Source of the DNA: Chloroflexus aurantiacus J-10-fl | Lineage (GTDB): Bacteria > Chloroflexota > Chloroflexia > Chloroflexales > Chloroflexaceae | Direction of reading: 5' to 3' | DNA: 64,000 bases | Assembly: GCF_000018865.1 (NCBI RefSeq) | Contig: NC_010175.1 | Coordinates: 1,426,001-1,490,000 of the forward strand | Shown: piece after piece, positions 1-64,000 of the stretch | Position numbering within the stretch: position 1 is the first letter of the stretch | Layout: every line of letters starts with the position of its first letter | Program-made: the position numbers and the translations under genes | The notes under the pieces: generated by a model | What the model was told of the DNA's origin: nothing | The model's input: the letters and a program-made list of their open reading frames with translations, nothing else | The model's database searches: none

Positions 1-1384
1 GATCACTCTTGACATAGAGGACCAGGCGCACCGGCCCGATCACATCTAGATCGGCAGTAAGCGGGGGACTGGTAAATGTCAACACATCACTCCGCGCCTC
101 AAGCGCACGTTGATCACGTGGCCCGGCCAGCGGACTCAGGACGGCACCGCCAATCGATGGCGGCGGATCGGCAGGATTGTAGCAAAACCTGCTCGGTTGC
201 GCAGCGGCCGGTGGTGGTTGCCGGTCAAGCCCCCGTCCTGGCTGGAGAAAGTAGCGGTGCAGGGTTGCCGGTGGCGGCCAGAAATCCATCTCGTGCCACT
301 CGTTACTGCCCATAAGTTTAAGCCACACCGGTCGGCGGGCCAACAACTCGCGTTTGCCCTTCAGATGAGCGTCAAACCACCACAACCCCTCGCGCATCCC
401 TTCCAGTGGTTGTGAAAGACCGGTATGCGCCAGTGGCAGAATCGTCAGGTATGGACGCTTACCGGCTGCGACCAGCGCCGCGTAATCGGCCAACTGGCCG
501 GAGAGAAAAATATCGTACCAGCCGGCAACCAGATGGACAGCAGCGTCAATCCGGTGCAACTGACGATGCATATCAACCCGCGACCAGTAGGCGCCCTGGG
601 GATCGGTATCGGTGAGCCAGCGCTGGAAAAAGGATACCGGCGCACCGGTCGCGATAGTATCGGCTGTGGCGTAAGGCTGGTGATGAAGAGCGCGATCCAG
701 AATCCGCTCGCCGACCACAAACACTCGCCACAGCGCAGACAGGTCGAGGTTATGACGGTGGCGGTCAGAGGCATCGATCAAAAAGACCCAACGCAGCGTT
801 GACTCGAAGGCGAATGCACCGCCGGGATAGAAGAGTGGCGAGAAGCGGGCACTGGTCATGATTGGGACAATCGCCTTCAGATATGGCGGCCCATCAATCG
901 CCAACCCCCACTGCGCATAGCCGACATAGCTCGGCCCCCACAAGCCAAGATTGCCATCGAACCAGGGTTGGGCAGCAATCCAGTCCATCGTCGCCCGCCC
1001 ATCGGCAGCTTCATTCACAAACGGCTCAAATTCGCCTTCAGAGCGGTAACGCCCGCGTACTCCCTGCACGATCACGTTGTAGCCACGTTCAGCAAAGAGC
1101 ATACAACCGGTATGCTCAAAGACACCCAGCGGGCCAAGTTCGCCGGGACGACCGTAAGGTGTACGGATGAGAATCGTCGGGTGTGGGCCACCTGTGCGTG
1201 GGGCATAGTGGTCAGCGTAGAGGGTGACACCATCGGGCATACGAATAGGAATGTCACGCACCACCCGGACGGCATATTCAGCGGGGCGCAAACCAAGGAG
1301 CCTCGCCAGTAAAGGGCGACGTAGAGCGAAGAGCGTTGCTGCCGTTACTCCGGCTCCAGCCAGCGACCAACCGATCCAGCGCAT
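1..1384 (-). CDS. CocE/NonD family hydrolase (alpha/beta hydrolase), C-terminus cut by window edge
   Basis: An open frame runs leftward from the ATG at 1384 to the window edge with no stop, giving 461 codons of the N-terminal part. A short hydrophobic segment (residues 5-20) suggests an N-terminal membrane anchor or signal. The nucleophile elbow GPSYVGY (Ser152) and a following AGWYD segment match the CocE / X-Pro dipeptidyl-peptidase-like serine hydrolases, which act on esters or acylated peptides. After about residue 380 the sequence enters what looks like the beta-rich C-terminal domain of the family. The family is usually 550-650 residues, so roughly 100-180 residues lie outside the window. 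A TTGACA-18-TATCAT promoter precedes the gene. The family call is secure; the substrate cannot be read from sequence. Confidence 0.88.
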   Translation of the reverse strand, partial: MRWIGWSLAGAGVTAATLFALRRPLLARLLGLRPAEYAVRVVRDIPIRMPDGVTLYADHYAPRTGGPHPTILIRTPYGRPGELGPLGVFEHTGCMLFAERGYNVIVQGVRGRYRSEGEFEPFVNEAADGRATMDWIAAQPWFDGNLGLWGPSYVGYAQWGLAIDGPPYLKAIVPIMTSARFSPLFYPGGAFAFESTLRWVFLIDASDRHRHNLDLSALWRVFVVGERILDRALHHQPYATADTIATGAPVSFFQRWLTDTDPQGAYWSRVDMHRQLHRIDAAVHLVAGWYDIFLSGQLADYAALVAAGKRPYLTILPLAHTGLSQPLEGMREGLWWFDAHLKGKRELLARRPVWLKLMGSNEWHEMDFWPPPATLHRYFLQPGRGLDRQPPPAAAQPSRFCYNPADPPPSIGGAVLSPLAGPRDQRALEARSDVLTFTSPPLTADLDVIGPVRLVLYVKSD

Positions 1385-1428
1385 GTGCCACTCCGCTATG
1401 CCTTACTTTATAACACAATGCGTCATTG

Positions 1429-1458
1429 ATGATAGCACAGCAGGGCGGTTGCTGTCAA
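1429..1458 (-). promoter_or_regulatory. Sigma70-type promoter of the CocE-type hydrolase gene
   Basis: On the minus strand TTGACA (1453-1458) and TATCAT (1429-1434) are separated by 18 bp, 45 bp upstream of the ATG at 1384. TGC precedes the -10, making it an extended -10. Confidence 0.6.
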
Positions 1459-1755
1459 CGGTACGAGAAAGTGGATGCCCGGTGGAATGATCGAACGTGA
1501 CGGTGCCGCATTTGCCCGGTGATAGTCGTAACCAACCAGATCGGCTAACGATACATTGCCACTACCTGAATCACTTATCCCAACCAGCGGATGAAGTAAT
1601 ACAATGTCGGGATGATTCAATAGCAACAGCGCCCAATCTCGATTCCGACAACGAACGACAGTACCAGGCTACATGCGCCGGGCTTCCTGCGAGAGGTTTC
1701 ATACCGCTCTTGATACATTGTACCGATGGTGCAGCAAGACCGAGACGCAACACCT

Positions 1756-1785
1756 ATCGACATAACCGCGAGGGGCATGCTATAA
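1756..1785 (+). promoter_or_regulatory. Promoter of the CBM48-like gene, extended -10
   Basis: TCGACA (1756-1761) and TATAAT (1780-1785) are 18 bp apart, and TGC sits directly before the -10. It lies 56 bp before the start at 1842. The stretch 1459-1755 between this and the divergent hydrolase promoter shows no gene or clear repeat. Confidence 0.65.
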
Positions 1786-1841
1786 TTTGAAAAACAACTG
1801 ACAGTGTAGTCACAACGACGGCCTGACAAAGGAGTTTGGCC

Positions 1842-2231
1842 ATGATTGCGAAACAGCCCGGCCCCGCCGGAAAAGTACGAGTGACGTTCTCGCTCCCTGC
1901 CTCATTGTGGGCCGACACAATCTACCTCGTCGGCGACTTTAACGGCTGGAATCCTCACGCTACCCCGCTCCGCGCAACCGAACATGGCTGGATGATTACG
2001 CTCGATCTGGAAGCCGGGCGAACCTACCAGTACCGTTACCTTGTCAACGGCAACGAATGGCATAACGACTGGAATGCCGACGGCTATGCCCCTAATCCCT
2101 ACGGCGGTAATAACTCGGTGGTTGAGACGAACATCTTCGCCGATCCCGTACCCAGAGCAGAGCGGGTAGTAGGATCAGTACAGTCGGTAAAATCCTTCCC
2201 GCCGCGGCTACGGCTCGTCTCGAACGGTTAG
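1842..2231 (+). CDS. Small CBM48 / early-set (isoamylase N-terminal-like) domain protein
   Basis: A 129-residue protein. The ATG at 1842 is chosen because AAAGGAG (1828-1834) sits 7 bp upstream; an in-frame TTG at 1836 is too close to that site. Nearly the whole chain (residues 10-100) is one glycogen-binding early-set domain of the CBM48/AMPK-beta type. Its hallmarks are the VYLVGDFNGW-like strand (here IYLVGDFNGWN), a GRTYQYRYLVNG strand and a WHNDWNADGYAPNPYGGNNSV ending. No catalytic domain follows. In larger enzymes such domains bind alpha-glucans next to branching or debranching activities; alone, this one probably binds glycogen or another protein. It has its own promoter and no obvious operon partner. 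Confidence 0.8.
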   Translation: MIAKQPGPAGKVRVTFSLPASLWADTIYLVGDFNGWNPHATPLRATEHGWMITLDLEAGRTYQYRYLVNGNEWHNDWNADGYAPNPYGGNNSVVETNIFADPVPRAERVVGSVQSVKSFPPRLRLVSNG

Positions 2232-2249
2232 GGGGAGATTGAATGTATC

Positions 2250-2490
2250 GGTAGGAGTACACAGCCGTGTGCCCCTATCGCTGCGACGTGGCAGGTACAG
2301 ACTGTCTACCTGCCCAATCGAAGAATCTCCATTCCGGCGAGGCGATTGGGCTGGAACCATACTCCCGCCCTCGCTCAACGTCTCGCCTGGACTTGACGTA
2401 TCTTGTTCACCCCCAGCGCTCCCTCCTGCTGTATATCCTATTTCCTCTCTCCTATTTCCTATTTTCTCTTTTCTCCCACCACCTACCGAA
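2250..2490. repeat. Intergenic hairpins and a pyrimidine-rich tract
   Basis: Downstream of the CBM48-like gene there is a degenerate REP-like palindrome (about 2251-2282). A hairpin follows, with 8-bp arms GGCAGGTA/TACCTGCC (2290-2314), then a spaced inverted repeat CCCAATCG/CGATTGGG. An imperfect CCTATTTC-type pyrimidine tract occupies 2446-2486. These could end transcription of the gene to the left; no coding sequence is seen. Confidence 0.45.
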
Positions 2491-2498
2491 CGGTACCG

Positions 2499-4430
2499 TT
2501 ACCCAATATGACGCTTCACCATAATGTATTCATACCAGCGGTCGGCAAGTCGCAGTGAGAGGTAAACAAATGATAAGACAACCGCCGTCTTCCCGATCCA
2601 ATGCTGGCGCCAGAGCCAATCGATGGCCAGTGCCATACAGAGAGCGGCCAGCGGCAACATAAAGAAGACCTGCTTCAGAATCATGTCGGCAATATTCCAG
2701 CTCACCAGTGAGTAAAGCAGAAGCACAGCCCACCAGCCGATGAGCAGACCGTGGGCGCGACGCGCTGCCGACCAGACCAGCACCGCACCGCCGAGGATCA
2801 GCAAAATGCCCGGCCAGGTCAGATGATTAAGCATAAAAGCGCCATCAATCAGTGGTGTCGGTAACGGTGGTGCATCGGCGCGACCCACCCGCTGACCGAG
2901 CGCTGCACCGATGGCAGGTATAGTTTCGGCTACAATCACCGGTACATACCACATGTGGTAAATGAGAAATGCCGCTCCCTCGGCAATTGCCAGCCCCAAT
3001 AAGATCAGCCTGCCCCGATGACGCGCCAGTGTTTCGCGACGAACCAGTTCAAACAGTGCATAGATGCCCATCATTGTAAAGGCCATAATCCCCACAACAG
3101 TGTAGGTCAGCATTGCCAGGGCTGCGGCAGCGGCAACCCCCCACAATGCCCGCCGCTCTTCAGGTCGATCATCGTAAGCCAGCACAACCGCAATCAAGAC
3201 CAGGGTCCCCCAAAGTCCCAGTTGGGTCGGCCAGTTGCCCCACGAAATCAGAAAATAGGGCATCAGCAGCAGATGATAACAACCGGCGGCTATTACGGCC
3301 AGCCCCGGACGTCCAAACAGGCGAAGGGCAATGTAGGCGATGAGTAGACTCCGGGATACGTCAAGAGCTGTGTTCAAAACGTTCGATGCCAGACCCAGAT
3401 CAATACCGATCAGGCCAAACGGCGCTGTAATCAGATACCAGAGAGGTGAATACGGAAAATGCCCTCCCTCAAAGCCCACGGTATCACCCAACAGCGTTAC
3501 TCGACTCGGTACCACCAGCTCCAGAAACCGGCCATCGAGTACCATTTGAGTGCGCGGGACGTGCCAGCGTTCATCATACACAATTGTTTGCGGGTAAATC
3601 ACGCCACCGATCTTGATCAATGCCGCCAGCAACACAATCCGCCAGAGCCACGTCTCGTGCCATTGAGGGAGCGTTTCGCCGCCACGGGCGAAGGCGAAGC
3701 GGGTGAAAGCCCGGAGTGGCCCTAAACAAAGGTGTAATCCCACCAGCAACCCAACCAGCATTGGGGTAAAGATGGCCCACCAGATGCGAAACGATGCCAG
3801 CAGGCCACCCAGTGTGATGAGTGCTGCAAGCGTGATAACCGTCGCAGGCTGGCGCTCAACCGCTACCCGGCGCAATAACCAGTAGCCCAAACCACCGATC
3901 AGCGCCAGATACAATGCCTGCCAAAACGGCCAGCCGTATGCCAATTGATATGCGGCAATCCAGTCAATCGCCACCCCCAGCCGTCGGGGATCAGTCGGTG
4001 TGGTGAAGGTCGTGCTGGTCAATTGTATGCGCAAATCATCATCCCCTGGCGGCAAGAGGAGATAGTAGCGCGCAGGATCGCTGCGCAGTTGCAACCGAAT
4101 CGGCTCGGTTTCACTGGTTGCCAGAAATAGTTCTGCCGGTGGAATTCCCTCTGGCCGATACCCGTTTGCACGCATGACGAGTGTTGTCCAACTGGAACCA
4201 ATGCCAGGAAATGTGACTATCGCCTGCTCTTTCGTAAAAGAATACGAGAACTGCGGATTCCGCTCCAGACCATGAAATCCTTCCAGGTAGGGCTGGGCAT
4301 ACGTGGTACCAATATCGAGAATACCCATCGGTGGAACCAGACTGGATATACCGGCGCAGACTATCCCCATACACATCACACCGATCATCAACCAGATGTC
4401 GGCTGATGAAGGCCATAGCCATCGCTTCAT
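2499..4430 (-). CDS. Polytopic membrane protein, possible GT-C type glycosyltransferase
   Basis: A 643-residue integral membrane protein. GGAGATATT directly precedes the ATG at 4430. One hydrophobic helix at residues 11-30 is followed by a soluble stretch of about 130 residues that looks extracytoplasmic and beta-rich. About ten or more membrane helices then run to the C-terminus. The first large loop after the second block of helices carries the acidic motif VYDERWHVPRTQM. Acidic pairs in an early loop are typical of GT-C glycosyltransferases that use lipid-linked sugars, so transfer of a sugar on the outer face is a reasonable but unproven guess. It diverges from clpC and has no operon partner. 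Confidence 0.6.
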   Translation of the reverse strand: MKRWLWPSSADIWLMIGVMCMGIVCAGISSLVPPMGILDIGTTYAQPYLEGFHGLERNPQFSYSFTKEQAIVTFPGIGSSWTTLVMRANGYRPEGIPPAELFLATSETEPIRLQLRSDPARYYLLLPPGDDDLRIQLTSTTFTTPTDPRRLGVAIDWIAAYQLAYGWPFWQALYLALIGGLGYWLLRRVAVERQPATVITLAALITLGGLLASFRIWWAIFTPMLVGLLVGLHLCLGPLRAFTRFAFARGGETLPQWHETWLWRIVLLAALIKIGGVIYPQTIVYDERWHVPRTQMVLDGRFLELVVPSRVTLLGDTVGFEGGHFPYSPLWYLITAPFGLIGIDLGLASNVLNTALDVSRSLLIAYIALRLFGRPGLAVIAAGCYHLLLMPYFLISWGNWPTQLGLWGTLVLIAVVLAYDDRPEERRALWGVAAAAALAMLTYTVVGIMAFTMMGIYALFELVRRETLARHRGRLILLGLAIAEGAAFLIYHMWYVPVIVAETIPAIGAALGQRVGRADAPPLPTPLIDGAFMLNHLTWPGILLILGGAVLVWSAARRAHGLLIGWWAVLLLYSLVSWNIADMILKQVFFMLPLAALCMALAIDWLWRQHWIGKTAVVLSFVYLSLRLADRWYEYIMVKRHIG

Positions 4431-4485
4431 AATATCTCCATTAACACAAATCCAACAGTCTACCCCTGTTTTCGACCACTTCCTG

Positions 4486-4494
4486 TGCTATACT
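4486..4494 (+). promoter_or_regulatory. Extended -10 promoter of clpC
   Basis: TGCTATACT, an extended -10 element with no convincing -35 box, lies 65 bp upstream of the clpC start. Confidence 0.5.
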
Positions 4495-4499
4495 ACCAG

Positions 4500-4523
4500 A
4501 GCAGATCAATGTTGTGATCTGCT
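4500..4523 (+). promoter_or_regulatory. Perfect 9-bp inverted repeat in the clpC leader (candidate operator)
   Basis: AGCAGATCA-N6-TGATCTGCT begins 5 bp after the -10 element, over or just past the expected transcription start. It matches neither the CtsR direct repeat nor the CIRCE element that control clp genes elsewhere. It may bind an unknown repressor or form a 5' mRNA hairpin. Confidence 0.5.
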
Positions 4524-4558
4524 AACCCGCCTCCGGCGGACACAATAGAGGGACTGCG

Positions 4559-7039
4559 ATGAGACTGGAGCGATTTACCGAAAAAGCGCAAAATGCCTTC
4601 CATATTGCGCAAGAGATTATGCAGGAGCATCAACATTCACAGCTCGATGTTGAGCATCTCTTTCTGGCGATGCTCCGGCAGCGTGATGGTCTGGCAGCTC
4701 GTGCGTTGGCGCGGTTGAACGTAGACCCCCACGAGGTGGAACGACGTGTCGAACGCGAGCTGGAAAAGCTCCCTAAGATTCTCAGCCCATACGGTATGGG
4801 CAGTCAGGTCTATATTACGCCACGCACGCAGCGATTAGTCAAGCGGGCAGAGGAAGAGGCTAACCGCCTGGGAGACCAGTATGTTGGCCTTGATCATCTG
4901 CTGATCGGACTGGCCAATGAGCGTGATGGCCCATCGGCGCGGATTTTGCAGAGTTATCAGATTGATCAGGAGCGGATTTATCAGGTGTTGATGGAGATTC
5001 GTGGTAGCCAACGCAGCGATGACCCGTCGGCTGAGAGCCGCTACGAGATTTTGAGCAAGTATAGCGTCGATTTAACCGAGCTGGCCCGTGAAGATAAGCT
5101 CGATCCGGTGATTGGCCGTGAAGCCGAAATTACGCGGGTCATTCGCATCTTGTCGCGACGGACAAAGAATAATCCGGTGCTGGTCGGCGAAACCGGCGTC
5201 GGCAAGACGGCGATTGTCGAGGGATTGGCCCAGCGTATTGCGCGGGGTGATGTACCACCGACCTTACGTGATCGGAAGCTGCTGGCGCTCGATCTGGCCG
5301 GGATGGTTGCCGGTTCTAAGTTCCGTGGTGAGTTTGAAGAGCGCCTCAAAGCGGTCATGGACGAGGTGCGCAATGCGAAGGGGCGGATTATTCTCTTTAT
5401 CGACGAATTGCATACGGTCGTCGGTGCCGGTGCTGCAACCGGTAGCATCGACGCCTCGAATATGCTGAAACCGGCCCTCTCGCGTGGTGAGATTCAGGTG
5501 ATCGGCGCAACCACCATCGATGAGTACCGCAAGCATGTCGAGAAAGATGCTGCCCTTGAACGGCGCTTCTCACCGGTTTTCGTCGAAGAACCTGACCCGG
5601 AGACGACGGTCGAGATGCTGCGCGGCCTGCGCAAGCGCTACGAGGAGCATCATCAGCTTACTATCAGCGATGAAGCTCTACGGGCAGCCGTTCAGCTTTC
5701 GAGCCGGTATATTAATGATCGCTTCCTGCCTGACAAGGCGATAGATTTGATCGACGAAGCCAGTGCCAAGTTGCGCATCGATATCTTCTCGATGCCGCCT
5801 GAATTGAAGGCTAAAGAGGAAGAATTGACGCGACTTCAGGCCGAAGAGGAAGAGGCCGGTGCCCGACGTGATTACGAGCGGGCTGCCCTGCTCCGCTCCC
5901 GCTACCTTGCCCTCCAGGCCCAGTTTGAAGCCGAGCGCAATGAGTGGCTGGCACGCAACAACCTCGATGAAGTTGTCGATGATGAAGATGTGGCCCAGAT
6001 CGTCTCAAGCTGGACGGGTGTGCCGGTCAGTCGTATGCTCGAAACCGAACGCGAGAAGCTCATCCATATGGAAGAGCGATTGCACGAGCGCGTGATCGGT
6101 CAGCACGAGGCGATTGTCGCCCTGAGCGATGCAATTCGCCGTGCCCGTTCTGGTCTGCGCGATCCACGGCGCCCGATTGGTTCGTTCCTCTTTGTTGGCC
6201 CAACCGGTGTTGGCAAAACTGAGCTGGCGCGTGCCCTCGCCGAGTTTATGTTTGACAGCGAAGAGGCGATGACCCGCGTCGATATGAGTGAGTATCAGGA
6301 ACGCCACACCGTCAGTCGCCTGATCGGTGCGCCACCCGGTTACGTTGGCTATGATGAAGGTGGTCAGTTGACCGAGAGCATTCGCCGCCGACCGTACCAG
6401 GTCGTGCTCTTCGATGAGATCGAAAAGGCGCATCGCGATGTGTTCAATGCCCTCTTGCAGGTGCTTGACGATGGACGCTTGACCGACGGTCAAGGACGCA
6501 CGGTCGATTTTCGCAATACCATCATCATCATGACCAGCAATGCCGGCACCGAACATCTGCAAGGCGGCGGGATTGGTTTCAATGTCGGGGGCAAAAACGC
6601 CAAAACGATTGATATGCGTGAGGCGCGAAAGAAGGTCGATGAAGCGCTGCGGCAGACCTTCCGGCCCGAATTTTTGAACCGGATCGATGAGATCATTCTC
6701 TTCCATCCGCTTTCGATGGACGATCTGACCAGGATCGTCGAACTCCAGATCGCCGATCTGGTGGAACGGCTGCGCGAACAGCAAATTGGTCTCAGCTTGA
6801 CCCAGGCTGCCAAGGAATACCTGGTGCAAGAGGGGTACAATCCGGTCTTTGGTGCACGACCGTTGCGCCGCACCATCCAGCGCCTCCTCGAAACCCCGAT
6901 CTCGCGGGAGCTGCTGCGCGGTATGTTCCGGGCCGGTGATCAGATAGAAGTAGATGTCGAGAATGGTCAACTGGTCTTCCATCGCGGTGGCATCTTGACA
7001 ATGGAAGAACATCGCCCGGCTGAACCTCTTGATGCCTGA
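4559..7039 (+). CDS. clpC: ATP-dependent Clp protease ATP-binding subunit ClpC
   Basis: An 826-residue AAA+ unfoldase, full length for the ClpC class. Two Clp_N repeats occupy residues 1-145. The first ATPase has Walker A GETGVGKT at 210-217 and a FIDELHT Walker B. A middle coiled region with a UVR-like motif (about 420-460) is the signature separating ClpC from ClpA and ClpB. The second ATPase has GPTGVGKT at 547-554, followed by a C-terminal D2-small domain. ClpC unfolds proteins and feeds them to ClpP in the cytoplasm; clpP is not in this window. No ctsR, mcsA or mcsB neighbours are present, unlike in Firmicutes. The ATG at 4559 follows a weak GAGGGACT site. Confidence 0.96.
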
Positions 7040-7049
7040 ACTGTAATCT

Positions 7050-7088
7050 ACGACGCCGGGTTTGTCATCTACATTCACCCGGCGTCGT
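7050..7088. terminator. Hairpin with a perfect 12-bp stem after clpC
   Basis: Arms ACGACGCCGGGT (7050-7061) and its exact complement (7077-7088) enclose a 15-nt loop, 10 bp past the clpC stop. No T-run follows, so termination may be partial. The downstream GAF gene starts 55 bp later, after an extended -10-like TGGTATTAT at 7088-7096. Confidence 0.55.
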
Positions 7089-7142
7089 GGTATTATCGTG
7101 GATGAAGATCATCAAGTCCTTTGTTCCAGATCAGGAGTGGCC

Positions 7143-8222
7143 GTGACTGCATCCGATGTCGCAACTCAACTTGTCGCTGCTCAGCGGCGTGCTGCCCGTC
7201 TGCGCAATGCCCTAACGACGGTAGGTGCGTTTTTCGCAACTGCTCGCCAGTCCGATCCCTTGCCAATGCTGCGCGATCTGTGCGGTGAGTGGCTTCTGGC
7301 CGATAAGGTCGAGATCATTGTTCCCGCCGGCACCGGTAGTTTACGCTCCCACGCTCCCACAGTGTTGGTTGGCCCGATTACGATTGGCCGTCGGGTTGTC
7401 GGACGTATCGAAGTGACACGGGCGACCCCTCCGTTTGACAGCGATGATCGTGAATTGCTCACGGCGCTCGGTCAAATTGTTGGCGCGGTGCTTGAACAGT
7501 CGTCACTTCAGGGGCAACTCGATCAGTACCTCAACCAGGCACGTGCCCACGCCGACACCCTCGACCAATTGTTGCAGTTTGGCCGGCTGGTTGTCAGCGC
7601 TACGGCCGATCCGCTCCATCTCGGCTTGCAACTGGCAACGCAGGTGCCGGCGATGGTTGGTGGTGAGCGAGCATCATTGTTGCTGATTCCGCTGGATAAT
7701 GAAGAATCACCAATGTTGCTGCTCAGTAATGGTCACGTTACTACTCCAGAACGTGCTCGTGAGGTGCGCGAACACGGCTTTGCTGGTCTGGTGTTGCGAG
7801 AAGGACAACCGCTGATCATCGATGAGACAGAAGCTGACCGGCGCTGGCTGTCATTACGGACGCGCGAAATAGACGCCCCAACACGTTGTGCGATGGCTGC
7901 TCCGCTACGCTGGGGAACGCGCCTGCTCGGTGCAATTACGGTGACGACAACCCATAGTCGCCGTTTCGATAGTTCCCATCTCAATCTGCTGGAACTGGTC
8001 GCGTGTCACATCTCACTGGCAATCTACGCCGCCGACCTTGAAACCCGGCGTAAACGCAGTGTAAAGCTGTTAGGCGAGATCGAAACCCAGGCTCGCACTG
8101 CATTTGAACGCGCACGTGCCGGTGACCTTCAGGCGCTTACCGATCTCGAAGCACAATTCGCCCGTTTGCAAGAAGTGTACCGGTTGCTTGGGTTAAGTGT
8201 TTCACCCACCGTCAGCGAATAG
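7143..8222 (+). CDS. GAF domain sensor protein
   Basis: 359 residues from the GTG at 7143, chosen because AGGAG lies 5 bp upstream; an earlier in-frame start at 7062 falls inside the preceding hairpin. A degenerate GAF-like half (about residues 25-125) is followed by a clearer GAF domain (about 145-295, with GERASLLLIP, GFAGLVLREGQPLIIDE and CAMAAPLRWGTRLLGAITV). A C-terminal helical segment of about 60 residues ends the protein. There is no kinase, cyclase, HTH or phosphatase output domain, so it probably acts through a partner. The gene is followed by a strong terminator and may be a single transcription unit, or read through from clpC. Confidence 0.78.
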   Translation: MTASDVATQLVAAQRRAARLRNALTTVGAFFATARQSDPLPMLRDLCGEWLLADKVEIIVPAGTGSLRSHAPTVLVGPITIGRRVVGRIEVTRATPPFDSDDRELLTALGQIVGAVLEQSSLQGQLDQYLNQARAHADTLDQLLQFGRLVVSATADPLHLGLQLATQVPAMVGGERASLLLIPLDNEESPMLLLSNGHVTTPERAREVREHGFAGLVLREGQPLIIDETEADRRWLSLRTREIDAPTRCAMAAPLRWGTRLLGAITVTTTHSRRFDSSHLNLLELVACHISLAIYAADLETRRKRSVKLLGEIETQARTAFERARAGDLQALTDLEAQFARLQEVYRLLGLSVSPTVSE

Positions 8223-8277
8223 CTTCCCCGATCTGGTAAGTAACACGTTGAGACCGTTTTCGGGTTTAATGCATAGT

Positions 8278-8306
8278 AGTGGGCAGAGGGAATTCCTCTG
8301 CCCACT
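8278..8306. terminator. Strong hairpin between convergent genes
   Basis: Arms AGTGGGCAGAGG and CCTCTGCCCACT are perfectly complementary over 12 bp with the loop GAATT. It lies 56 bp after the GAF gene stop and 64 bp from the end of the leftward gene, so it can serve both strands. Confidence 0.75.
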
Positions 8307-8369
8307 CTTCACAGTCGCACAACGATGGCTGTTTACACGTTTGCGGTGATCGGGCATGCGATCCAGCCA

Positions 8370-9620
8370 CTACTCGTCGGGATTGCCGTATTCGTTAATA
8401 TTCGTCGGATCGGGATCATTGAAAGAGATATTGGGCGGCGTAACTGGATTGTTGTCTAACCCGATCTGGGGTACCGGTTGCGGATTGACAATTGTGTCAG
8501 TCGTTTGGGTCAGGGTAAAGGTAGCAATCACCAGTTGCTGACTCACTGCCCCTTGCGCGGTCAGTTGGTAGAATCCAACCGGTAGCCGTTCATCGAGGAA
8601 CAGTTCGACCGTAAATTGACCGGCTACAGGGTCAGCAAAGGTCGAGGGGAAACCGCGCACCGATCCATCCGGCATCGTCAGCCAGATGTCTACGCGCTCA
8701 CCTGGGAAGAAAAGGTCGCCGTTCGCGTAGAAGATCGAGCGCTGCGGGGCTTCGGCACCAAATGGCACCACGACCGATAGCCGGGCCGGGCCGCGTTGTG
8801 TGACCGGTCGGGAGCGCAGTTCAAAGTGGGCAAAGGCGCGAAAACCGCTGGTGTTGCCGAGGGCAGTCACGGTATAGCGGCCAACCGGATTCTTGCCCTC
8901 AAACTGGAATGATGTGGCGACGGCGCCGGAAGGTGTTGTCTGCACGACCTGCTGGCCGGGCGGAAAATCGATAACGGTGCCATCGGGGGCCGTGAGCCAG
9001 AATGAGACAAACTCACCACCGATGAACCCACGGCCGTCGATTTCGAGAATTTGTCCCTGTTGAATAACACTGGTGTCCTGTCCGTTCAACGTTGTGCGTA
9101 ACTCCACATTTCCGGTTGGCCCTGGTCGGCCACCGGGAATCACGACAAAGAACGCTGAGGCGGTATTGGCGCCACCACTACTCAGACCGCGTCCGGTCAG
9201 TCGGTAGCAACCGTAGGGCCATGTACCCGGTATCGTAATGTTGAGCGAGAGCTGACCGTCATTATTGCTGAAGCGTGCAAACTGGACGTTGGTCGGCATA
9301 TCGATCACGCCATCAAGCAATTGACTCGCCCCCAGCGTAAAAACCCGTCCGTCAGGAAAGGTGACATCGACTTCGACAGGTTCAGGGCCGAATGGTGGCT
9401 CAAGGACGCGATAATAATCGAAGTGGGCCAGCAGGGTTTGGGTTTGGAAGATGGCCGGTGCCGGAGCACCCGTGGTTGCGCATGAGGCAAAACCTTGCGG
9501 TGTGAAGATTTCGACTCGTGCCCGTGAAGCGGCAGCACCATACGCGAAGAAGATGAGGACGAGAGCAATGAATGCACTGAATCCGACAGCAAAGACGGAT
9601 CGTAATGAAAAGTTTTTCAT
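8370..9620 (-). CDS. Secreted or membrane-anchored protein with Ig-like repeats
   Basis: 416 residues from the ATG at 9620. Residues 1-30 are a signal peptide or anchor (basic start MKNFSLR, then a hydrophobic stretch ending around GAAASRA). The rest is a series of beta-rich units of about 100 residues with recurring phrases such as DVTFPDGRVF, FWLTAPDGTVIDFPPG and IWLTMPDGSVRGFP, each followed by YRLT/YTVTA/YQLTAQG. These resemble Ig-like surface modules. The C-terminal 40 residues are rich in P, N and D. The ribosome-binding site is a run of seven G (9626-9632). Exported surface protein, function unknown. Confidence 0.65.
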   Translation of the reverse strand: MKNFSLRSVFAVGFSAFIALVLIFFAYGAAASRARVEIFTPQGFASCATTGAPAPAIFQTQTLLAHFDYYRVLEPPFGPEPVEVDVTFPDGRVFTLGASQLLDGVIDMPTNVQFARFSNNDGQLSLNITIPGTWPYGCYRLTGRGLSSGGANTASAFFVVIPGGRPGPTGNVELRTTLNGQDTSVIQQGQILEIDGRGFIGGEFVSFWLTAPDGTVIDFPPGQQVVQTTPSGAVATSFQFEGKNPVGRYTVTALGNTSGFRAFAHFELRSRPVTQRGPARLSVVVPFGAEAPQRSIFYANGDLFFPGERVDIWLTMPDGSVRGFPSTFADPVAGQFTVELFLDERLPVGFYQLTAQGAVSQQLVIATFTLTQTTDTIVNPQPVPQIGLDNNPVTPPNISFNDPDPTNINEYGNPDE

Positions 9621-9731
9621 GTACACCCCCCCGATAATGTTTTTTATGAAAAACCTGATACGGCAATGAGAAATATATGATAAGCTAGATTCAACGTACA
9701 ATCTGCGTAGATTACGGTATCGTTACTCTCA

Positions 9732-9774
9732 TATAAAGATGCGACGCACGGTAGCGGTGCGTCGCATCTTTATA
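9732..9774. terminator. Perfect 18-bp hairpin
   Basis: The arms, beginning TATAAAGATGCGACG, are complementary over all 18 bp around a 7-nt loop. The hairpin lies about 140 bp past the stop of the leftward 162-residue gene and upstream of the secreted-protein gene. AT pairs at the base give U-rich ends on either strand. Confidence 0.7.
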
Positions 9775-9911
9775 GCTATATGTGTTCAAGATGCTGTTCA
9801 GCAATTATGTCACAATGGACTACGCAGAAATGGGGAGCATAGCACGCGGTGAAACGGTTGGGGGGTAATCAGACCCTGCGCACACGCTGGTATGCGTGTA
9901 GGCAACAGCTT

Positions 9912-10400
9912 CTAACCCTGCTCAGAGCGCTGTAATTCCTCTACTCGTTGCAATTGCACATAGAGCGGCGGCACACCAAAGAGCGCTCGCTCCCAATCGG
10001 TAACGCGCGGATTAATCTCGCCGAGTGACCAGCGGCCACCGATCCGAATGATCTGCGTCCCAAAGTGCTGTGGTCGGCCCAGTTCAATCAGCAGGCGATC
10101 CCACGCCATTGCTCGCAATGTCCAGGCTCGTTCATCACCCAACTCGGTGGCACGCCGCGCGAAGCGATGGGCATGATGAAAATCGGCAACCGACTCGCCA
10201 CAGATCATGACCAGGCCGGCCAGAAAGTATGCACGCTCATCAGTGATATGTCCCTGCGCTTCCAGTTCCAGCACCCGATCACAACGTCGCCGACGCTCGG
10301 CTGATGTCGCTCCCCTTGCCTGGCCTTCAATGGCTTCGCTGGCAAGTCGACTCAGCTCGGTCAAAGGGTCTTCGGGAAGAAATTCATTATCTGGATCCAT
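9912..10400 (-). CDS. Uncharacterised protein, possibly DUF6624-like
   Basis: 162 residues. TAAGGAG lies 8 bp before the ATG at 10400, which therefore beats an upstream in-frame start at 10451. The chain appears soluble and mostly helical: acidic N-terminus, then ITDERAYFLAGLVMICGESVADFHHAHRFAR (given here only as a region, residues about 55-85). The phrase AWDRLLIELGRPQHFGTQ recalls a conserved DR...G.PQ.FGTQ motif in bacterial DUF6624-type proteins, but I hold that loosely. There is no signal peptide or membrane helix. It is a monocistronic leftward gene ended by the 9732-9774 hairpin. Function unknown. Confidence 0.6.
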   Translation of the reverse strand: MDPDNEFLPEDPLTELSRLASEAIEGQARGATSAERRRRCDRVLELEAQGHITDERAYFLAGLVMICGESVADFHHAHRFARRATELGDERAWTLRAMAWDRLLIELGRPQHFGTQIIRIGGRWSLGEINPRVTDWERALFGVPPLYVQLQRVEELQRSEQG

Positions 10401-10590
10401 CAACAACTCCTTACAGTCTGACGGATAGATCAGGTCGTTTGCGGTTGGCACGTGGTTCCGCTTACGCCGGCTTTCGTGCGGTCTGTCTTCGTTACCTGAA
10501 CAATGGGGCCGGCGTGATGCAATTGCTTACGCAGTACATGTAGTGTACCACGTCTTTGACAGGAAACCCTGCTCCCTGATGATGAATTGC

Positions 10591-11145
10591 TCAATCGCGG
10601 ACCGATGCCTTTACCGATTGCCGACTTCTGAGCGGTTTGGTGTGATAGGCACAACGTTGGCAGAGAACTGTCCATTGCCATTGCTGATGCTGGTCATCGG
10701 GTCGTAGATAGACGCTAACCTTGCGACGACTCCCACAACGCACACAACGGCCACCGGCCCGCAGGTATATGTTCCAGACAAATGGCAGAGCGATGTGATC
10801 CAGCAGCAGATGGAGGGTTACGCCTGCGGCCAGCGGCCGTACCCAGGGCAGGCGCTGTGCCAGTGCCCAGAGTGGTGGCAGGACGATCAACGGATGGTGG
10901 AGGCGGGAACGCAGTGAGCCGTAGCGCGGTCGGCTATCGCCGGGTTGGGGAAAGCGATGACGGTAGCGGTTGTAATGAAGTGCGCCGCTAATGCTCCAGT
11001 CGCCGGTACGACTGATGTAGAGGGCCAGATGATCGAGATCGACCAAAACACCACCGGCGATCACCAGTGCTGCTGCCAGCGGTTGGCGAGGGTACAGGCT
11101 AACGGCCAGCAAAGTCGAAGTGATCAGGTGTTCTTGCAAGTTCAT
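10591..11145 (-). CDS. DUF457/YdjM-like membrane metal-dependent hydrolase with C-terminal zinc ribbon
   Basis: 184 residues. The N-terminal 125 residues match the YdjM/DUF457 membrane-bound hydrolase group: an early His (HLITS), [19 protein letters not shown] and LHLLLDHIA provide the His/Asp metal ligands between membrane helices. The last 55 residues add a CVRCGS...CQRCAYH pair of CxxC knuckles typical of a zinc ribbon, an unusual addition. The ATG overlaps the rnhB stop as ATGA, so translation is probably coupled to rnhB. Substrate unknown; relatives have been linked to membrane stress or phospholipids without firm proof. Confidence 0.68.
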
Positions 11146-11780
11146 GATTGCTCCAGCGACAGCAAAGCCTCTATCACCGGCTGAAAGGTACGCCGATGCA
11201 GTGGCGAGGGGCCATATTGAGCGAGTGCGCGTCGGTGTACGGCTGTGCCATAACCTTTATGAAGTGCAAAACCGTAGTGTGGAAAGCAGTGATCGGCTGT
11301 TGCCATCAGCCGATCACGGGTAACTTTGGCAATGATGGATGCAGCCGCAATTGAGAGTGACCGTTCATCACCGCGCACCAGTGCCGTCTGCGGCAGGGAT
11401 ATACCAGGCAACTGCACAGCATCAATGATCAAGGCATCAACTGCACACGGCAGCGCCAGCAAGGCCTGGATCATTGCCAGTCTGGTTGCCGGCAGAATAC
11501 CATACGCATCGATCAGAAATGCCGGTACAATCCCGACACCCACGCCCAGCGCATGGGTCTGAATGCTGGTGTAGATGCGCTCACGGGCACCGGCTGTCAA
11601 TTGTTTCGAGTCGTTCACGCCGGCCAGCAGATCCGGCTGCCGATAGACCGCTGGAGAGAGTACAACTGCCGCTGCCACCACTGGCCCTGCCCAGCATCCA
11701 CGACCGGCTTCGTCAATACCGGCCAGATTTGCATAGCCACGCCTTTGCAAGTCGTGCTCAATACTCAGATCGGGCAACAT
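11142..11780 (-). CDS. rnhB: Ribonuclease HII
   Basis: 212 residues from the ATG at 11780; a TTG at 11792 in frame is possible but less likely. RNase HII cleaves the RNA strand of RNA-DNA hybrids and single ribonucleotides in DNA. The family motifs are present: GIDEAGRG (Asp23, Glu24) near the start, LIIDAVQLP in the middle and the [14 protein letters not shown] signature followed by HKGYGTAVH. Length is normal for bacterial RnhB. It overlaps the upstream methyltransferase by 23 bp and the downstream DUF457 gene by 4 bp, forming a tightly packed leftward operon. Confidence 0.95.
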
Positions 11781-12393
11781 TCGGTTTTCCAATCATCACC
11801 AGTACACTGCTGTCTGCCACCTGTACGCGCTGTACCTGAAGCATAAAATCGCCAAATGGTACCGTTTTCGGCAATGTCCCTGTCTTGCGCCCCAACCATA
11901 TCAGGCGGTAAATGGCATCGATGAACCGCCCGTAGCCACCTTCCAGTCGTCCGCCATCCACAATCACCAGATGACCATCAGGCGTGAGAACGCGCCGAAT
12001 TTCGGCCTGGGTTGCCGGATCGAGAATGTATTCTGCCGGGAAGGTTGCACATACTGTGTCAAAACTCGCATCGGCAAAGGGTAGTCGGCGAGCGTCAGCC
12101 CGTACCAGTCGTCGGCCAAAGCGCGCTGCACGTCGAAGCATCGACGGCGACAGGTCGAGGCCGACAACACCGGGGCGGGTCGCGAGAGTCGCTTGCAGAT
12201 AGCCAGGGCCACATCCCAACTCAAGAATGCGTCCGTGCAAAAATGGTTCAGCCGCCCGTACCCAGCGTTGCCAGTAGCCGCCCGACACTGCCCAGGCGAC
12301 AACGTCATAACTCCAGGCAAACTCATTGTACAGGCGGTGAAATAACCAGCGGACAAGCTGTTGGTATACGGCGATCAACCCGTTCATCAACAT
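11758..12393 (-). CDS. Class I SAM-dependent methyltransferase
   Basis: 211 residues. The SAM-binding motif I ELGCGPG occupies residues 58-64. Motif II follows as [11 protein letters not shown], then [17 protein letters not shown] and the [13 protein letters not shown] strand, an ordinary Methyltransf_11 fold. Hydrophobic residues at 5-40 could hold it near the membrane. Target unknown; the fold is shared by ubiquinone/menaquinone and lipid methyltransferases. It is the first gene of the methyltransferase-rnhB-DUF457 operon. Start ATG at 12393, with another ATG at 12387. Confidence 0.82.
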
Positions 12394-13147
12394 CCACTCA
12401 ATTCATGTTGTGGCAGGGTTACCTGTTGTCTGATATTTGAGCAATACTCAACACCGTCCAGCATCTCCCCTTGTAGGCGAGGCTGCTGCCAAATGTACAG
12501 CCTGCATAACCATGAGTGGTTACGGCGCGCAACACAGGTAATGAGCATCCCTTTACAAGACCAGCCAGTATTGTTATACCACATGCCAGTATGTGCGTCG
12601 CACGAGGGATAGACTTCATGACCCCACCAGATGATGACCCTGATACTGCACCTGGACGAGGTAGGAGCACGGCATGCCGTGCCCCTACCGCCTTACCGGT
12701 GACACACCTGAACGATGCATATTGTTGAGCAAGATTTGGTGTCAAGGGGTCAACGCAGGTATCAAGAGACTAAAACCTGTTTCAAAAAACATCTCCTGAA
12801 GTGATCTCATTCAGTGATTGTAACGTTCACACCCGGCATCCCCGTGATGAGTCGGGGCAACGGCCTGCCACGCACCGGATCACGAGCACGGCTAGCGCGG
12901 CAGCCATGCTGCCGCACTCCACACGACGCGCCACGGATACCTCTACCTGGCAAGGGTATCCTCGCCGAAACCCACTCCCACTGGGTGAGGAGCAGCAATG
13001 CTGGTGCTGCACTTCCACGCTTACAGGTAGTACCAGGGTGATCGTCAAATTTGAACTCTACTCATCAGCCTGTCTCAAACGCCGCTCACCCTGCTGCATC
13101 CACCGACCACCTTTGTTCGTCAAAGCTAGAGAAAGTAACTTGTCTGA
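12394..13147. repeat. Gene-free stretch with dispersed repeats
   Basis: A perfect REP-like palindrome (half GTAGGAGCACGGCA, allowing one mismatch) spans 12661-12688. At 12773-12797 begins a repeat headed by AACCTGTTTCAAAAAACATC, also found at 44187 and 44990. Around 12840-13045 lies the dispersed block with the core palindrome GCGGCAGC/GCTGCCGC, also seen at 45100, 55560 and inside the MITE-like elements. No credible coding frame was found. Confidence 0.6.
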
Positions 13148-13156
13148 TGCTACAAT
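13148..13156 (+). promoter_or_regulatory. Extended -10 before the zinc-ribbon gene
   Basis: TGCTACAAT, 36 bp upstream of the start; no good -35 is visible. Confidence 0.4.
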
Positions 13157-13191
13157 GAACACAACCATACTCGACAGAAGGAGAATGAACG

Positions 13192-13635
13192 ATGGGTATC
13201 TTAGATCAACTGGGGAAAACCTTTTCCCAGGTTACTGATCGGGCAAAGTTCGAGGCCGAGAAATTTCAAAAAACGACTCGTCTCCAGGCCGAGATTAATG
13301 AGTTACGTCGCCAGATCGATCAGAAACTGATGGAGATAGGGCAGCGTGCCTACGATTTGCAGCGGGCCGGTCAGATTCAGGTACCTTCATTAGCCGAGCT
13401 GGCGGCAGCCCTCGATCAGTTGCGTTCTACCTTGCTGGTGCGCGAAGAAGAGCTGAAGAAAGCGCAGAATGAGGTATACATCGAACCAACGCCCGCACCG
13501 CCACCGATGCAATCGGTGCCGATCAGCGAAGCCCCTGCGCCAACGGCTGGGCAAAAAATATGTCCGCAGTGCGGGTTTCAGATGCCGGCTACGGCCATCT
13601 TTTGTCCTGCGTGTGGCACGCGGGTTGTAAAATAA
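13192..13635 (+). CDS. Coiled-coil protein with C-terminal zinc ribbon
   Basis: 147 residues. AAGGAG is well placed upstream of the ATG at 13192. Residues 15-95 are charged heptad-like helix (FEAEKFQKTTRLQAEINELRR is the start), predicted coiled coil. A proline-rich linker (99-118) follows, then a zinc ribbon with Cys124/Cys127 and Cys138/Cys141. The architecture resembles small bacterial zinc-ribbon scaffolding proteins. There is no enzymatic motif or membrane segment. It has its own extended -10 promoter and no cotranscribed neighbour. Function unknown. Confidence 0.75.
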   Translation: MGILDQLGKTFSQVTDRAKFEAEKFQKTTRLQAEINELRRQIDQKLMEIGQRAYDLQRAGQIQVPSLAELAAALDQLRSTLLVREEELKKAQNEVYIEPTPAPPPMQSVPISEAPAPTAGQKICPQCGFQMPATAIFCPACGTRVVK

Positions 13636-13895
13636 TCCAGGTCGCTACCTTTGTCACCACAGAGGCACGGAGGACACAGCGGATGGGTATAACCTGAATT
13701 GCTGCCGTGAGGCGTAACGTAGCGCGTCGATGGGAACTCGATGCTCCCTACGTCGTTCATGCAGGTACGCTGCACGGCGGTACACGCAACGTCGCGCTGC
13801 TCATCAAGGCAGGCAGCCTCCGTGACCCGCTCACATCATAGATGGCAAGTCAGGTTAAAATAGCTTGATGCCCGGTACCGGGATGGCCAGATAAA
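13636..13895. other. Intergenic stretch without recognised features
   Basis: Between the zinc-ribbon gene and the tRNA terminator. I see short palindromic scraps but no gene, promoter or named repeat. Confidence 0.4.
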
Positions 13896-13929
13896 AACCC
13901 CTTCTTCACGCCATTGTGAAGAAGGGGTT
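13896..13929 (-). terminator. Rho-independent terminator of the tRNA-Leu/tRNA-Gln operon
   Basis: A perfect 14-bp stem (arm AACCCCTTCTTCAC) with a 6-nt loop; on the minus strand it is followed directly by TTTTTAT. It lies 13 bp past the tRNA-Gln 3' end. Confidence 0.85.
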
Positions 13930-13942
13930 ATATCGTTTTATT

Positions 13943-14016
13943 TGGCTGGGGGACAGGGATTCGAACCCCAACCGCCTGGGCCAGAACCAGGTGTTCTACC
14001 CTTAAACTATCCCCCA
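13943..14016 (-). tRNA. tRNA-Gln (CTG anticodon)
   Basis: A 74-nt cloverleaf including an encoded CCA. The acceptor stem is TGGGGGA/TCCCCCA. The anticodon stem is CCTGG/CCAGG around the loop TTCTGGC (anticodon CTG), and a GGTTCGAATCC T-arm is present. Transcribed leftward with tRNA-Leu, 3 bp apart. Confidence 0.95.
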
Positions 14017-14019
14017 ACG

Positions 14020-14106
<87 letters not shown>

Positions 14107-14133
14107 ATGGCTCGGTTCCCCGACGCAGGTAAA

Positions 14134-14162
14134 ATAATACTACGAGCACTGCACTTTGTCAA
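14134..14162 (-). promoter_or_regulatory. Promoter of the tRNA operon
   Basis: TTGACA (14157-14162) and TATTAT (14134-14139), exactly 17 bp apart on the minus strand, with the -10 about 28 bp before the tRNA-Leu 5' end. Confidence 0.75.
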
Positions 14163-14286
14163 ATGGGTACAGCCAGGGTGTCTTGTGCCAGGTCTTGCGC
14201 AACAATGTGCATCGTTCAGGGATGAGCCGCGTGCTGAATCGTTGTTGGGTGTATCAGCGGCGAGTCGCTGGTGAATTGGCGTCAGG

Positions 14287-14314
14287 GTAGGGGCGACGCA
14301 TGCGTCGCCCCTAC
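14287..14314. repeat. REP-like perfect palindrome
   Basis: A 28-bp palindrome with half-site GTAGGGGCGACGCA, one of a family of such units in this window. The surrounding intergenic stretch 14163-14478 contains no gene. Confidence 0.75.
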
Positions 14315-14478
14315 TACAGCCCGGTATCTCTAACGCAGGTGAGAAGTACTCGCCGGGAACCTCTTCTATTCCACAAGTGCTGCCCCGCCAGATGATCACC
14401 GTATCCACGACAGACACGATCATCACCGGTCGAGTTTGCCAGATATGGCATACCTCTCGGGATGCCATTGGCCGGCCG

Positions 14479-16602
14479 TTATCCAATCACCCGCAAGTGG
14501 AGAAATAAATCGGGATACGTCAGATAGAAGCGCTGGAGGGAAGAAGCCTCTATCGACCATACCACGCAGTCGCTAAGTGCGCGCACGGTCAGGCGATAGG
14601 GTTCGCCACGCAGGGCAGATCGCATCCCAAAACAGTCACCACTTCGTTCGCTCTCACCGTCACGCATGGCGCTATAGTGGACACGACCGTGTACCAGCAA
14701 GTAGCCGGTTGTGCTCATCTCGCCGCGCCGGCAGAGTACCGTACCGGCTGCGACCGTATGCGGCGTGAAATCCAGTGCCAGATCGAGTAGCGTAGCCCAG
14801 GGCAATTGCCCCAGTGTTGATTGTTGCCAGAGCCAGTCAGCGCGGGCAAAAGCCTCTGCCAATCCCAGTTGCCCGGCCACTCTGGTAAACAGATCTGGAG
14901 TGATTTGTAAGAGTTGCACGTCACTATGAGCCACCATAGTACTGGTGCGAGGCTCGCCAATCAAAGCACCGCGTTCACCCAGACTATTGCCACGCCCCAG
15001 GAAGCGTACCGATTCGTTGCCGACAATAATCTCCACGACTCCGCGGTGAATCACGTATGCGCAACCGTCAGAAGCTTCACCTTCACGGGCAATCACCTGT
15101 CCTGCCGGATACGAGACGATAGTACATTGGTTTGCCAGGTTTACCCGCTCTGCGACCGGGAGGCGGGCAAAAAGTGGGCAGATGGTGAAGGTTTCAAAGC
15201 GTTGACGTTGTTCGTCGTCGTAGACAATTTCACCTATCCCGACAATATGACCGCTCCCGGCAACTTCCACCCGGTCGGCCAGTTCGTCGGTTACCGTGAA
15301 GTCCTGACGGCTGGTGTGAGCCAGTACCAGTCGCCGACTGCGTGTGCTAAGGGTACGGAGCAGGTGTTCAGTCGGAGTGGTATGAATGGCACCACCACCC
15401 ATATCGTGCACCAGAATTTCGACCCCATCGGCAAACTGACGGAGTTCGTCAAGCCGTTCGCTGCTCAGGTGTCCGGTTTGATGCAGGTGTTCCAGCCATG
15501 CTTCGTCGTACCGCATATCACCTGAATAACCAACACCGTTCACCCGCACCGCAATGGTGGGCACTGAATGAACTGCATAGGTTGCCGTAAAGTGATAGCC
15601 ATGCAGGTCGAGTGGTTGCCCAGGATCAAGCGGGTAGAAGTCAAACAGTTCGGCAACTGTTGCCGGGGGAAGATCGAGCATGACACCCAAAACGCGCAGC
15701 AACGAGCGATAGATCGGCTGGGCCGTCACCAGTTGCACCCGTTTACCACCAGTGAGAATCAATTCAGGTAGACCGGCAATGTGGTCTTCATGGAGGTGCG
15801 AGATGACTACCAGGTCGATTTGCCGTGGAGAGAGACCAAGATGGGCCAGTCGCACATTCAGATAGGCCGCGGCATCAAACAAGAGGGGTTGATTGTTGCA
15901 AAAATAGGCGAGAAAGCAGGTTGTGATGCCGGTCGGATCAAAACCATCACTCCCCCCGATGAATTGGAGTGTGATCATCTGGCGCACGAGCGGACGTGGT
16001 GGGGCCACCGTCAGTGGCTGGGCAATGCCGGTAATCGTCGCCGGAATGCGTGCAATGTCAACCCCATGTTCGGTAAAATGAAAAGCATCGTCGTGATACG
16101 TGATCTGTACCTCGCCGAGGTTGCCGCCACCGGTTTCCAGCGCCACAATGGTGACCATATCGTCAACGGTCGGTGCGCGGCCAAGTGGCGGAAAGAAAGC
16201 TACCGTCGCACATTCCTCTTTCAACCAGCTTCCCGGCCAGTCTTCCGGTGCTGAAGGGCCGTTGATCGTCTCTTGTAACAGGATGCGTAGTCGTTGAGCC
16301 TGGGCTTCCGTGGGCGTGATTAATGTAATCCGCTGTTGTCGACCGAAGAAACTGGCATAGATCAGAAACTCGACGCTGGCATAATTGATCCCGCGTCGCA
16401 CAAAGCCATGCGAACCCGGTTCACTCCCGGTCGGAGCATCAGGCGGTAGCAGAACATATTGCGGTGGCGTTAAGCCGTGCGCGAGCAGGAATTTCAGACT
16501 CTCCGGTGGACTGTTGACCTGGATATCGCCGGCAGTGGTCGTGACGACGTAGATGTCGTTGGGTAGACACCGTACTCGCTCCGTTGGTACTATCTTCTTC
16601 AT
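14479..16602 (-). CDS. Metallo-beta-lactamase-fold protein with two C-terminal cyclic-nucleotide-binding domains
   Basis: 707 residues. A strong AGGAGGAG precedes the ATG at 16602. Residues 1-200 form an unrecognised N-terminal region. The MBL fold (about 205-450) has the metal motif His269-x-His271-x-Asp273-His274, a later SGDMRYD and LAHTS. Two cNMP-binding domains follow. The first (about 470-590) keeps the phosphate cassette LGERGALIGEPRTSTM with the key Glu and Arg. The second (about 605-700) is shorter and lacks a clear cassette. This suggests a hydrolase or phosphodiesterase-like enzyme gated by cAMP/cGMP. A large cyclase fusion is encoded nearby (18946-23193), so a shared second messenger is possible. 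It is divergent from yebC. Confidence 0.82.
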   Translation of the reverse strand: MKKIVPTERVRCLPNDIYVVTTTAGDIQVNSPPESLKFLLAHGLTPPQYVLLPPDAPTGSEPGSHGFVRRGINYASVEFLIYASFFGRQQRITLITPTEAQAQRLRILLQETINGPSAPEDWPGSWLKEECATVAFFPPLGRAPTVDDMVTIVALETGGGNLGEVQITYHDDAFHFTEHGVDIARIPATITGIAQPLTVAPPRPLVRQMITLQFIGGSDGFDPTGITTCFLAYFCNNQPLLFDAAAYLNVRLAHLGLSPRQIDLVVISHLHEDHIAGLPELILTGGKRVQLVTAQPIYRSLLRVLGVMLDLPPATVAELFDFYPLDPGQPLDLHGYHFTATYAVHSVPTIAVRVNGVGYSGDMRYDEAWLEHLHQTGHLSSERLDELRQFADGVEILVHDMGGGAIHTTPTEHLLRTLSTRSRRLVLAHTSRQDFTVTDELADRVEVAGSGHIVGIGEIVYDDEQRQRFETFTICPLFARLPVAERVNLANQCTIVSYPAGQVIAREGEASDGCAYVIHRGVVEIIVGNESVRFLGRGNSLGERGALIGEPRTSTMVAHSDVQLLQITPDLFTRVAGQLGLAEAFARADWLWQQSTLGQLPWATLLDLALDFTPHTVAAGTVLCRRGEMSTTGYLLVHGRVHYSAMRDGESERSGDCFGMRSALRGEPYRLTVRALSDCVVWSIEASSLQRFYLTYPDLFLHLRVIG

Positions 16603-16696
16603 ACGCTCCTCCTGCCGACTGGTACTGAATGCTATACCTGTATAAACGTCTCGATAAACGTATTGTAGCGATCAATGCAAGCCCCTCGACCAGGCA

Positions 16697-16705
16697 TGCT
16701 ATAAT
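16697..16705 (+). promoter_or_regulatory. Extended -10 promoter of the yebC-ruvC operon
   Basis: TGCTATAAT, 41 bp upstream of the yebC start; no clear -35 box. Confidence 0.55.
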
Positions 16706-16746
16706 TGGTTCAGTATAACCTTCTACATCAAAGGAGGCTGGATCGT

Positions 16747-17505
16747 ATGTCAGGCCATTCGAAATGGCATACCATTCGTCGCACAAAAGGCGTTAATGAT
16801 CAGCGACGTGGGCAGCTTTTTACCAAACTGGCGCGTGATATAACTATTGCTACTCGCGAAGGTGGCAGTGGCGACCCCGATCTGAACTTTCGCCTGCGCC
16901 TGGCGATAGAAAAAGCGCGTGCCAATAATATGCCGAATGAGAACATTCAGCGCGCCATTGATCGCGGTCTGGGCAAATCGAACGAAGCTGCGCTGGAAGA
17001 GATTTTCTACGAGGGGTATGGCCCTGGAGGGGTTGCGATTCTGATCGAAGCGGCAACCGACAACCGCAACCGTACCAACTCGGAAGTTCGGGCCACGTTT
17101 AACAAGAATGGCGGTAACCCTGGTGAACCCGGTTCTGTGTCCTGGATGTTTGAGCAGAAGGGACTGATCACCATTGACCTCAGTGCCGTCAAACATGACC
17201 CCGATGAACTGCAACTGATGGCAATCGATGCCGGGGCTGATGACGTAGTCGTCGATGATGAGACGCTTGAGATTTATTGTGACTGGACGCAACTGAATGC
17301 GATTCGGCAGGCGTTGCTCGATCAGGGTGTGCCGGTAGCGAATGCCGAGAAGATTATGCGCGCCAAGACGCTTATTCAGCCCGACGAGAAAGACGCACTG
17401 GCTGCGCTGCGCCTGATCGAGAAGCTCGAAGATCTCGACGACGTGCAGAAGGTGTACTCGAACCTCGATATTACCGCCGAACTGGTTGCGCGCTTCGATG
17501 CGTAG
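16747..17505 (+). CDS. yebC: YebC/PmpR family transcriptional/translational regulator
   Basis: 252 residues beginning [19 protein letters not shown], the hallmark N-terminus of YebC/TACO1 proteins. AAGGAGG is 9 bp before the ATG at 16747. The three-domain family core is intact: [17 protein letters not shown]-like helix, [14 protein letters not shown] and [21 protein letters not shown]. YebC proteins bind DNA as regulators or assist translation of polyproline stretches by the ribosome. The gene heads an operon with ruvC, a linkage conserved in many bacteria. Confidence 0.96.
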
Positions 17506-17532
17506 CTGGCTGGCGTTGAACAGGAACAAGCT

Positions 17533-18027
17533 GTGCGTGCGCTTGGTATCGACCCCGGTACGGCTACGATGGGCTGGGGCATCGTTGAGTTCAACAATGG
17601 TCATTTGCGCCTGATCGATGTTGGTGCCTTGACGACGCCTGCCGGTATGCCCCACCCTGAACGGCTCTTGCAGCTCTACAATGGCCTCCGTGCGATTATT
17701 GAGCGCTTGCGCCCGGATACTGCTGCGGTCGAGGAGCTGTTTTTCGGGAAGAATGTCAATACCGCACTGACGGTTGGTCAGGCGCGCGGGGTGGCCTTAC
17801 TGGCGCTCGCGCAGGCCGGTATTCCTGTTCACGAGTATAAGCCGCTGGCGGTGAAGCAGGCAGTGGCAGGCTACGGTGGCGCCGATAAGCGGCAGATGCA
17901 GGAGATGGTGCGCCTGACGCTCGGTCTGGCCACGATACCCCGCCCCGATGACGCTGCCGATGCGCTGGCGATTGCGATCTGCCACGCCTATACTGCCCCA
18001 ACTCTCCAGCGCTTTGGGTTGTCGTGA
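17533..18027 (+). CDS. ruvC: Holliday junction resolvase RuvC
   Basis: 164 residues from the GTG at 17533 (weak AGGAACA upstream), 27 bp after yebC. The RNase H-like fold carries the acidic catalytic residues: Asp7 in GIDPG, Glu in AVEELFFGKN and Asp residues in DDAADALAIAICH. RuvC cuts four-way junctions made by RecA and moved by RuvAB, which are not in this window. Length and motifs are complete. Confidence 0.96.
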   Translation: MRALGIDPGTATMGWGIVEFNNGHLRLIDVGALTTPAGMPHPERLLQLYNGLRAIIERLRPDTAAVEELFFGKNVNTALTVGQARGVALLALAQAGIPVHEYKPLAVKQAVAGYGGADKRQMQEMVRLTLGLATIPRPDDAADALAIAICHAYTAPTLQRFGLS

Positions 18028-18093
18028 CATCCCGCGCTGCGTAACGCTGGGACAAGACACAGTTCCTGGTAGTGTTGATAGGTGTATTGCATT

Positions 18094-18774
18094 ATGGTTT
18101 CTCGTCGTCGCCCCGGTGCGCCCGCCGATTTTGAAGAGATTCAGCCCAACCTGTTTCTCATCCACAATCCGGCACTTGGCCCCGTGTTGCGCGGTGAAGG
18201 CGAACGGGAAGGGTTTCATTTTCGGCTGACCAGTTGGCGGCGGGAAGGTTTGCTTGCCCGCCTGGCGCAGCGTAGTTTCGTAACTCTGACGATTGCCGAC
18301 CGGATTGCGGCGCTGCCGGCTCCGCCATCAGTAGTTCCCGGTAGACTGCGCACGATTCCGGTGCAGGAAAAGCAACAGTTTAGTATCCTCGATCTGGCTG
18401 CGCCCCATGGCTGGCGCACCATTCAACCAGCCGCCGACAACACCGTAACCCTCCCTGAAGGGCAGATTGTGCGCCGTCGGCGCGGGCGCGGCCCGGCAGA
18501 CTATGTGCGGGTCACGGCAACCGGATGGCAGACCGTGCCTGATGATGAAGCGCTGTTAACGGCTTATGCGTTATTAATGCCTGAGCCGCGGTTGACACTC
18601 TCGCCAATTGGCAGTGGCTGGCTGTTGCCCGAACTGCCACTGCCAGCGCCCTATCGCCGGGTGCTGCATCAAATTGCTCAATCACATCCTGATGGCTGGT
18701 TCCTCGCCGATGCGTATGCCTGTGAGCTGGCTGAGCTGCTGTTACGCAAGCTGGGATTGACGTTGGTTCGTTGA
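18094..18774 (+). CDS. Conserved-looking protein of unknown function
   Basis: 226 residues from the ATG at 18094, 66 bp after ruvC in the same direction, so probably in the same transcript. The N-terminus is basic (MVSRRRPG). The chain is rich in Pro and Arg and contains repeated proline pairs, a basic RRRRGRGPADYVRVT segment around residue 145 and a C-terminal helix. No signal, membrane helix or catalytic motif is recognisable. The location next to yebC-ruvC is the only functional hint. Confidence 0.6.
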   Translation: MVSRRRPGAPADFEEIQPNLFLIHNPALGPVLRGEGEREGFHFRLTSWRREGLLARLAQRSFVTLTIADRIAALPAPPSVVPGRLRTIPVQEKQQFSILDLAAPHGWRTIQPAADNTVTLPEGQIVRRRRGRGPADYVRVTATGWQTVPDDEALLTAYALLMPEPRLTLSPIGSGWLLPELPLPAPYRRVLHQIAQSHPDGWFLADAYACELAELLLRKLGLTLVR

Positions 18775-18945
18775 CAGGGTTGACCTGGGTGACACCATCA
18801 TCGACTGTGCGGGTAGCACATACCTGCGCCTGGCGATCTATATGCCATAAGTGCCTGCGTTCCCTATCCACGTACCATAATTCAGTAGCGCCGCGTAGCC
18901 ATTTCCCCTATACTGAATGTAATCACCACTTACAGGAACAGCGCT

Positions 18946-21900
18946 ATGATGCAGGATAGTGGGTTGATGGCATACGTGGCCGCCGATAGGGTGGCCTGTG
19001 AGCTGAATGGCGCGCCACTGGCGACAGATGGGGTGGCGCTGATTGCCGACATCTCCGGGTTTACACCGCTCACTGAAGGGCTGGCCCAGGTGCTGGCGCC
19101 GGATCGTGGGGCCGAGGAGCTGACGCGGGCGCTGAATGGTGTCTTTGCGCCATTAATTGATGCCGCAGGCGCCTATGGCGGTCACGTGATTAAATTTGCC
19201 GGTGATGCTCTCATCGTCTTTTTTCCGCGCCGCCCCTCTGGCAGACGGGCTACCCTGCTCCGCTCTGCGGTTACGGCTGCGCATGCCATGCAGGCCGTCA
19301 TTAAACGCCACGGGCGTATCACGACCCCGGCAGGGGTATTTACGCTGACGATGAAGATCGGGATGGCGTATGGGCCGGTTTTGCGCATACGGTTGGGCGA
19401 TCCGGCGTATGGCTACGAGGATGTGATTGGCGGGGCGACGCTGGATCGCATGGCGGCAGCCGAGCATCACGCTCAGGCCGGCGAAGTGCTGCTTGATCCG
19501 GAATTGGTTCCGCTGAGCGGTCTTGTCATCACTGAGTGGCGTGATCGGTATGCCGTGCTGGCTCCCTTACCCGACCCACCGCGTCGCCGTCGCCTGTTGC
19601 ACCTTCAAACGGGCACGGCAGCCGAGCGTTTACGTCCATTTGTGCCACCGGAAGTGGCTGAGGCGGCGCTCAGCGGGCAGATGCATCCGGCAGAGTTAAA
19701 GCCGGTGGTGAGTGTCTTTGTGCGCTTTACCGGTATTACGTATGAAGATGCGTCGGCTGCGCACCAGTTGGAGCGCTACTTCAGTACCGTCCAGCAGATT
19801 GCTGCGCGCTATGGTGGCCGGGTGAATCGATTGATTACCGGCGATAAGGGGAGTGTCCTGCATCTTATCTACGGTGCACCGCGTGCGCTTGAGTCGTGCG
19901 AACAGCGGGCGGCGTTATCTGTGCTTGAATTATTGCACGCCGGCGAACGCTTGCCGTTCATTCGCGAGCAGCAGATCGGGATGGCTACCGGTCGGGTCTT
20001 TGCCGGCCCGGTGGGTTCGCCGACCCGGTGCGAGTACACTGTGATGGGGGATACGATCAATCTCTCGGCGCGCCTTATGCAACAGGCTGCCCCCGGTCAG
20101 ATCGTCATTGATCCAACACTGGCCGTTCGTCTGGGCAATCGCTTCGTCACGCAGATGCTCGGCACCGTTAAGCTCAAGGGCAAAGCGGAACCGGTGGCCT
20201 TGAGCGCATTAACCGGCGTGGCAATGTTATCCGAACAATCACCAGATACGACAGTGTACGGGCGGACGAGCGAACTGGCGCTGCTCCGCCAGCATATTGA
20301 ACGACTCCGGCAGGGATACGGGGGCAGTGTTCTGGTGGTCGGCGAGATGGGTATGGGGAAGACCCATCTCTTGCATGCGCTGAGCAGGTCACCGGTGCGG
20401 TGGATACAGGCAACTGCCGCTCCTTACGACCGGCTCCAAAGTGGTGCGCTGATTGGGCAGATGATCCGTTTGTTGATCCGTTTGCCTGATCTGGCCGATT
20501 TCTCCGCATTGGTGAGAGCGCTGCAACCATTGCCCGGCATCCATGCCCCCGATGCTGCGCTGATCCTGGCCAGCGTTCTCGGTGTTGCGCTGACCCCGGC
20601 TCAGATGCAACAACTGGCAATTATTGGTGGTGATGGTGTGCGCTGGCAACTTCTCACCATCTGCGAGCAATTAATGACCGCCATCACAACGACTGAACCG
20701 CTGGTAATTGCGTTAGATGATGTGCAGTGGGCTGATGCAACATCGCTGGCGGTTGTTCAGCATCTCGTCTCGCTCACGCCCCGCCAACCATTGCTGATCA
20801 TTCTGGTAAGCCGCTCATTTGATCATATCTCGTCATTTGCCCGCGCTGACATTACCCACACGATTGAATTGCAGCCTCTATCTTCAGAAGCGGCCTACGA
20901 GCTGGTGCGGGCAATTGCGCCAACGACCACACCAGATCAACAGGCAGTACTGGTTGAACGTGGCGGTGGGAGTCCGCTCTTCCTGGTCGAGCTGGCACGT
21001 GCTGCCGCAATGGGTGCCGCCCTGGAGACGCTGCCCGATACCGTGCAGGGATTGCTGCTCGCGCAGATTGATCAGCTACCGTCTGGGTTACGCCAGACGT
21101 TGCAGCAGGCGTCGGTGTTGGGGCGGCGATTTGATCCGATGATCCTGGCCCGCTTGAGTGGTCATCCAGATTGTGAACGTGATTTGCAGGAGCTGGTTGA
21201 ACGCGGTTTTCTGCTCCGTTCTGAACGTGAGTACCAGTTTCGCCATGGTCTGATTCAGGAGAGCGCATATAGTGCGCTCCTGTTTGCTCATCGGCGAGAT
21301 CGCCATCTGGCGGTGGCGCAGATTCTGGTTGAACAGGAACAGGGTCGGCTGGCCGAGCGGGCCGGGGTGTTGGCCGATCATTATGAACGGGCAGAAGCCT
21401 TTATCCCGGCAGCGTACTGGTATGCTCAGGCCGCCGATAATGCCCGGCTGATCGCAGCCAGTACCGATGCGTGTGATGGCTACCGGCGATCATTGAGCCT
21501 GCTTGAGCGGGCAGGGATTAGTGATGAGCGGCGTGCGAGTGTGTTGCTCAAGCTGGCGCAGGCGTCAATGGATAGCGGCGACTATCAGGCTGCCCAGCAG
21601 TTCTACGAACAGGCTTTTGCCACGTTCCCGGCAACACGCTCGCAACGTCGCCTGACGGTGCGTACCCCCTTCCGCCTGGGTGTTTACCCGCACGGCCCAA
21701 CCACCCTCGATCCTGGTTTGATCACCACGAGTGGCGATCAAGAGCTGGTGCGCGATCTGTTCGAGGGATTGGTCGAACTCGATCTCGATCTCAACGTCAT
21801 TCCGGCACTGGCTACACGCTGGAAGGTCGATAGTAGTGGTAAACGCTACACATTTCATCTGCGTCCGCAGGCATTGTGGAGCGATGGAGTGCCGCTTACC

Positions 21901-23193
21901 GCGCACGATGTCGTCTTTGCCTGGCAACGCAACCTCGCACCAACGACCGGATCGGCGCAGGCGCATATTCTTTTTGTGATTGCCGGTGCTGAAGCGGTAG
22001 CTCAGGGCGCCGACCCGGCCTCGTTGCAGGCGAGCGCCCTCGATGATCACACCGTACAGGTAACGTTGCACACGCCGACACCGCAGTTACCGTACATTCT
22101 GACCCATCCGGTGTGTATGCCGCTACCGCGCCATGCCATCGCTCGCTACGGAGCGACGTGGGCACACCCAGATCGGCTGGTGTGTAATGGGCCATTTCGG
22201 ATCAGCCGTACCCGAGCTGGTCACCCCCTTGCTCTGACCCAAAATCCTCACTATCACGGTTATCGACCGGGGAACCTTCAGCGCATCGAACTGGTCTACA
22301 CCGTCCCCGACCATCCGGCGTTCACCGCCGGTCAGATCGACTGGTTGCGCATCGAGGATCAACAGGCAGTGTCGGCGACTGCGAGCACGGTTGATCTGAT
22401 TGGACTTGCCACCTATTTTCTGCTGTTTAACTGTCGGCATCCGCTGCTGAGTCAGGCCGGTGCGCGACAGGCGCTCGCTCACTGTATTGATCCGGTGCAA
22501 TTGGTGGCAGAGGTGTGGGCCGGACATCAGTTGCCGGCTAGCGGTGGACTGATCCCACCGGGTATGCCCGGTCACACACCTACGCTTGGGCGTCCGCCGG
22601 TATCGGTGACGCCGACGCTACGAGCGCAGCTCACGCATACCGAACTTACATTAGCCGCGCTTGATGGCTTTCGCCACACACCGGAATGGCTGTGTAGCCA
22701 ATGGAAGCAGTACCTCGGATGTACGGTGCATCGGTGGAACGATCTCACACCCGATCAGCTCTTTGCTGCTCTTGCCAGCGGCGATCTGGCTATGGCTCTG
22801 CTAGGCTGGGAATTTGAATATCCCGATCCGCAGCCACTCTTGCACGGCCTGTTCCATTCACAGGGCGCACTGAACGTTGGCGGCTGGCAGGATGCAACCT
22901 ATGATGCGTTGATTGAGCAAGTCGCGCAGACAGATTTACCACAGCGTCGGCAGCTTTACCACACTGCCGAGCAGTTGCTGATGCAGGCAACCGTTGCGGT
23001 GCCGCTCTACTATCATCGGACAACTGGCGTCTTGCGCGCACCGTTTACGCTTGCCACCGCCTACCGACTGGTGCGTGGCGAACGGCCACGCCTCAAGTGG
23101 CTGGTGGCGGATCAATCTGCTCGTAACGCAGCAGACGTACCCGGCTCATCCTCATATATACCCAGGCGTCGTGCCGAATATGATCTACGGTAG
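18946..23193 (+). CDS. sAC-like cyclase-NTPase-TPR protein fused to a family 5 solute-binding domain
   Basis: 1415 residues; AGGAACAG precedes the ATG at 18946. Two class III nucleotide cyclase domains (about 25-200 and 250-425) come first. The first keeps both metal aspartates (Asp35 in ADISGFT, Asp87 in KFAGDA), while the second keeps the catalytic Asn372 and Arg376. A P-loop NTPase follows (GEMGMGKT at 466-473, then VIALDDVQWAD), with a helical/TPR part to about residue 890. This order matches soluble adenylyl cyclases. From about residue 906 to 1385 there is an OppA-type (SBP_bac_5) domain: TLDPGLITTSGDQELVRDLFEGL, LWSDGVPLTAHDVVFAWQR and an ALNVGGWQDATYDALI region. No signal peptide is present, so the binding domain is cytoplasmic. 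It probably makes cAMP in response to a bound ligand. Its 3' end overlaps the convergent gene by 9 bp. Confidence 0.88.
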   Translation: MMQDSGLMAYVAADRVACELNGAPLATDGVALIADISGFTPLTEGLAQVLAPDRGAEELTRALNGVFAPLIDAAGAYGGHVIKFAGDALIVFFPRRPSGRRATLLRSAVTAAHAMQAVIKRHGRITTPAGVFTLTMKIGMAYGPVLRIRLGDPAYGYEDVIGGATLDRMAAAEHHAQAGEVLLDPELVPLSGLVITEWRDRYAVLAPLPDPPRRRRLLHLQTGTAAERLRPFVPPEVAEAALSGQMHPAELKPVVSVFVRFTGITYEDASAAHQLERYFSTVQQIAARYGGRVNRLITGDKGSVLHLIYGAPRALESCEQRAALSVLELLHAGERLPFIREQQIGMATGRVFAGPVGSPTRCEYTVMGDTINLSARLMQQAAPGQIVIDPTLAVRLGNRFVTQMLGTVKLKGKAEPVALSALTGVAMLSEQSPDTTVYGRTSELALLRQHIERLRQGYGGSVLVVGEMGMGKTHLLHALSRSPVRWIQATAAPYDRLQSGALIGQMIRLLIRLPDLADFSALVRALQPLPGIHAPDAALILASVLGVALTPAQMQQLAIIGGDGVRWQLLTICEQLMTAITTTEPLVIALDDVQWADATSLAVVQHLVSLTPRQPLLIILVSRSFDHISSFARADITHTIELQPLSSEAAYELVRAIAPTTTPDQQAVLVERGGGSPLFLVELARAAAMGAALETLPDTVQGLLLAQIDQLPSGLRQTLQQASVLGRRFDPMILARLSGHPDCERDLQELVERGFLLRSEREYQFRHGLIQESAYSALLFAHRRDRHLAVAQILVEQEQGRLAERAGVLADHYERAEAFIPAAYWYAQAADNARLIAASTDACDGYRRSLSLLERAGISDERRASVLLKLAQASMDSGDYQAAQQFYEQAFATFPATRSQRRLTVRTPFRLGVYPHGPTTLDPGLITTSGDQELVRDLFEGLVELDLDLNVIPALATRWKVDSSGKRYTFHLRPQALWSDGVPLTAHDVVFAWQRNLAPTTGSAQAHILFVIAGAEAVAQGADPASLQASALDDHTVQVTLHTPTPQLPYILTHPVCMPLPRHAIARYGATWAHPDRLVCNGPFRISRTRAGHPLALTQNPHYHGYRPGNLQRIELVYTVPDHPAFTAGQIDWLRIEDQQAVSATASTVDLIGLATYFLLFNCRHPLLSQAGARQALAHCIDPVQLVAEVWAGHQLPASGGLIPPGMPGHTPTLGRPPVSVTPTLRAQLTHTELTLAALDGFRHTPEWLCSQWKQYLGCTVHRWNDLTPDQLFAALASGDLAMALLGWEFEYPDPQPLLHGLFHSQGALNVGGWQDATYDALIEQVAQTDLPQRRQLYHTAEQLLMQATVAVPLYYHRTTGVLRAPFTLATAYRLVRGERPRLKWLVADQSARNAADVPGSSSYIPRRRAEYDLR

Positions 23194-24483
23194 TGGAATG
23201 CACCCTCCGGTACCCGGAATCACCGTGTGGTCGGCATTGGCAACCAGCGCACAGAGGGCAGTCGCACCGGGCGGGCGATCTTTGATATTGTAGCCGGTGA
23301 ATGGTGCCGAACTGCCGTAGACAAACCAGTTGGCCGGATTCGCCGGTACACCGGCCTGGCTCTCGGTGACCGTGTTAAAGAAAAAGTGAATGTGGCGTCC
23401 GGGAAGCTGTGGTGTGTACCCGCTGGTGGTAAACGTGCAGAGGTATTGCGCATCGCTAATGGTGACATTCAGCGGCTGTACTCGATAGGTCGTAGTCGTC
23501 TGACGCAGAGTGAGCGGTACACGTACTCGCGGTGTCATAACACTCACGCCACTGAATGAGCTGTCAGGTGCCGAAGCAGCACTGTTGCCACTGAATTGAT
23601 TCCCGTCGATCAAAACAACGGTTGACCCGGTGGCAGTAGCGGCGCGCTCGATACGAATGGCACCGCCGCTGCCATTGGTGGCGACATTACCGGTAAAGCT
23701 GTTTGAGCGGAGAACAACGGTACCGGCATACATGATGATGCGCACCGCGCCACCACTTCCATTGAGAGCTTCATTGTTAGCAAACGAACTGTTCTCAATC
23801 ACAACGGTGCTGCCATCGCGTACCACAAGTTCAATCGCACCGCCACTCCCGGCCTGGTTTCGATTAAACCGACTATTGATGATGGTGAGATGCGAATTGC
23901 CGGTTAGCTCCAGCCTGATAGCCGCGCCATTGGCTACGCCTCCCTGCACCAGGTTGTCGTTGAATTCGAGATTCTCTATACGCATCCGGGCACCATTCGC
24001 CAGCGTACCCTGAATACCGACGCCACCGACAGTATTGACACTGTTCGTCAGATCGAGATTCTTGAGCACGACCGTCGCACCATTCAGATTGAAGGGCAAG
24101 ATATGGTTTCCCGAACCAAGGCTGAGTTCCGATCCTTGATCCGGGTCAAGGGTATAGCCAAGGCTGTACATGGTCGAAGAGTTCGGCTGGTCGTTGCCGC
24201 TTTCCTCACAGCGTGCCGTTGAGGAGTCATCGAAGTTGGGAACCCAGCCCCCTTCCAGGACGAGCGATTGGGTAATCGGGGCAATGCTATTACTGGAGCG
24301 AAAGCCAATCATGGCTGCGACCACATCACCTGGTTGGGCACGCGCCAACGCTTCGTCGAGATTACCACAGCCACCGGCGCCGTACAAACGAAAACCGGCC
24401 TGTGCAGTGACTGGTGGAAAACCGATGAGGAGCGCAATCAGGAGACCAATCAGCGCCATTCGTCGTCGATCAAACGATAGCAT
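23185..24483 (-). CDS. Secreted right-handed beta-helix repeat protein
   Basis: 432 residues from the ATG at 24483, preceded by GGGGAGG. Residues 1-30 form a signal peptide (MLSFDRRRM, hydrophobic core, cleavage near AQA). A cysteine-containing N-terminal part is followed by parallel beta-helix coils of 20-30 residues with the pattern I-N-S-x-F-x-x-N-x-A-x-x-G-S-G-G-A-I, recurring about five times (residues 180-310). Such polymorphic outer-membrane-like repeats build surface or adhesin proteins or polysaccharide-active enzymes. No catalytic motif is clear. The C-terminal 100 residues form another domain with two Cys. A tandem 15-bp repeat lies 73 bp upstream. Confidence 0.72.
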   Translation of the reverse strand: MLSFDRRRMALIGLLIALLIGFPPVTAQAGFRLYGAGGCGNLDEALARAQPGDVVAAMIGFRSSNSIAPITQSLVLEGGWVPNFDDSSTARCEESGNDQPNSSTMYSLGYTLDPDQGSELSLGSGNHILPFNLNGATVVLKNLDLTNSVNTVGGVGIQGTLANGARMRIENLEFNDNLVQGGVANGAAIRLELTGNSHLTIINSRFNRNQAGSGGAIELVVRDGSTVVIENSSFANNEALNGSGGAVRIIMYAGTVVLRSNSFTGNVATNGSGGAIRIERAATATGSTVVLIDGNQFSGNSAASAPDSSFSGVSVMTPRVRVPLTLRQTTTTYRVQPLNVTISDAQYLCTFTTSGYTPQLPGRHIHFFFNTVTESQAGVPANPANWFVYGSSAPFTGYNIKDRPPGATALCALVANADHTVIPGTGGCIPLP

Positions 24484-24813
24484 AGAGGTGCCTCCCCCTC
24501 GCAATGCTCTTGATACGCTGAGGGTGAGATGAAGAAGATGAGGGGCGAATCAAAGCATTTCAGGAATAGACATTTCAGGAATAGAATTGATGCTATTCTA
24601 GCATTAAAACACTGCCTTGCCTAGCACCTGTTACGTGTATAGCGTGCGTTAACAAGGGTGCTGGGCGATTGGCCGTACCGGTAGGGAGCACAGCCTTCTC
24701 ATGCTGTCAGGCTACGCATGCGGCGTATCAAACCACGTGGAGTAAGGCACTTCAATATGTTGCAACAGGCACTCTGTTCAGCTTTTGCGCATGGTTCTAT
24801 CCCCATCTCACCC
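24484..24813. other. Upstream region of the beta-helix gene with a tandem 15-bp repeat
   Basis: CATTTCAGGAATAGA occurs twice without a gap at 24556-24585, 73 bp upstream of the leftward start at 24483, a position suitable for an activator or repressor site. The remainder to 24813 shows no gene. Confidence 0.5.
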
Positions 24814-25560
24814 TCAGCCAACCGGTCGTGTGGCCACATACACGATCCGCGGCTCATCGGTGGTTGCCGGTAGCCACTGCGGGGTAAGCCGGTCAACTAA
24901 GACCAGGCCGCCGGCGTCCAGCGCAGCCGCAATCTCGCCTTCTTCCCACGGACGTTCACAGTGCGTCTCTTCACCGCGCCACCAGCGTTGACCTTCGCGA
25001 CGAAACCAGACAATGCGCCCGTAGGCGCGCTGTTGGGCCGGATCGAACGTGAGCCGGTTGATGACGATCAGATCACGGCCATCGAACGTAACCTGATCAT
25101 ATTCTTGCCACGAACGCAGACCGGCGGGCGTGTTTAAATCAAAGATAAAATGTCCACCCGGTCGTAATAAGGTGCCGGCCTGCCGGCAGACGGTAGCGAG
25201 GTCGGTATCATCAAGAAGCTGGTTGAGGCTGTCGAAGAGGCACGTACACAGATCGAAACTGGCCGGCGCCAGACGGGAATCGGATGGAAGTGAACGGATG
25301 TCGGCTTCGATCCATTCAACAGCTAACCCACGCTGCATTGCCTGGCTCTGGGCAATCCGCAGCATATCCGGCGAACGATCTACCCCAACCACAGTTGCTC
25401 CGCCGGCGGCAAACACGAGCGCAGCAGCACCGGTACCACAGGCGAGATCGAGTACCCGCTGTGGTCGGGGAAAGTGGTCAAGAATAGTATGGGCCAGGGT
25501 TGCGCCGAAGGTAGCCTGGCCGGCAGCGTGATAGATCGATGCGTATGCGCGATAATTCAT
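24814..25560 (-). CDS. Class I SAM-dependent methyltransferase
   Basis: 248 residues from the ATG at 25560 (GAAGGCA upstream). A longer reading from 25689 would run into the ABC-F gene and adds no domain sequence. The motif DLACGTG (residues 38-44) and VVGVDRSPDML, followed by WIEADIRSLP, form the SAM pocket. LLRPGGHFIFDLNTP is the post-motif strand. The C-terminal half (VTFDGRDLIVINRLTFD and on) is beta-rich, as in the Methyltransf_25 group with an added C-terminal lobe. Substrate unknown. It lies 58 bp after the ABC-F gene in the same direction, probably cotranscribed. Confidence 0.82.
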   Translation of the reverse strand: MNYRAYASIYHAAGQATFGATLAHTILDHFPRPQRVLDLACGTGAAALVFAAGGATVVGVDRSPDMLRIAQSQAMQRGLAVEWIEADIRSLPSDSRLAPASFDLCTCLFDSLNQLLDDTDLATVCRQAGTLLRPGGHFIFDLNTPAGLRSWQEYDQVTFDGRDLIVINRLTFDPAQQRAYGRIVWFRREGQRWWRGEETHCERPWEEGEIAAALDAGGLVLVDRLTPQWLPATTDEPRIVYVATRPVG

Positions 25561-25618
25561 TGCCTTCAGTTGCGGGTATGACTGCCGGGCGTTGGCTTCA
25601 ACAACCAGAACGACTCTG

Positions 25619-27517
25619 TCAGGCAGCCAGTTGTTCCCACTGCGCGTATTTGGTTGCCAGCAACTGTTCCAGTTCGGCATACTGAGCACCCAGCGCCGTC
25701 AGGCGGGCAACATCGCACGCCTGACTCGCCGCATCGAGTTCGCTGCTCAGGCGAGCCAAATCCTGCTCAAGTGCAGTGACTTCGGCTTCCAATGCGGCCA
25801 ACCGACGCTGCTTCGCCCGTTCTGCATCGTCAGGACGGGCCGGCTTTGCCGCCGGTGCTTTGACTTCAGCGGTTGGCGTCGTGGCTGTAGGGGCTGGTGC
25901 CTGCTGGGCCGCCATGTATTCGCTGTAGTTGCCGATGAATTCGCGAATCCGTCCCTGATCGACGATCCAGAGTTTATCGGCCAGTGCGTCAATGAAGTAG
26001 CGGTCGTGCGAGACGAACAAGATCGCCCCGGTGTACTCCTTCAAGACGGCTTCCAACGCTTCACGGGCATCAATGTCGAGGTGGTTGGTCGGTTCGTCGA
26101 GCAGGAGAAAGTTACCGGGCAGCAGCGTCAGTTGGGCCAGTGCTACCCGTGATCGCTCGCCACCACTCAGATCGGCAATCCGCTTGAAGACATCATCCCC
26201 CGTAAAGAGAAAACGGGCCAGCAGATTGCGTGCTGCCGCTTCCCCAAGACCCGGTGCGATCCGTACTACTTCTTCGAGGACAGTGTTGTTCCATTCCAGA
26301 ACATCATGCCCCTGGGCGTAGTAGCCGACGCGCACTTCGTGGCCGAAACGGGCAACACCCTGCAGTGCCGGTAATTGACCGACGAGTGTCCGCAGCAGAG
26401 TCGTCTTGCCACAGCCATTAGGGCCGAGCAAGCCGACCCGTTCACCACGCCGAATCGTCAGGTCATCGGCCCTCAACAATGCCTGCCCTTCACCACGCTG
26501 CCCTGGAAAACCGACAACCAGACCATCGAGGCGCAACACCAGTTCACCCGAACGCAACTGCTGATCGAGAGCTACCCGCAGCTTAGCCGCCTCTTTTGGC
26601 CGTTCAAGCATCTGTTCTCGCTTCAAGCGTTCCAGCCGCTTCTCACGCCCTTTCGCTTCACGGGCGCGCTGCCCGGCCCGATAGCGCCGGATAAACTCTT
26701 CGGTGCGGGCAATAAACGCCTGTTGCGCCTGATACTCCTTGAGGCGCCGCTCCATGCGCTCGGCTTTCAAAGCCAGATACTTCTCGTAATTGCCGGGATA
26801 ATCTTCCAGACGATTGAAGCTCAGCTCCAGAGTGCGTTTGGTCACCCGGTCAAGGAAGTAGCGATCATGCGAAACAACGATCAGGGTGCCATCCCAATTC
26901 CGCAGAAACTGTTCGAGCCACTCCAGGGCTTGCATATCGAGGTGATTGGTTGGCTCGTCGAGCAACAGCAGATCGGGGTCACTCAACAGCGCGGCTGCCA
27001 GTGCGGCGCGCGTCTTCTGCCCACCGGAGAACTGGCGCAGCGGTTGATGGAACTGTTCCGGCTGAAAGCCGAGGCCGTGGAGGGTGCGCTTGATACGATG
27101 TTCTATCTCATACCCGCCGGCGTGCTCGAAGCGTGCACTCAACTCGCCGTAGCGCTCCATCACCGCTTCCCAATCATCCGCTGTGGTGTCTGCCAGCCTG
27201 GTTTCAAGCACGAGTAGTTCGGCGCGCCAGGCGTTGATCTCAGCCAGGGCGGCCTCCATCTCTTGCCAGAGTGTTCGATCACCGCTGAAGCGAGCCTCTT
27301 GCGCCAGATAGGCAACACGAGTACCGCGAGCGAGATGAACGCTCCCGCTGTCAGGAGTCTCGTGACCGGCAATAATGCGCAACAGGGTACTTTTGCCGGC
27401 GCCATTCAAACCGACAATCGCGACCTTCTCGCCACGGCTGATTTGAAAGCTGACATCGTGAAAGATGAGTTCAGCACCAAAGTATTTGCTGAGGTTGTGA
27501 GCGTTTAGCAGGGTCAT
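25619..27517 (-). CDS. ABC-F family ATP-binding protein
   Basis: 632 residues with two ATP-binding cassettes and no membrane helices. Cassette 1 has Walker A GLNGAGKST (36-44), signature FSGGQKTRAALA and LLLLDEPTNHLD. Cassette 2 has GPNGCGKTTLL, LSGGERSRVALAQ and FLLLDEPTNHLD. Between them is the charged linker helix typical of ABC-F proteins. The C-terminus (about 545-632) is a coiled coil like that of Uup/YdiF. ABC-F proteins act on the ribosome, relieving stalls or protecting against antibiotics, rather than in transport. The precise subfamily is not resolved. No strong ribosome-binding site is seen at the ATG. Confidence 0.93.
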   Translation of the reverse strand: MTLLNAHNLSKYFGAELIFHDVSFQISRGEKVAIVGLNGAGKSTLLRIIAGHETPDSGSVHLARGTRVAYLAQEARFSGDRTLWQEMEAALAEINAWRAELLVLETRLADTTADDWEAVMERYGELSARFEHAGGYEIEHRIKRTLHGLGFQPEQFHQPLRQFSGGQKTRAALAAALLSDPDLLLLDEPTNHLDMQALEWLEQFLRNWDGTLIVVSHDRYFLDRVTKRTLELSFNRLEDYPGNYEKYLALKAERMERRLKEYQAQQAFIARTEEFIRRYRAGQRAREAKGREKRLERLKREQMLERPKEAAKLRVALDQQLRSGELVLRLDGLVVGFPGQRGEGQALLRADDLTIRRGERVGLLGPNGCGKTTLLRTLVGQLPALQGVARFGHEVRVGYYAQGHDVLEWNNTVLEEVVRIAPGLGEAAARNLLARFLFTGDDVFKRIADLSGGERSRVALAQLTLLPGNFLLLDEPTNHLDIDAREALEAVLKEYTGAILFVSHDRYFIDALADKLWIVDQGRIREFIGNYSEYMAAQQAPAPTATTPTAEVKAPAAKPARPDDAERAKQRRLAALEAEVTALEQDLARLSSELDAASQACDVARLTALGAQYAELEQLLATKYAQWEQLAA

Positions 27518-27980
27518 GGTCTATGTTGATCAGGTGTTGTGTTTCTTCAAACAATACGCTTCGCCGGTTGGGGTACAAACGACACTCACAGCATGGGTGC
27601 CGGCGGTTGTCTATCGGTTGGCCGTTTGGTAAGGGCGCAATTGCGCCGTTGCCGGTACGCGGCTACACGTAACCGGCCAGTATGAACTATATCACAGGTT
27701 GCCGATCTGTGCATCGCCGGGCCAGGCCACGCACCTGTTTTGGCACCGGTGTCAGCAGGTTCAGGCGTGAACAGCATCTGCGAGCAAAGACAACGTCTGC
27801 TGCATCAGGAAGCTCCAGCGCAGCGCTTAACTCTCCCCTCTACTGGGCTACGGGGTATGGAGGAAACGGGAGTGTACGGTGACACCAATGCAGTGTCGTT
27901 CTTACTTATCCCCTCTACTACACTGCAAGGCCGGTGGTGAGGGCGTTCAGCGTATACCTTCACCCGGCACTGCAAAGTAA
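27518..27980. other. Intergenic stretch, no gene
   Basis: Upstream of the ABC-F gene. The only notable piece is ACAACGTCTGCTGCATCAGGA-like sequence at 27789-27810, which recurs at 54556 and 63563. No coding region or clear promoter was found. Confidence 0.4.
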
Positions 27981-27982
27981 AA

Positions 27983-28004
27983 GACCAGTGCTTACGCACT
28001 GGCC
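27983..28004 (-). terminator. Terminator of tRNA-Gly
   Basis: On the minus strand the stem GGCCAGTG/CACTGGTC (one G-T pair) has a 6-nt loop and is followed by TTTTAC, 5 bp beyond the tRNA 3' end. Confidence 0.75.
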
Positions 28005-28009
28005 TTCAT

Positions 28010-28085
28010 TGGAGCGGGAGACGGGATTCGAACCCGCGACCTACACCTTGGCAAGGTGTCGCTCTACCAGCTGAGCCACTCCCGC
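28010..28085 (-). tRNA. tRNA-Gly (GCC anticodon)
   Basis: A 76-nt cloverleaf with encoded CCA. The acceptor stem is GCGGGAG/CTCCCGC. The anticodon stem ACACC/GGTGT encloses TTGCCAA (anticodon GCC), and the T-arm GGTTCGAATCC is standard. It is a single-gene transcript. Confidence 0.96.
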
Positions 28086-28096
28086 AACGCAACAGG

Positions 28097-28125
28097 AGTA
28101 TAGCATGAACTTTCGATTCGTGCAA
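28097..28125 (-). promoter_or_regulatory. Promoter of tRNA-Gly
   Basis: TTGCAC (28120-28125) and TATACT (28097-28102) are 17 bp apart on the minus strand. TGC precedes the -10, which is 12 bp from the mature tRNA 5' end. Confidence 0.65.
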
Positions 28126-28247
28126 GTGTGATAGGATGAAGCAGCAATTATTACTTCAGCTTATCCGCGATGCTGATCGCGATAGCATCTGCATGATGCA
28201 CAGTACAAATCGAGAGGCAGACGGGATCAGATGGTAAGGGTTTTGCG

Positions 28248-28862
28248 ATGGTAACCTCATCACTTCGTCAACGCCTGGGGCGGCGGCTAAGCCCGTTGCC
28301 GTATTATGAAGTCATCGTAGCAGAACCGGATCGACTTCACCTGCGATCATACCCCCAGGCCAACCGCAGTCATGCGCTGCCCTCCTTCATTAGTGGCGGT
28401 TTGCTGATGTTCTTCGCAATGGTGATCCTGATTGCCGGTGTGCTGGCAGCTCTGCAAGAGCTGGGATTTGCGGTAGCCGGTCTGAGTGCGGCGCTGGCCG
28501 GACTGTTGGGCGGACTCGGCATCCAACGGCTTGTGGGTGGGTATGCCATCGCCACGACAACCAACGAGATTTCACTCGATAGCGACACGTTCGTCATTCG
28601 TCAGGTTAGCCGGGTCGGCAGGCCACGTGAACAGCGGATCGCACGTACCGCCATTCGCGGTCTGCGTCTGCGTCCGTATCGAATCGTAACCGGCGGTCTG
28701 ATCAGGCGCCTGCAACCGGTGCTTGTGCTGGAGATGCTGGTTGGAGATGAGGTCTGGATTCTCGACAGCGCAGCCGTCCCGGCAGCTTTACAACCGCTGG
28801 TCAATGCGTTGGCCCTGGCTCTGGCCATGTCGGTGGAGCGAGTACAGGAAGGGCGCAGTTGA
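28248..28862 (+). CDS. Membrane protein of unknown function
   Basis: 204 residues from the ATG at 28248 (TAAGGG upstream). Two adjacent membrane helices (about residues 45-70 and 72-97, rich in Ala, Gly and Leu) are followed by a cytoplasmic-looking beta domain (about 105-190). That domain has the pattern of a small PH-like fold (ISLDSDTFVIRQVSRVGR...TAIRGLRLRPYRI...VWILDSAAVP). Two helices plus a PH-like domain is a common bacterial arrangement, but I cannot assign a role. It is not obviously cotranscribed with anything. Confidence 0.62.
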   Translation: MVTSSLRQRLGRRLSPLPYYEVIVAEPDRLHLRSYPQANRSHALPSFISGGLLMFFAMVILIAGVLAALQELGFAVAGLSAALAGLLGGLGIQRLVGGYAIATTTNEISLDSDTFVIRQVSRVGRPREQRIARTAIRGLRLRPYRIVTGGLIRRLQPVLVLEMLVGDEVWILDSAAVPAALQPLVNALALALAMSVERVQEGRS

Positions 28863-28884
28863 GAAGGGTAGCTGAACGATACAC

Positions 28885-29420
28885 CGCTGGACGCTGGTAG
28901 GGGCGACGCATGCGTCGCCCCTACTGGTACGACAGGAGGCGTAGGGGCACGGCATGCCGTGCCCCTACGCCTGCCCACCGACAACAAACCATCGCCTCGC
29001 CGGTGGCACACCTGAAAACGATACGCATCGTTGATCACCACCTGGGATTAAACCTGGAAGGAGACCCTGACCAACCGCCCTGATGCAGCACCTGCACGAT
29101 GCAGCGCTGGACGCTGGTAGGGGCTACGCATGCGTCGCCCCTACGACCGCCGACGACGAGCCTCCGCCTCGCCAGGTCGCACACCTGAAAACGATACGCA
29201 TCGTTGATCAACACCTGGAATCAAACCCGGCAGAAGACGCCAGCCAACGATCCCCCTGATGCAGCACCTACACAATTCACCGCTGGACGCTGGTAGGGGC
29301 GACGCATGCGTCGTCTCTACTGGTACGACAGGAGGCGTAGGGGCACGGCATGCCGTGCCCCTACCGGCCCACCGACAACAAGCCACCGACGCGCCGGTGG
29401 CACACCTGAAAACGGCGTGC
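28885..29420. repeat. Three-copy array of a REP-containing repeat unit
   Basis: Units beginning CGCTGGACGCTGGTAGGGG start at 28885, 29105 and 29281 (spacings 220 and 176 bp). Each carries one or two perfect or near-perfect 28-bp palindromes: 28897-28924, 28941-28968, 29117-29144, 29293-29320 and 29337-29364. A shared tail includes CACACCTGAAAACG. The middle unit lacks the second palindrome. A single related unit is at 12640-12720 and an inverted one at 14200-14320. No gene is present between 28863 and 29490. Confidence 0.8.
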
Positions 29421-29490
29421 AATGACTGTTATGAAGCCAGATTTGATACACCAGTCTTCAGATAGTCACCTCTCCCCGTGCAATAAACAA

Positions 29491-29520
29491 CCTCTCGCCC
29501 GTCTGATGACGGGCGAGAGG
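29491..29520 (-). terminator. Terminator of the pufLM operon
   Basis: A perfect 13-bp stem (arm CCTCTCGCCCGTC) with the loop TGAT lies 31 bp past the pufM stop. On the minus strand it is followed by TTGTTTATTG. Confidence 0.8.
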
Positions 29521-29551
29521 CCGGGAGGAAGGTAGAGAAGTGTCACGAACG

Positions 29552-30475
29552 CTACGGCAGTGAAACCGGTGGCGTTGGACCTTGCGGATAGTTGATGCCG
29601 GCTTCAATACCCCATTGGAACCAGTTATTGACAAAATCGGGCATTGAGAAGAAGACACCCAATGCACCGGTAATACCGCACAACCAGGCGAACCAGAATG
29701 CCCACAGGTGGATCGAGTAGGCATTCGCGTTAAAGCCCATGCACCAGCGCCAGAAGAGCTGAGCACGCTCGGTACCGGTACCGGGAGCCTGAATCTCATT
29801 CCATTCCTCGTGGGCAGCGTACTTTTCGAGTGCCCAAATGGTACCGGCGTGCATCGCCAGCAACAACGTTGATCCGAGCAAGAAGAAGATCGAGAGCATG
29901 TGGAACGGATTGTAGTAGAAATTGCCGTAACGCACGCTCACATTATTCGTCCAGTCGAGCAGCGCTTTGATGCCGTGGGCCGGCGCTTCCGACCAATCAC
30001 CCATCCACACCGGACGAATGATATAGATCACCAGGTAGAGCGCAATCGCACCGGTGAAGCCGTAAGCCAGGTAGGGCTTAATCCCGAGCGCCTTGGCGCG
30101 GGTATAGATGTGCATATACCACGCGAAGATCGAGACCGTCAGGAAGAAGGTCGCGATGAGCCACCATCCACCCTCATTCAGCGGCGGAAAGCTCAGGCCA
30201 TAGCGTGATGACGGCGGATCGATTTGCAAGACCACAAAGTACTTGGCAAAGGCCACCGGATTGTAATTCACCTGAGCAAACATCACCATCAGCCAGATAA
30301 AGGTAAAGATACCACCGGTGATGTAAGCCACTGCGTTCCAAAAGCCGAGATAGAACGGGCCGAGCTGGCTATCGAAGCCGAAGTTTTCCAGGAGCGGAAT
30401 CTCAATTGGTTTTCCGATCCGACCGCGATCACGACCCAGTTCCAGATCGCCCGGCGTCATATTGATTGTCGCCAT
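29552..30475 (-). CDS. pufM: Photosynthetic reaction centre M subunit
   Basis: 307 residues; AGAGGAG precedes the ATG at 30475, 16 bp after pufL. It forms the membrane core of the type II (quinone) reaction centre with PufL. Five membrane helices are visible. His192 in NPFHML is the special-pair bacteriochlorophyll ligand; His209 and His256 are the expected iron ligands. In ALLDWT, Leu172 stands where purple bacteria have the His that binds the accessory bacteriochlorophyll. This fits the known Chloroflexus pigment set of three bacteriochlorophylls and three bacteriopheophytins. There is no H-subunit gene and no cytochrome or antenna puf gene beside it. Confidence 0.98.
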   Translation of the reverse strand: MATINMTPGDLELGRDRGRIGKPIEIPLLENFGFDSQLGPFYLGFWNAVAYITGGIFTFIWLMVMFAQVNYNPVAFAKYFVVLQIDPPSSRYGLSFPPLNEGGWWLIATFFLTVSIFAWYMHIYTRAKALGIKPYLAYGFTGAIALYLVIYIIRPVWMGDWSEAPAHGIKALLDWTNNVSVRYGNFYYNPFHMLSIFFLLGSTLLLAMHAGTIWALEKYAAHEEWNEIQAPGTGTERAQLFWRWCMGFNANAYSIHLWAFWFAWLCGITGALGVFFSMPDFVNNWFQWGIEAGINYPQGPTPPVSLP

Positions 30476-30491
30476 ACCAGTGTGCTCCTCT

Positions 30492-31427
30492 CTAGACGCC
30501 GCTCCAGAAGGGCAGATTATTCCAGAAATTCCAGAAGCTTACCCAATCCTGCACCGGCCAGCCCGACAGCAAAATGCACAGATCAGCCGACAGGATGCCG
30601 CCAATCGCGAAGATGTACCCTAATCGGTGCACACCCGACTCGCCCACTGAATAGTACTGCACGTCACGGAAGAAGACGTTCTCAATATCGCCACCTTCCG
30701 GGCCACGGTACTGCGCAGCGCTGAGAATGAGCGAGCCGTGGCAGGCCAGCAGCCAGGTTGATGCGAACAGTCCGGTGATGCCGATAGCGTGGAACGGATT
30801 GTAGAAGAAATTATTGTAGCGATAGCCAAAATTCGACACCCAATCGAGGTGGGGCATAATGCCGAGCACGAAGCCTTCGTGCCACATACCGAGGGCTATC
30901 GGGCGAATAACCTGGAGGACTAACCAGGCCGAAAATGCAACCCCGAATGCAATCGGAACGTGATAGCCCATATCGAGCTTCATACTAATATCGACCTGGC
31001 GCATCATCCAGCCGAAGAAAGCAATCGTCGCAAAGAGGACGGTCATCTGCCAGGCAAAGCCCGGTTCACCCGGTGCGGCAAACCCCAACCCAAGTTCGGG
31101 TGGCGGGGGATCAATTCGTCCGGCAAAGAAGTTTTGCGGTATTGAATAGGGACCTTTGAGGATTGTCTCGTTGATGTAGAAATACGAACCGAAGATGATC
31201 CCGATGACCGAGACAAAGCCCCAAAAGCCAACGTAGAACGGCCCTACCCAGAAATCAAAGGGATCGTAACGGAAGATCGCACTAAAGGTTGTGCGCCCTT
31301 TGATCTTGTATTCCGGCTCGATTTCTTCAATCGTCCGCCCTCCCGGTACTCGTGTGGCCCGCGCACCCTCAACGACGGTGAACGAAAAGTCGGGAAAACG
31401 GGGGTCTTTCGCTTTTGCTCTGCTCAT
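30492..31427 (-). CDS. pufL: Photosynthetic reaction centre L subunit
   Basis: 311 residues; GAGGGAG precedes the ATG at 31427. Compared with purple-bacterial L it has an extended N-terminus of about 30-40 residues, as in Chloroflexus. Five membrane helices are present. His193 in MPHLDW is the accessory bacteriochlorophyll ligand and is kept here, unlike in M. His213 in NPFHAI is the special-pair ligand; His230 and His267 fit iron binding. It is first in the two-gene operon, driven by a TTGACA-17-TATACT promoter with an AT-rich 5' leader of about 105 nt. Confidence 0.98.
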   Translation of the reverse strand: MSRAKAKDPRFPDFSFTVVEGARATRVPGGRTIEEIEPEYKIKGRTTFSAIFRYDPFDFWVGPFYVGFWGFVSVIGIIFGSYFYINETILKGPYSIPQNFFAGRIDPPPPELGLGFAAPGEPGFAWQMTVLFATIAFFGWMMRQVDISMKLDMGYHVPIAFGVAFSAWLVLQVIRPIALGMWHEGFVLGIMPHLDWVSNFGYRYNNFFYNPFHAIGITGLFASTWLLACHGSLILSAAQYRGPEGGDIENVFFRDVQYYSVGESGVHRLGYIFAIGGILSADLCILLSGWPVQDWVSFWNFWNNLPFWSGV

Positions 31428-31540
31428 AGCGACTCCCTCTGCTGACGGTTGGCGCGGCGACCGTTCTCACATCGCGCCTTACGGTTGCCCTGACTCGGAT
31501 AACGTGTAATGATAAGCAAAATTTTACCGCCTTTTCGGCC

Positions 31541-31569
31541 AGTATAATACGCCTGATACACATTGTCAA
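31541..31569 (-). promoter_or_regulatory. Promoter of pufLM
   Basis: TTGACA (31564-31569) and TATACT (31541-31546), exactly 17 bp apart on the minus strand, in an AT-rich region. The expected transcription start is near 31534, leaving a leader of about 105 nt in which light or oxygen control could act. An alternative overlapping -10, TATTAT, starts 3 bp earlier in the transcription direction. Confidence 0.8.
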
Positions 31570-31675
31570 GCTATAGGTATCGATATTTAATTTTGCATTA
31601 TGAAGCCTTAAATTGATTTTGCAAACGTCTAATCGATTACCATTCGCTTCTTGCATATAAAACAAGAATAACCTG

Positions 31676-31684
31676 TGGTATACT
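31676..31684 (+). promoter_or_regulatory. Extended -10 before the glycosyltransferase gene
   Basis: TGGTATACT, 32 bp upstream of the ATG at 31717; no good -35 is visible. Confidence 0.45.
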
Positions 31685-31716
31685 GAACCAGGGTTGTCTA
31701 CCAGTGCAGACCGGGC

Positions 31717-32625
31717 ATGTCGATAATGAGTAGTCTTGCCGTTGTTATCCTCAACTACAACCGGGCCGATCTGTTAGCTGATTGTCTGGCCTCGATTGCT
31801 GCTTCGCCAACCCGCTGCGATCTATCGGTGTGGGTGGTTGACAATGCCTCAACTGATGGTAGCGCCGCAATGGTTCGTGAGCGGTTTGGGTGGGTGCATC
31901 TGATCGAGAGTCCGGTCAACGGTGGTTTTTCTGCCGGTAACAATCTGGCGTTACGGCAGATTCTTACCTTACCCGATCCACCTGACTACATTCTGCTTCT
32001 CAATAACGATACCGTAGTACCGCCCGGTGCCCTCGATGGGATGGTTGATTATCTCGACCATCATCCAACGGTCGGCGTCGTGGGACCGAAACTGCTCTTA
32101 CCCGATGGTTCGCTCGATCTGGCCTGTCGGCGCAGTTTCCCCACTCCTGCAATTGCCTTTTACCGCTTGTTCGGGCTGGCCCGCCTCTTCCCGCGCAGCC
32201 GCCGCTTCGCTGCATATAATTTGACTTACCTCGATCCTGATGTGGAGACTGAGGTTGATGCGGTGGTCGGGGCGTGTATGATGGTTCGCACGTCGGTGGT
32301 GCGCGAAGTCGGTCTGCTCGATGAGGCGTTCTTCATGTATGGCGAAGACCTTGATTGGGCTTACCGTATTAAGCAGTACGGCTGGAAAGTTGTCTATTAC
32401 CCTGCGGTAACCGTCTATCATTACAAGCGGGCAGCTTCCAGCCGGCGACCAATTCCGTCAATTCGGGCGTTCTACGACGCGATGCGACTGTTTCATCGCA
32501 AGCATTACGCTGCGACGACCCCTGCATTTCTGAATGGTTTGATCGAGTTAGGAATTACTGTAAAGGAGCTGTGGGCACTTGGCCGCAATCTCCTCCTCCC
32601 ATCCAGGGCGCGCCACGTCGGTTAG
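31717..32625 (+). CDS. Glycosyltransferase family 2
   Basis: 302 residues with a GT-A fold. VVILNYNRADLL and WVVDNASTDGS bind the nucleotide-sugar. LLLNNDTVVPPGAL supplies the metal-binding acidic motif, and GEDLDWAYRIKQYG holds the likely catalytic base region (ED). It resembles rhamnosyl/galactosyl transferases of surface polysaccharide pathways. The start could also be the ATG at 31726. The next gene begins 47 bp before its end, so the two are translationally linked and probably act in one exopolysaccharide pathway. Confidence 0.9.
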   Translation: MSIMSSLAVVILNYNRADLLADCLASIAASPTRCDLSVWVVDNASTDGSAAMVRERFGWVHLIESPVNGGFSAGNNLALRQILTLPDPPDYILLLNNDTVVPPGALDGMVDYLDHHPTVGVVGPKLLLPDGSLDLACRRSFPTPAIAFYRLFGLARLFPRSRRFAAYNLTYLDPDVETEVDAVVGACMMVRTSVVREVGLLDEAFFMYGEDLDWAYRIKQYGWKVVYYPAVTVYHYKRAASSRRPIPSIRAFYDAMRLFHRKHYAATTPAFLNGLIELGITVKELWALGRNLLLPSRARHVG

Positions 32626-34063
32626 AGCGCGCTCCTTGCTGCGTCCGCGGGCGTGGCAGACATTGCTACGTCTGTTACTGATTGTATTCGATATTGCGGC
32701 GCTGAATCTGGCGACGCAGGCAGCGTATGCGCTTGGCGCCGAGTCGCTCGTCAGTGCCGGCTTTCGCCTCCCCGCCGATCCGCTAACGCCACTACGGCTG
32801 AGCGTGCTCGGCAGCATTATCGCACTTATTGTCTTCACCAGCCACGGCCTGTACGAGATGAAGCGTGGTGCCTCACGTCTTGATGAAGCGGTGAAGGTAT
32901 TGACCGCAGTCTCGTTTACGATGGTGCTGGTGATCTTCGTGAATGCGCTGATCGGCGAGTTTGGTGGCGAAGAGATGCCATGGACGCGGGAAATCCTCTT
33001 TCAGGGCTGGTTGTTGGCGGTCGCTGGCTGTCTGACCGGTCGGTTTCTTCATCGCACCTTTGTCTACGTGTTGCGCCGCTTTGATATTGATACCCGGCGG
33101 GTGTTGATTGTCGGTGCCCGTGAGCCGGGCCGTCTGGTCTGGAATACGATCCGGCGGCGACCTGAGTTGGGCTATCGGGTACAGGGCTTTCTTTCCGATA
33201 CCGTACCAATCGGCGATCTGGTCGATGGATTACCGGTATTGGGACGCACCGACCATATTCGTCGGGTGATCCGGGCAACCCGTGCCGATGAGGTGATCAT
33301 TGCGCTCTCCGGTCGTTCCTCGCAAGACCTGCTCGAGGTGATTGCGCTCGCTGAAGATGAATCGGTCGCTATTAAAGTCTATCCCGATACGTTTCAATTG
33401 ATTACGAACAACGAGGTCTCGATTGGCGATTTGCGCGATCTACCGCTCGTCAGTGTTAAGAATGCCGCACTCGACAATCCATGGAACCGTGCACTCAAAC
33501 GTGGGCTTGATCTGGTCGTTGCATCGCTGGTACTGCTCGTCGCTGCCCCGGTCATGCTGTTGATTGCGCTCGCTATTCGGCTTGAATCACGTGGGCCGAT
33601 CTTTTTCCTGCAAGAACGGGTTGGTCTCGATGGTCAGCCCTTCTGGATGATTAAGTTTCGGACAATGCGCCCGGATGCGGAACGGTTTAGCACCTGGACG
33701 GTGCAGAATGATCCACGAGTAACCCGGGTAGGTCGCTTTTTGCGGCGTACCAGTCTTGATGAGTTACCACAGTTGATCAATGTGCTCATCGGTGAGATGT
33801 CTATCGTAGGGCCGCGGCCTGAACAGGCCCGTTGGGTTGAACAGTTCCGCCAACAGATTCCGCGCTATATGCGTCGGCATAAAGAAAAGGCCGGCTTAAC
33901 CGGTTGGGCCCAGGTGAATGGTTTACGCGGTGATACCAGTATCGAAGAGCGCACACGCTACGACCTCTACTACGTCGAAAACTGGTCACTGCTGTTCGAC
34001 ATCAAGATCATTCTGCGCACGATTATCAATTTTATTACCGGTCGGCAGGAAAATGCGTATTGA
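32579..34063 (+). CDS. Exopolysaccharide polyprenyl glycosylphosphotransferase (WbaP/WcaJ-like)
   Basis: 494 residues from the TTG at 32579, chosen because AAGGAG is 10 bp upstream; the overlap with the GT2 gene is 47 bp. Four N-terminal helices (about 25-140) are followed by a Rossmann-like cytoplasmic domain (RVLIVGAREPGR, about 175-290). A further helix and the C-terminal sugar-transferase domain then follow: GPIFFLQERVGLDGQPF, IKFRTMRPDAE, TSLDELPQLINVLIGEMS and IVGPRPE. It transfers a sugar-phosphate from UDP-sugar to undecaprenyl phosphate, the first step of repeat-unit assembly. This enzyme would start the glycan that the GT2 extends. Confidence 0.93.
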   Translation: MAAISSSHPGRATSVRARSLLRPRAWQTLLRLLLIVFDIAALNLATQAAYALGAESLVSAGFRLPADPLTPLRLSVLGSIIALIVFTSHGLYEMKRGASRLDEAVKVLTAVSFTMVLVIFVNALIGEFGGEEMPWTREILFQGWLLAVAGCLTGRFLHRTFVYVLRRFDIDTRRVLIVGAREPGRLVWNTIRRRPELGYRVQGFLSDTVPIGDLVDGLPVLGRTDHIRRVIRATRADEVIIALSGRSSQDLLEVIALAEDESVAIKVYPDTFQLITNNEVSIGDLRDLPLVSVKNAALDNPWNRALKRGLDLVVASLVLLVAAPVMLLIALAIRLESRGPIFFLQERVGLDGQPFWMIKFRTMRPDAERFSTWTVQNDPRVTRVGRFLRRTSLDELPQLINVLIGEMSIVGPRPEQARWVEQFRQQIPRYMRRHKEKAGLTGWAQVNGLRGDTSIEERTRYDLYYVENWSLLFDIKIILRTIINFITGRQENAY

Positions 34064-34234
34064 TGGGATAACCTGCGTTGTTACCGGGTGTTGGGGGTAA
34101 GCCCTGCCCATAGCGGTAGCTCAAGCGAATCCTGTTCCCCAGCAGTTCAGTGCCGAGCCGGGAAGAGGACGAGTCGCACATCACTGCGCGCATACTTTGG
34201 ATTACTCGTAGACCGGGTATACTGCACAGTAGCC

Positions 34235-36067
34235 CTACCGCCCCACACCGCGCACGAAGATGTCGGGCCAGGGTTGGAATGTGGTTGGGATCGTATCCCG
34301 GAGATGAACGGCACCGTCCGCGTACACGGTACGGTAGATTTCCACCCGTAAACCATCACGTGCAGTGTCGGTCTGGCGAACGACACCACTCGGCAGGGTC
34401 GGATCATCGATATAGACAGGGCGGGTAGGGGCCGGCATCCGTTCCAGGATGCGGTATGAATACTCCACCCGTCGGTTTGTCGGCGATCCATACAGCGTTA
34501 TGGTAAGTTGTTGGCGACGGGTGTCCACGGTTCCGGTCAACAGTAACCAGCCACCGGTGTCGTTCACAAACCGCAGATCGTGCACACCGGTAAAGATTGC
34601 AGCATCAAGCCCCGGCGGTTCACCCAGTTCCTCGTACCAACCGATACGAAAGGAATGAGCGTGCCGTTCAGTAATGGGTAAGCCGGCAAAGAAGGCTGCC
34701 CGAAAGACAGTAGTGCTAACCTGGCACAGCCCGCCACCCCACTCTTTCTGCGTGCGGTTATCAATAATCGCATAGCCCTCGACAAAGCCGCGCTCAGCGG
34801 TAACCGGCCCTAACGTGGTGTTGAACGAGAACGTGGCGCCAGGTGGGATCAAGACCCCATCCATCTGGCGCGTGCCGGCCTGAATATTCGTGATCCGGTA
34901 TGGCGCTGAATTGCGGAACGAGCTAACCCCTACGCCGACCGGTGCACTGATGCCCAGCGCAGCCAGATTGTCAGCAGTGACCGGTGGCGGCAGCTCGCGG
35001 AGGGGGAGGGTGACGGTTCGTTCGCTACTGTACAGTACAGCGTTGATACGGGCCATCGCCTCTTCGACAGCCAGACCACGACCGGGGGTACCGGGAGTGC
35101 GGATGCGCAGATTCCCGTCATTCCAATCAACTCTGGGCAGACCACCCTCTTCGCGAAGAGCAGCAGCAATTGGAGTCAATGCGGCACGAATAGCCGCCTG
35201 GTCGATCATAACGGCCATCGCCGGACGACCATCAACTGCGGTCAGGCTGCGCAGCCTGATCCAGGATGCGATCTGATCGAGCGACCACTCCCAGCGACAT
35301 CCCGCTCGACATTGACCGCCCTGACCTTCAAGCTGGATCGGACCGCTGAGCAAGAGACGCAATTCACTGACGGTTGGCGCCAGATCGCTATCACGTACCT
35401 GTGGTTCGAGGATGCGCGTGCGGATGGCAATCTCTTGCGGTTGCAGGCTTTGCACGGCAGCCGCAATATCGGCCAACGTCTCATCGATTAAGGTCTGACG
35501 ACCCCATGCTTCACGACCGACAACAACTGTACTGCCGCGCAGATCAACACTCGCATCAATGGGAGCACGGTCGATCTCGGTGGCGATCATCTGGAGCGTG
35601 GCCTGAGCGACACGCTGATCGAAGGTAAGATGGAGCGGAAGATCGATGCCGTATTGCCAGGTCGCTGCGGCAATTTGGGCATTTACTTCCCATTCCGACT
35701 GATGACCAATCGCGAATGCGGCATCAAGCGCCTCTTCAATCGCCAGGTGCAGGCCAAGGTCTTCGGCTGCCGGTCGCCAGACCTGGTCGTTGAAGTGCAG
35801 GGTTACCGGTGTGGCAAGGAATTCGGCGTAGCGACGGTGCAGTGCGGCCCGCGCTTCGGCGCGGGTCATTCCACCAATTGGCAGGCCACGCACACTAATG
35901 TTGGGGTAGATACGTTCAGCCAACAGCCGGTCACTCAGGATGATCGCGCCGTACCCTAGCAGTATTGCCAGGATGATCAAGACAGCGATCACCAGTAACC
36001 ATTCAATGATCCGCCAAAAGCGCGACCGGTGGCGGTGAGGTATTCCGGCTGGTAGCGAGCGTTCCAT
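34235..36067 (-). CDS. VanW family protein with N-terminal membrane anchor
   Basis: 610 residues. One membrane helix (about 18-42) is followed by two peptidoglycan-binding-like domains (PG_binding_4 type, about 70-340; the repeat LPIGGMTRAEARAALHRRY marks the first). The VanW domain spans about 370-480, with NTTLGPVTAERGF, GGGLCQVSTTVFRAAFFAG and RHAHSF. A G5-like beta C-terminus follows. VanW proteins are cell-wall associated; their exact activity is unsettled, and the name comes from vancomycin-resistance operons, which does not imply resistance here. The gene faces the polysaccharide genes and has its own TTGACA-17-TAGACT promoter. Confidence 0.85.
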   Translation of the reverse strand: MERSLPAGIPHRHRSRFWRIIEWLLVIAVLIILAILLGYGAIILSDRLLAERIYPNISVRGLPIGGMTRAEARAALHRRYAEFLATPVTLHFNDQVWRPAAEDLGLHLAIEEALDAAFAIGHQSEWEVNAQIAAATWQYGIDLPLHLTFDQRVAQATLQMIATEIDRAPIDASVDLRGSTVVVGREAWGRQTLIDETLADIAAAVQSLQPQEIAIRTRILEPQVRDSDLAPTVSELRLLLSGPIQLEGQGGQCRAGCRWEWSLDQIASWIRLRSLTAVDGRPAMAVMIDQAAIRAALTPIAAALREEGGLPRVDWNDGNLRIRTPGTPGRGLAVEEAMARINAVLYSSERTVTLPLRELPPPVTADNLAALGISAPVGVGVSSFRNSAPYRITNIQAGTRQMDGVLIPPGATFSFNTTLGPVTAERGFVEGYAIIDNRTQKEWGGGLCQVSTTVFRAAFFAGLPITERHAHSFRIGWYEELGEPPGLDAAIFTGVHDLRFVNDTGGWLLLTGTVDTRRQQLTITLYGSPTNRRVEYSYRILERMPAPTRPVYIDDPTLPSGVVRQTDTARDGLRVEIYRTVYADGAVHLRDTIPTTFQPWPDIFVRGVGR

Positions 36068-36106
36068 CGCGATGAACAGCTTTTTGATGCGGCAGAATGC
36101 AGTAGT

Positions 36107-36135
36107 AGTCTAACGCCGGCACAGGTTCATGTCAA
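36107..36135 (-). promoter_or_regulatory. Promoter of the VanW gene
   Basis: TTGACA (36130-36135) and TAGACT (36107-36112), 17 bp apart on the minus strand, 40 bp before the start. Confidence 0.65.
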
Positions 36136-36342
36136 GCGAAAAGAATCACGGCGACACGGTGATGTGGCGTGGATGCGAGATGAGTCTCTTCGCCAATACT
36201 TTTCATTCATGTGCTGACACGTCACTCAACCGATGCGCGTCGCACGGCATCATACCGGCTACCAGGCGACGTATGGGGAAAGCTTCACCAGACATCTCCC
36301 ATCCTCACCGACTACCCTTCTATCCGGCTTCCGTGAATGCCG

Positions 36343-36351
36343 TGATATAAT
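36343..36351 (+). promoter_or_regulatory. Extended -10 before nfo
   Basis: TGATATAAT, 45 bp upstream of the nfo start. The remainder of 36136-36342 shows no gene. Confidence 0.5.
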
Positions 36352-36396
36352 TGCAGTATCCGGTACTCGCCGGCACAAAGTGATTAAGGTGACTGC

Positions 36397-37254
36397 ATGC
36401 CGCGATTTGGTGCACACATGTCGATTTCGGGCGGCGTCTCAAAATCGTTTGCCCGTGGTGAATCGGTTGGCCTGGACTCGATGCAGATTTTCGCCAAAAA
36501 CGAACGGCAGTGGACAGCGAAACCCATCTCGCCGGAAGAGGCGACAGCATTTCGGACAGAGCAACAACGTACCGGTATTCATCCGGTCGTCGTCCACGAC
36601 TCCTACCTCATCAATCTGGCAGCGCCAGCCGATGAACTGCGCGAGAAGTCGATTGCAGCGTTCGCCGACGAGCTGGAACGTTGTGCACAACTCGATATTC
36701 CGTATCTGGTGACCCATCCCGGTGCCCATACCGGCATTGGTGAAGAGGCTGGTCTGGCGCGGGTTGCTGATGCGATTTGCCGGCTGTTGGCAGAGGGTGT
36801 CGGCGGTAATACGATGATCTTGCTTGAGACGACGGCAGGGCAGGGGACAGCGCTGGGTTACCGCTTTGAGCATTTGGCCCGCCTCTTCGAATTGATCCCG
36901 TACCACGAGCGGTTGGGGATTTGTGTTGACACCTGTCATATCTTTGCGGCCGGCTACGACATTCGTGATCCCGAAGGGTATCAGACCACATTTGCCGAGC
37001 TTGACCGTCTGGTTGGCCTGACACGGGTCAAATGCTTTCATCTAAACGACTCCCAGAAGGATTTGGGTAGTCGGGTGGATCGGCATGCGCACATTGGGCA
37101 GGGTTGTATCGGTGTTGAGGCGTTCCGTATGCTGGTGAATGACCCACGCTTTGCCGATTTGCCGATGATTATCGAAACCCCAAAAGGCGAGGATATGGCT
37201 GAGGATCGCATGAATCTGGCCCTGCTGCGTTCGCTCGTACAGGGTGCCGAATAG
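36397..37254 (+). CDS. nfo: Endonuclease IV (AP endonuclease)
   Basis: 285 residues; TAAGGTG precedes the ATG at 36397. The TIM-barrel metal ligands are all visible: GAHMSISGG at the start, VVHDSYLINLA, VTHPGAHTG, LETTAGQG, CVDTCHIFAAGYD, FHLNDSQKDLGSRVDRHAHIGQG and IIETPKG. The enzyme nicks DNA 5' to abasic sites using a three-zinc centre. The gene is followed after 39 bp by a ComEA-like gene in the same direction. Confidence 0.97.
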   Translation: MPRFGAHMSISGGVSKSFARGESVGLDSMQIFAKNERQWTAKPISPEEATAFRTEQQRTGIHPVVVHDSYLINLAAPADELREKSIAAFADELERCAQLDIPYLVTHPGAHTGIGEEAGLARVADAICRLLAEGVGGNTMILLETTAGQGTALGYRFEHLARLFELIPYHERLGICVDTCHIFAAGYDIRDPEGYQTTFAELDRLVGLTRVKCFHLNDSQKDLGSRVDRHAHIGQGCIGVEAFRMLVNDPRFADLPMIIETPKGEDMAEDRMNLALLRSLVQGAE

Positions 37255-37293
37255 AGGTATGGATCCGCATCTACAACCGGGGAGCAAACTGTT

Positions 37294-38031
37294 ATGTGGC
37301 GTAAGTTGCTGTTGGTTGCCTTATTACTCGGGATTGGATACGTGATCTGGCGCCGGATGCAGCGAGATCAAACCCCATCACCGGTGTCCGATCTATCACC
37401 AGCTCCATCGGCGGCTCCATCAGCGCCGTCACCATCACCAGCGCCGTCAGCACCGTCAGCTCCTGCATCCACCAGCAGTGGGCCACGACCGATTGTGACT
37501 CGTGTTCATCGTGGTGCGCCACCGACAATTCGGCGGAGTAGTGCAAGCGCTGAGACGGCTGCGAGTGATCGCAATGGGGTAAACGATGTAGCTTCAGCGT
37601 CTGATACTGTTCAATCCGCTGCGCCGGTCACCCACGTCTCGACTGGAGACGCCGATGCTTCATCGCAGGTGGCTTCAGCATCTGCAACCACTGCCGGCAT
37701 GGTCACAGAACAGCCGGCACCGTCGTCAGACGTGCAAGTCGCAGAGTCGGGTGAGGTCGAATCACCCATCGCCGAGACCGGGCGGGCAGAGGAGAAGGAA
37801 GAAGTATCGGCTGAAGGAACCGAACTGGCGCCGGTTGATATTAACCGCGCTGATCGCGAGACCCTGATCGCCTTGCCCGGCATCGGGCCGGTGCTGGCGG
37901 ATCGCATCATTGCCTACCGCGAAGCTCACGGGCCGTTCAAGAGTGTTGATGATCTGACGGCCATTTCCGGTATTGGCGAGCGTAATATCAATATCTTCCG
38001 TAAGCTGGTATACGTTGATCCCAATGCTTGA
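37294..38031 (+). CDS. ComEA-like helix-hairpin-helix protein with membrane anchor
   Basis: 245 residues. A membrane helix at 4-20 (LLLVALLLGIGYVIW) is followed by a low-complexity Pro/Ser/Ala linker (about 27-165, with repeated SPAPSAP). A C-terminal pair of helix-hairpin-helix motifs spans 172-243: DINRADRETLIALPGIGPVLADRI and ISGIGERNINIFRKL. It resembles ComEA, the DNA-binding receptor for natural transformation, but the soluble domain binds DNA non-specifically in many contexts. GGGGAG lies about 9 bp before the ATG. The gene overlaps the next by 8 bp. Confidence 0.85.
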   Translation: MWRKLLLVALLLGIGYVIWRRMQRDQTPSPVSDLSPAPSAAPSAPSPSPAPSAPSAPASTSSGPRPIVTRVHRGAPPTIRRSSASAETAASDRNGVNDVASASDTVQSAAPVTHVSTGDADASSQVASASATTAGMVTEQPAPSSDVQVAESGEVESPIAETGRAEEKEEVSAEGTELAPVDINRADRETLIALPGIGPVLADRIIAYREAHGPFKSVDDLTAISGIGERNINIFRKLVYVDPNA

Positions 38032-38809
38032 ACCGTATTTGTTGTCGAGTGGTGATCACGCTTGCTTGCTGATCCACGGGTTTGTCGGCGATCCCGGTGA
38101 GATGCGCGATCTAGGCGATCATCTGGCGCAAGCCGGCTATACGGTATTTGGTATGCGTCTGCCCGGACATACCGGGAACCCTGAAGACCTGATTGCTGTG
38201 CGCTGGACGGACTGGCTGGCTGCGGTGCAGGCGGCATTTGACGCACTCGCCCGCCGGTCTACTGCTGTCTCAGTAGTGGGTTTTTCATTGGGTGGCGCAC
38301 TGGCCGCGTTGCTGGCAGCACAGCGCCCTGTGCACCGCCTGGTGATGCTGGCAACACCCTACCGCCTTGGTGGCGACTGGCGGGTTGATCTGTTGGGGAT
38401 TGTCCGCTACGTGACCCCCTGGTTTTATCTGCTGGCCCAGGCCGATTTCAGCAGCCCCGATCTACGGGCATCAATCTGGCGTCGCCAGCCCGGCCTTGAT
38501 CTCGACGATCCGGTCATTCAACAGATGCTACGACGCTCGGTGAAGGTGTCAGTCGCCGCCGCTGATGAGTTGCGGCTGACTCTGGCAGCCGCTCGTCGTG
38601 CACTGCCGCTGGTACGGGCACCAACCCTGATTATGCACGGTCGCAGTGATACAACAGCCGATCCAGCCAGTGCCGCAGCTATCATGGCTCAGATCGGCAG
38701 TACTTACCGTGAACTCACATACTGGCCGGCCACCGGTCATCAACTGCTACTCACCGGGCCGTACCGGTCGGCCATCTTTCAACGGATCACACGGTTTCTC
38801 GCCCGCTAG
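38024..38809 (+). CDS. Alpha/beta hydrolase (carboxylesterase-like)
   Basis: 261 residues from the ATG at 38024, which overlaps the ComEA-like stop by 8 bp; a longer frame from 37973 would be inside that gene. HGFVGDPGEM forms the oxyanion region, GFSLGG carries the nucleophile Ser88, HGRSDTTADP has the acid and GHQLLL the His of the triad. Size and motifs match small bacterial carboxylesterases and monoacylglycerol-lipase-like enzymes. No signal peptide is present. Substrate unknown. Confidence 0.88.
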   Translation: MLEPYLLSSGDHACLLIHGFVGDPGEMRDLGDHLAQAGYTVFGMRLPGHTGNPEDLIAVRWTDWLAAVQAAFDALARRSTAVSVVGFSLGGALAALLAAQRPVHRLVMLATPYRLGGDWRVDLLGIVRYVTPWFYLLAQADFSSPDLRASIWRRQPGLDLDDPVIQQMLRRSVKVSVAAADELRLTLAAARRALPLVRAPTLIMHGRSDTTADPASAAAIMAQIGSTYRELTYWPATGHQLLLTGPYRSAIFQRITRFLAR

Positions 38810-38845
38810 CCTTTCCCTGCTGCCTGGAACGTATCGTAAACGACT

Positions 38846-41833
38846 CTACTCTCGCTTGATAACGATCAGCGTAATGTCATCAAACGGGGGCTGACCGTGG
38901 CTATGGCGTGTAATCGCCGCCAGAATGGCCTGGACGATGGCACCGGCAGGTGCTGTGTGATAGGTCTTGATCACGGCGCGTAGTCCGCTGAGATCAAAAG
39001 GAACCAGCGCTTCATTCACCGTTTCGGTGACCCCATCGGTGTAGCATACCAACACATCACCGGGCGCAAGGGTCGTACTGGCTTCGGCCAGAGTTGCTTC
39101 AGCAATCACCCCCAGTGCAATGCCGGGCGTGTGCAATTCCTCGATATGTCCGGTAGCAGCGCGGTACACGAGTGGCGGATTGTGCCCGGCACAGGTAAAA
39201 CAGAGATGACCGGTTTCCAGGTTAAGCCGGGCGTAGAACAGGGTCACAAACATCCCCGACTCAGAGTCGCGGTACAACCAGCGGTTGGCCCGTTCCATCG
39301 CACGTGCCGGCGCAGAGCCATCGAGCGCAGCGGCACGTACCAGCGAACGCGCCATGGTCATGAACATTGCGGCGGGAATCCCTTTATCGCTTACATCAGC
39401 GATGACAAACCCCAGTTCGTGATACTGGCCATCTCCTGATGATAAAGGCCAGAAATCGTAGAAATCACCACCAACCAGCCGGGCCGATTGCCAGGCGGCA
39501 TCGATCTGCCAGCCCGGAGCTACCGGCAGACGAGTGGGCAACAGGGTGCGTTGAATCTCGCGTGCGACGCGCAGTTCCTGTTCGAGGCGAGCGGCTTCTG
39601 CCGCCTCTGCCGCCAGCAACAGACTTTCCAGAGCACTGGCAATCTGTGCCGCGGCGCCGATGCAGAGACTTTGCTGACGACTGCTGAGGGCAATAAACGG
39701 ATCGTTGTAATCCAGTACCAGCACACCGGGTAGCGTGGTGCGCACTTTGATCGGCAACCCGATCAGGGCACCGCTGTGTGCCGCCGGAATGAGGGCTGGC
39801 CATTGATCGGCATTGTCTTGCGCCTGCCACAAGGTCTCGATATTGATCTGTTCACTCTCGATAGTTCGTTCGCGTAAGCGTAGCAAAAATGGCGAGCGGG
39901 CCGGTTCGTCGATCAGAGTTGCGCGGGCCTGGCGAGACAACCCATACGCCGCACGCAGAACAAAATCGTTCCGCTCACGATCCCAGAGCGCAATGTAGCA
40001 ACGCGGACATCCCAGCAACAGCGGCGGCAAGCGCACGACAGTAGCCAACAGATCGGGTAAGGTGGTAGCGCGGCCAACATTCTCGGCGATCTGTAACAAG
40101 GCATTCAGCGTCCACGCCTCTTCTTGTTGGGCAGTGTAAGCATTGGCGCTTTCGATGGCAATCGCGATCTGATCGGCCAGCGTGCGAATCACGAACAGAT
40201 CGTCTTCATCAAAATCATCAGGCTCATCACTCTGCACATCGAGCACACCGATAACTGTTGAACCAACCCGTAGCGGCACTGCCAGCTCGGAACGGGTTTG
40301 CCAGGTATCACGAATAGCGCGGCGGTCGTTTATGACATCGCTTACCAACACCGGTTCACCGCGTTGAGCCGCCTCGCCAACCAGACCCTGGCCGATACGG
40401 AGGGAGAGGGCACGAATCCGCTCAAGATCGGCACCATCGGCTGTGGAAGCGCGAAAGTAGATGCGTTCGTCATCGGGAGACAGAGTAAAAATGTGCACCG
40501 GGTGGTAACCGAACCGTTCACGGATGAGCCGCACAACCGAAGGCAACAACTGGTCGAGATTAAGAATCGCCGTGATCTGTTGACTGACTTCGCGAATGGC
40601 CTGTAACTGGTTTGCCCGTTGGCGTGCTTCGTGAAAGGCGCGAGCACGGGCAATCGCCACCGCGGCCTGGTCGGCGATGAGCGAAATGAGGCGCAGGTCA
40701 TTGGCATCGAAGGCACCCGGTTCGTAGCTTTGCACCGAAATCGAGCCGATCACCGTTTCACCGGCAATGAGCGGCACATAAATGCCTGAACGTGGGGGCC
40801 GTTCGCTCTGATAGCGCGGACGGGCCGGCAGACGATCCATCTCGCGTACAAAGTCTTCCACCAGGATTGCCCGCCCGGTCTCCCGAATCCAGCCGATCAG
40901 TCCACTGTTTTCCGAGAGATCAACCGTCAAGCGGGGCAACCGCACGCGATCTTGAATGCGTACCATGAGCGTATAGTGATTGCCGTGAAACAGACCCAGA
41001 TGGAACGACGAGGTATCGACAATCCGACTCGCTTCACGGTAGATCAGCTCGCAGAGGGCTTCAACATCGAGTTCACTGCGAATAATGGCCCGACTCACTT
41101 CATTCAGGCGGGCTAATTCACGCACTGAACGGCGTTGGCGTTGCAGGTTGAGCGAGGAGCGGCGGAGAATGGCTGCCGAGGCAACCAGGGCAAGACCGGC
41201 GAGTGTGAGATGAATGAGTTCGAGCTGCCGGGCAATCGCGGCTCCCAACCAGGCCAGAGGAAGCGGCGCGATCTCCGCGCCCAAAATTGCGGGCCATGCC
41301 GAACGCCACCAGGTTGCCAGACCACTACGCCCACCTTGCAACAGTTCGCGGAGCATGCGTCCGGTTTGGGTAACGAGCGGAAAGCCGAACAGAGTTGACA
41401 GGAAGAGCGGCGTAAGGTTCTGGTCGGTAAGTGGTTGATTGCTCAGAGCGCCGACCGGCCACGCACTAGCGAGTATGCCCAGGGTGCGCAGACCACTGCG
41501 CAAGAGAGGACGACCAAACAGAGAAAAGGATGTACGGGGACGGTTGGTCAACAGCAGAATCACCACCCCGGAGACAACCCCCTCAATAGCCGCCAGCCAT
41601 GCCGCATTCACCGGCCCAAGGGTCAGACTGGCCGTGATCAGCACCAGCGGGGCAAGACTATGGACATCGGCAGGCGGGGTACGAAATGCCAGCAGATCAA
41701 CGGCAAAGGCCATCGCTGCAAACAATATCACCAGTATGGGAGCTACCGGCGTAGCGGGCAGGGTAAACAGCCACATCCACGCCACCACGCCAACCACCAA
41801 CCCATACCATGTCAGCATCTGTTCGCGCGACAC
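38846..41833 (-). CDS. Membrane GAF-containing PP2C/SpoIIE-type serine phosphatase
   Basis: 995 residues from the GTG at 41833, which abuts the stop of the preceding gene (TGAGTG). Six to eight membrane helices (about 5-215) precede a short linker. Three GAF domains follow (about 240-400, 410-560 and 575-740), then a SpoIIE/RsbU phosphatase (about 765-990). The phosphatase has VGGDFYDFWPL, FVIADVSDKGIPAAMFM, FTCAGHNPPL and VLVCYTDGVTE with the metal aspartates. It should dephosphorylate a STAS protein after sensing a signal. With the two genes upstream it forms a complete partner-switching operon. Confidence 0.92.
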   Translation of the reverse strand: MSREQMLTWYGLVVGVVAWMWLFTLPATPVAPILVILFAAMAFAVDLLAFRTPPADVHSLAPLVLITASLTLGPVNAAWLAAIEGVVSGVVILLLTNRPRTSFSLFGRPLLRSGLRTLGILASAWPVGALSNQPLTDQNLTPLFLSTLFGFPLVTQTGRMLRELLQGGRSGLATWWRSAWPAILGAEIAPLPLAWLGAAIARQLELIHLTLAGLALVASAAILRRSSLNLQRQRRSVRELARLNEVSRAIIRSELDVEALCELIYREASRIVDTSSFHLGLFHGNHYTLMVRIQDRVRLPRLTVDLSENSGLIGWIRETGRAILVEDFVREMDRLPARPRYQSERPPRSGIYVPLIAGETVIGSISVQSYEPGAFDANDLRLISLIADQAAVAIARARAFHEARQRANQLQAIREVSQQITAILNLDQLLPSVVRLIRERFGYHPVHIFTLSPDDERIYFRASTADGADLERIRALSLRIGQGLVGEAAQRGEPVLVSDVINDRRAIRDTWQTRSELAVPLRVGSTVIGVLDVQSDEPDDFDEDDLFVIRTLADQIAIAIESANAYTAQQEEAWTLNALLQIAENVGRATTLPDLLATVVRLPPLLLGCPRCYIALWDRERNDFVLRAAYGLSRQARATLIDEPARSPFLLRLRERTIESEQINIETLWQAQDNADQWPALIPAAHSGALIGLPIKVRTTLPGVLVLDYNDPFIALSSRQQSLCIGAAAQIASALESLLLAAEAAEAARLEQELRVAREIQRTLLPTRLPVAPGWQIDAAWQSARLVGGDFYDFWPLSSGDGQYHELGFVIADVSDKGIPAAMFMTMARSLVRAAALDGSAPARAMERANRWLYRDSESGMFVTLFYARLNLETGHLCFTCAGHNPPLVYRAATGHIEELHTPGIALGVIAEATLAEASTTLAPGDVLVCYTDGVTETVNEALVPFDLSGLRAVIKTYHTAPAGAIVQAILAAITRHSHGQPPFDDITLIVIKRE

Positions 41834-42583
41834 TCAACGCCTCTGGGAAAATGCTGCGCGGGCTTCTGTGACTGAGGGATGAATATTGAAAACCTGGGTA
41901 AAGCCGGTAATCGTAAAGACTTCGTGGACTTGCGGTTGTAAAGCGGCCAACCGTAATTCACCGCCGAGCGTCATCAACTCCTTACGGATAAGAAGCAACG
42001 CGCGCAAGCCACTACTGGACAGAAAAGGAACATTGCTGAAGTCCAACACAATCTGACGAGCGCCCTGGCTGATCTGTTCGTTCACCGTCTTGCTCAGTCG
42101 GGGTGCGGTCAGCGCATCGATCCGGTCGTTGATGGGAATAACGACCACTTCATTGGCTTCTTCAGCCTGATCAGATGGTAGATACTTGACCATCGTTAGT
42201 AAATTGCCGCCTTGGGGTGAAAATTCAAAATGAACTTCGTCCATTAAGCGCGTAATGAGATAGATACCCAGGCCGCCAACCTGACGCTCTTCCAACGGCG
42301 AGGTGATGTCAGGTACCGGCACAGTAGATGGATCAAACTGACGACCATGATCGCGTACAGTCACGATAAAGCGTTGATCATGGCACTGCCAGCTCAGGGT
42401 GAAATCACCGGGTTGGTCAGGATCGTAAGCGTGCTGGATGACGTTGGTTACAGCTTCATCAACTGCAAGCTGCACCTGCCAGGTTGCCCGTTCATCCAGA
42501 CCACAACGCTCGGCTGCGGCGGTGATAAATGCACTGGTTTTGGCCAACGCATCCAGATCAGCAGTAAGGGTAATACTCTCCAT
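41834..42583 (-). CDS. Anti-sigma factor kinase (HATPase) fused to a STAS domain
   Basis: 249 residues from the ATG at 42583; an alternative TTG at 42631 would overlap the stop of the upstream STAS gene and is also possible. Residues 1-130 are an RsbW-like HATPase (N box DEAVTNVIQHAY, then VRDHGRQFDP and GGLGIYLITRLMDE). Residues 145-245 are a STAS domain (VLDFSNVPFLSSSGLRALLLI) with the phosphorylatable Ser. In classical systems these are separate proteins, so the kinase here carries its own antagonist domain. No sigma factor gene is adjacent. It is translated together with the PP2C gene downstream. Confidence 0.9.
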   Translation of the reverse strand: MESITLTADLDALAKTSAFITAAAERCGLDERATWQVQLAVDEAVTNVIQHAYDPDQPGDFTLSWQCHDQRFIVTVRDHGRQFDPSTVPVPDITSPLEERQVGGLGIYLITRLMDEVHFEFSPQGGNLLTMVKYLPSDQAEEANEVVVIPINDRIDALTAPRLSKTVNEQISQGARQIVLDFSNVPFLSSSGLRALLLIRKELMTLGGELRLAALQPQVHEVFTITGFTQVFNIHPSVTEARAAFSQRR

Positions 42584-42627
42584 GGCGATTGTGCGACCAG
42601 ACGAACACGTCTGGCAATAGGGCAGGT

Positions 42628-42978
42628 TCAAAATGATCCAACTGCTTCGACGGTATCGCCATAGATCTCGAAGAGCGAACTGAAACCGGTTAGATCGAAC
42701 ACCTCTTTGATGCGGGGTGGCAAGTTAGCGATACGAACATCACCACCTTCAAGATCGGTGATCTTCCAATCACGAGCCTTCTTACGCGCTTCAATCAAGA
42801 CGCGCAAACCCGGACTGCTGATGTATTCGAGCTTGCTGAGATCCAACACAATGCGATAGCGACCGTCGGCGAAAATCGACTCAATCAGTTGTTTAAGTTG
42901 TGGCGCAGAAGCTGCATCAACGCGCCCAATCACCTCGATGAGGTCAACTCGATTGAGCCGGCGGTGTGTGAGTTCCAT
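42628..42978 (-). CDS. STAS domain anti-sigma factor antagonist
   Basis: 116 residues, an RsbV/SpoIIAA-like single domain. GAGGAGG precedes the ATG at 42978. The phosphorylation loop YISSPGLRVLIEARK and the start MELTHRRLNRVDLIEVIGRVDA are typical. In its unphosphorylated state such a protein binds the anti-sigma kinase. First gene of the STAS / kinase-STAS / PP2C operon. Confidence 0.94.
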   Translation of the reverse strand: MELTHRRLNRVDLIEVIGRVDAASAPQLKQLIESIFADGRYRIVLDLSKLEYISSPGLRVLIEARKKARDWKITDLEGGDVRIANLPPRIKEVFDLTGFSSLFEIYGDTVEAVGSF

Positions 42979-43028
42979 TTAATTCCTCCTCTTCAGGCAC
43001 AAACGGCGCGTTGCGCATACTGATTCGT

Positions 43029-43037
43029 ATTATACCA
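43029..43037 (-). promoter_or_regulatory. Extended -10 of the partner-switching operon
   Basis: On the minus strand TGGTATAAT, about 50 bp before the STAS start. It is divergent from the next promoter, and two CTGACAG direct repeats (43040-43046 and 43054-43060) lie between the two -10 elements. Confidence 0.55.
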
Positions 43038-43064
43038 TACTGACAGTTCTGCCCTGACAGTACG

Positions 43065-43073
43065 TGCTATAAT
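43065..43073 (+). promoter_or_regulatory. Extended -10 of the DUF697-like gene
   Basis: TGCTATAAT, 43 bp before the start at 43117; the -35 region is poor. Confidence 0.55.
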
Positions 43074-43116
43074 GGCGCTGTCAATGCATATCAGCAGACA
43101 CCACGAGGGCTATTGC

Positions 43117-44172
43117 ATGCCGAGCTGGAACGATCTTAATCTTGCCTGGAATACGCTGCGTGAAATAAATGTTGAGGATATTCGGAAAGAAGCCGAGTCA
43201 CCGCTGACTATCGTCTGTGTCGGCGCGACACGGGTCTGCCAGAGTATTGCCGCCCGCCTGGAATACGGTGAGCAGCGCTATGGTGCAGTCGGGCCATCAC
43301 CGATCCATCAGGCCAATCTAGCCACGATTGTACCGGCAGAGGTACGGAACGTCGATCTCGTTATTATTGGTCTGGATCGGAATATTCGTTTGTCGGCCCG
43401 TGAGTTAACGGTGATTGAGCAACTGGCCGCCCTATCCCTGCCTACGGTTGTGGTGGTCTGGGGCACGGCACTGCCCTCTGATGCCGGGCCGCTACATCCA
43501 CGGGTTGCCCATGCCCGTTTGCTGGTTGTGCCTGATCCAGATGCCCCGGATACCGACCGGCAACTGGCTGAAGCGATTCTTGAACGGCTACCGGCCTCTT
43601 TGCATCTGGCCGCTGCCCGGCGGTTGCCCGGTCTGCGTCCGGTGCTGGCCAAACAACTAATTAGCAGCGTCTCTTTTACCAATGCATCGTATGTGCTGGC
43701 AACCGCCTTACCATCACAAATTCCGCTGCTCAACATGCCGTTTGCCGCCGCCGACACCCTGATCTTGACCAAGAATCAGGCTATGCTGGTCTACCGGCTT
43801 GCCCTGGCCTACGGAGCACCACCCGATATTCGCGAGCGCCTGTTCGAGGTACTACCGGTGATTGGGGGGGCGTTTATCTGGCGCCAACTGGCCCGAATGC
43901 TGGTGGGACTGATTCCGGTGTGGGGAGTAGCGCCTAAAGTGGCGATAGCGTATGCCGGAACCTACACAACCGGAACAGCCGCGTGGCGCTGGTTTGCGGA
44001 AGGCGAAATTGTTGATCGCGAGCGTTTGCAGGAGATTGGGCGTGAGGCGATCCAGTTGGGCCGCGAGCAGGCCGCGCTGTTGATGGCAAAAGCACGTGAA
44101 ACCGGTAGCCAGCAGGTTGGACGCTGGAAACGATTCTGGCAACGGTTACGGCAGATGTGGCGGCGCAAGTGA
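43117..44172 (+). CDS. DUF697/YcjF-like hydrophobic protein
   Basis: 351 residues from the ATG at 43117, favoured by GAGGG 7 bp upstream. An N-terminal Rossmann-like part (about 25-150: LTIVCVGATRVCQSIAARL, VDLVIIGLDRN, TVVVVWGTALP) has no P-loop. A C-terminal hydrophobic region (about 200-310: LLNMPFAAADTLILTKNQAMLVYRLALAYG, then ARMLVGLIPVWGVAPKVAIAYAGTYTTG) resembles the DUF697 tail of GTPase-linked membrane proteins. A basic C-terminal tail ends RLRQMWRRK. The N-terminal part may be a degenerate GTPase; this is inference. Divergent from the partner-switching operon. Confidence 0.6.
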   Translation: MPSWNDLNLAWNTLREINVEDIRKEAESPLTIVCVGATRVCQSIAARLEYGEQRYGAVGPSPIHQANLATIVPAEVRNVDLVIIGLDRNIRLSARELTVIEQLAALSLPTVVVVWGTALPSDAGPLHPRVAHARLLVVPDPDAPDTDRQLAEAILERLPASLHLAAARRLPGLRPVLAKQLISSVSFTNASYVLATALPSQIPLLNMPFAAADTLILTKNQAMLVYRLALAYGAPPDIRERLFEVLPVIGGAFIWRQLARMLVGLIPVWGVAPKVAIAYAGTYTTGTAAWRWFAEGEIVDRERLQEIGREAIQLGREQAALLMAKARETGSQQVGRWKRFWQRLRQMWRRK

Positions 44173-44186
44173 ACGGGTAAGGGTAG

Positions 44187-44300
44187 AACCTGTTTCAAAA
44201 AACATCTCCTGGAAGTTATCTCATTCATCACTGACAGACTAATCGTGATGAGCACACACCGCATCCCCGTGACCGGTAGGGTTAACGGCGTGACCCGCGC
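44187..44300 (+). repeat. Dispersed repeat headed by AACCTGTTTCAAAAAACATC
   Basis: The head is shared with 12773 and 44990 (one mismatch). Each copy then continues into sequence with CGTGATGAGCACACACCGCATCCCCGT-like pieces. Possibly a degraded end of a mobile element. Confidence 0.55.
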
Positions 44301-44475
44301 CGGATCGTGACTCCACACTCCGCGACACGGGTAACTCGGTCGGGAGACCGTATTCACCCCGACGTGTGCCGCGGACATGCCGTTTGGCGTGTCTGTGGTC
44401 ACCGGCGTGCTGGGGTGATTTCGCTCGCTCACCGCATCCCTTGCATGGCAAGATGAATGGGTTCAGGCACCGTCT

Positions 44476-44503
44476 GTAGGGGCGGTTTAGAACCCGCCCC
44501 TAC
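44476..44503. repeat. REP-like palindrome, GGGCGG(T)TT type
   Basis: Near-perfect arms around a short loop, related to 49721-49747, 62363-62393 and 63127-63155 (core AACCCGCCCCTAC). Confidence 0.65.
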
Positions 44504-44590
44504 GGATACCCGCATATTCGGTGTCAAGCAGTGATGCCCGTATCACGCAAGGTTTGATATGCCACCCTGCTGGAAGCAGGCACGGCGGGC

Positions 44591-44925
44591 AGGTGCAGGT
44601 GGCGAGTGCGCCGGAGGCGCACGCTCCCAGGGGATGGCCCCCACCCTCACCCTCCATTGGAGGCGGGAACTAGCGGTGCAGCACGGCTCCGCTGGCAGAC
44701 GCTGGTTCAGGTGGGGCGCGCCGGCGGCGCGCACTCCCAGGGGATGGCCCCCATCCTCACCCGCCCCCGCTTGGGGCGGGAACTTGCGGTGAAGTATGGC
44801 GCTGCTGATGGGTGCTGGTACAGGTGGGGCGCGCCGGCGGCGCACGTTCCCAGGGGATGGCCCCACCCTCACCTGTCCCCGTTGAGGACGGGAACTAGCG
44901 GTGCAGCATGGCGCCGCTGGCGGGC
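44591..44925. repeat. Three tandem units of about 110 bp
   Basis: The anchor GGGATGGCCC recurs at 44631, 44741 and 44854 (periods 110 and 113 bp). Each unit holds a GC-rich palindrome (GCGCCGG.GGCGC type), the anchor, a direct-repeat-like CGGGAACTAGCGGTG/AACTTGCGGTG segment and a variable hairpin. Related single units with CGCTCCCAGG occur at 50150, 50980 and 52350. GC-rich and not coding. Confidence 0.75.
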
Positions 44926-44987
44926 GCTTCACCAGATTTGATATAACCCGCTTACCAGCCCTCTCTGGCAAAGCTTACTCCTCTCTA

Positions 44988-45245
44988 GAACCTATTTCAA
45001 AAAACATCTCCCATTACCGACCGACTCCATGATCGTGACGAGCACACACAGCTTCCTTGTTTCCAGCCGGGTCAACGATGTGCCACGCGCCAGATCGTAA
45101 GCACGGCTGGCGCGGCAGCATGGCTGCCGCACTCCAAACGCTGCGCCACGCGCATGACAGGCGAGTAAGGCACCCAATTCGACGAGTGATGGCACTAGCG
45201 ATGATCGTCAGCGCTCCTCGCTTCCATACTGGCAGACTGGGAGCA
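44988..45245 (+). repeat. Dispersed repeat with the GCGGCAGC/GCTGCCGC palindrome
   Basis: Begins with AACCTATTTCAAAAAACATC (44990-45010) and includes the palindrome core around 45105-45130. Similar to 12840-13045, 55480-55720 and the inner parts of the MITE-like elements. The rest up to 45438 shows no gene. Confidence 0.6.
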
Positions 45246-45438
45246 GGATAGGCTATCGTTGGTCATTGGCAAGCGGTCACGAGCCTGGGCAATGGTCGAC
45301 CGTACAGCTTTTATGAAATAAGTTCTGGCACACTCGCGTGTATCCCTTCCCACCGATCAAGCGGAACCAATCATCAGGTAGCGGCGTCTCTGAGATGTGA
45401 CGTGCAGATACCTTGTGAAATGATAAGGAGTGAGTGTT

Positions 45439-46176
45439 ATGGAAAACCGTCTTCTCTCGACTGTGCTGGCTCTGACGGCATTGATAGCTGTGCTGGCACT
45501 GGCTGCGGTCAGCCTGTTCCGTCCGGCCCAGACCGTAACCGCGCAAACCGGTGTTGCTAATATGCCACAGATTGTCGTTATCGGCACCGGTGAAGTGAAG
45601 GTTGAGCCGGATATTGCCTCGATTATGATTGGGGTCGAGACTACTGCCCCAACCACGCAGGAAGCGCTGGCCCAGAACAGTACACAGGCGCAGGCGATTA
45701 TCGATCAGATTCGGCAATTGGGCATCGAGGAGCGCGATATTCAGACCACTGGGATCAACATTTATCCGGTGTACGATAACGAGGGGCGGAATATCACCGG
45801 CTACACTGTCAATAATACAGTGAATGTCACCGTGCGCAACATCGGCCAGGCCGGGAGTCTGATTGATCGGGTGGTGCAGGTCGGTGCCAATCGTGTCTAC
45901 GGGATCAGTTTTGGGGTTAGCGATCCGGAGCGTGTGCTGGCCCAGGCCCGCGAAGCGGCGATTGCCAATGCACGGGCACGTGCCGAGCAGATGGCACGCG
46001 CCAGCGGTACGTCACTCGGTCGCGTTCTGTTCATCACCGAGAACATGGGTGCCAGCCCTCTCCCAATCCCGGTGATGGCTCAGGCCAGGCCAGCCGTGGA
46101 CAGCGTGGCGCCGCCGGTGCAACCCGGCCAGCAGACCTACAGCGCGTCGGTGCAGGTGACGTTTGAGTTGCGCTAA
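45439..46176 (+). CDS. SIMPL (DUF541) domain protein, exported
   Basis: 245 residues from the ATG at 45439, with AAGGAG 8 bp upstream. Residues 1-32 are a signal peptide or anchor. The rest is a SIMPL/DUF541 domain: VIGTGEVKVEPDIASIMIGVET, QAIIDQIRQLGIEERDIQTTGINIYPVYDN, and a VGANRVYGISFGVSD stretch, ending in VTFELR. This family occurs in the cell envelope of many bacteria and its function is poorly defined. A strong terminator follows. Confidence 0.88.
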   Translation: MENRLLSTVLALTALIAVLALAAVSLFRPAQTVTAQTGVANMPQIVVIGTGEVKVEPDIASIMIGVETTAPTTQEALAQNSTQAQAIIDQIRQLGIEERDIQTTGINIYPVYDNEGRNITGYTVNNTVNVTVRNIGQAGSLIDRVVQVGANRVYGISFGVSDPERVLAQAREAAIANARARAEQMARASGTSLGRVLFITENMGASPLPIPVMAQARPAVDSVAPPVQPGQQTYSASVQVTFELR

Positions 46177-46201
46177 CCGTTGTAGATACAGATCGAAGGC
46201 T

Positions 46202-46237
46202 ATCCCCCCACCGCCAATATGTCAACGGTGGGGGGAT
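46202..46237. terminator. Hairpin after the SIMPL gene
   Basis: Perfect 12-bp arms (ATCCCCCCACCG / CGGTGGGGGGAT) with a 12-nt loop, 26 bp past the stop. TGTTGTTA follows. Confidence 0.75.
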
Positions 46238-46293
46238 GTTGTTACATTACAATTGTGGCAAATACTTATTCAATCCTGACAACACACCGTTGC

Positions 46294-46315
46294 TACTTCT
46301 GGTATAATAGAAGTA
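46294..46315 (+). promoter_or_regulatory. Promoter of uvrB overlapped by a perfect 7-bp inverted repeat
   Basis: The extended -10 TGGTATAAT (46300-46308) lies inside TACTTCT-N8-AGAAGTA, so a protein bound there would block the promoter. It does not match the Bacillus-type (GAAC-N4-GTTC) or E. coli-type LexA box. Confidence 0.5.
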
Positions 46316-46414
46316 ACCCAACCATCGGCGCGGCGTTGTGGCCCTCTCCGCCCTGGAGCGGTGACACAACCCGCGCTGTTGCGTCTCTACACCGCAGAAA
46401 CACGCGAGCATCGT

Positions 46415-48409
46415 ATGTCATTCCGGATCGAAGCGCCTTATCAGCCCACCGGCGACCAACCGCGTGCCATTGAGCAACTGGTGGCCGGCCTGCGTGCCGG
46501 TTACCGTCATCAAACCCTGCTCGGTGCCACCGGAACCGGTAAGACGTTTGTCATGGCGCACATCTTCGCGCAGATGCAGCGCCCAACCCTGGTTCTTGCC
46601 CATAATAAAACCCTCGTCTCGCAGCTTTGGGCTGAGTTCCGCGAGTTTCTGCCTGATGCTGCGGTTGAGATGTTTATCTCGTACTACGATGAGTACACGC
46701 CCGAAGCCTACGTGCCCTCGAAAGACCTCTACATTGAAAAAGAGGCCAGCATCAACGAAGAGATTGATCGCTTGCGCCACGCCGCAACCCAGGCCCTGCT
46801 CAGCCGGCGCGATGTGCTGATCGTGGCGTCAGTATCGGCGATCTTCGGTCTCGGTTCACCGCACGACTACGGGCAAGAGAAGGTCACGCTGCGCGTCGGT
46901 GAGGTACGCAACCGCGATAAGCTCATGCGCCAGTTGATCGATTTGCAGTTCGAGCGCAAGGATATGGATTTTCAGCGCGGCACGTTTCGCGTGCGCGGTG
47001 ATACGCTCGATATTATTCCGGCCAACGCCGAAACCGCGATCCGGGTGGAGTTTTGGGGTGATGAGATTGAGCGGATTGTCGAACTTGATCCGCTCACCGG
47101 CGAGGTGTTGTGTAAGCACGCGGTGGTTGAGATTTATCCGGCCAAACACTTCGTTACCACCAAAGAGAAGTTGCAGCTTGCGATTGCCAGCATTCAAGAC
47201 GAGCTGGCCGAACGGGTGCGCGAACTGGAGGCTGCCGGCAAATTGCTGGAAGCCCAACGGCTGAAGCAACGCACTCTGTACGACATCGAGATGCTCAGTG
47301 AGGTAGGCTACTGTAGTGGCATTGAGAACTATTCCCGCCATCTCGATGGCCGGGCGCCCGGCCAGACGCCCTGGACGTTGCTTGACTATTTTCCCGATGA
47401 TTTTCTGATCTTTATTGACGAGAGCCACATTACGCTTCCGCAGTTGCGCGGGATGTACAACGGTGACCGTCAGCGCAAGCAGACGCTGGTTGATTTCGGT
47501 TTTCGCCTGCCCTCAGCGCTCGATAACCGCCCGCTGCGCTTTGAAGAGTTCGAGCAGCATGTCTACCAGGTCATTTATGTCTCGGCGACCCCCGGCCCTT
47601 ACGAACGCGAGAAGAGCGAGCAGATTGTAGAGCAGATTATTCGGCCAACCGGCCTGCTCGACCCGGAGATCGAGGTGCGGCCAACCCGTGGTCAGATTGA
47701 TGATCTGCTCGGTGAGATTCGGCGGCGGGTGGAGCGTAAACAGCGCGTGTTGGTGACCACGCTGACCAAGCGCATGGCCGAAGATTTGGCCGACTATCTG
47801 AAAGAGATGGGGGTACGCACAATGTACCTCCACGCCGACATTGATACGATTGAGCGGGTGGAGATTCTGCGCGACCTGCGGCTGGGGGTTTACGATGTGG
47901 TGGTGGGAATTAACCTGTTGCGCGAGGGGCTTGATCTGCCGGAGGTGAGCCTGGTGGCGATCCTGGACGCGGATAAAGAGGGGTATCTGCGCTCAGAGAC
48001 CTCACTGATCCAGATCATTGGGCGGGCGGCTCGCCACATTGAGGGCAAGGTGATCATGTACGCCGATACGATCACCCGCTCGATGGAGGCGGCCATCCGC
48101 GAGACGCAGCGCCGGCGCGATATTCAGATGGCCCACAACCTGCGCTACAACATCAAACCGCAGGGGATTGCCAAGGGGGTGCGCGATCTGACCGACCGGA
48201 TTCGCAAGATGGCAGAAGAGCGCGGCGAGTATGTGGCGACGCCAACCACCGCCGTTGCGGTCGATCTGCCCCGCGATGAAGTGCTGAAGTTAATCAAAGA
48301 CCTGGAAAAGCAGATGAAGCAGGCCGCGAAAGAGCTTGCCTTCGAGAAGGCGGCTGCATTACGCGACCAGATCGTTGAGTTGCGCAAAACACTGGCGCTG
48401 AGTGAGTGA
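46415..48409 (+). CDS. uvrB: Excinuclease ABC subunit B
   Basis: 664 residues from the ATG at 46415; the N-terminus [22 protein letters not shown] matches UvrB starts, which decides against the longer frame from 46361. Walker A GATGTGKT is at 37-44. The beta-hairpin region ([10 protein letters not shown]) follows, then DEXH-type FIDESHIT and the helicase-like C half with [21 protein letters not shown]. The UvrC-binding UVR domain lies at the C-terminus (about 625-660). It is the damage-verifying subunit of nucleotide excision repair; uvrA and uvrC are not in the window. The next gene starts 3 bp after its stop. Confidence 0.98.
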
Positions 48410-48412
48410 AAA

Positions 48413-49678
48413 ATGGCCGTTCAAGTCTGGATTGGCGAGAAACCGGAACACCCCCAGGAACGCCGGGCGATCCTGGGGGTTGCCCAGGCACTCGAAAAAC
48501 TGGAGGGCCTGTTTCTGATTCTGGCCAATTTCAGCGTCAATGGGCGCAACATCGATCTGGTGATCATCAAACACGATGCGATTGTCATCATCGAACTCAA
48601 GCATTGCGACGGTCGGGTCATCGGGAGTGTCAACGGCCCCTGGATCGTCGAAGGGCGCAACGGCGAACAAAAACGGCTCAATCCCGGACGCAAAAATCCG
48701 TACAATCAGGTCATCTCCTACTTTCACGCGCTAACCAATTTTCTCAACGAGCATCGGCGGGAGTTCCTCTCGGAACAAAAGGCAAACGATGTTGACTTTC
48801 GCACCTGCAAGCGCCTGATCGTCATCGCGCCACGGATTGAAGAGGGTTCACAGCTCGATCTCGACTGGAAGGTGGAGGTGCGCGGGCTTGATGAGTTGCC
48901 TGCGTATATGATCACCGAGCGCTCTTCAGAGATTGAGCTGACCGAAGAGGAGATGCTGGCAATCCCGAAACTCCTGCACTGTACGCCGTGGGCTGAACTC
49001 AACGAGGTGGTGCAAGAGGAGCGGGCGGCACCGACATCCGCACCGGCCCAACCATGGCTCGTGCGGCTCAGGCAGGCGCTCCAGACCACGACCGGTCGGC
49101 TGGCGGTGGTCTTCGCATCAATAGCGCTCTTTCTGTTGCTCTTCTTGCTCTTCAGACCACCGGCTGCCATCCCGCGCCCCGACGCACCGCTCACGCTGAT
49201 CGCCGGTACTCCGGCTGATAGCGCCATTCTGAGTTTCAACACGACCACGAGCTTTTGCCGCTGGAACACCTACCAACTGGTGGGCAAGCGCTGGGATAGC
49301 GCAGAACAGCGCTGGCAAAGCGTTGCAGTCGGCGAGGCAGCTACCGGCACCGCGCCCGACATCATTGTAGCGTTAGAGCAGATTGATGCCTGTGGCGACC
49401 GGATCGAGCTGACCTGGAGCATCCAGAACAACACCACCCGCCCGGTGAGTCTCCCCCTCCGCCACGACAATATCAAAATCAGCGACGGCCTGGGCAACGA
49501 CTACCCGCTGGCCGACGGCGACTCGCGCCCGGCCATCATCAGCGCGTCACCCGGCACCCGCCAGCGTGGGATTGCCGTCGTGCGCCGACCACTGGCCGCC
49601 AACGCCAGCACCCTGCGCATCAACCTGGTCGAACAGCCCTTCGGGGAAGCGAGTTTCATCGTCGCACTTCAGCCGTAG
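48413..49678 (+). CDS. NERD-domain membrane protein
   Basis: 421 residues. The ATG at 48413 is 3 bp after the uvrB stop, so translation is probably coupled. Residues 1-190 contain a NERD (nuclease-related) domain: the segment GRNIDLVIIKHDAIVIIELKH holds the Asp...Glu-x-Lys triad of PD-(D/E)xK-like nucleases. A membrane helix (about 228-248) is followed by an extracytoplasmic C-terminal beta domain (about 260-420). Its direct linkage to uvrB suggests a DNA-related role, but an outside domain argues for something more than repair. No experiment-based function is known to me. Confidence 0.82.
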   Translation: MAVQVWIGEKPEHPQERRAILGVAQALEKLEGLFLILANFSVNGRNIDLVIIKHDAIVIIELKHCDGRVIGSVNGPWIVEGRNGEQKRLNPGRKNPYNQVISYFHALTNFLNEHRREFLSEQKANDVDFRTCKRLIVIAPRIEEGSQLDLDWKVEVRGLDELPAYMITERSSEIELTEEEMLAIPKLLHCTPWAELNEVVQEERAAPTSAPAQPWLVRLRQALQTTTGRLAVVFASIALFLLLFLLFRPPAAIPRPDAPLTLIAGTPADSAILSFNTTTSFCRWNTYQLVGKRWDSAEQRWQSVAVGEAATGTAPDIIVALEQIDACGDRIELTWSIQNNTTRPVSLPLRHDNIKISDGLGNDYPLADGDSRPAIISASPGTRQRGIAVVRRPLAANASTLRINLVEQPFGEASFIVALQP

Positions 49679-49720
49679 CGGGTGTTCGGTTGCGTAGATA
49701 CACCACAGACACATCACCAC

Positions 49721-49747
49721 AGGGGCGGGTTCAGAACCCGCCCCTAC
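49721..49747. repeat. REP-like palindrome after the NERD gene
   Basis: AGGGGCGGGTT and its complement around a short loop, 43 bp past the stop; may also terminate transcription. Confidence 0.6.
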
Positions 49748-49861
49748 CCGAACGCCCTCACCCCCGGCCCCTCTTCCGCGCAGCGGGCGAGGGGAGAACG
49801 GCGAGACGCGCCGGGGCGTCCTGATGCCATAGAGGGTGGGTTCATGCTTACATTCTGCCCG

Positions 49862-49976
49862 TTCCTCCCTCCAGCGGGGGAATCACCTTCCCATTCCTCC
49901 CTCCGGCGGGGGAATCACCTTCCCATTCCTCCCCCAGCGGGGGAATCACCCTCCCATTCCTCCCCCCAGCGGGGGG
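49862..49976. repeat. Short tandem repeat, period 31-32 bp
   Basis: GGGGGAATCACC-type units recur at about 49876, 49908, 49939 and 49971 with the linker CCCATTCCTCC. A second such array lies at about 51085-51205 (period 30-31). Perfectly abutting units with no spacers, so not CRISPR. Confidence 0.65.
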
Positions 49977-50314
49977 AGGCCGGGAGGGGGGCCGGGATTG
50001 CGGTGCCCGGCAGCCCTTGAGGAGCACGCCCATTCTCCACTCCCCGTTCCCCTGATGAGCGGGGGCTGGGGGGTGAGGCGAGGGGGATCACCCCCACCCC
50101 GGCCCGCCCCCGCTGGGGGCGGGCGTCATCTGTGCAGGCTGGGTGGTGGAGCGAGCCGGAGGCTCGCGCTCCCAGGAGGGCGATAGGCCGCTTTCCGCTG
50201 TCCTGTTGTCTGTCCTTGTATCACCCCCACCCCGGCCCGCCCCCGCTGAGGGCGGGAGTTTGCCTCCCCCCAGCGAGGGAATCTTCTTCCCATTCCTCCC
50301 CCCAGCGGGGGGAG
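49971..50314. repeat. Segmental duplication, copy 1
   Basis: About 340 bp beginning GGAGGCCGGGAGGGGGG and including ATTGCGGTGCCCGGCAGCCC. The same order of pieces is repeated at 50793-51200 with few mismatches, and the first part a third time at 51195-51235. MITE-like element A sits exactly between the copies. Confidence 0.7.
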
Positions 50315-50792
50315 CTATGCATTACCCACATGTCACGCTGCGTCAGGCAGACTGCAAGCGCTCCACGTGGCGCGGGTGGCGTGGCGCGGGCTTCCAGCCC
50401 GCGTGCCGGCATTCCTCTCCACCGCCGTCAGGTGCTGGCTGTGGCCGCTGGTGAGCAGGTACGAACTTATTGCAACAATACGTCTATGCGCAGGGATCGC
50501 AAGCATGCCTGACCGACTCGATGATCGATACGAACACATCCAGCATACCCGTGACCAGGATGGGTAACGGTATGCCACGCGCTGGATCGTGTGTACGGCT
50601 GGCGCGGCAGCATGGCTGCCGCACTCCAAACCCTGCGACACGCACATGATGCGCGTGTAAGGCAACCCATTCAGCACGTGATAGCACGGCTGGATCGGCA
50701 CACTGCCACGGGCCAGTCGCCTAAAACACCACCCATGGCGATCATTCCCGCTGCTACGCACATGGTTAACATCAGTTGTGGGTAATGCATAG
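50315..50792 (+). mobile_element. MITE-like element A (478 bp)
   Basis: Bounded by a perfect 16-bp terminal inverted repeat, CTATGCATTACCCACA at 50315 and its complement ending at 50792. GGGGGAG flanks both sides, a likely 7-bp target duplication. The interior carries the GCGGCAGC/GCTGCCGC palindrome and other short palindromes but no coding sequence. It is close to element C along its whole length. No transposase is visible in the window. Confidence 0.75.
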
Positions 50793-51200
50793 GGGGGAGG
50801 CCAGGAGGGGGGCCGGGATTGCGGTGCCCGGCAGCCCTTGAGGAGCACGCCTACTCCCCACTCCCCATTCCCCTGATGAACGGGGGCTGGGGGGTGAGGC
50901 GAGGGGGATCACCCCCACCCCGGCCTGCCCCCGCTGGGGGCGGGAGTCATCTATGCAGGCTGGGTGGTGGAGCGAGCCGGAGGCTCGCGCTCCCAGGAGG
51001 GCGATAGGCCGCTTTCCACTGTCCTGTTTTCTGTCCCTGTATCACCCCCACTCCAGCCCGCCCCCGCTGGGGGCGGGAGTTTGCCTCCCCCCAGCGAGGG
51101 AATCACCTTCCCATTCCTCCCCCAGCGAGGGAATCATCTTCCCATTCCTCCCCCAGCGGGGGAATCACCCTCCCATTCCTCCCCCCAGCGGGGGGAGGCC
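50793..51200. repeat. Segmental duplication, copy 2
   Basis: Counterpart of 49971-50314; the 31-bp array at its end has more units than in copy 1. Confidence 0.7.
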
Positions 51201-51270
51201 GGGAGGGGGGCCGGGATTGCGGTGAACGCGAACCAGTATGGAGCACGCCTACTCCCCACTCCCCCCAGCG

Positions 51271-51559
51271 CTATGCATTACCCACATAAGCCGCTCCCCG
51301 TGGCGTGGGCTTCCAGCCCGCGTGCATCCATCGCCGTCACTGCCGTCGGGTGATGGCCGTGGCCGCTAGTGCGCAGGGTGGTCGTCTGCCCCACAGACTG
51401 ATACACCGGCTACCGCCGCTGCTCCTATCCGCTTCCCATTCGTGACGTGAGAGCCACGCGACAGCAGGGTAACGCGAATAGTGCCCAGGATTGCACACGA
51501 TGAGGTAGACGCTGCCAGTGAGCGAAGAAGTTGACAAAATAGTTATGGGTAATGGATGG
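51271..51559 (+). mobile_element. MITE-like element B (about 289 bp), short subfamily
   Basis: The left end CTATGCATTACCCACA is perfect; the right end TATGGGTAATGGATGG differs from the consensus at three positions. CCCCAGCG flanks both sides (51263-51270 and 51560-51567), a likely 8-bp target duplication. The interior matches element E, including GCGAAGAAG near the right end. Confidence 0.7.
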
Positions 51560-51595
51560 CCCCAGCGGGGGAGGTGGAACAAGGGCCAAACTCCA

Positions 51596-51673
51596 GGGGG
51601 CACGGCATGCCGTGCCCCTACGGGTGTCCAGCGGTGCATCATTCAGTAGGGGCGACGCATGCGTCGCCCCTAC
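51596..51673. repeat. Two REP-like palindromes
   Basis: Perfect palindromes at about 51596-51620 (GGCACGGCA half-site) and 51646-51673 (GTAGGGGCGACGCA half-site), followed by a GGGCGGGTT-type imperfect one near 51703. Confidence 0.7.
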
Positions 51674-51747
51674 GCATGTGTCGCCCCACGTCGCCCCCTG
51701 GAGTAGGGGCGGGTTCACAACCCGTCCCGGGTTCAGGACCGGCCCCT

Positions 51748-52198
51748 CTATGCATTACCCACATGTCACCCTGCGTTAGATCAGTCTGCAAGCGCTCCCC
51801 GTGGCGCAGGCTTCCAGCCTGCGTGGAGGCATCCTCTCCATCGCCGTCAGGTGCTGGCCGTGGCCGCTGAGGCGCAGACGAGAACCTATTGCAACCAAAC
51901 GTCTACGCGCATTCCTGACCAACTCGATGATCGGCACGAGCACATTCAGCACCGCCGTGACCAGGATGGGTAACGGTATGCCACGCACCGGATCGCAAGC
52001 ACGGCTGGCGCGGCAGCATAGCTGCCGCACGCCAAACTGTGCGACACGTGCATAACAAGCGGATACGGCAACCCATCCAGTACGTGATAGCACGGCTGGA
52101 GCGGCGCACTGCCACCGGGCCAGTCGCTCAAAACAGCACCAATAGCAATTACCCGCCTGATACACATGTGGGTGTCACCAGTTGTGGGTAATACATAG
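51748..52198 (+). mobile_element. MITE-like element C (451 bp)
   Basis: The left end is CTATGCATTACCCACA; the right end TGTGGGTAATACATAG has one change. The interior aligns along its length with element A. No clear target duplication. Not coding. Confidence 0.72.
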
Positions 52199-52671
52199 CC
52201 CCCACTGGGGGGAGGAGCAGGAGGATCGTGCTACAGAACGTTTCTGATGGCGCTGACGCAGGTTCTGTGTCAGGCAAGATGATCGGGACGAGCACACGAG
52301 TTTTACCTGCGACCGGCAGAGAGTCCGGTGTGCCGGGTCAGGTGGTGGGCGCACCGGAGGCGCGCGCTCCCAGGGGGTGTGAGGCGCTACCTGAGCCTGC
52401 AACGCCTGCGCAGTTGACGGCGTACCGGAGACGCGCTCTCCCAGGGGGTGTGAGTGATCTCAATCAGCGTGGCTGATACTGAAGATGGGGTCTGCATTCC
52501 ATACACTGCAATACGGGCTGCCGAATATGTAAAGGGGATCCGGACACCCATCATCGCCCCAAATGCACCAGAAAACCCCTGTACCCTCTACCCTCTCTCG
52601 CCCCCCTTTCCGCTCCTCCCTCCGCTCTCCTAACCCCTCTCTTCTCTCTCCTCTCTCCTCCCTCCCCTCTT
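52199..52671. repeat. GC-rich repeat scraps and pyrimidine-rich run
   Basis: Pieces related to the 44600 tandem array and to the GATCGGGACGAGCACAC-type blocks occupy 52200-52470. A C/T-rich run follows from about 52560. No gene. Confidence 0.45.
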
Positions 52672-52734
52672 CTATCTCCTATCTCCTATCTCCTATCTCC
52701 TATCTTCTATCTCCTATCTCCTATCCTCTATCCT
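52672..52734. repeat. Heptanucleotide microsatellite, nine units
   Basis: CTATCTC repeated nine times (units 5, 8 and 9 vary in the last two bases), ending 59 bp before nadK. A pure pyrimidine/purine asymmetry apart from the A in each unit. Copy number could vary and alter nadK expression. Confidence 0.8.
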
Positions 52735-52793
52735 CACCCACTCTGCTCAGCTTGTGGTATTCTGATGCAAACAGGGTGAGAGGAGGTTGAGAC

Positions 52794-53624
52794 ATGCTAG
52801 AGCGCGTGGCGGTTCTGTATAACCCCTTGAGCGATGCTTCGATCAAACTATCGCGTGAACTTGCCGACTGGCTCGTCGAACGGGGTGTGAAAACGACGCG
52901 CGGTGTATCGCAGGAGTTCCGCGACCAGCCACATCTGGTGGCAGACTGCGACTTGATGATCGCGCTGGGAGGTGATGGTACCGTCTTGCGCGCAGCCCGC
53001 CTCTGCTTCCCACACAACATCCCGGTCTTGCCGGTAGCACTCGGACACCTCAGTTTTATGGCCGAAATTGGCCCTGATGAGGTGTATAGCGGTTGTGAAC
53101 AGATTATGAACGGTGGCGGCTGGTTTGACGAACGGTCACTGGTGCGAGCACAACTCTGGCGAGGTGGCCAGAAACTCAGCCAACACACCGCACTGAATGA
53201 GGTCGTGATCTCGCGGAGCGATCTAAGCCGGATTGTGAATGTCCACGTCACCATTGATGACAGCCCGCTCACGACCTACCACGCCGATGGCGTGATCGTT
53301 GCCACTGCAACCGGCTCGACGGCCTACGCCCTGGCTGCCGGCGGTCCAATCGTTGATCCGCGTTCGCAGGCGTTGGTGCTGGTGCCAATTGCCGCGCACC
53401 TGACTAATATTCCGTCAATGGTTCTACACGAAGATGCTGTTGTGACGATGCAGCTTCGCTCGCGCCACCATGCGTTGCTTGCAGTTGATGGACGAGAAAA
53501 TATTGACCTGATTGAAGGTGATGAGGTGGTTGTCCGTCGCAGCCCCCAGGTCTGCACCTTTGTCAGGCTCCGTCCAAGTAATCAGTTTTATACCCAACTG
53601 GTGGCTCGTCTACGGCGTTCGTGA
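52794..53624 (+). CDS. nadK: NAD kinase
   Basis: 276 residues; GAGGAGG precedes the ATG at 52794. GGDGT at residues 59-63 is the family signature. LNEVVISRSDLSR binds NAD, and a GSTAYALAAGGPIV loop completes the active site. NadK phosphorylates NAD to NADP using ATP or polyphosphate. The probable -10 TGGTATTCT lies at about 52755-52763, 24 bp after the microsatellite. The SRPBCC gene follows 69 bp downstream. Confidence 0.97.
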   Translation: MLERVAVLYNPLSDASIKLSRELADWLVERGVKTTRGVSQEFRDQPHLVADCDLMIALGGDGTVLRAARLCFPHNIPVLPVALGHLSFMAEIGPDEVYSGCEQIMNGGGWFDERSLVRAQLWRGGQKLSQHTALNEVVISRSDLSRIVNVHVTIDDSPLTTYHADGVIVATATGSTAYALAAGGPIVDPRSQALVLVPIAAHLTNIPSMVLHEDAVVTMQLRSRHHALLAVDGRENIDLIEGDEVVVRRSPQVCTFVRLRPSNQFYTQLVARLRRS

Positions 53625-53693
53625 TTGCAGAGGGTCTGCGGTACAGCAATGGCAATCTGTTGATACACCTGTATACATGAGGGGAATGAGCAT

Positions 53694-54314
53694 ATGCTGG
53701 CCTACACAGGCGCAACCGTAAGTGGGCGGATTAACGCCTCACCCGAAGCTCTCTGGGAGCTGGTGAGTGATGTTGAGCGTCATCCACAAATTGCCGGGAG
53801 TGGTGAAGTTCAGGCGGTGACGATTCGCGATGGCCGACCGCTCAGGGTAGGGGCCGTCTTCGAGTCGCAGCAGTTTATGCGTGGTATTCATTATGTAACG
53901 GCCAATCGGGTCGTGATTTGGGAGCCACCGTACCGTTTTGCCTGGCGGGTTGGCTTGCCAAGTGCACCCGGTATCGCTCAAATCTGGAGCTTTACGTTGC
54001 GACCGGAAGCGAACGGTACTCGCGTTACCAACGGTGTTGCGCTGATCTATGTGTTACCGACGTTCTTTCCGTTCTCGCTTATCCGCAAGAAGCTGGCCCA
54101 GGGTTATGCAAATTCCATGCTGCCCACGCTCGACAATCTGGCCCGAATGGTGAACGCGCCGCCACCAACCGATATACAGGTTATCAATGAGCCACCCGCC
54201 GATCTGACGGCGATGCTGCCTCCGTTAATCGTGCCGGGGGCAACGATAGTGGCAGCACTGCTGGCGGCAGCGGCAGGTGGAATGGCCGTCTGGCGACGCT
54301 GGCGCCGGTCGTGA
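53694..54314 (+). CDS. SRPBCC (START-like) protein with C-terminal membrane helix
   Basis: 206 residues from the ATG at 53694 (GAGGGGAA upstream). Residues 5-150 have the helix-grip start ASPEALWELVSDVERHPQ, the strand GAVFESQQF and IWSFTLRPEANGTRVTNGVA of polyketide cyclase/dehydrase-like lipid-binding proteins. Residues 165-200 form a single C-terminal membrane helix with a basic tail (WRRWRRS), an uncommon tail-anchored arrangement. Ligand unknown. Confidence 0.8.
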   Translation: MLAYTGATVSGRINASPEALWELVSDVERHPQIAGSGEVQAVTIRDGRPLRVGAVFESQQFMRGIHYVTANRVVIWEPPYRFAWRVGLPSAPGIAQIWSFTLRPEANGTRVTNGVALIYVLPTFFPFSLIRKKLAQGYANSMLPTLDNLARMVNAPPPTDIQVINEPPADLTAMLPPLIVPGATIVAALLAAAAGGMAVWRRWRRS

Positions 54315-54708
54315 AGACTGGCGTGTGCTGTAAGGGTACAGGAGATAGCATCGAACGGCGAGGGTGGCGTAGCGCTCTACGCTACCCGGTGCCCTGAGTC
54401 GGCCTGGTGTTAGCGAGAGATGGTACCGGCGCAACTCTGTTGGTTTAGCGAAGCCCTGGAGGTGGAGGACGACACAGGTTGTTCTCCAGGTATATGCCGG
54501 GGTATTCACTCGCCTCACCTGGTGAACGTTGAGGGCCAGACAGAATATACGAGTCAACACAACTTCTACAGCATCAGGAAGACCTGGATCATACTTCCGC
54601 TTTTCCTTCACCCGCTGTGCATGCTGGGACTGACAGAGTATATGAGCCAACACGACGTCTGCCCATCTCTCATGCAGACTTCTGCTCTATCCTCTCCCGC
54701 GCGCTGAG
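54315..54708. repeat. Gene-free stretch with imperfect direct repeats
   Basis: CAGAATATACGAGTCAACAC (54541-54560) and CAGAGTATATGAGCCAACAC (54633-54652) are imperfect copies about 90 bp apart. Related sequence occurs inverted at 63563-63603. No coding frame. Confidence 0.45.
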
Positions 54709-55215
54709 CTATGCATTCCCATAACTCGGATACTGCATAGCTCGCGTGCGGGAGCGGGGCGGGGAGGGGAGCCGGTGAGTCGGCGGGTTTAAAACCCTGC
54801 CTCACTTCGTGGAAGCCCCTTCGGGGCTGGCCTGGCGGCGGGGAGTGGGGGCCGGGCGTGCTCGTGGATAGCCCCGCAGGGTCGTGCTGTTGGATGGCTC
54901 CGGCAGAGTGTGCCGTCGGCGGGGACGCACTGATCGGCAGGTTGGATGGGGCAGCGGGGGCCATCGTGCCAGCCCGTGGGGCAGGCGTCCAGCCTGCGCA
55001 CAGCGGCTACAGCGATCACCTGACGGGATGGCGGAGATGGCGGCACGCGGGCTGGAAACCTACGCTACGGGGAACGCTTACAGCCTGGCCTAATGCAGCA
55101 GGATGCCGTTGATCACCTGAGCATACGGTGTGCGTGACGTATGATGCACTGTATCCATTACGATGTGATATGAGGCATCACACCGGCTTCTGGGTGACAT
55201 GTGGGTAATGCATAG
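54709..55215 (-). mobile_element. MITE-like element D (507 bp), reverse orientation
   Basis: Read on the minus strand, the left end CTATGCATTACCCACA is at 55200-55215 followed by TGTCAC as in A, C and E. The right end TTATGGGAATGCATAG is at 54709-54724. A second CTGCATAG close by (54733-54740) makes a tiny internal hairpin. The flanks CTCTCCCGCGC / GCGCGGGAGAG are inverted copies of each other. Confidence 0.65.
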
Positions 55216-55479
55216 GCGCGGGAGAGGGGCCGGGGGTGAGGGTTTTGAGGTGCCCTTATGTCAAATCTTGATTGATACTGTGCATCGCTGCTGATGGTCT
55301 CATCGTGGATGATGGATGTTGCCTCACTCCAGGCGGCAGACTTCTCGCCTGCACTCGACCATCACCTATGTAACCATCACAGAACGAGGATGGAAGGTGA
55401 CTGAAAAGCGGGCTGGATGCCTGCTCCACAATCCGCGCTACCACATCATGCGCAGGCAGCTCATCATGGAATGGTCAAG

Positions 55480-55755
55480 CCAGATGGACGTACTCTGCAC
55501 GCACGTCGTCCCCGTGGCCCGCGGGGAAACAGCTGCGACCCGCCCCGGATCGTGAGCACGGCTGGTGCGGCAGCGTGGCTGCCGCACCCAAACGATGCGC
55601 CACAGGCAATTCTATCTGGCAACGGTATTCTCACCGAAACACGAGACCACTGTGCGCAGAGCGGGGACACTGACTGTACCTTCCGCGCTCAGGGGTGGTA
55701 GCAAGGTGATCGTCGGATCACAGGTTTTGAACGCCATGACACCAGATTTGATATT
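55480..55755. repeat. Dispersed repeat with the GCGGCAGC/GCTGCCGC-type palindrome
   Basis: Collinear with 12840-13045 (pieces such as GGATCGTGAGCACGGCTG, CTATCTGGCAACGGTATTCT, then GGTGATCGTC) and ends in ACACCAGATTTGATAT, which also occurs at 44931 and, inverted, at 62409. The whole stretch 55216-55819 is free of genes. Confidence 0.6.
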
Positions 55756-55819
55756 CAGCCCTATCTCCTGACTGCGTTCGTATGTTTTGTCCGCCCTTGA
55801 AGGGGGTTTGGGAGAGAGA

Positions 55820-57856
55820 TCACTCTTTCAAATACCGATCAAACCACTCCAGGGTTCGTCGCATATGATCGGCGCGATGGCGTGGTTCGCCGCTACGAGT
55901 CAGTTCATGGCCCTCGCGCGGGTAACGCACCAGTTCAACCACTTTCTTTTGGCGGCGGAGAATGGCGAAGAGTTGTTCGGCTTCGCTGATCGGTACCCGG
56001 TAATCAAGCTCGCTATGCAAGAGCAAGAGTGGCGTTTTAATCTTGTGCGCGTGGGCCAATGGCGAATGATCCCACAGCTCCTCGTACAACTCCCAGGGAA
56101 AACCGCCAAATTCAATTTCGATCAGTTCATGGGCGTCACTGGTGCTGTGTTGGGTGAGAAGATTGTAGACCCCACGGGCAGCCACAGCACAGGCGAACCG
56201 ATCATCGTGCCCGATCAGCCAGGCCGTCATATAGCCACCATACGACCCGCCGGTCACTCCGATCCGTTCGGGATCAATATAGCCACGAGCAACCAGGGCA
56301 TCAATCCCGGCCAGAATATCAGGGGCATCCGCTTCACCCCAGTTCCCCCGGATCGCGTCACGCCACAGCTCGCCGTAGCCCTCACTGCCGCGGGGATTGC
56401 AGAAGAAGACGACATAGCCACGGGCAGCAGCGACCTGCCACTCGTGCCACATCGAACGGAAACCCGGCCCCCACATAATATGTGGGCCGCCGTGAATGTA
56501 GACGGCCAGCGGATAGCGCTGCGCCGGATCGAAATCGGGTGGATGGAGCGTCCAACCCTGCACTTCACTGCCATCGGGTGCGAGATAGGTTATTTCTTCA
56601 ATTGGCACAATAATGCGCTGGCTCAGTAAGCGCTCGTTGATAGCAGTCAGACGCCGTTCCTGACCGTCAGCGCCACGCACGAAGAGATCGCACGGATTGT
56701 CGGCACTTCCAGCTACAAAGGCAATGGTGCCATCGCGCCCGACATCGAATTCGCTAACGATCCGCGGCCCGCCGACCAGCGTTGCGCCATTACGATAAGT
56801 TGGTGTTCCCGGTAGTCCTATCTGATAGACATGGGCATCGCCGCGCCAGCCTGCACTGAACAACACCCCCTGGCCATCGGGTTGCCAGTGAAATTGTTCC
56901 ACATTCAGATCGGTATGCGCCGTAAGATCGTGCGGTTCGCCGCCGGTAGCCGGAATAATCGCCACCCGTTTTCCTTCACCGAGGAGGCGCGACTCGTTCA
57001 AGCGCAGAAACGCGATCTGAGTGCCATCAGGGGATGGGCGCGGATCAAAATAGGAAAAGCCACTACTGGTTAGCGGGTGTGGCGACGAGCCATCGAGTGG
57101 AACGCACATCACATCGTAATAGGCAAAGAGCGAGTCGGCTTCGGGATCGCGGGTTGCCGTGCTCAAGAGCGCATCGCCTGCCGGCATCCAGACCGGTGCG
57201 CTGTAGTGGATGTCACCGGAGGTCAACCGGCGTGGGGTTGATGGCTGATCATCATCAGTAACTTCAACGAGGTAAATATGGCGGCGACGATCATCAAAAT
57301 AACTGGTACCACTGCGATAGGGAAGTTTGGTAATCACACGCGGATCAACGCGCATTTCTTCTTCATGCTGGCGCTGCTCGCGACTGCGACGTGCTTCCCA
57401 GGCATCGGCTGGTGGTGGTGGTGTTTCACCGGCATCTTCACGAGCCTGCTCTTCAGCATTTACCGGCGCCAAAAACGCGATATATCGTCCATCAGGACTC
57501 CATGCCGGATCGCTCGCTCCGTTGGGATGCGAGGTTATCTGGCGTGCTTCACCACCATCGACCGGGATGATATAAATCTGCCCTCGTTCATCGTCGCGGT
57601 TCGAGACAAATGCAATCCAGCGCCCATCAGGACTCCAGCGTGGCTGGCGATCTTGTTTACCGCGGGTGAAGCGACGTATTTGACCACCATCGGTAGCAAC
57701 TAGCACAATGTGCCGCCGATAGCCGTTACCGACGCGATCCACCGTCACCCACACGACCGCCACGTACCGTCCGTCGGGACTAAGCCGGGGGTCTTCCAGC
57801 CAGCCTAATTCGTAGAGATCGTCAATGGTAAAGCGACCAGGGGGTTGGTTTGTCAT
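55820..57856 (-). CDS. S9 family prolyl oligopeptidase-like peptidase
   Basis: 678 residues from the ATG at 57856. An N-terminal beta-propeller (about 20-400) shows repeated WSPDGRWIAFVSNRD-like strands of the WD40-like beta-propeller (PD40) type. The C-terminal alpha/beta hydrolase (about 420-678) has GGSYGGYM with the nucleophile Ser, LDYRVP with the acid and EGHEL with the His. These cytoplasmic enzymes cleave short peptides or acyl-peptides. No signal peptide, so intracellular. It is an isolated gene between repeats and an AT-rich promoter region. Confidence 0.93.
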   Translation of the reverse strand: MTNQPPGRFTIDDLYELGWLEDPRLSPDGRYVAVVWVTVDRVGNGYRRHIVLVATDGGQIRRFTRGKQDRQPRWSPDGRWIAFVSNRDDERGQIYIIPVDGGEARQITSHPNGASDPAWSPDGRYIAFLAPVNAEEQAREDAGETPPPPADAWEARRSREQRQHEEEMRVDPRVITKLPYRSGTSYFDDRRRHIYLVEVTDDDQPSTPRRLTSGDIHYSAPVWMPAGDALLSTATRDPEADSLFAYYDVMCVPLDGSSPHPLTSSGFSYFDPRPSPDGTQIAFLRLNESRLLGEGKRVAIIPATGGEPHDLTAHTDLNVEQFHWQPDGQGVLFSAGWRGDAHVYQIGLPGTPTYRNGATLVGGPRIVSEFDVGRDGTIAFVAGSADNPCDLFVRGADGQERRLTAINERLLSQRIIVPIEEITYLAPDGSEVQGWTLHPPDFDPAQRYPLAVYIHGGPHIMWGPGFRSMWHEWQVAAARGYVVFFCNPRGSEGYGELWRDAIRGNWGEADAPDILAGIDALVARGYIDPERIGVTGGSYGGYMTAWLIGHDDRFACAVAARGVYNLLTQHSTSDAHELIEIEFGGFPWELYEELWDHSPLAHAHKIKTPLLLLHSELDYRVPISEAEQLFAILRRQKKVVELVRYPREGHELTRSGEPRHRADHMRRTLEWFDRYLKE

Positions 57857-57969
57857 AACTCGGCCCCATGAATTATTAAGCGGGTACACAGACCTTGCTA
57901 TTGTAACACACTTCTCATTGATCGGCGTTTGAGATTTTTGCTAGAAAGTATAGAATAACATGATAAACC

Positions 57970-57998
57970 TTGACACTTTAGTAATGATCAATTATAAT
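57970..57998 (+). promoter_or_regulatory. Perfect-consensus sigma70 promoter
   Basis: TTGACA (57970-57975), exactly 17 bp, TATAAT (57993-57998): full consensus at both boxes, in an AT-rich segment 93 bp before the HTH gene. Confidence 0.85.
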
Positions 57999-58090
57999 TC
58001 TACGATAGCAAGAGTAATTAAAGTAATTATTCAATGTTTCTCGTATGATCTGTTGGCATAGAACAGACTGATGATGAAAGGATTACACCG

Positions 58091-58813
58091 GTGAGCACGC
58101 CAGATCAAAAGACACCACTTGCAGTGCTCCTCTTCCACGCTGCCATGCAGCAGCGTCTGTCGCTGGCTGATTTTGCTGAGAAGCTCGATCTCAGCGTAGC
58201 AACCCTGCGTTCATACCTGTTTGAGGCAGGAAAACGCACGCGAATTCGCAGCAAAACGCTTGAACAAATGGCAGAAGTCCTAAATATGCCGGCCAGCGAA
58301 GTTCGTGAACGTGCTGAGCTGTTGCCATACGCTGGACAATCTTTTAGTGAGTGGTTGAAACATCAGATGCAGAATCGGTTCACGCGCGCAGGCCTGTGTG
58401 CGGCAACGCGCATCAGCGATAGCGCCATGAAAAACTATCTGATGGGTCACACCACACCCGATCCCGACAACGCGATGCGTCTGGCCGAAGTCCTGGGGGC
58501 AAATTCTCTGGAAGTTGCCTACCTGATCATTGCTACTGAATTGAGCCAGCGTGGGGTGGAGTTGCCATCGGCACCGCCACCGGCGGTTGAAACTGCTCCG
58601 GTCGCCACGGCGCAACCTGAAATGAAGGCTGAACCTGCTACTGTACCATCTGAAACCGTATCGTCACCAGCCGTCGACGGGATGAGCAGTGAGACGATTG
58701 TCAATGCGTACACCGAACAGCGCTTACTGAATCTGTGGCGACGACTGCATCCCCAGGGCCGCCGGGCCACGCTTACCTACATTGCCTCGCTGTTAGCGGA
58801 AGAATTGCTGTAG
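58091..58813 (+). CDS. Putative regulator with two XRE-type HTH domains
   Basis: 240 residues from the GTG at 58091 (AAAGGA upstream). Residues 8-75 (LSLADFAEKLDLSVATLRSYLFEAGKR) and 85-155 (LCAATRISDSAMKNYLMGHTTPDPDNAMRLAEVLG) are two consecutive Cro/CI-like helix-turn-helix domains. An Ala/Pro/Glu linker (about 160-200) leads to a short C-terminal helical piece. No ligand or enzyme domain. The perfect-consensus promoter suggests strong, perhaps self-repressed, expression. Confidence 0.75.
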   Translation: MSTPDQKTPLAVLLFHAAMQQRLSLADFAEKLDLSVATLRSYLFEAGKRTRIRSKTLEQMAEVLNMPASEVRERAELLPYAGQSFSEWLKHQMQNRFTRAGLCAATRISDSAMKNYLMGHTTPDPDNAMRLAEVLGANSLEVAYLIIATELSQRGVELPSAPPPAVETAPVATAQPEMKAEPATVPSETVSSPAVDGMSSETIVNAYTEQRLLNLWRRLHPQGRRATLTYIASLLAEELL

Positions 58814-58842
58814 CACGTAACACCAGCCAGTGCACGATACCG

Positions 58843-58884
58843 AATGCGACGGGTTATCGCCAAACGGTGTGTTCCCGTCGCATT
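58843..58884 (+). terminator. Hairpin after the HTH gene
   Basis: Arms AATGCGACGGG and its complement (11 bp) with a 20-nt loop, followed by a GTTGTTTCGGTGTTG stretch. Confidence 0.6.
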
Positions 58885-59000
58885 TGTGTTGTTTCGGTGT
58901 TGTTGGTTGGGCATGCGCACAACACAACCCGTGCGCAATCACCCGGTAGTCTTATTTGTAGCGACAAATATATCTCTGATCTTGTCCAGCAGTAAATAAT

Positions 59001-59027
59001 GAGTGCGGGAGCATAGCTTCCGCACTC
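59001..59027 (-). terminator. Terminator of the aldolase gene
   Basis: An 11-bp stem (one G-T pair) with the loop CATAG. On the minus strand it is followed by ATTATTTACT, 52 bp past the aldolase stop. Confidence 0.75.
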
Positions 59028-59078
59028 ACGCTAACGTATGAGCTTTTCGGCAGTGGATTGATCCACGCCAGGGCGGGT

Positions 59079-60119
59079 TTATTGCTGAACGGGCAGATCG
59101 ATCACTTCAATGTTCTCCAAACCGCCGTAGATCGTCCACCAGGGTTTGGCACCCTGAGCCAGTGTCTCATTCAGGGCCGTAATATTGGCAACCCCGCGAT
59201 CCTCCAGCCATGCTTCGAGCGCTCCCAGTCCTTGCTGGGCATAGACCGGGATGCCATCCTGCCAGGTGGCCCGACCACACAACACACCCGCGAAAGGTGT
59301 CCCGGCCTCAGCAGCCAGCTCAAGCGTCTCGCGGAAGACCTCGTCGGAAACGCCGGCACTGAGATAGATAAACGGCTTGCGCGCTGCATCAGCAGCCTGG
59401 CGGAAGAACTCTTTAGCCTCTTCGCGGCTATACGCCTTCTGGCCGCTGAACACGCGCATCCCTTCGACAAACTTGACATTCACCGGCACTTCGACCTTCA
59501 ACACATCAACCCCATAGCGCGGCTTTGAGAACTCGGCCATATAGGCGGTCACATACTTCGGCTTCACCAGGGCAAACTCGAAGCTCTTCTCGTCGCCCAC
59601 GGCATCATCATACGCAATTGGTTCAAGGAAGAAAGGAATATCATTTGCCGCACACTCTGCACCAATCCGCTCGATGAAGGCATGCTTTACCTCATTGATA
59701 GCGGCATCATCGAAGGGATTGTAGTAGAGCAGAATCTTGATCGCGTCGGCGCCAGCCTCTTTCAAGCGCCGCACACTCCAGACATCGAGCAGGTCGGGCA
59801 GCCGGCCACGCACCGAGGCATCATAACCGGTCTTCTCATAGGCCAGCAGCACACCGGTACCAGGGGCACGCTGGGCAATAGCGGGCAAACCATACTCCGG
59901 ATCCATCAAAATGGCGCTGGCATACCGGGTCAAAATGCGGGTCACAGCCGTTTTAAATGCCGTCAAATCTTCATTCGTTGCCTCAGCACCGCGAGCTTTC
60001 GCAATCGCCTTCTTCAACGAACCCCGCTGATCCATCGCTGCGGCAGCAATAATGCCATTAGCGTCTGCGCAAGCCTGGATTCCGTTAAATTTGCCTCGCG
60101 TCATCTGTACTTTAGCCAT
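59079..60119 (-). CDS. LacD-type class I aldolase (tagatose/fructose bisphosphate aldolase-like)
   Basis: 346 residues; TAAGGAG precedes the ATG at 60119. The family start GIIAAAAMDQRGSL and the IKILLYYNPFDD strand are LacD/DeoC-like. Lys208 in DVLKVEVPVN corresponds to the Schiff-base lysine of LacD (tagatose 1,6-bisphosphate aldolase). GVSDEVFRETLE and CGRATWQDG complete the barrel. Such enzymes can accept fructose 1,6-bisphosphate, so the likely role is glycolysis or gluconeogenesis. No lac or tagatose genes lie nearby. Confidence 0.88.
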   Translation of the reverse strand: MAKVQMTRGKFNGIQACADANGIIAAAAMDQRGSLKKAIAKARGAEATNEDLTAFKTAVTRILTRYASAILMDPEYGLPAIAQRAPGTGVLLAYEKTGYDASVRGRLPDLLDVWSVRRLKEAGADAIKILLYYNPFDDAAINEVKHAFIERIGAECAANDIPFFLEPIAYDDAVGDEKSFEFALVKPKYVTAYMAEFSKPRYGVDVLKVEVPVNVKFVEGMRVFSGQKAYSREEAKEFFRQAADAARKPFIYLSAGVSDEVFRETLELAAEAGTPFAGVLCGRATWQDGIPVYAQQGLGALEAWLEDRGVANITALNETLAQGAKPWWTIYGGLENIEVIDLPVQQ

Positions 60120-60332
60120 GAGTCAACTCCTTAGCTCAAACAATCGGGCAGCAACCGGTAGCAGATGTCAGGTGTGTATAACTCCCGGTGCGGAACGACA
60201 GCGATACCATGATGAGTTATCAAAGCGCTAACACCCCTATTATACCCGATCCACTTCCAACGCCGTTAAAATATGGTACAATCGATATGTGTTCCCCAAA
60301 CAATGATGGGATATTTGATACGGGGAGGCTAT

Positions 60333-60503
60333 ATGAAGCGGATTATTGGTGGATTCGCCTTTCTCCTGGGGTTGATCATTGGCCTTATCGGAGGAGCAGC
60401 TCTGCTCGCTTACGCATATCAGGCAGCCGGGTTGTATCCACCCGACGATGCCACGATCAAATTTATCGCCCGTGAGCGAGGCTGGCTGCGTGATGATGTG
60501 TAG
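60333..60503 (+). CDS. Small single-pass membrane protein
   Basis: 56 residues. GGGGAGG sits just upstream of the ATG at 60333. A glycine-rich membrane helix (residues 4-26, GGFAFLLGLIIGLIGGAALLAYAY) is followed by a 25-residue tail ending ARERGWLRDDV. The extended -10 TGGTACAAT lies at 60274-60282. It precedes the acyl-CoA ligase by 107 bp in the same direction and may share its transcript. Function unknown. Confidence 0.6.
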   Translation: MKRIIGGFAFLLGLIIGLIGGAALLAYAYQAAGLYPPDDATIKFIARERGWLRDDV

Positions 60504-60610
60504 GGCTGGTCGTTAATGCGGTGAAGGCTTCTGTCTTCACAGCAAGGTTATCGCAAAGCGAGAGGGATCACTTCCACCCGAATGGTGGCATGCGCACAAG
60601 GAGGTGCAAT

Positions 60611-62344
60611 TTGGAAAAGATTTGGTTGTCGTACTACGAGCCGGGTGTTCCGCCTACGCTGACGTATCCTGAGATTACGCTCAGCGATATGTTGAGCAAC
60701 AGTGCCAAAACGTATGCCGACCACACCGCTACCAATTTCGTCTTGCGCTACTTGCTCGGTGGTCGCTTCACGGTTGGCGGGAAGCTTACCTATCGACAGT
60801 TGAACGAAAAAGTTGATCGGATGGCAACGGCGCTCTACCAGCTTGGGGTACGTAAAGGGGATCGGGTGGCGGTGATGTTGCCCAATTCGCCGCACTACAT
60901 TATCACCTTCTTTGCCTGTATGCGGTTGGGGGCCATCGTTGTCAATACCAATCCGACGTACACCGGGCGCGAGTTGCAGCATCAGTTGCACGATTCGGGT
61001 GCCGAGACGATTGTGTTGCTCAATATCTTCTGGCCCCGGCTGCGCGAAGTGCGTGCCGAGACGCCGGTAAAGCGGGTGATCGTTGCCCACGTCTTCGATA
61101 CCCTGGGCTTCCCATCCAATTTGCTGGTGAAGAGTGCGCAAAGGAAAACTCCGGAGTGGGTTGATGTGATGCCAGAGCAGGATATCTTCTTCTTCCAACA
61201 CCTGCTTGAGAAGTATGGCCCAACCCCACCGCGGGTTAGTGTAACCCCTGATGATATTGCGCTCTTCCAATACACCGGTGGTACTACCGGCCTGCCCAAG
61301 GCCGCGATGTTGACCCATCGCAATCTGATCGCCAATACGGTACAGATTGCAGCCTGGTTGACCCGCGGCGAACCCGGTGGCGAGAAGATGATGGCCGCCA
61401 TCCCCTTCTTCCATGTGTATGGGATGACGGTGGCGATGATCTACAGCATCCACATGGGCGCCGAGATTGTGATTGTGCCCAACCCGCGCCCAATCGATAA
61501 TGTGATGAACGTGATCCAGCGCGAACGCTGCACGCTCTTCCCTGGGGTGCCGGCAATGTATATCGGCATTATCAATCACCCCAAGGTGAATGAATACAAT
61601 CTGCGCAGCGTGAAGGCCTGTATCAGCGGTTCGGCTCCGCTGCCGATGGAGGTGCAGGAGAAGTTCGGTCAATTGACCGGTGGCCGCCTTGTCGAAGGGT
61701 TTGGGATGACCGAGGCCAGCCCGGTAACCCACTGCAACCCGGTCTTCGGCGAGCGCCGCGCCGGTAGCATCGGAATTCCGGTGCCTGATACCGAAGCAAA
61801 GGTGATCAATCTCGATACCGGTGAGGAGATCGAACCGGGCAGCGACGAGACGGGCGAGCTATGTGTGCGTGGGCCACAGGTGATGAAGGGGTACTGGCAG
61901 CGCCCTGAAGAGACTGCTCAGACCATCGATGCCGATGGCTGGCTGCACACCGGCGATATTGCCCGTGTTGACAAGGATGGCTACTTCTACATCGTGGATC
62001 GCAAGAAGGATATGATCAATGTCGGTGGCCTCAAGGTGCTGCCCCGCGATGTCGAGGAAGTCCTCTTCATGCACCCCAAGGTGATGGAGGCCGTCGTTGT
62101 TGGTATTCCGCATCCGCAGCGTGGTGATGATACGGTGAAGGCCTTTATCGTGCCGAAGCCGGGTGAAAATCCCACGGCTGAAGAGATCAAGGAGTTCTGT
62201 AAGCTGCACCTTGCACCGTATAAGGTGCCACGCGAGGTTGAGTTCCGCAGCGAATTGCCGAAGACGCTGGTCGGTAAGGTGCTGCGCCGGGTGCTGGTTG
62301 AAGAAGAGAAGGCCAAGCAGAAGGCGGCAATGGCAACCGCGTAA
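60611..62344 (+). CDS. Long-chain fatty acid-CoA ligase (AMP-binding enzyme)
   Basis: 577 residues from the TTG at 60611: AAGGAGG is 6 bp upstream, and the chain then starts (M)EKIWLSYYEPGVP. An earlier in-frame start at 60521 lacks such a site. The ANL fold has the P-loop-like FQYTGGTTGLPKAA, GFGMTEASPV, the hinge TGDIARVDKDGYFYIVDRKKDMI and the catalytic Lys region LVGKVLRRVL. It activates fatty acids as acyl-CoA in two steps. A hairpin 19 bp after the stop ends the transcript. Confidence 0.94.
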   Translation: MEKIWLSYYEPGVPPTLTYPEITLSDMLSNSAKTYADHTATNFVLRYLLGGRFTVGGKLTYRQLNEKVDRMATALYQLGVRKGDRVAVMLPNSPHYIITFFACMRLGAIVVNTNPTYTGRELQHQLHDSGAETIVLLNIFWPRLREVRAETPVKRVIVAHVFDTLGFPSNLLVKSAQRKTPEWVDVMPEQDIFFFQHLLEKYGPTPPRVSVTPDDIALFQYTGGTTGLPKAAMLTHRNLIANTVQIAAWLTRGEPGGEKMMAAIPFFHVYGMTVAMIYSIHMGAEIVIVPNPRPIDNVMNVIQRERCTLFPGVPAMYIGIINHPKVNEYNLRSVKACISGSAPLPMEVQEKFGQLTGGRLVEGFGMTEASPVTHCNPVFGERRAGSIGIPVPDTEAKVINLDTGEEIEPGSDETGELCVRGPQVMKGYWQRPEETAQTIDADGWLHTGDIARVDKDGYFYIVDRKKDMINVGGLKVLPRDVEEVLFMHPKVMEAVVVGIPHPQRGDDTVKAFIVPKPGENPTAEEIKEFCKLHLAPYKVPREVEFRSELPKTLVGKVLRRVLVEEEKAKQKAAMATA

Positions 62345-62362
62345 GTCGGAGCCGGTCATGCA

Positions 62363-62393
62363 CGTAGAGGCGGGTTCCAAACCCGCCTCTACG
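62363..62393 (+). terminator. REP-like hairpin acting as terminator
   Basis: Perfect 14-bp stem (arm CGTAGAGGCGGGTT) with a 3-nt loop; of the same family as 44476 and 49721. The rest of 62394-62685 holds only the inverted ACACCAGATTTGATAT at 62409 and no gene. Confidence 0.65.
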
Positions 62394-62685
62394 TATGTGC
62401 GCTGGGGTGATATATCAAATCTGGTGTTGTCTCTGGTACCCTATCCAATTACTACCCCGGCATTGCGCCTGAGTAATGCACTTTCTGGGAAAAAGTGTTG
62501 GCATATCCCCTGGAAGCGCGAGCCGCTGGCTCGTCCACTGACCTGGCATAACACACGCTGCTGACCCCCGCTGAACAGTTTACTCCCCCAGCAATTCAAG
62601 GACAGATAGAACAGGTGAGTGTCTATAGGTGATAGCGCCTGGGGATGCGCTGCACGTCCTCGCCCCGACCCCGATCCCACGCTAC

Positions 62686-62995
62686 CTATGCATTACCCAC
62701 ATGTCACGCTGCGTTAGGCCGGGCTGCCAGCGTTCCCCGTGGCACCGGCTTCCAGCCCGCGTGCCGGCATCATCGCCACTGCCGGCAGGTGCTGGCCCCG
62801 CTGGCAGGCTTCCAGCCTGCCCCACGGTCGGATACACTGGCTACCGCCGCTACCACTGCGACCATCCGCTGCCCATGCGTGACGTGCGACCCACGCGACA
62901 GCGATGCAACGCGATAGTGCCCAGGATCGCGCACAATGAGACAGGTGCTGCTCATGAGCGAAGAAGGTGACAACCTGGGTATGGGTAAGGCATAG
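62686..62995 (+). mobile_element. MITE-like element E (310 bp), short subfamily
   Basis: The left end CTATGCATTACCCACA is perfect; the right end TATGGGTAAGGCATAG has two changes. The interior matches element B, including GTGCCCAGGAT and GCGAAGAAGG near the right end. No clear target duplication (only CGCT shared). Confidence 0.7.
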
Positions 62996-63126
62996 CGCTG
63001 TGCGCGGGAGCGGGGCGCGTAGCGGCTGCGATCACCTCTGAACAACCATACCATAGCACGCGATGCAAGACATGCCCATCCACCGCATCCCTTGGATAGT
63101 CAGGTGAACGGTACAGATACCGTCCG

Positions 63127-63155
63127 TAGGGGCGGGTTGAGAACCCGCCTCTACA
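63127..63155. repeat. REP-like palindrome
   Basis: GTAGGGGCGGGTT and AACCCGCCTCTAC around a short loop, one mismatch. Confidence 0.6.
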
Positions 63156-63164
63156 CACCACCGG

Positions 63165-63470
63165 CACCAGCACGCTGTGGGGCAGGCTGCCGGCTTGCGT
63201 TCAGCCATCCCCCTCATCAGGGGCACGTACCGGCACGGGAGTCCGCTGCAATCCGCGCCGGATCGTAAGTCCGGCTGGCGCGGCAGCATGGCTGCCGCAG
63301 TCCACACCGCGCGACACACGTATGACGAACGGGTAAAGCAATTCATCCAGCACGTACCGGCACGGCCCGAGCAGCGCACTGTCACCTGGTTAGTCGCCCA
63401 CAACAGCACTCATGGCGATCATACCCGCTGATACACCCATGGTTGACACCAGTTGTGGGTAATTGCATAG
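63165..63470 (+). mobile_element. Truncated MITE-like element F (right half)
   Basis: Contains the inner palindrome (about 63275-63300) and right end TGTGGGTAATTGCATAG (one inserted base) as in elements A and C, but no left end. The left limit is approximate. Confidence 0.5.
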
Positions 63471-63771
63471 TCCACGCTACGGGAGATGAGAGATCGAGAG
63501 TTCGATCTATGGCTTCCCGATACGGAAGACGTTATGTTAACTCATATTTTCTTGCCGGGGCGTCCTGATGCGGTAGACGTTGTGTTGGATTGTATATCCT
63601 GTCCGCCCTTGAAAGGCACCCGGTAGGGACGCACAGCGATACATTGGACACGGATAACGAGCCGTCGCCGTGCGGAAGCGCTGGTTGACGCTTCCACGCT
63701 CAGGTGCGGTGACAAGAGATAGCCAGATAGCGTATTACGCTTTCTCTTCACCAGATGTAACACAACCAACC
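63471..63771. repeat. Gene-free stretch with dispersed motifs
   Basis: TCCTGATGCGGTAGACGTTG at 63563-63583 (inverted copy of the motif at 54556) and GTCCGCCCTTGA (also at 55789) are present. No gene. Confidence 0.4.
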
Positions 63772-63796
63772 GGGGCGGCAGCTCCGCTACCGCCCC
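63772..63796 (-). terminator. Terminator of the GH3 gene
   Basis: An 11-bp stem (arm GGGGCGGTAGC on the minus strand, one wobble pair) with the loop GGA, 24 bp past the stop, followed by GGTTGGTTGTGTT. Confidence 0.7.
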
Positions 63797-63819
63797 GTAC
63801 AACATCCGGTACTAACCAA

Positions 63820-64000
63820 TCATTCCTGATCCGCCAGCAACCGGAACCCTGCACGCAACCGAATATCGGCAGCCGAGCGCCCGATCAAAACGTGGAATTC
63901 GCCCGGTTCGGCAACCCAGCCCGGTACTGCTGGATCGTAATAGCTCAACGCCTGCCGATCAATGGTAAACGTCACCGTCGTCGTAGCGCCCGGTTCGAGT
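63820..64000 (-). CDS. Glycoside hydrolase family 3 (beta-glucosidase-like), C-terminal fragment
   Basis: Only the last 60 codons are in the window; the gene enters from the right edge and stops at 63820. The fragment reads as the C-terminal fibronectin type III-like domain of GH3 enzymes: LEPGATTTVTFTIDRQALSYYD, then EFHVLIGRSAADIRL and a closing strand. The catalytic domains lie outside, so the sugar specificity cannot be stated. Confidence 0.75.
   Translation of the reverse strand, partial: LEPGATTTVTFTIDRQALSYYDPAVPGWVAEPGEFHVLIGRSAADIRLRAGFRLLADQE

Follow-up and report, generated by a model that had tools for sequence, protein, structure and literature searches.

What does an importer-type solute-binding domain do at the C-terminus of a protein that begins with two cyclase domains? 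The gene that raises this question lies in a window of 64,000 nucleotides from Chloroflexus aurantiacus J-10-fl, i.e., the whole stretch of DNA analysed here. An earlier note, made from the letters alone, had read its product as a class III cyclase pair, a P-loop NTPase and helical repeats with an attached solute-binding (SBP) domain, and this architecture was borne out by Pfam, PDB sequence search and AlphaFold2. The ORF starts with ATG and runs without interruption, and in the 1415-residue protein Pfam found two Guanylate_cyc stretches in addition to AAA_16, weak TPR matches and SBP_bac_5. We assigned the following features:

18946..23193, + strand: gene for tandem cyclase, STAND NTPase, TPR and SBP_bac_5, 1415 aa (ORF list, Pfam, alignment with nine other complete orthologues)
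19027..19560, + strand: cyclase domain C1, residues 28-205, with D35, K83 and D87 (sAC alignment, invariance, fold)
19633..20220, + strand: cyclase domain C2, residues 230-425, with T365, N372 and R376 (sAC alignment, invariance)
20254..21465, + strand: STAND-type NTPase, residues 437-840 (Pfam AAA_16, motif invariance)
21466..21660, + strand: short TPR-like helical linker, residues 841-905 (weak TPR matches, helices in the model)
21661..23115, + strand: SBP_bac_5 domain of OppA/MppA type without signal peptide, residues 906-1390 (Pfam, PDB search, fold, hydropathy)

Both cyclase domains matched human sAC in the PDB sequence search, and the predicted pair superposed on human sAC 4clp with Z 38.8 and 2.9 Å over 405 residues (AlphaFold2). 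In the sequence alignment, D47/K95/D99/T405/N412/R416 of sAC correspond to D35/K83/D87/T365/N372/R376. The metal-binding Asp pair and the Lys in C1 and the Thr, Asn and Arg in C2 are hence all present, as in sAC-like class III cyclases, and these six residues were invariant in the window protein and nine complete orthologues (10/10). With intact catalytic residues and the sAC fold, the class III assignment stands. The C1/C2 pair is most likely an adenylyl cyclase. Arg176 of sAC, which binds bicarbonate, aligns with an Ala in the sequence alignment, and we treat the bicarbonate Arg as a property of some sAC-like members.

AAA_16 was found at residues 437-619 (3.4e-24). The GRxxE motif (G439-R440-x-x-E443), Walker A (G466-K472), Walker B (D591-D592) and GxP (G675-P677) were invariant in all ten aligned proteins. 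A P-loop NTPase is thus present as claimed, but its motifs correct the assignment to the STAND type. The layout of effector, switch and sensor is therefore one already known for a class of proteins; what is unusual is the sensor. STAND NTPases further carry a winged-helix domain and open and oligomerise under nucleotide control; in the AlphaFold2 model the STAND part here is mostly helical. In addition, the TPR matches at about 841-905 are weak and lie under the Pfam cut-offs. The model (pTM 0.61) leaves the placement of switch and SBP relative to each other unsettled.

The SBP_bac_5 match at residues 951-1308 spans profile positions 2-366 of 368 (2.8e-53; 181.8 bits, cut-off 32.4), and OppA was matched over residues 920-1360 (9.7e-48, PDB sequence search). 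The predicted SBP part superposed on DppE 8ay0 with Z 35.8 and 2.9 Å over 466 residues; the next structural matches were OppA and MppA entries. Near-full profile coverage and a two-lobed fold confirm that the domain is complete; the SBP_bac_5 fold expected for residues 906-1385 was found.

The absence of a signal peptide was likewise confirmed by hydropathy. The KD19 maximum of the window protein was 1.17 within its first 60 residues and 0.24 between residues 840 and 920, and the whole-chain maximum of 1.67 falls at residue 531, within the NTPase. Among free SBPs, a hydrophobic stretch before the domain (KD19 at least 1.54) occurred in 37 of 37 rows and a lipobox-like motif in 29; 14 of 15 other fused proteins had values below 1.0 there, L046 reaching 1.78. 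By this comparison, the export signal or lipobox of ABC-transporter solute-binding proteins was not found in the window protein. As to the claim of no transporter gene nearby, Pfam gave no importer gene among seven window neighbours of the cyclase gene; the closest SBP gene of the genome lies about 23 kb upstream. The position of OppA Asp419 holds D or E in seven of ten aligned proteins and Ala in three, and that of Arg413 is Leu in the window protein (sequence alignment). The ligand hence need not be a peptide and may vary from one orthologue to another.

Searching other Chloroflexota for the same architecture yielded ten further distinct orthologues, nine of them complete, with 43-50% identity. 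All nine complete ones are single fused ORFs, and the split into two genes that the earlier note would have taken for a local accident did not occur. The orthologues are under purifying selection. A chance fusion or assembly accident is ruled out by this conserved fusion and is also contradicted by dN/dS of 0.07-0.26 in the pairs where it was computable. Mean identity was 65-67% in the cyclase domains and 47% in the SBP, with the TPRs similar to the SBP, which is among the least conserved parts of the protein. For the SBP alone, three close pairs, formed from three sequences, gave dN/dS of 0.08-0.15; in a fourth pair dS was saturated.

In a tree of SBP domains, a single branch (support 95/94) set 17 fused rows apart from 28 free ones. 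Pfam on seven fused proteins placed different effectors ahead of the SBP, i.e., two cyclases, one cyclase, CHAT with a cyclase-like domain, BTAD, or none. One BTAD–STAND–SBP gene lies about 1 kb upstream of an SBP gene and two BPD_transp_1 permease genes on the same strand, an importer set of Opp type. SBP-less relatives carry about 400-500 residues of other C-terminal sequence in place of the domain. The scan of named genomes was made with cyclase patterns. A single clade of fused NTPases was not borne out in a quick NTPase tree (two changes), which puts the tandem-cyclase proteins in one group and the remaining fused proteins in another.

The cyclase gene is not inherited alone. Two further features extend the locus:

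23185..24504, − strand: convergent partner gene for a secreted beta-helix-like protein of up to 439 aa (same place and orientation in ten other loci, co-occurrence)
18763..24823, no strand: presence/absence unit of both genes (a close Chloroflexus genome, G006, has about 190 bp instead at the matching place)

The stop of the partner gene overlaps the end of the cyclase gene by 9 bp, and its true start is probably an internal ATG. A homologue stood tail-to-tail with the sensor gene in all 11 loci (window and ten others). Strong matches to the beta-helix part occurred in exactly the 5 of 61 genomes with a tandem-cyclase sensor or sensor fragment and, in a second set, in exactly the 4 of 400 with such a sensor or fragment. 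Both genes are jointly absent from G006 at the matching place, and neither was found in the seven genomes of the genus searched besides that of the window. No convincing mobile-insertion repeats were seen at the unit ends and no mobile genes among the seven neighbours checked; GC contents of the two genes (0.596 and 0.561) are close to that of the window (0.574). This conserved convergent partner had been overlooked in the earlier note.

NCBIfam named none of six beta-helix proteins (of ten aligned); four had no match at all and two had weak POMP-repeat matches, one of these also a weak match to rhombotarget A. In genome CFX1, an apparent second beta-helix gene (model positions 4-302) sits at a contig end, as does the piece adjoining the sensor (284-430). 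The two are likely one broken gene; an exact overlap between the contig ends was not found. A gene for a metallo-beta-lactamase and cNMP-binding protein lies 2.3 kb upstream of the cyclase gene (14479-16602). We rejected a link to it as unspecific: G006 keeps this gene in the same position without the pair, and no homologue was found in the ten orthologue loci (flanks up to 7 kb).

We consider it probable, with considerable reserve, that the window protein acts in the cytoplasm as a ligand-gated adenylyl cyclase on the STAND plan. A small peptide or other oligomer would be imported by an ordinary Opp/Dpp-type importer and bind the C-terminal SBP domain, whose lobe closure would free the NTPase from an ADP-bound resting state. 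The ATP-bound NTPase would then rearrange or oligomerise and switch on the C1/C2 pair, and cAMP would act via the cyclic-nucleotide-binding proteins of the cell. The order of these steps is borrowed from the STAND literature. The secreted partner would most likely be source, capturer or regulated surface output of the signal. We counted in favour the intact catalytic set and STAND motifs, the sAC and SBP folds, the low SBP dN/dS, the low hydropathy before the SBP, the single fused-SBP branch with its varied effectors, the BTAD version close to importer genes and the co-inheritance of the partner. Counted against it were the poor conservation of the SBP, its Asp419 and Arg413 positions, the lack of an importer gene among the seven neighbours, the unsettled placement of switch and SBP, and the NTPase tree. 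We regard the sensor-to-cyclase design of the earlier note as supported.

Alternatively, the SBP domain may have ceased to bind a small ligand and act instead as a folded scaffold for protein contacts, through which the cyclase docks to a partner. Its sequence varies more than that of any other large domain, its Asp419 position differs among orthologues and Arg413 is lost, which would fit such a role. However, the fold is full-length with low dN/dS, and the same SBP branch is joined to effectors unrelated to one another, BTAD regulators among them, one of which lies close to importer genes; we think this reading unlikely. Somewhat less likely still is a defence-like unit for conflict or kin recognition, in which a STAND sensor, able to take different effectors (cyclase, CHAT), is coupled to a secreted surface protein. 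Patchy presence, joint absence in G006 and the CHAT effector of one relative speak for it, as do the STAND and cNMP-cyclase conflict systems reported from multicellular bacteria including Chloroflexi (PMC7159879). Against this, PADLOC-DB gave no match beyond a weak, general resemblance to Pycsar cyclases (best 6.6e-13), the seven neighbours tested include no mobile gene, and the BTAD versions resemble regulators, one of them lying near importer genes. A classical extracellular receptor with an outward-facing SBP would agree with the extracellular location of characterised transporter relatives, but in the window protein cyclase, NTPase and SBP share one chain with neither a signal peptide nor a transmembrane-like segment before the SBP, and 14 of the 15 other fused proteins agree. 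Disfavoured by hydropathy, this reading is highly improbable.

Returning to the ligand-gated cyclase, we tentatively suggest a wider possibility, to which we give less than even weight. One dedicated cytoplasmic SBP may be the sensor of STAND switches with exchangeable outputs (cAMP, transcription, CHAT protease-like), forming a new class of intracellular receptors; the tandem-cyclase form would be a strict two-gene circuit whose secreted beta-helix-like protein produces the sensed oligomer, presents it or responds to it. Inheritance of the cyclase-switch-SBP protein with a secreted-protein gene suggests an unrecognised way of sensing intracellular molecules in some filamentous green bacteria and relatives. 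If the importer-type SBP is a cytoplasmic STAND sensor, a ligand-gated cyclase would be readily testable, because SBP domains often purify with their ligand bound. The STAND class, with effectors of many kinds, would gain a new sensor type, and the finding hints at the signals that may be read by the sAC-like cyclases of Chloroflexota, which are poorly understood. Given the tight link with the secreted protein, simple gene-removal tests could show which way the signal runs, from the surface to the cytoplasm or back.

Among known systems, human sAC (ADCY10) and the sAC-like cyclases of Chloroflexus, three of which Kobayashi et al. reportedly described in 2004, have in common with the window protein the tandem C1/C2, the catalytic residues and the fold. 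In sAC, a P-loop NTPase and helices follow the cyclase pair. The window protein differs from sAC at the Arg176 position, and from SBP-less sAC-like relatives in bearing an SBP where they have other C-terminal sequence. With OppA, DppE and MppA it has the fold in common, and sequence similarity to them can be detected along the length of the SBP; in contrast to these, its SBP lacks a signal peptide, is fused to switch and enzyme and has no importer genes among the seven neighbours tested.

The conflict system called System 4 by Kaur et al. 2020 is described as a caspase or cNMP cyclase signalling chain, some members having a PBP domain (PMC7159879). That domain is described as extracellular behind TM helices, whereas the SBP of the window protein is cytoplasmic behind a STAND NTPase. 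Anti-phage Pycsar systems couple a cyclase gene to one for an effector gated by cyclic nucleotides; PADLOC-DB matches of the window protein to PycC are weak, and the partner gene had none. The ORF upstream of the cyclase gene gave no Pfam match. The STAND regulators MalT and PH0952 share the NOD motifs and the order of NOD and helical arm or sensor with the effector at one end (PMC6468293). Unlike theirs, the window chain ends in a two-lobed SBP, not only in repeats, and its effector is a cyclase pair.

In the open-licence papers searched, we found no description of this architecture. The earlier note's view of an undescribed design holds in part: what looks new is the combination, together with the two-gene unit, but the effector-switch-sensor layout is a known STAND class, sAC-like cyclases are known too, and a cytoplasmic SBP_bac_5 sensor has precedents in SgrR and DsvR. 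These are described in a preprint as transcription factors with HTH and SBP_bac5 on one chain (PMC13060122), i.e., with a cytoplasmic output domain as here. Profile searches gave no HTH in the window protein, and the SgrR model matched only its SBP part (4.4e-08, 32 bits; cut-off 476). SgrR and DsvR have an HTH output, N-terminal in the SgrR family, and no NTPase switch, whereas the window protein joins its SBP to a switch and a predicted cyclase output.

The gene under study and its convergent neighbor lie as follows.
C1:1426001-1490000: the window, on a genome that is a single contig of 5,258,541 bases.
18946-23193, + strand: uninterrupted ORF, confirmed as real, encoding the window protein of 1415 residues.
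23185-24504, - strand: convergent partner gene, encoding a putatively secreted protein.

Pfam assigns to the window protein two stretches of cyclase, an AAA_16 domain, weakly matching TPRs and SBP_bac_5 at full length. This agrees with the order of cyclase pair, NTPase, helical repeats and solute-binding protein (SBP) domain that an earlier note had proposed, and the SBP limits given there, residues 906–1385, were accurate. In a PDB sequence search with the SBP part, OppA ranked first. We modeled residues 437–1390 (mean pLDDT 78.0, pTM 0.61), and the SBP fold is present in the segment 900–1390, where the note had suggested looking for it by structure prediction. Structures on which the SBP part superposes are DppE in complex with murein tripeptide (8ay0; 466 residues at 2.9 Å, Z 35.8), OppA entries, which reach Z 35.0, and MppA (3o9p; Z 34.9), i.e., the claim of a full-length domain holds for the predicted structure as well as for Pfam. 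The position of OppA Asp419 is E1291 in the window protein; it is acidic in seven of ten orthologues and Ala in three.

The missing signal peptide was likewise borne out, with a maximum windowed hydropathy (KD19) of only 0.24 ahead of the SBP domain. Among 15 other fused proteins, i.e., those with the SBP domain on one chain with a STAND switch, the value stayed below 1.0 in 14 and reached 1.78 in one (L046); whole-chain maxima were 1.67 for the window protein and 1.19–2.10 for the others. Ordinary free SBPs had at least 1.54 ahead of the domain in 37 of 37 rows (36 genes, as loci L154 and L178 are identical), 29 of them with a lipobox-like motif.

We scanned named genomes with the cyclase part as query, which returned 46 loci. 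Complete fused ORFs stand at nine of them (L080-L086, L088, L109), with 43–50% identity to the window protein and coverage from residue 5–7 to 1378–1388; the fusion is hence shared as a single ORF and not split into two genes. At L087 (Oscillochloris sp. ZM17-4) both ends match around a run of N, and at L089 a contig end cuts the match after residue 511. The proposed search for the same architecture in other Chloroflexota thus yielded ten further loci, 11 with the window, all in this phylum (Anaerolineae and Ardenticatenaceae MAGs, Oscillochloris and others); L085, L086, L087 and L109 belong to compared genomes G027, G051, G276 and G013, respectively. Of a twelfth instance, in G035, a contig start leaves only the C-terminal fragment. 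The ORFs examined at the remaining loci of the scan lacked an SBP match, and many carry 400–500 residues of other C-terminal sequence instead. In seven other genomes of the same genus the fused gene was not found; among the matches listed, all stop by residue 893. Over the ten complete orthologues, window included, mean identity was 0.67 for C1, 0.65 for C2, 0.53 for the nucleotide-binding switch region (NOD), 0.47 for TPR and 0.47 for SBP. Three pairs among L082, L084 and L088 gave dN/dS of 0.07–0.20 in every part; L080-L081 gave 0.10 in the cyclases and 0.26 in NOD-TPR, while the SBP part of this pair had a saturated dS.

In a HMMER alignment with human soluble adenylyl cyclase (sAC), D35, K83 and D87 of C1 align with D47, K95 and D99, and T365, N372 and R376 of C2 with T405, N412 and R416 (sAC numbering). 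All six residues of this catalytic set are invariant in the ten orthologues. The AlphaFold2 model of the pair (mean pLDDT 84.4) superposes on sAC (4clp) with Z 38.8 and 2.9 Å over 405 residues. The sAC Arg176 position is Ala in the sequence alignment; therefore, sAC-type regulation by bicarbonate is not predicted. With 13 Guanylate_cyc matches in the genome, the window cyclase is one of several, and 16 cNMP_binding matches mean that candidate cAMP readers exist.

The residues of GRxxE, a STAND signature, of Walker A, Walker B and GxP are also invariant in all ten sequences, a set that fits a STAND NOD, as expected. The GxP motif and the STAND domain order are described in PMC6468293; the sections cited give the resting state as ADP-bound and autoinhibited, and the active state as ATP-bound and multimerizing. 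By analogy, the window protein would switch between these states and follow the order of events of STAND proteins, and its ligand class would be that suggested by the modeled SBP fold.

In all ten other fusion loci the next gene downstream, on the other strand, is a homologue of the partner (the L082 copy is cut by a contig end), with stop-to-stop distances of -46 to +72 bp. Within flanks of up to 7 kb, shorter at contig ends, no other ORF was common to more than four of the 11 loci (ORFs of at least 110 aa, E ≤1e-8, antisense ORFs within the two genes set aside). Nine aligned homologues share 28–47% identity with the window's partner protein, and a hydrophobic, signal-like stretch lies close to the start of all ten proteins. 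We call them beta-helix-like from their repeat pattern and weak PMP-repeat matches, which were below cut-off in the window's partner and weak in two of six partner proteins tested. Six of the ten aligned proteins carry a C-terminal domain, about 100 residues long, that the other four lack; Pfam gave it no name in the window's partner. This domain (23185-23490, - strand) also ends different, larger Chloroflexota proteins (L207, L213). The four shorter partners, at L080, L081, L085 and L087, share a C-terminus of FLP[IL]V plus a few residues that are largely basic; it may serve as a signal for anchoring or sorting.

Sensor and partner also co-occur. Strong partner matches (E ≤1e-79) among 61 relatives fell in G000, G013, G027, G035 and G051, the same five with the sensor or its fragment; G010 had the C-terminal domain alone (1.3e-52), and weak matches (5e-14 to 5e-13) occurred in G016, G031, G038, G041 and at a second place in G051. 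Among 400 Chloroflexota genomes (E 1e-20, best four candidates per genome), the beta-helix part was found in G000, G027, G051 and G276, which are the four genomes that carry the tandem-cyclase sensor, though a profile built from sensor neighbors could miss distant versions; seven other genomes matched the C-terminal domain only, from model position 299–331 on. Of the ten genomes that hold the named loci, nine have their strong beta-helix matches at the sensor. The tenth (CFX1) has the match in two parts, one beside the sensor and one where a different contig ends; they are probably a single broken gene. G426 has an additional C-terminal domain by itself, and G427, G429 and G431 have weak matches elsewhere (9e-14 to 9e-13).

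G006, of the same genus, keeps the window's order yebC, ruvC, orf230, methyltransferase and ABC-F, with about 190 bp in place of window bases 18763-24823, i.e., both genes. In six other genomes of the genus methyltransferase and ABC-F occur together, the ruvC side lying outside the compared stretch. At L109 the ABC-F gene stands beside the pair as in the window, which favors an old position and joint loss over recent arrival. The ORF between ruvC and the cyclase gene (18082-18774, + strand, 230 aa) has no Pfam match; its G006 homologue is 73% identical and in the same place. G006 also keeps, without the cyclase pair, the gene at 14479-16602 (- strand, 707 aa), 2.3 kb upstream of the cyclase gene in the window. 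Its product combines a metallo-beta-lactamase fold with two cNMP-binding domains and is a possible cyclic-nucleotide-controlled hydrolase.

The sensor domain is also joined to other effectors. A switch-TPR-SBP profile put 39 of 400 Chloroflexota genomes over threshold (best two candidates per genome); in at least nine the match spans switch and SBP (eight directly, G276 through its gap), the rest matching by switch or SBP alone. Pfam typing of seven non-tandem proteins gave BTAD, AAA_16 and SBP in G036 and G388; one cyclase, AAA_16 and SBP in G071, G101 and G152 (N-terminus cut by the contig start); CHAT, a cyclase-like domain, AAA_16 and SBP in G071; and AAA_16 and SBP without N-terminal effector, again in G071. 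In an SBP tree, one branch splits 17 fused from 28 free rows (two of these the same gene) with support 95/94 and in 93% of 200 bootstrap trees. A quicker tree, with 19 fused rows and 32 free ones, gave support 91; relative to it, the fuller analysis omits L082, L088 and 17 free rows and includes 13 new free rows. With a single-cyclase protein's SBP as query in 251 genomes (best six candidates per genome), the top eight matches were all fused, including the query's own gene, and these eight rank over every free SBP listed. The sensor domain hence looks like one lineage. A quick NTPase tree of 16 fused and 38 other proteins has two clades of fused proteins, one holding the ten tandem-cyclase proteins (support 100) and one the remaining six (98), with two changes in all for the fused state; from these two groups, sensor and switch may have been joined more than once.

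In G036, an SBP gene (SBP_bac_5 3.3e-99) and genes for two BPD_transp_1 permeases follow the BTAD-STAND-SBP gene on the same strand at a distance of about 1 kb, as would be expected if it were a regulator reading an imported ligand. For the BTAD-STAND-SBP gene near Opp-type importer genes (L042:4862-13793), identity between its SBP domain and the importer's own binding protein is only 29% over 346 positions. In G071, two sensor genes precede, on the same strand, very large ORFs with secreted-type repeats, one FG-GAP/PKD (2164 aa, still open where the stretch stops) and one DUF11/PMP-like (2018 aa):
L198:4232-13999: STAND-SBP gene directly before a large secreted-type repeat ORF.
L197:3-11016: STAND-SBP gene directly before a large secreted-type repeat ORF.
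Pairing with a secreted protein may therefore be a wider theme. Neighbors of other kinds stand at a third G071 locus (one typed), in G101 (one) and in G388 (two).

Cyclases resembling sAC were reportedly described in Chloroflexus by Kobayashi in 2004. The earlier note did not know the signaling design as a described system, and for the combination this stands within the open-licence literature searched, where we found no description of SBP-STAND-cyclase proteins or of the two-gene unit; a term look-up did not find "solute-binding" in the available text of PMC7159879, PMC8195603 and PMC10907252. The cytoplasmic SBP_bac_5 part, however, has a precedent in SgrR/DsvR, where, according to the cited part of a preprint (PMC13060122), such a domain lies within a transcription factor. 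In a survey of conflict systems, by contrast, a PBP domain is extracellular and placed behind TM helices in the section cited (PMC7159879).
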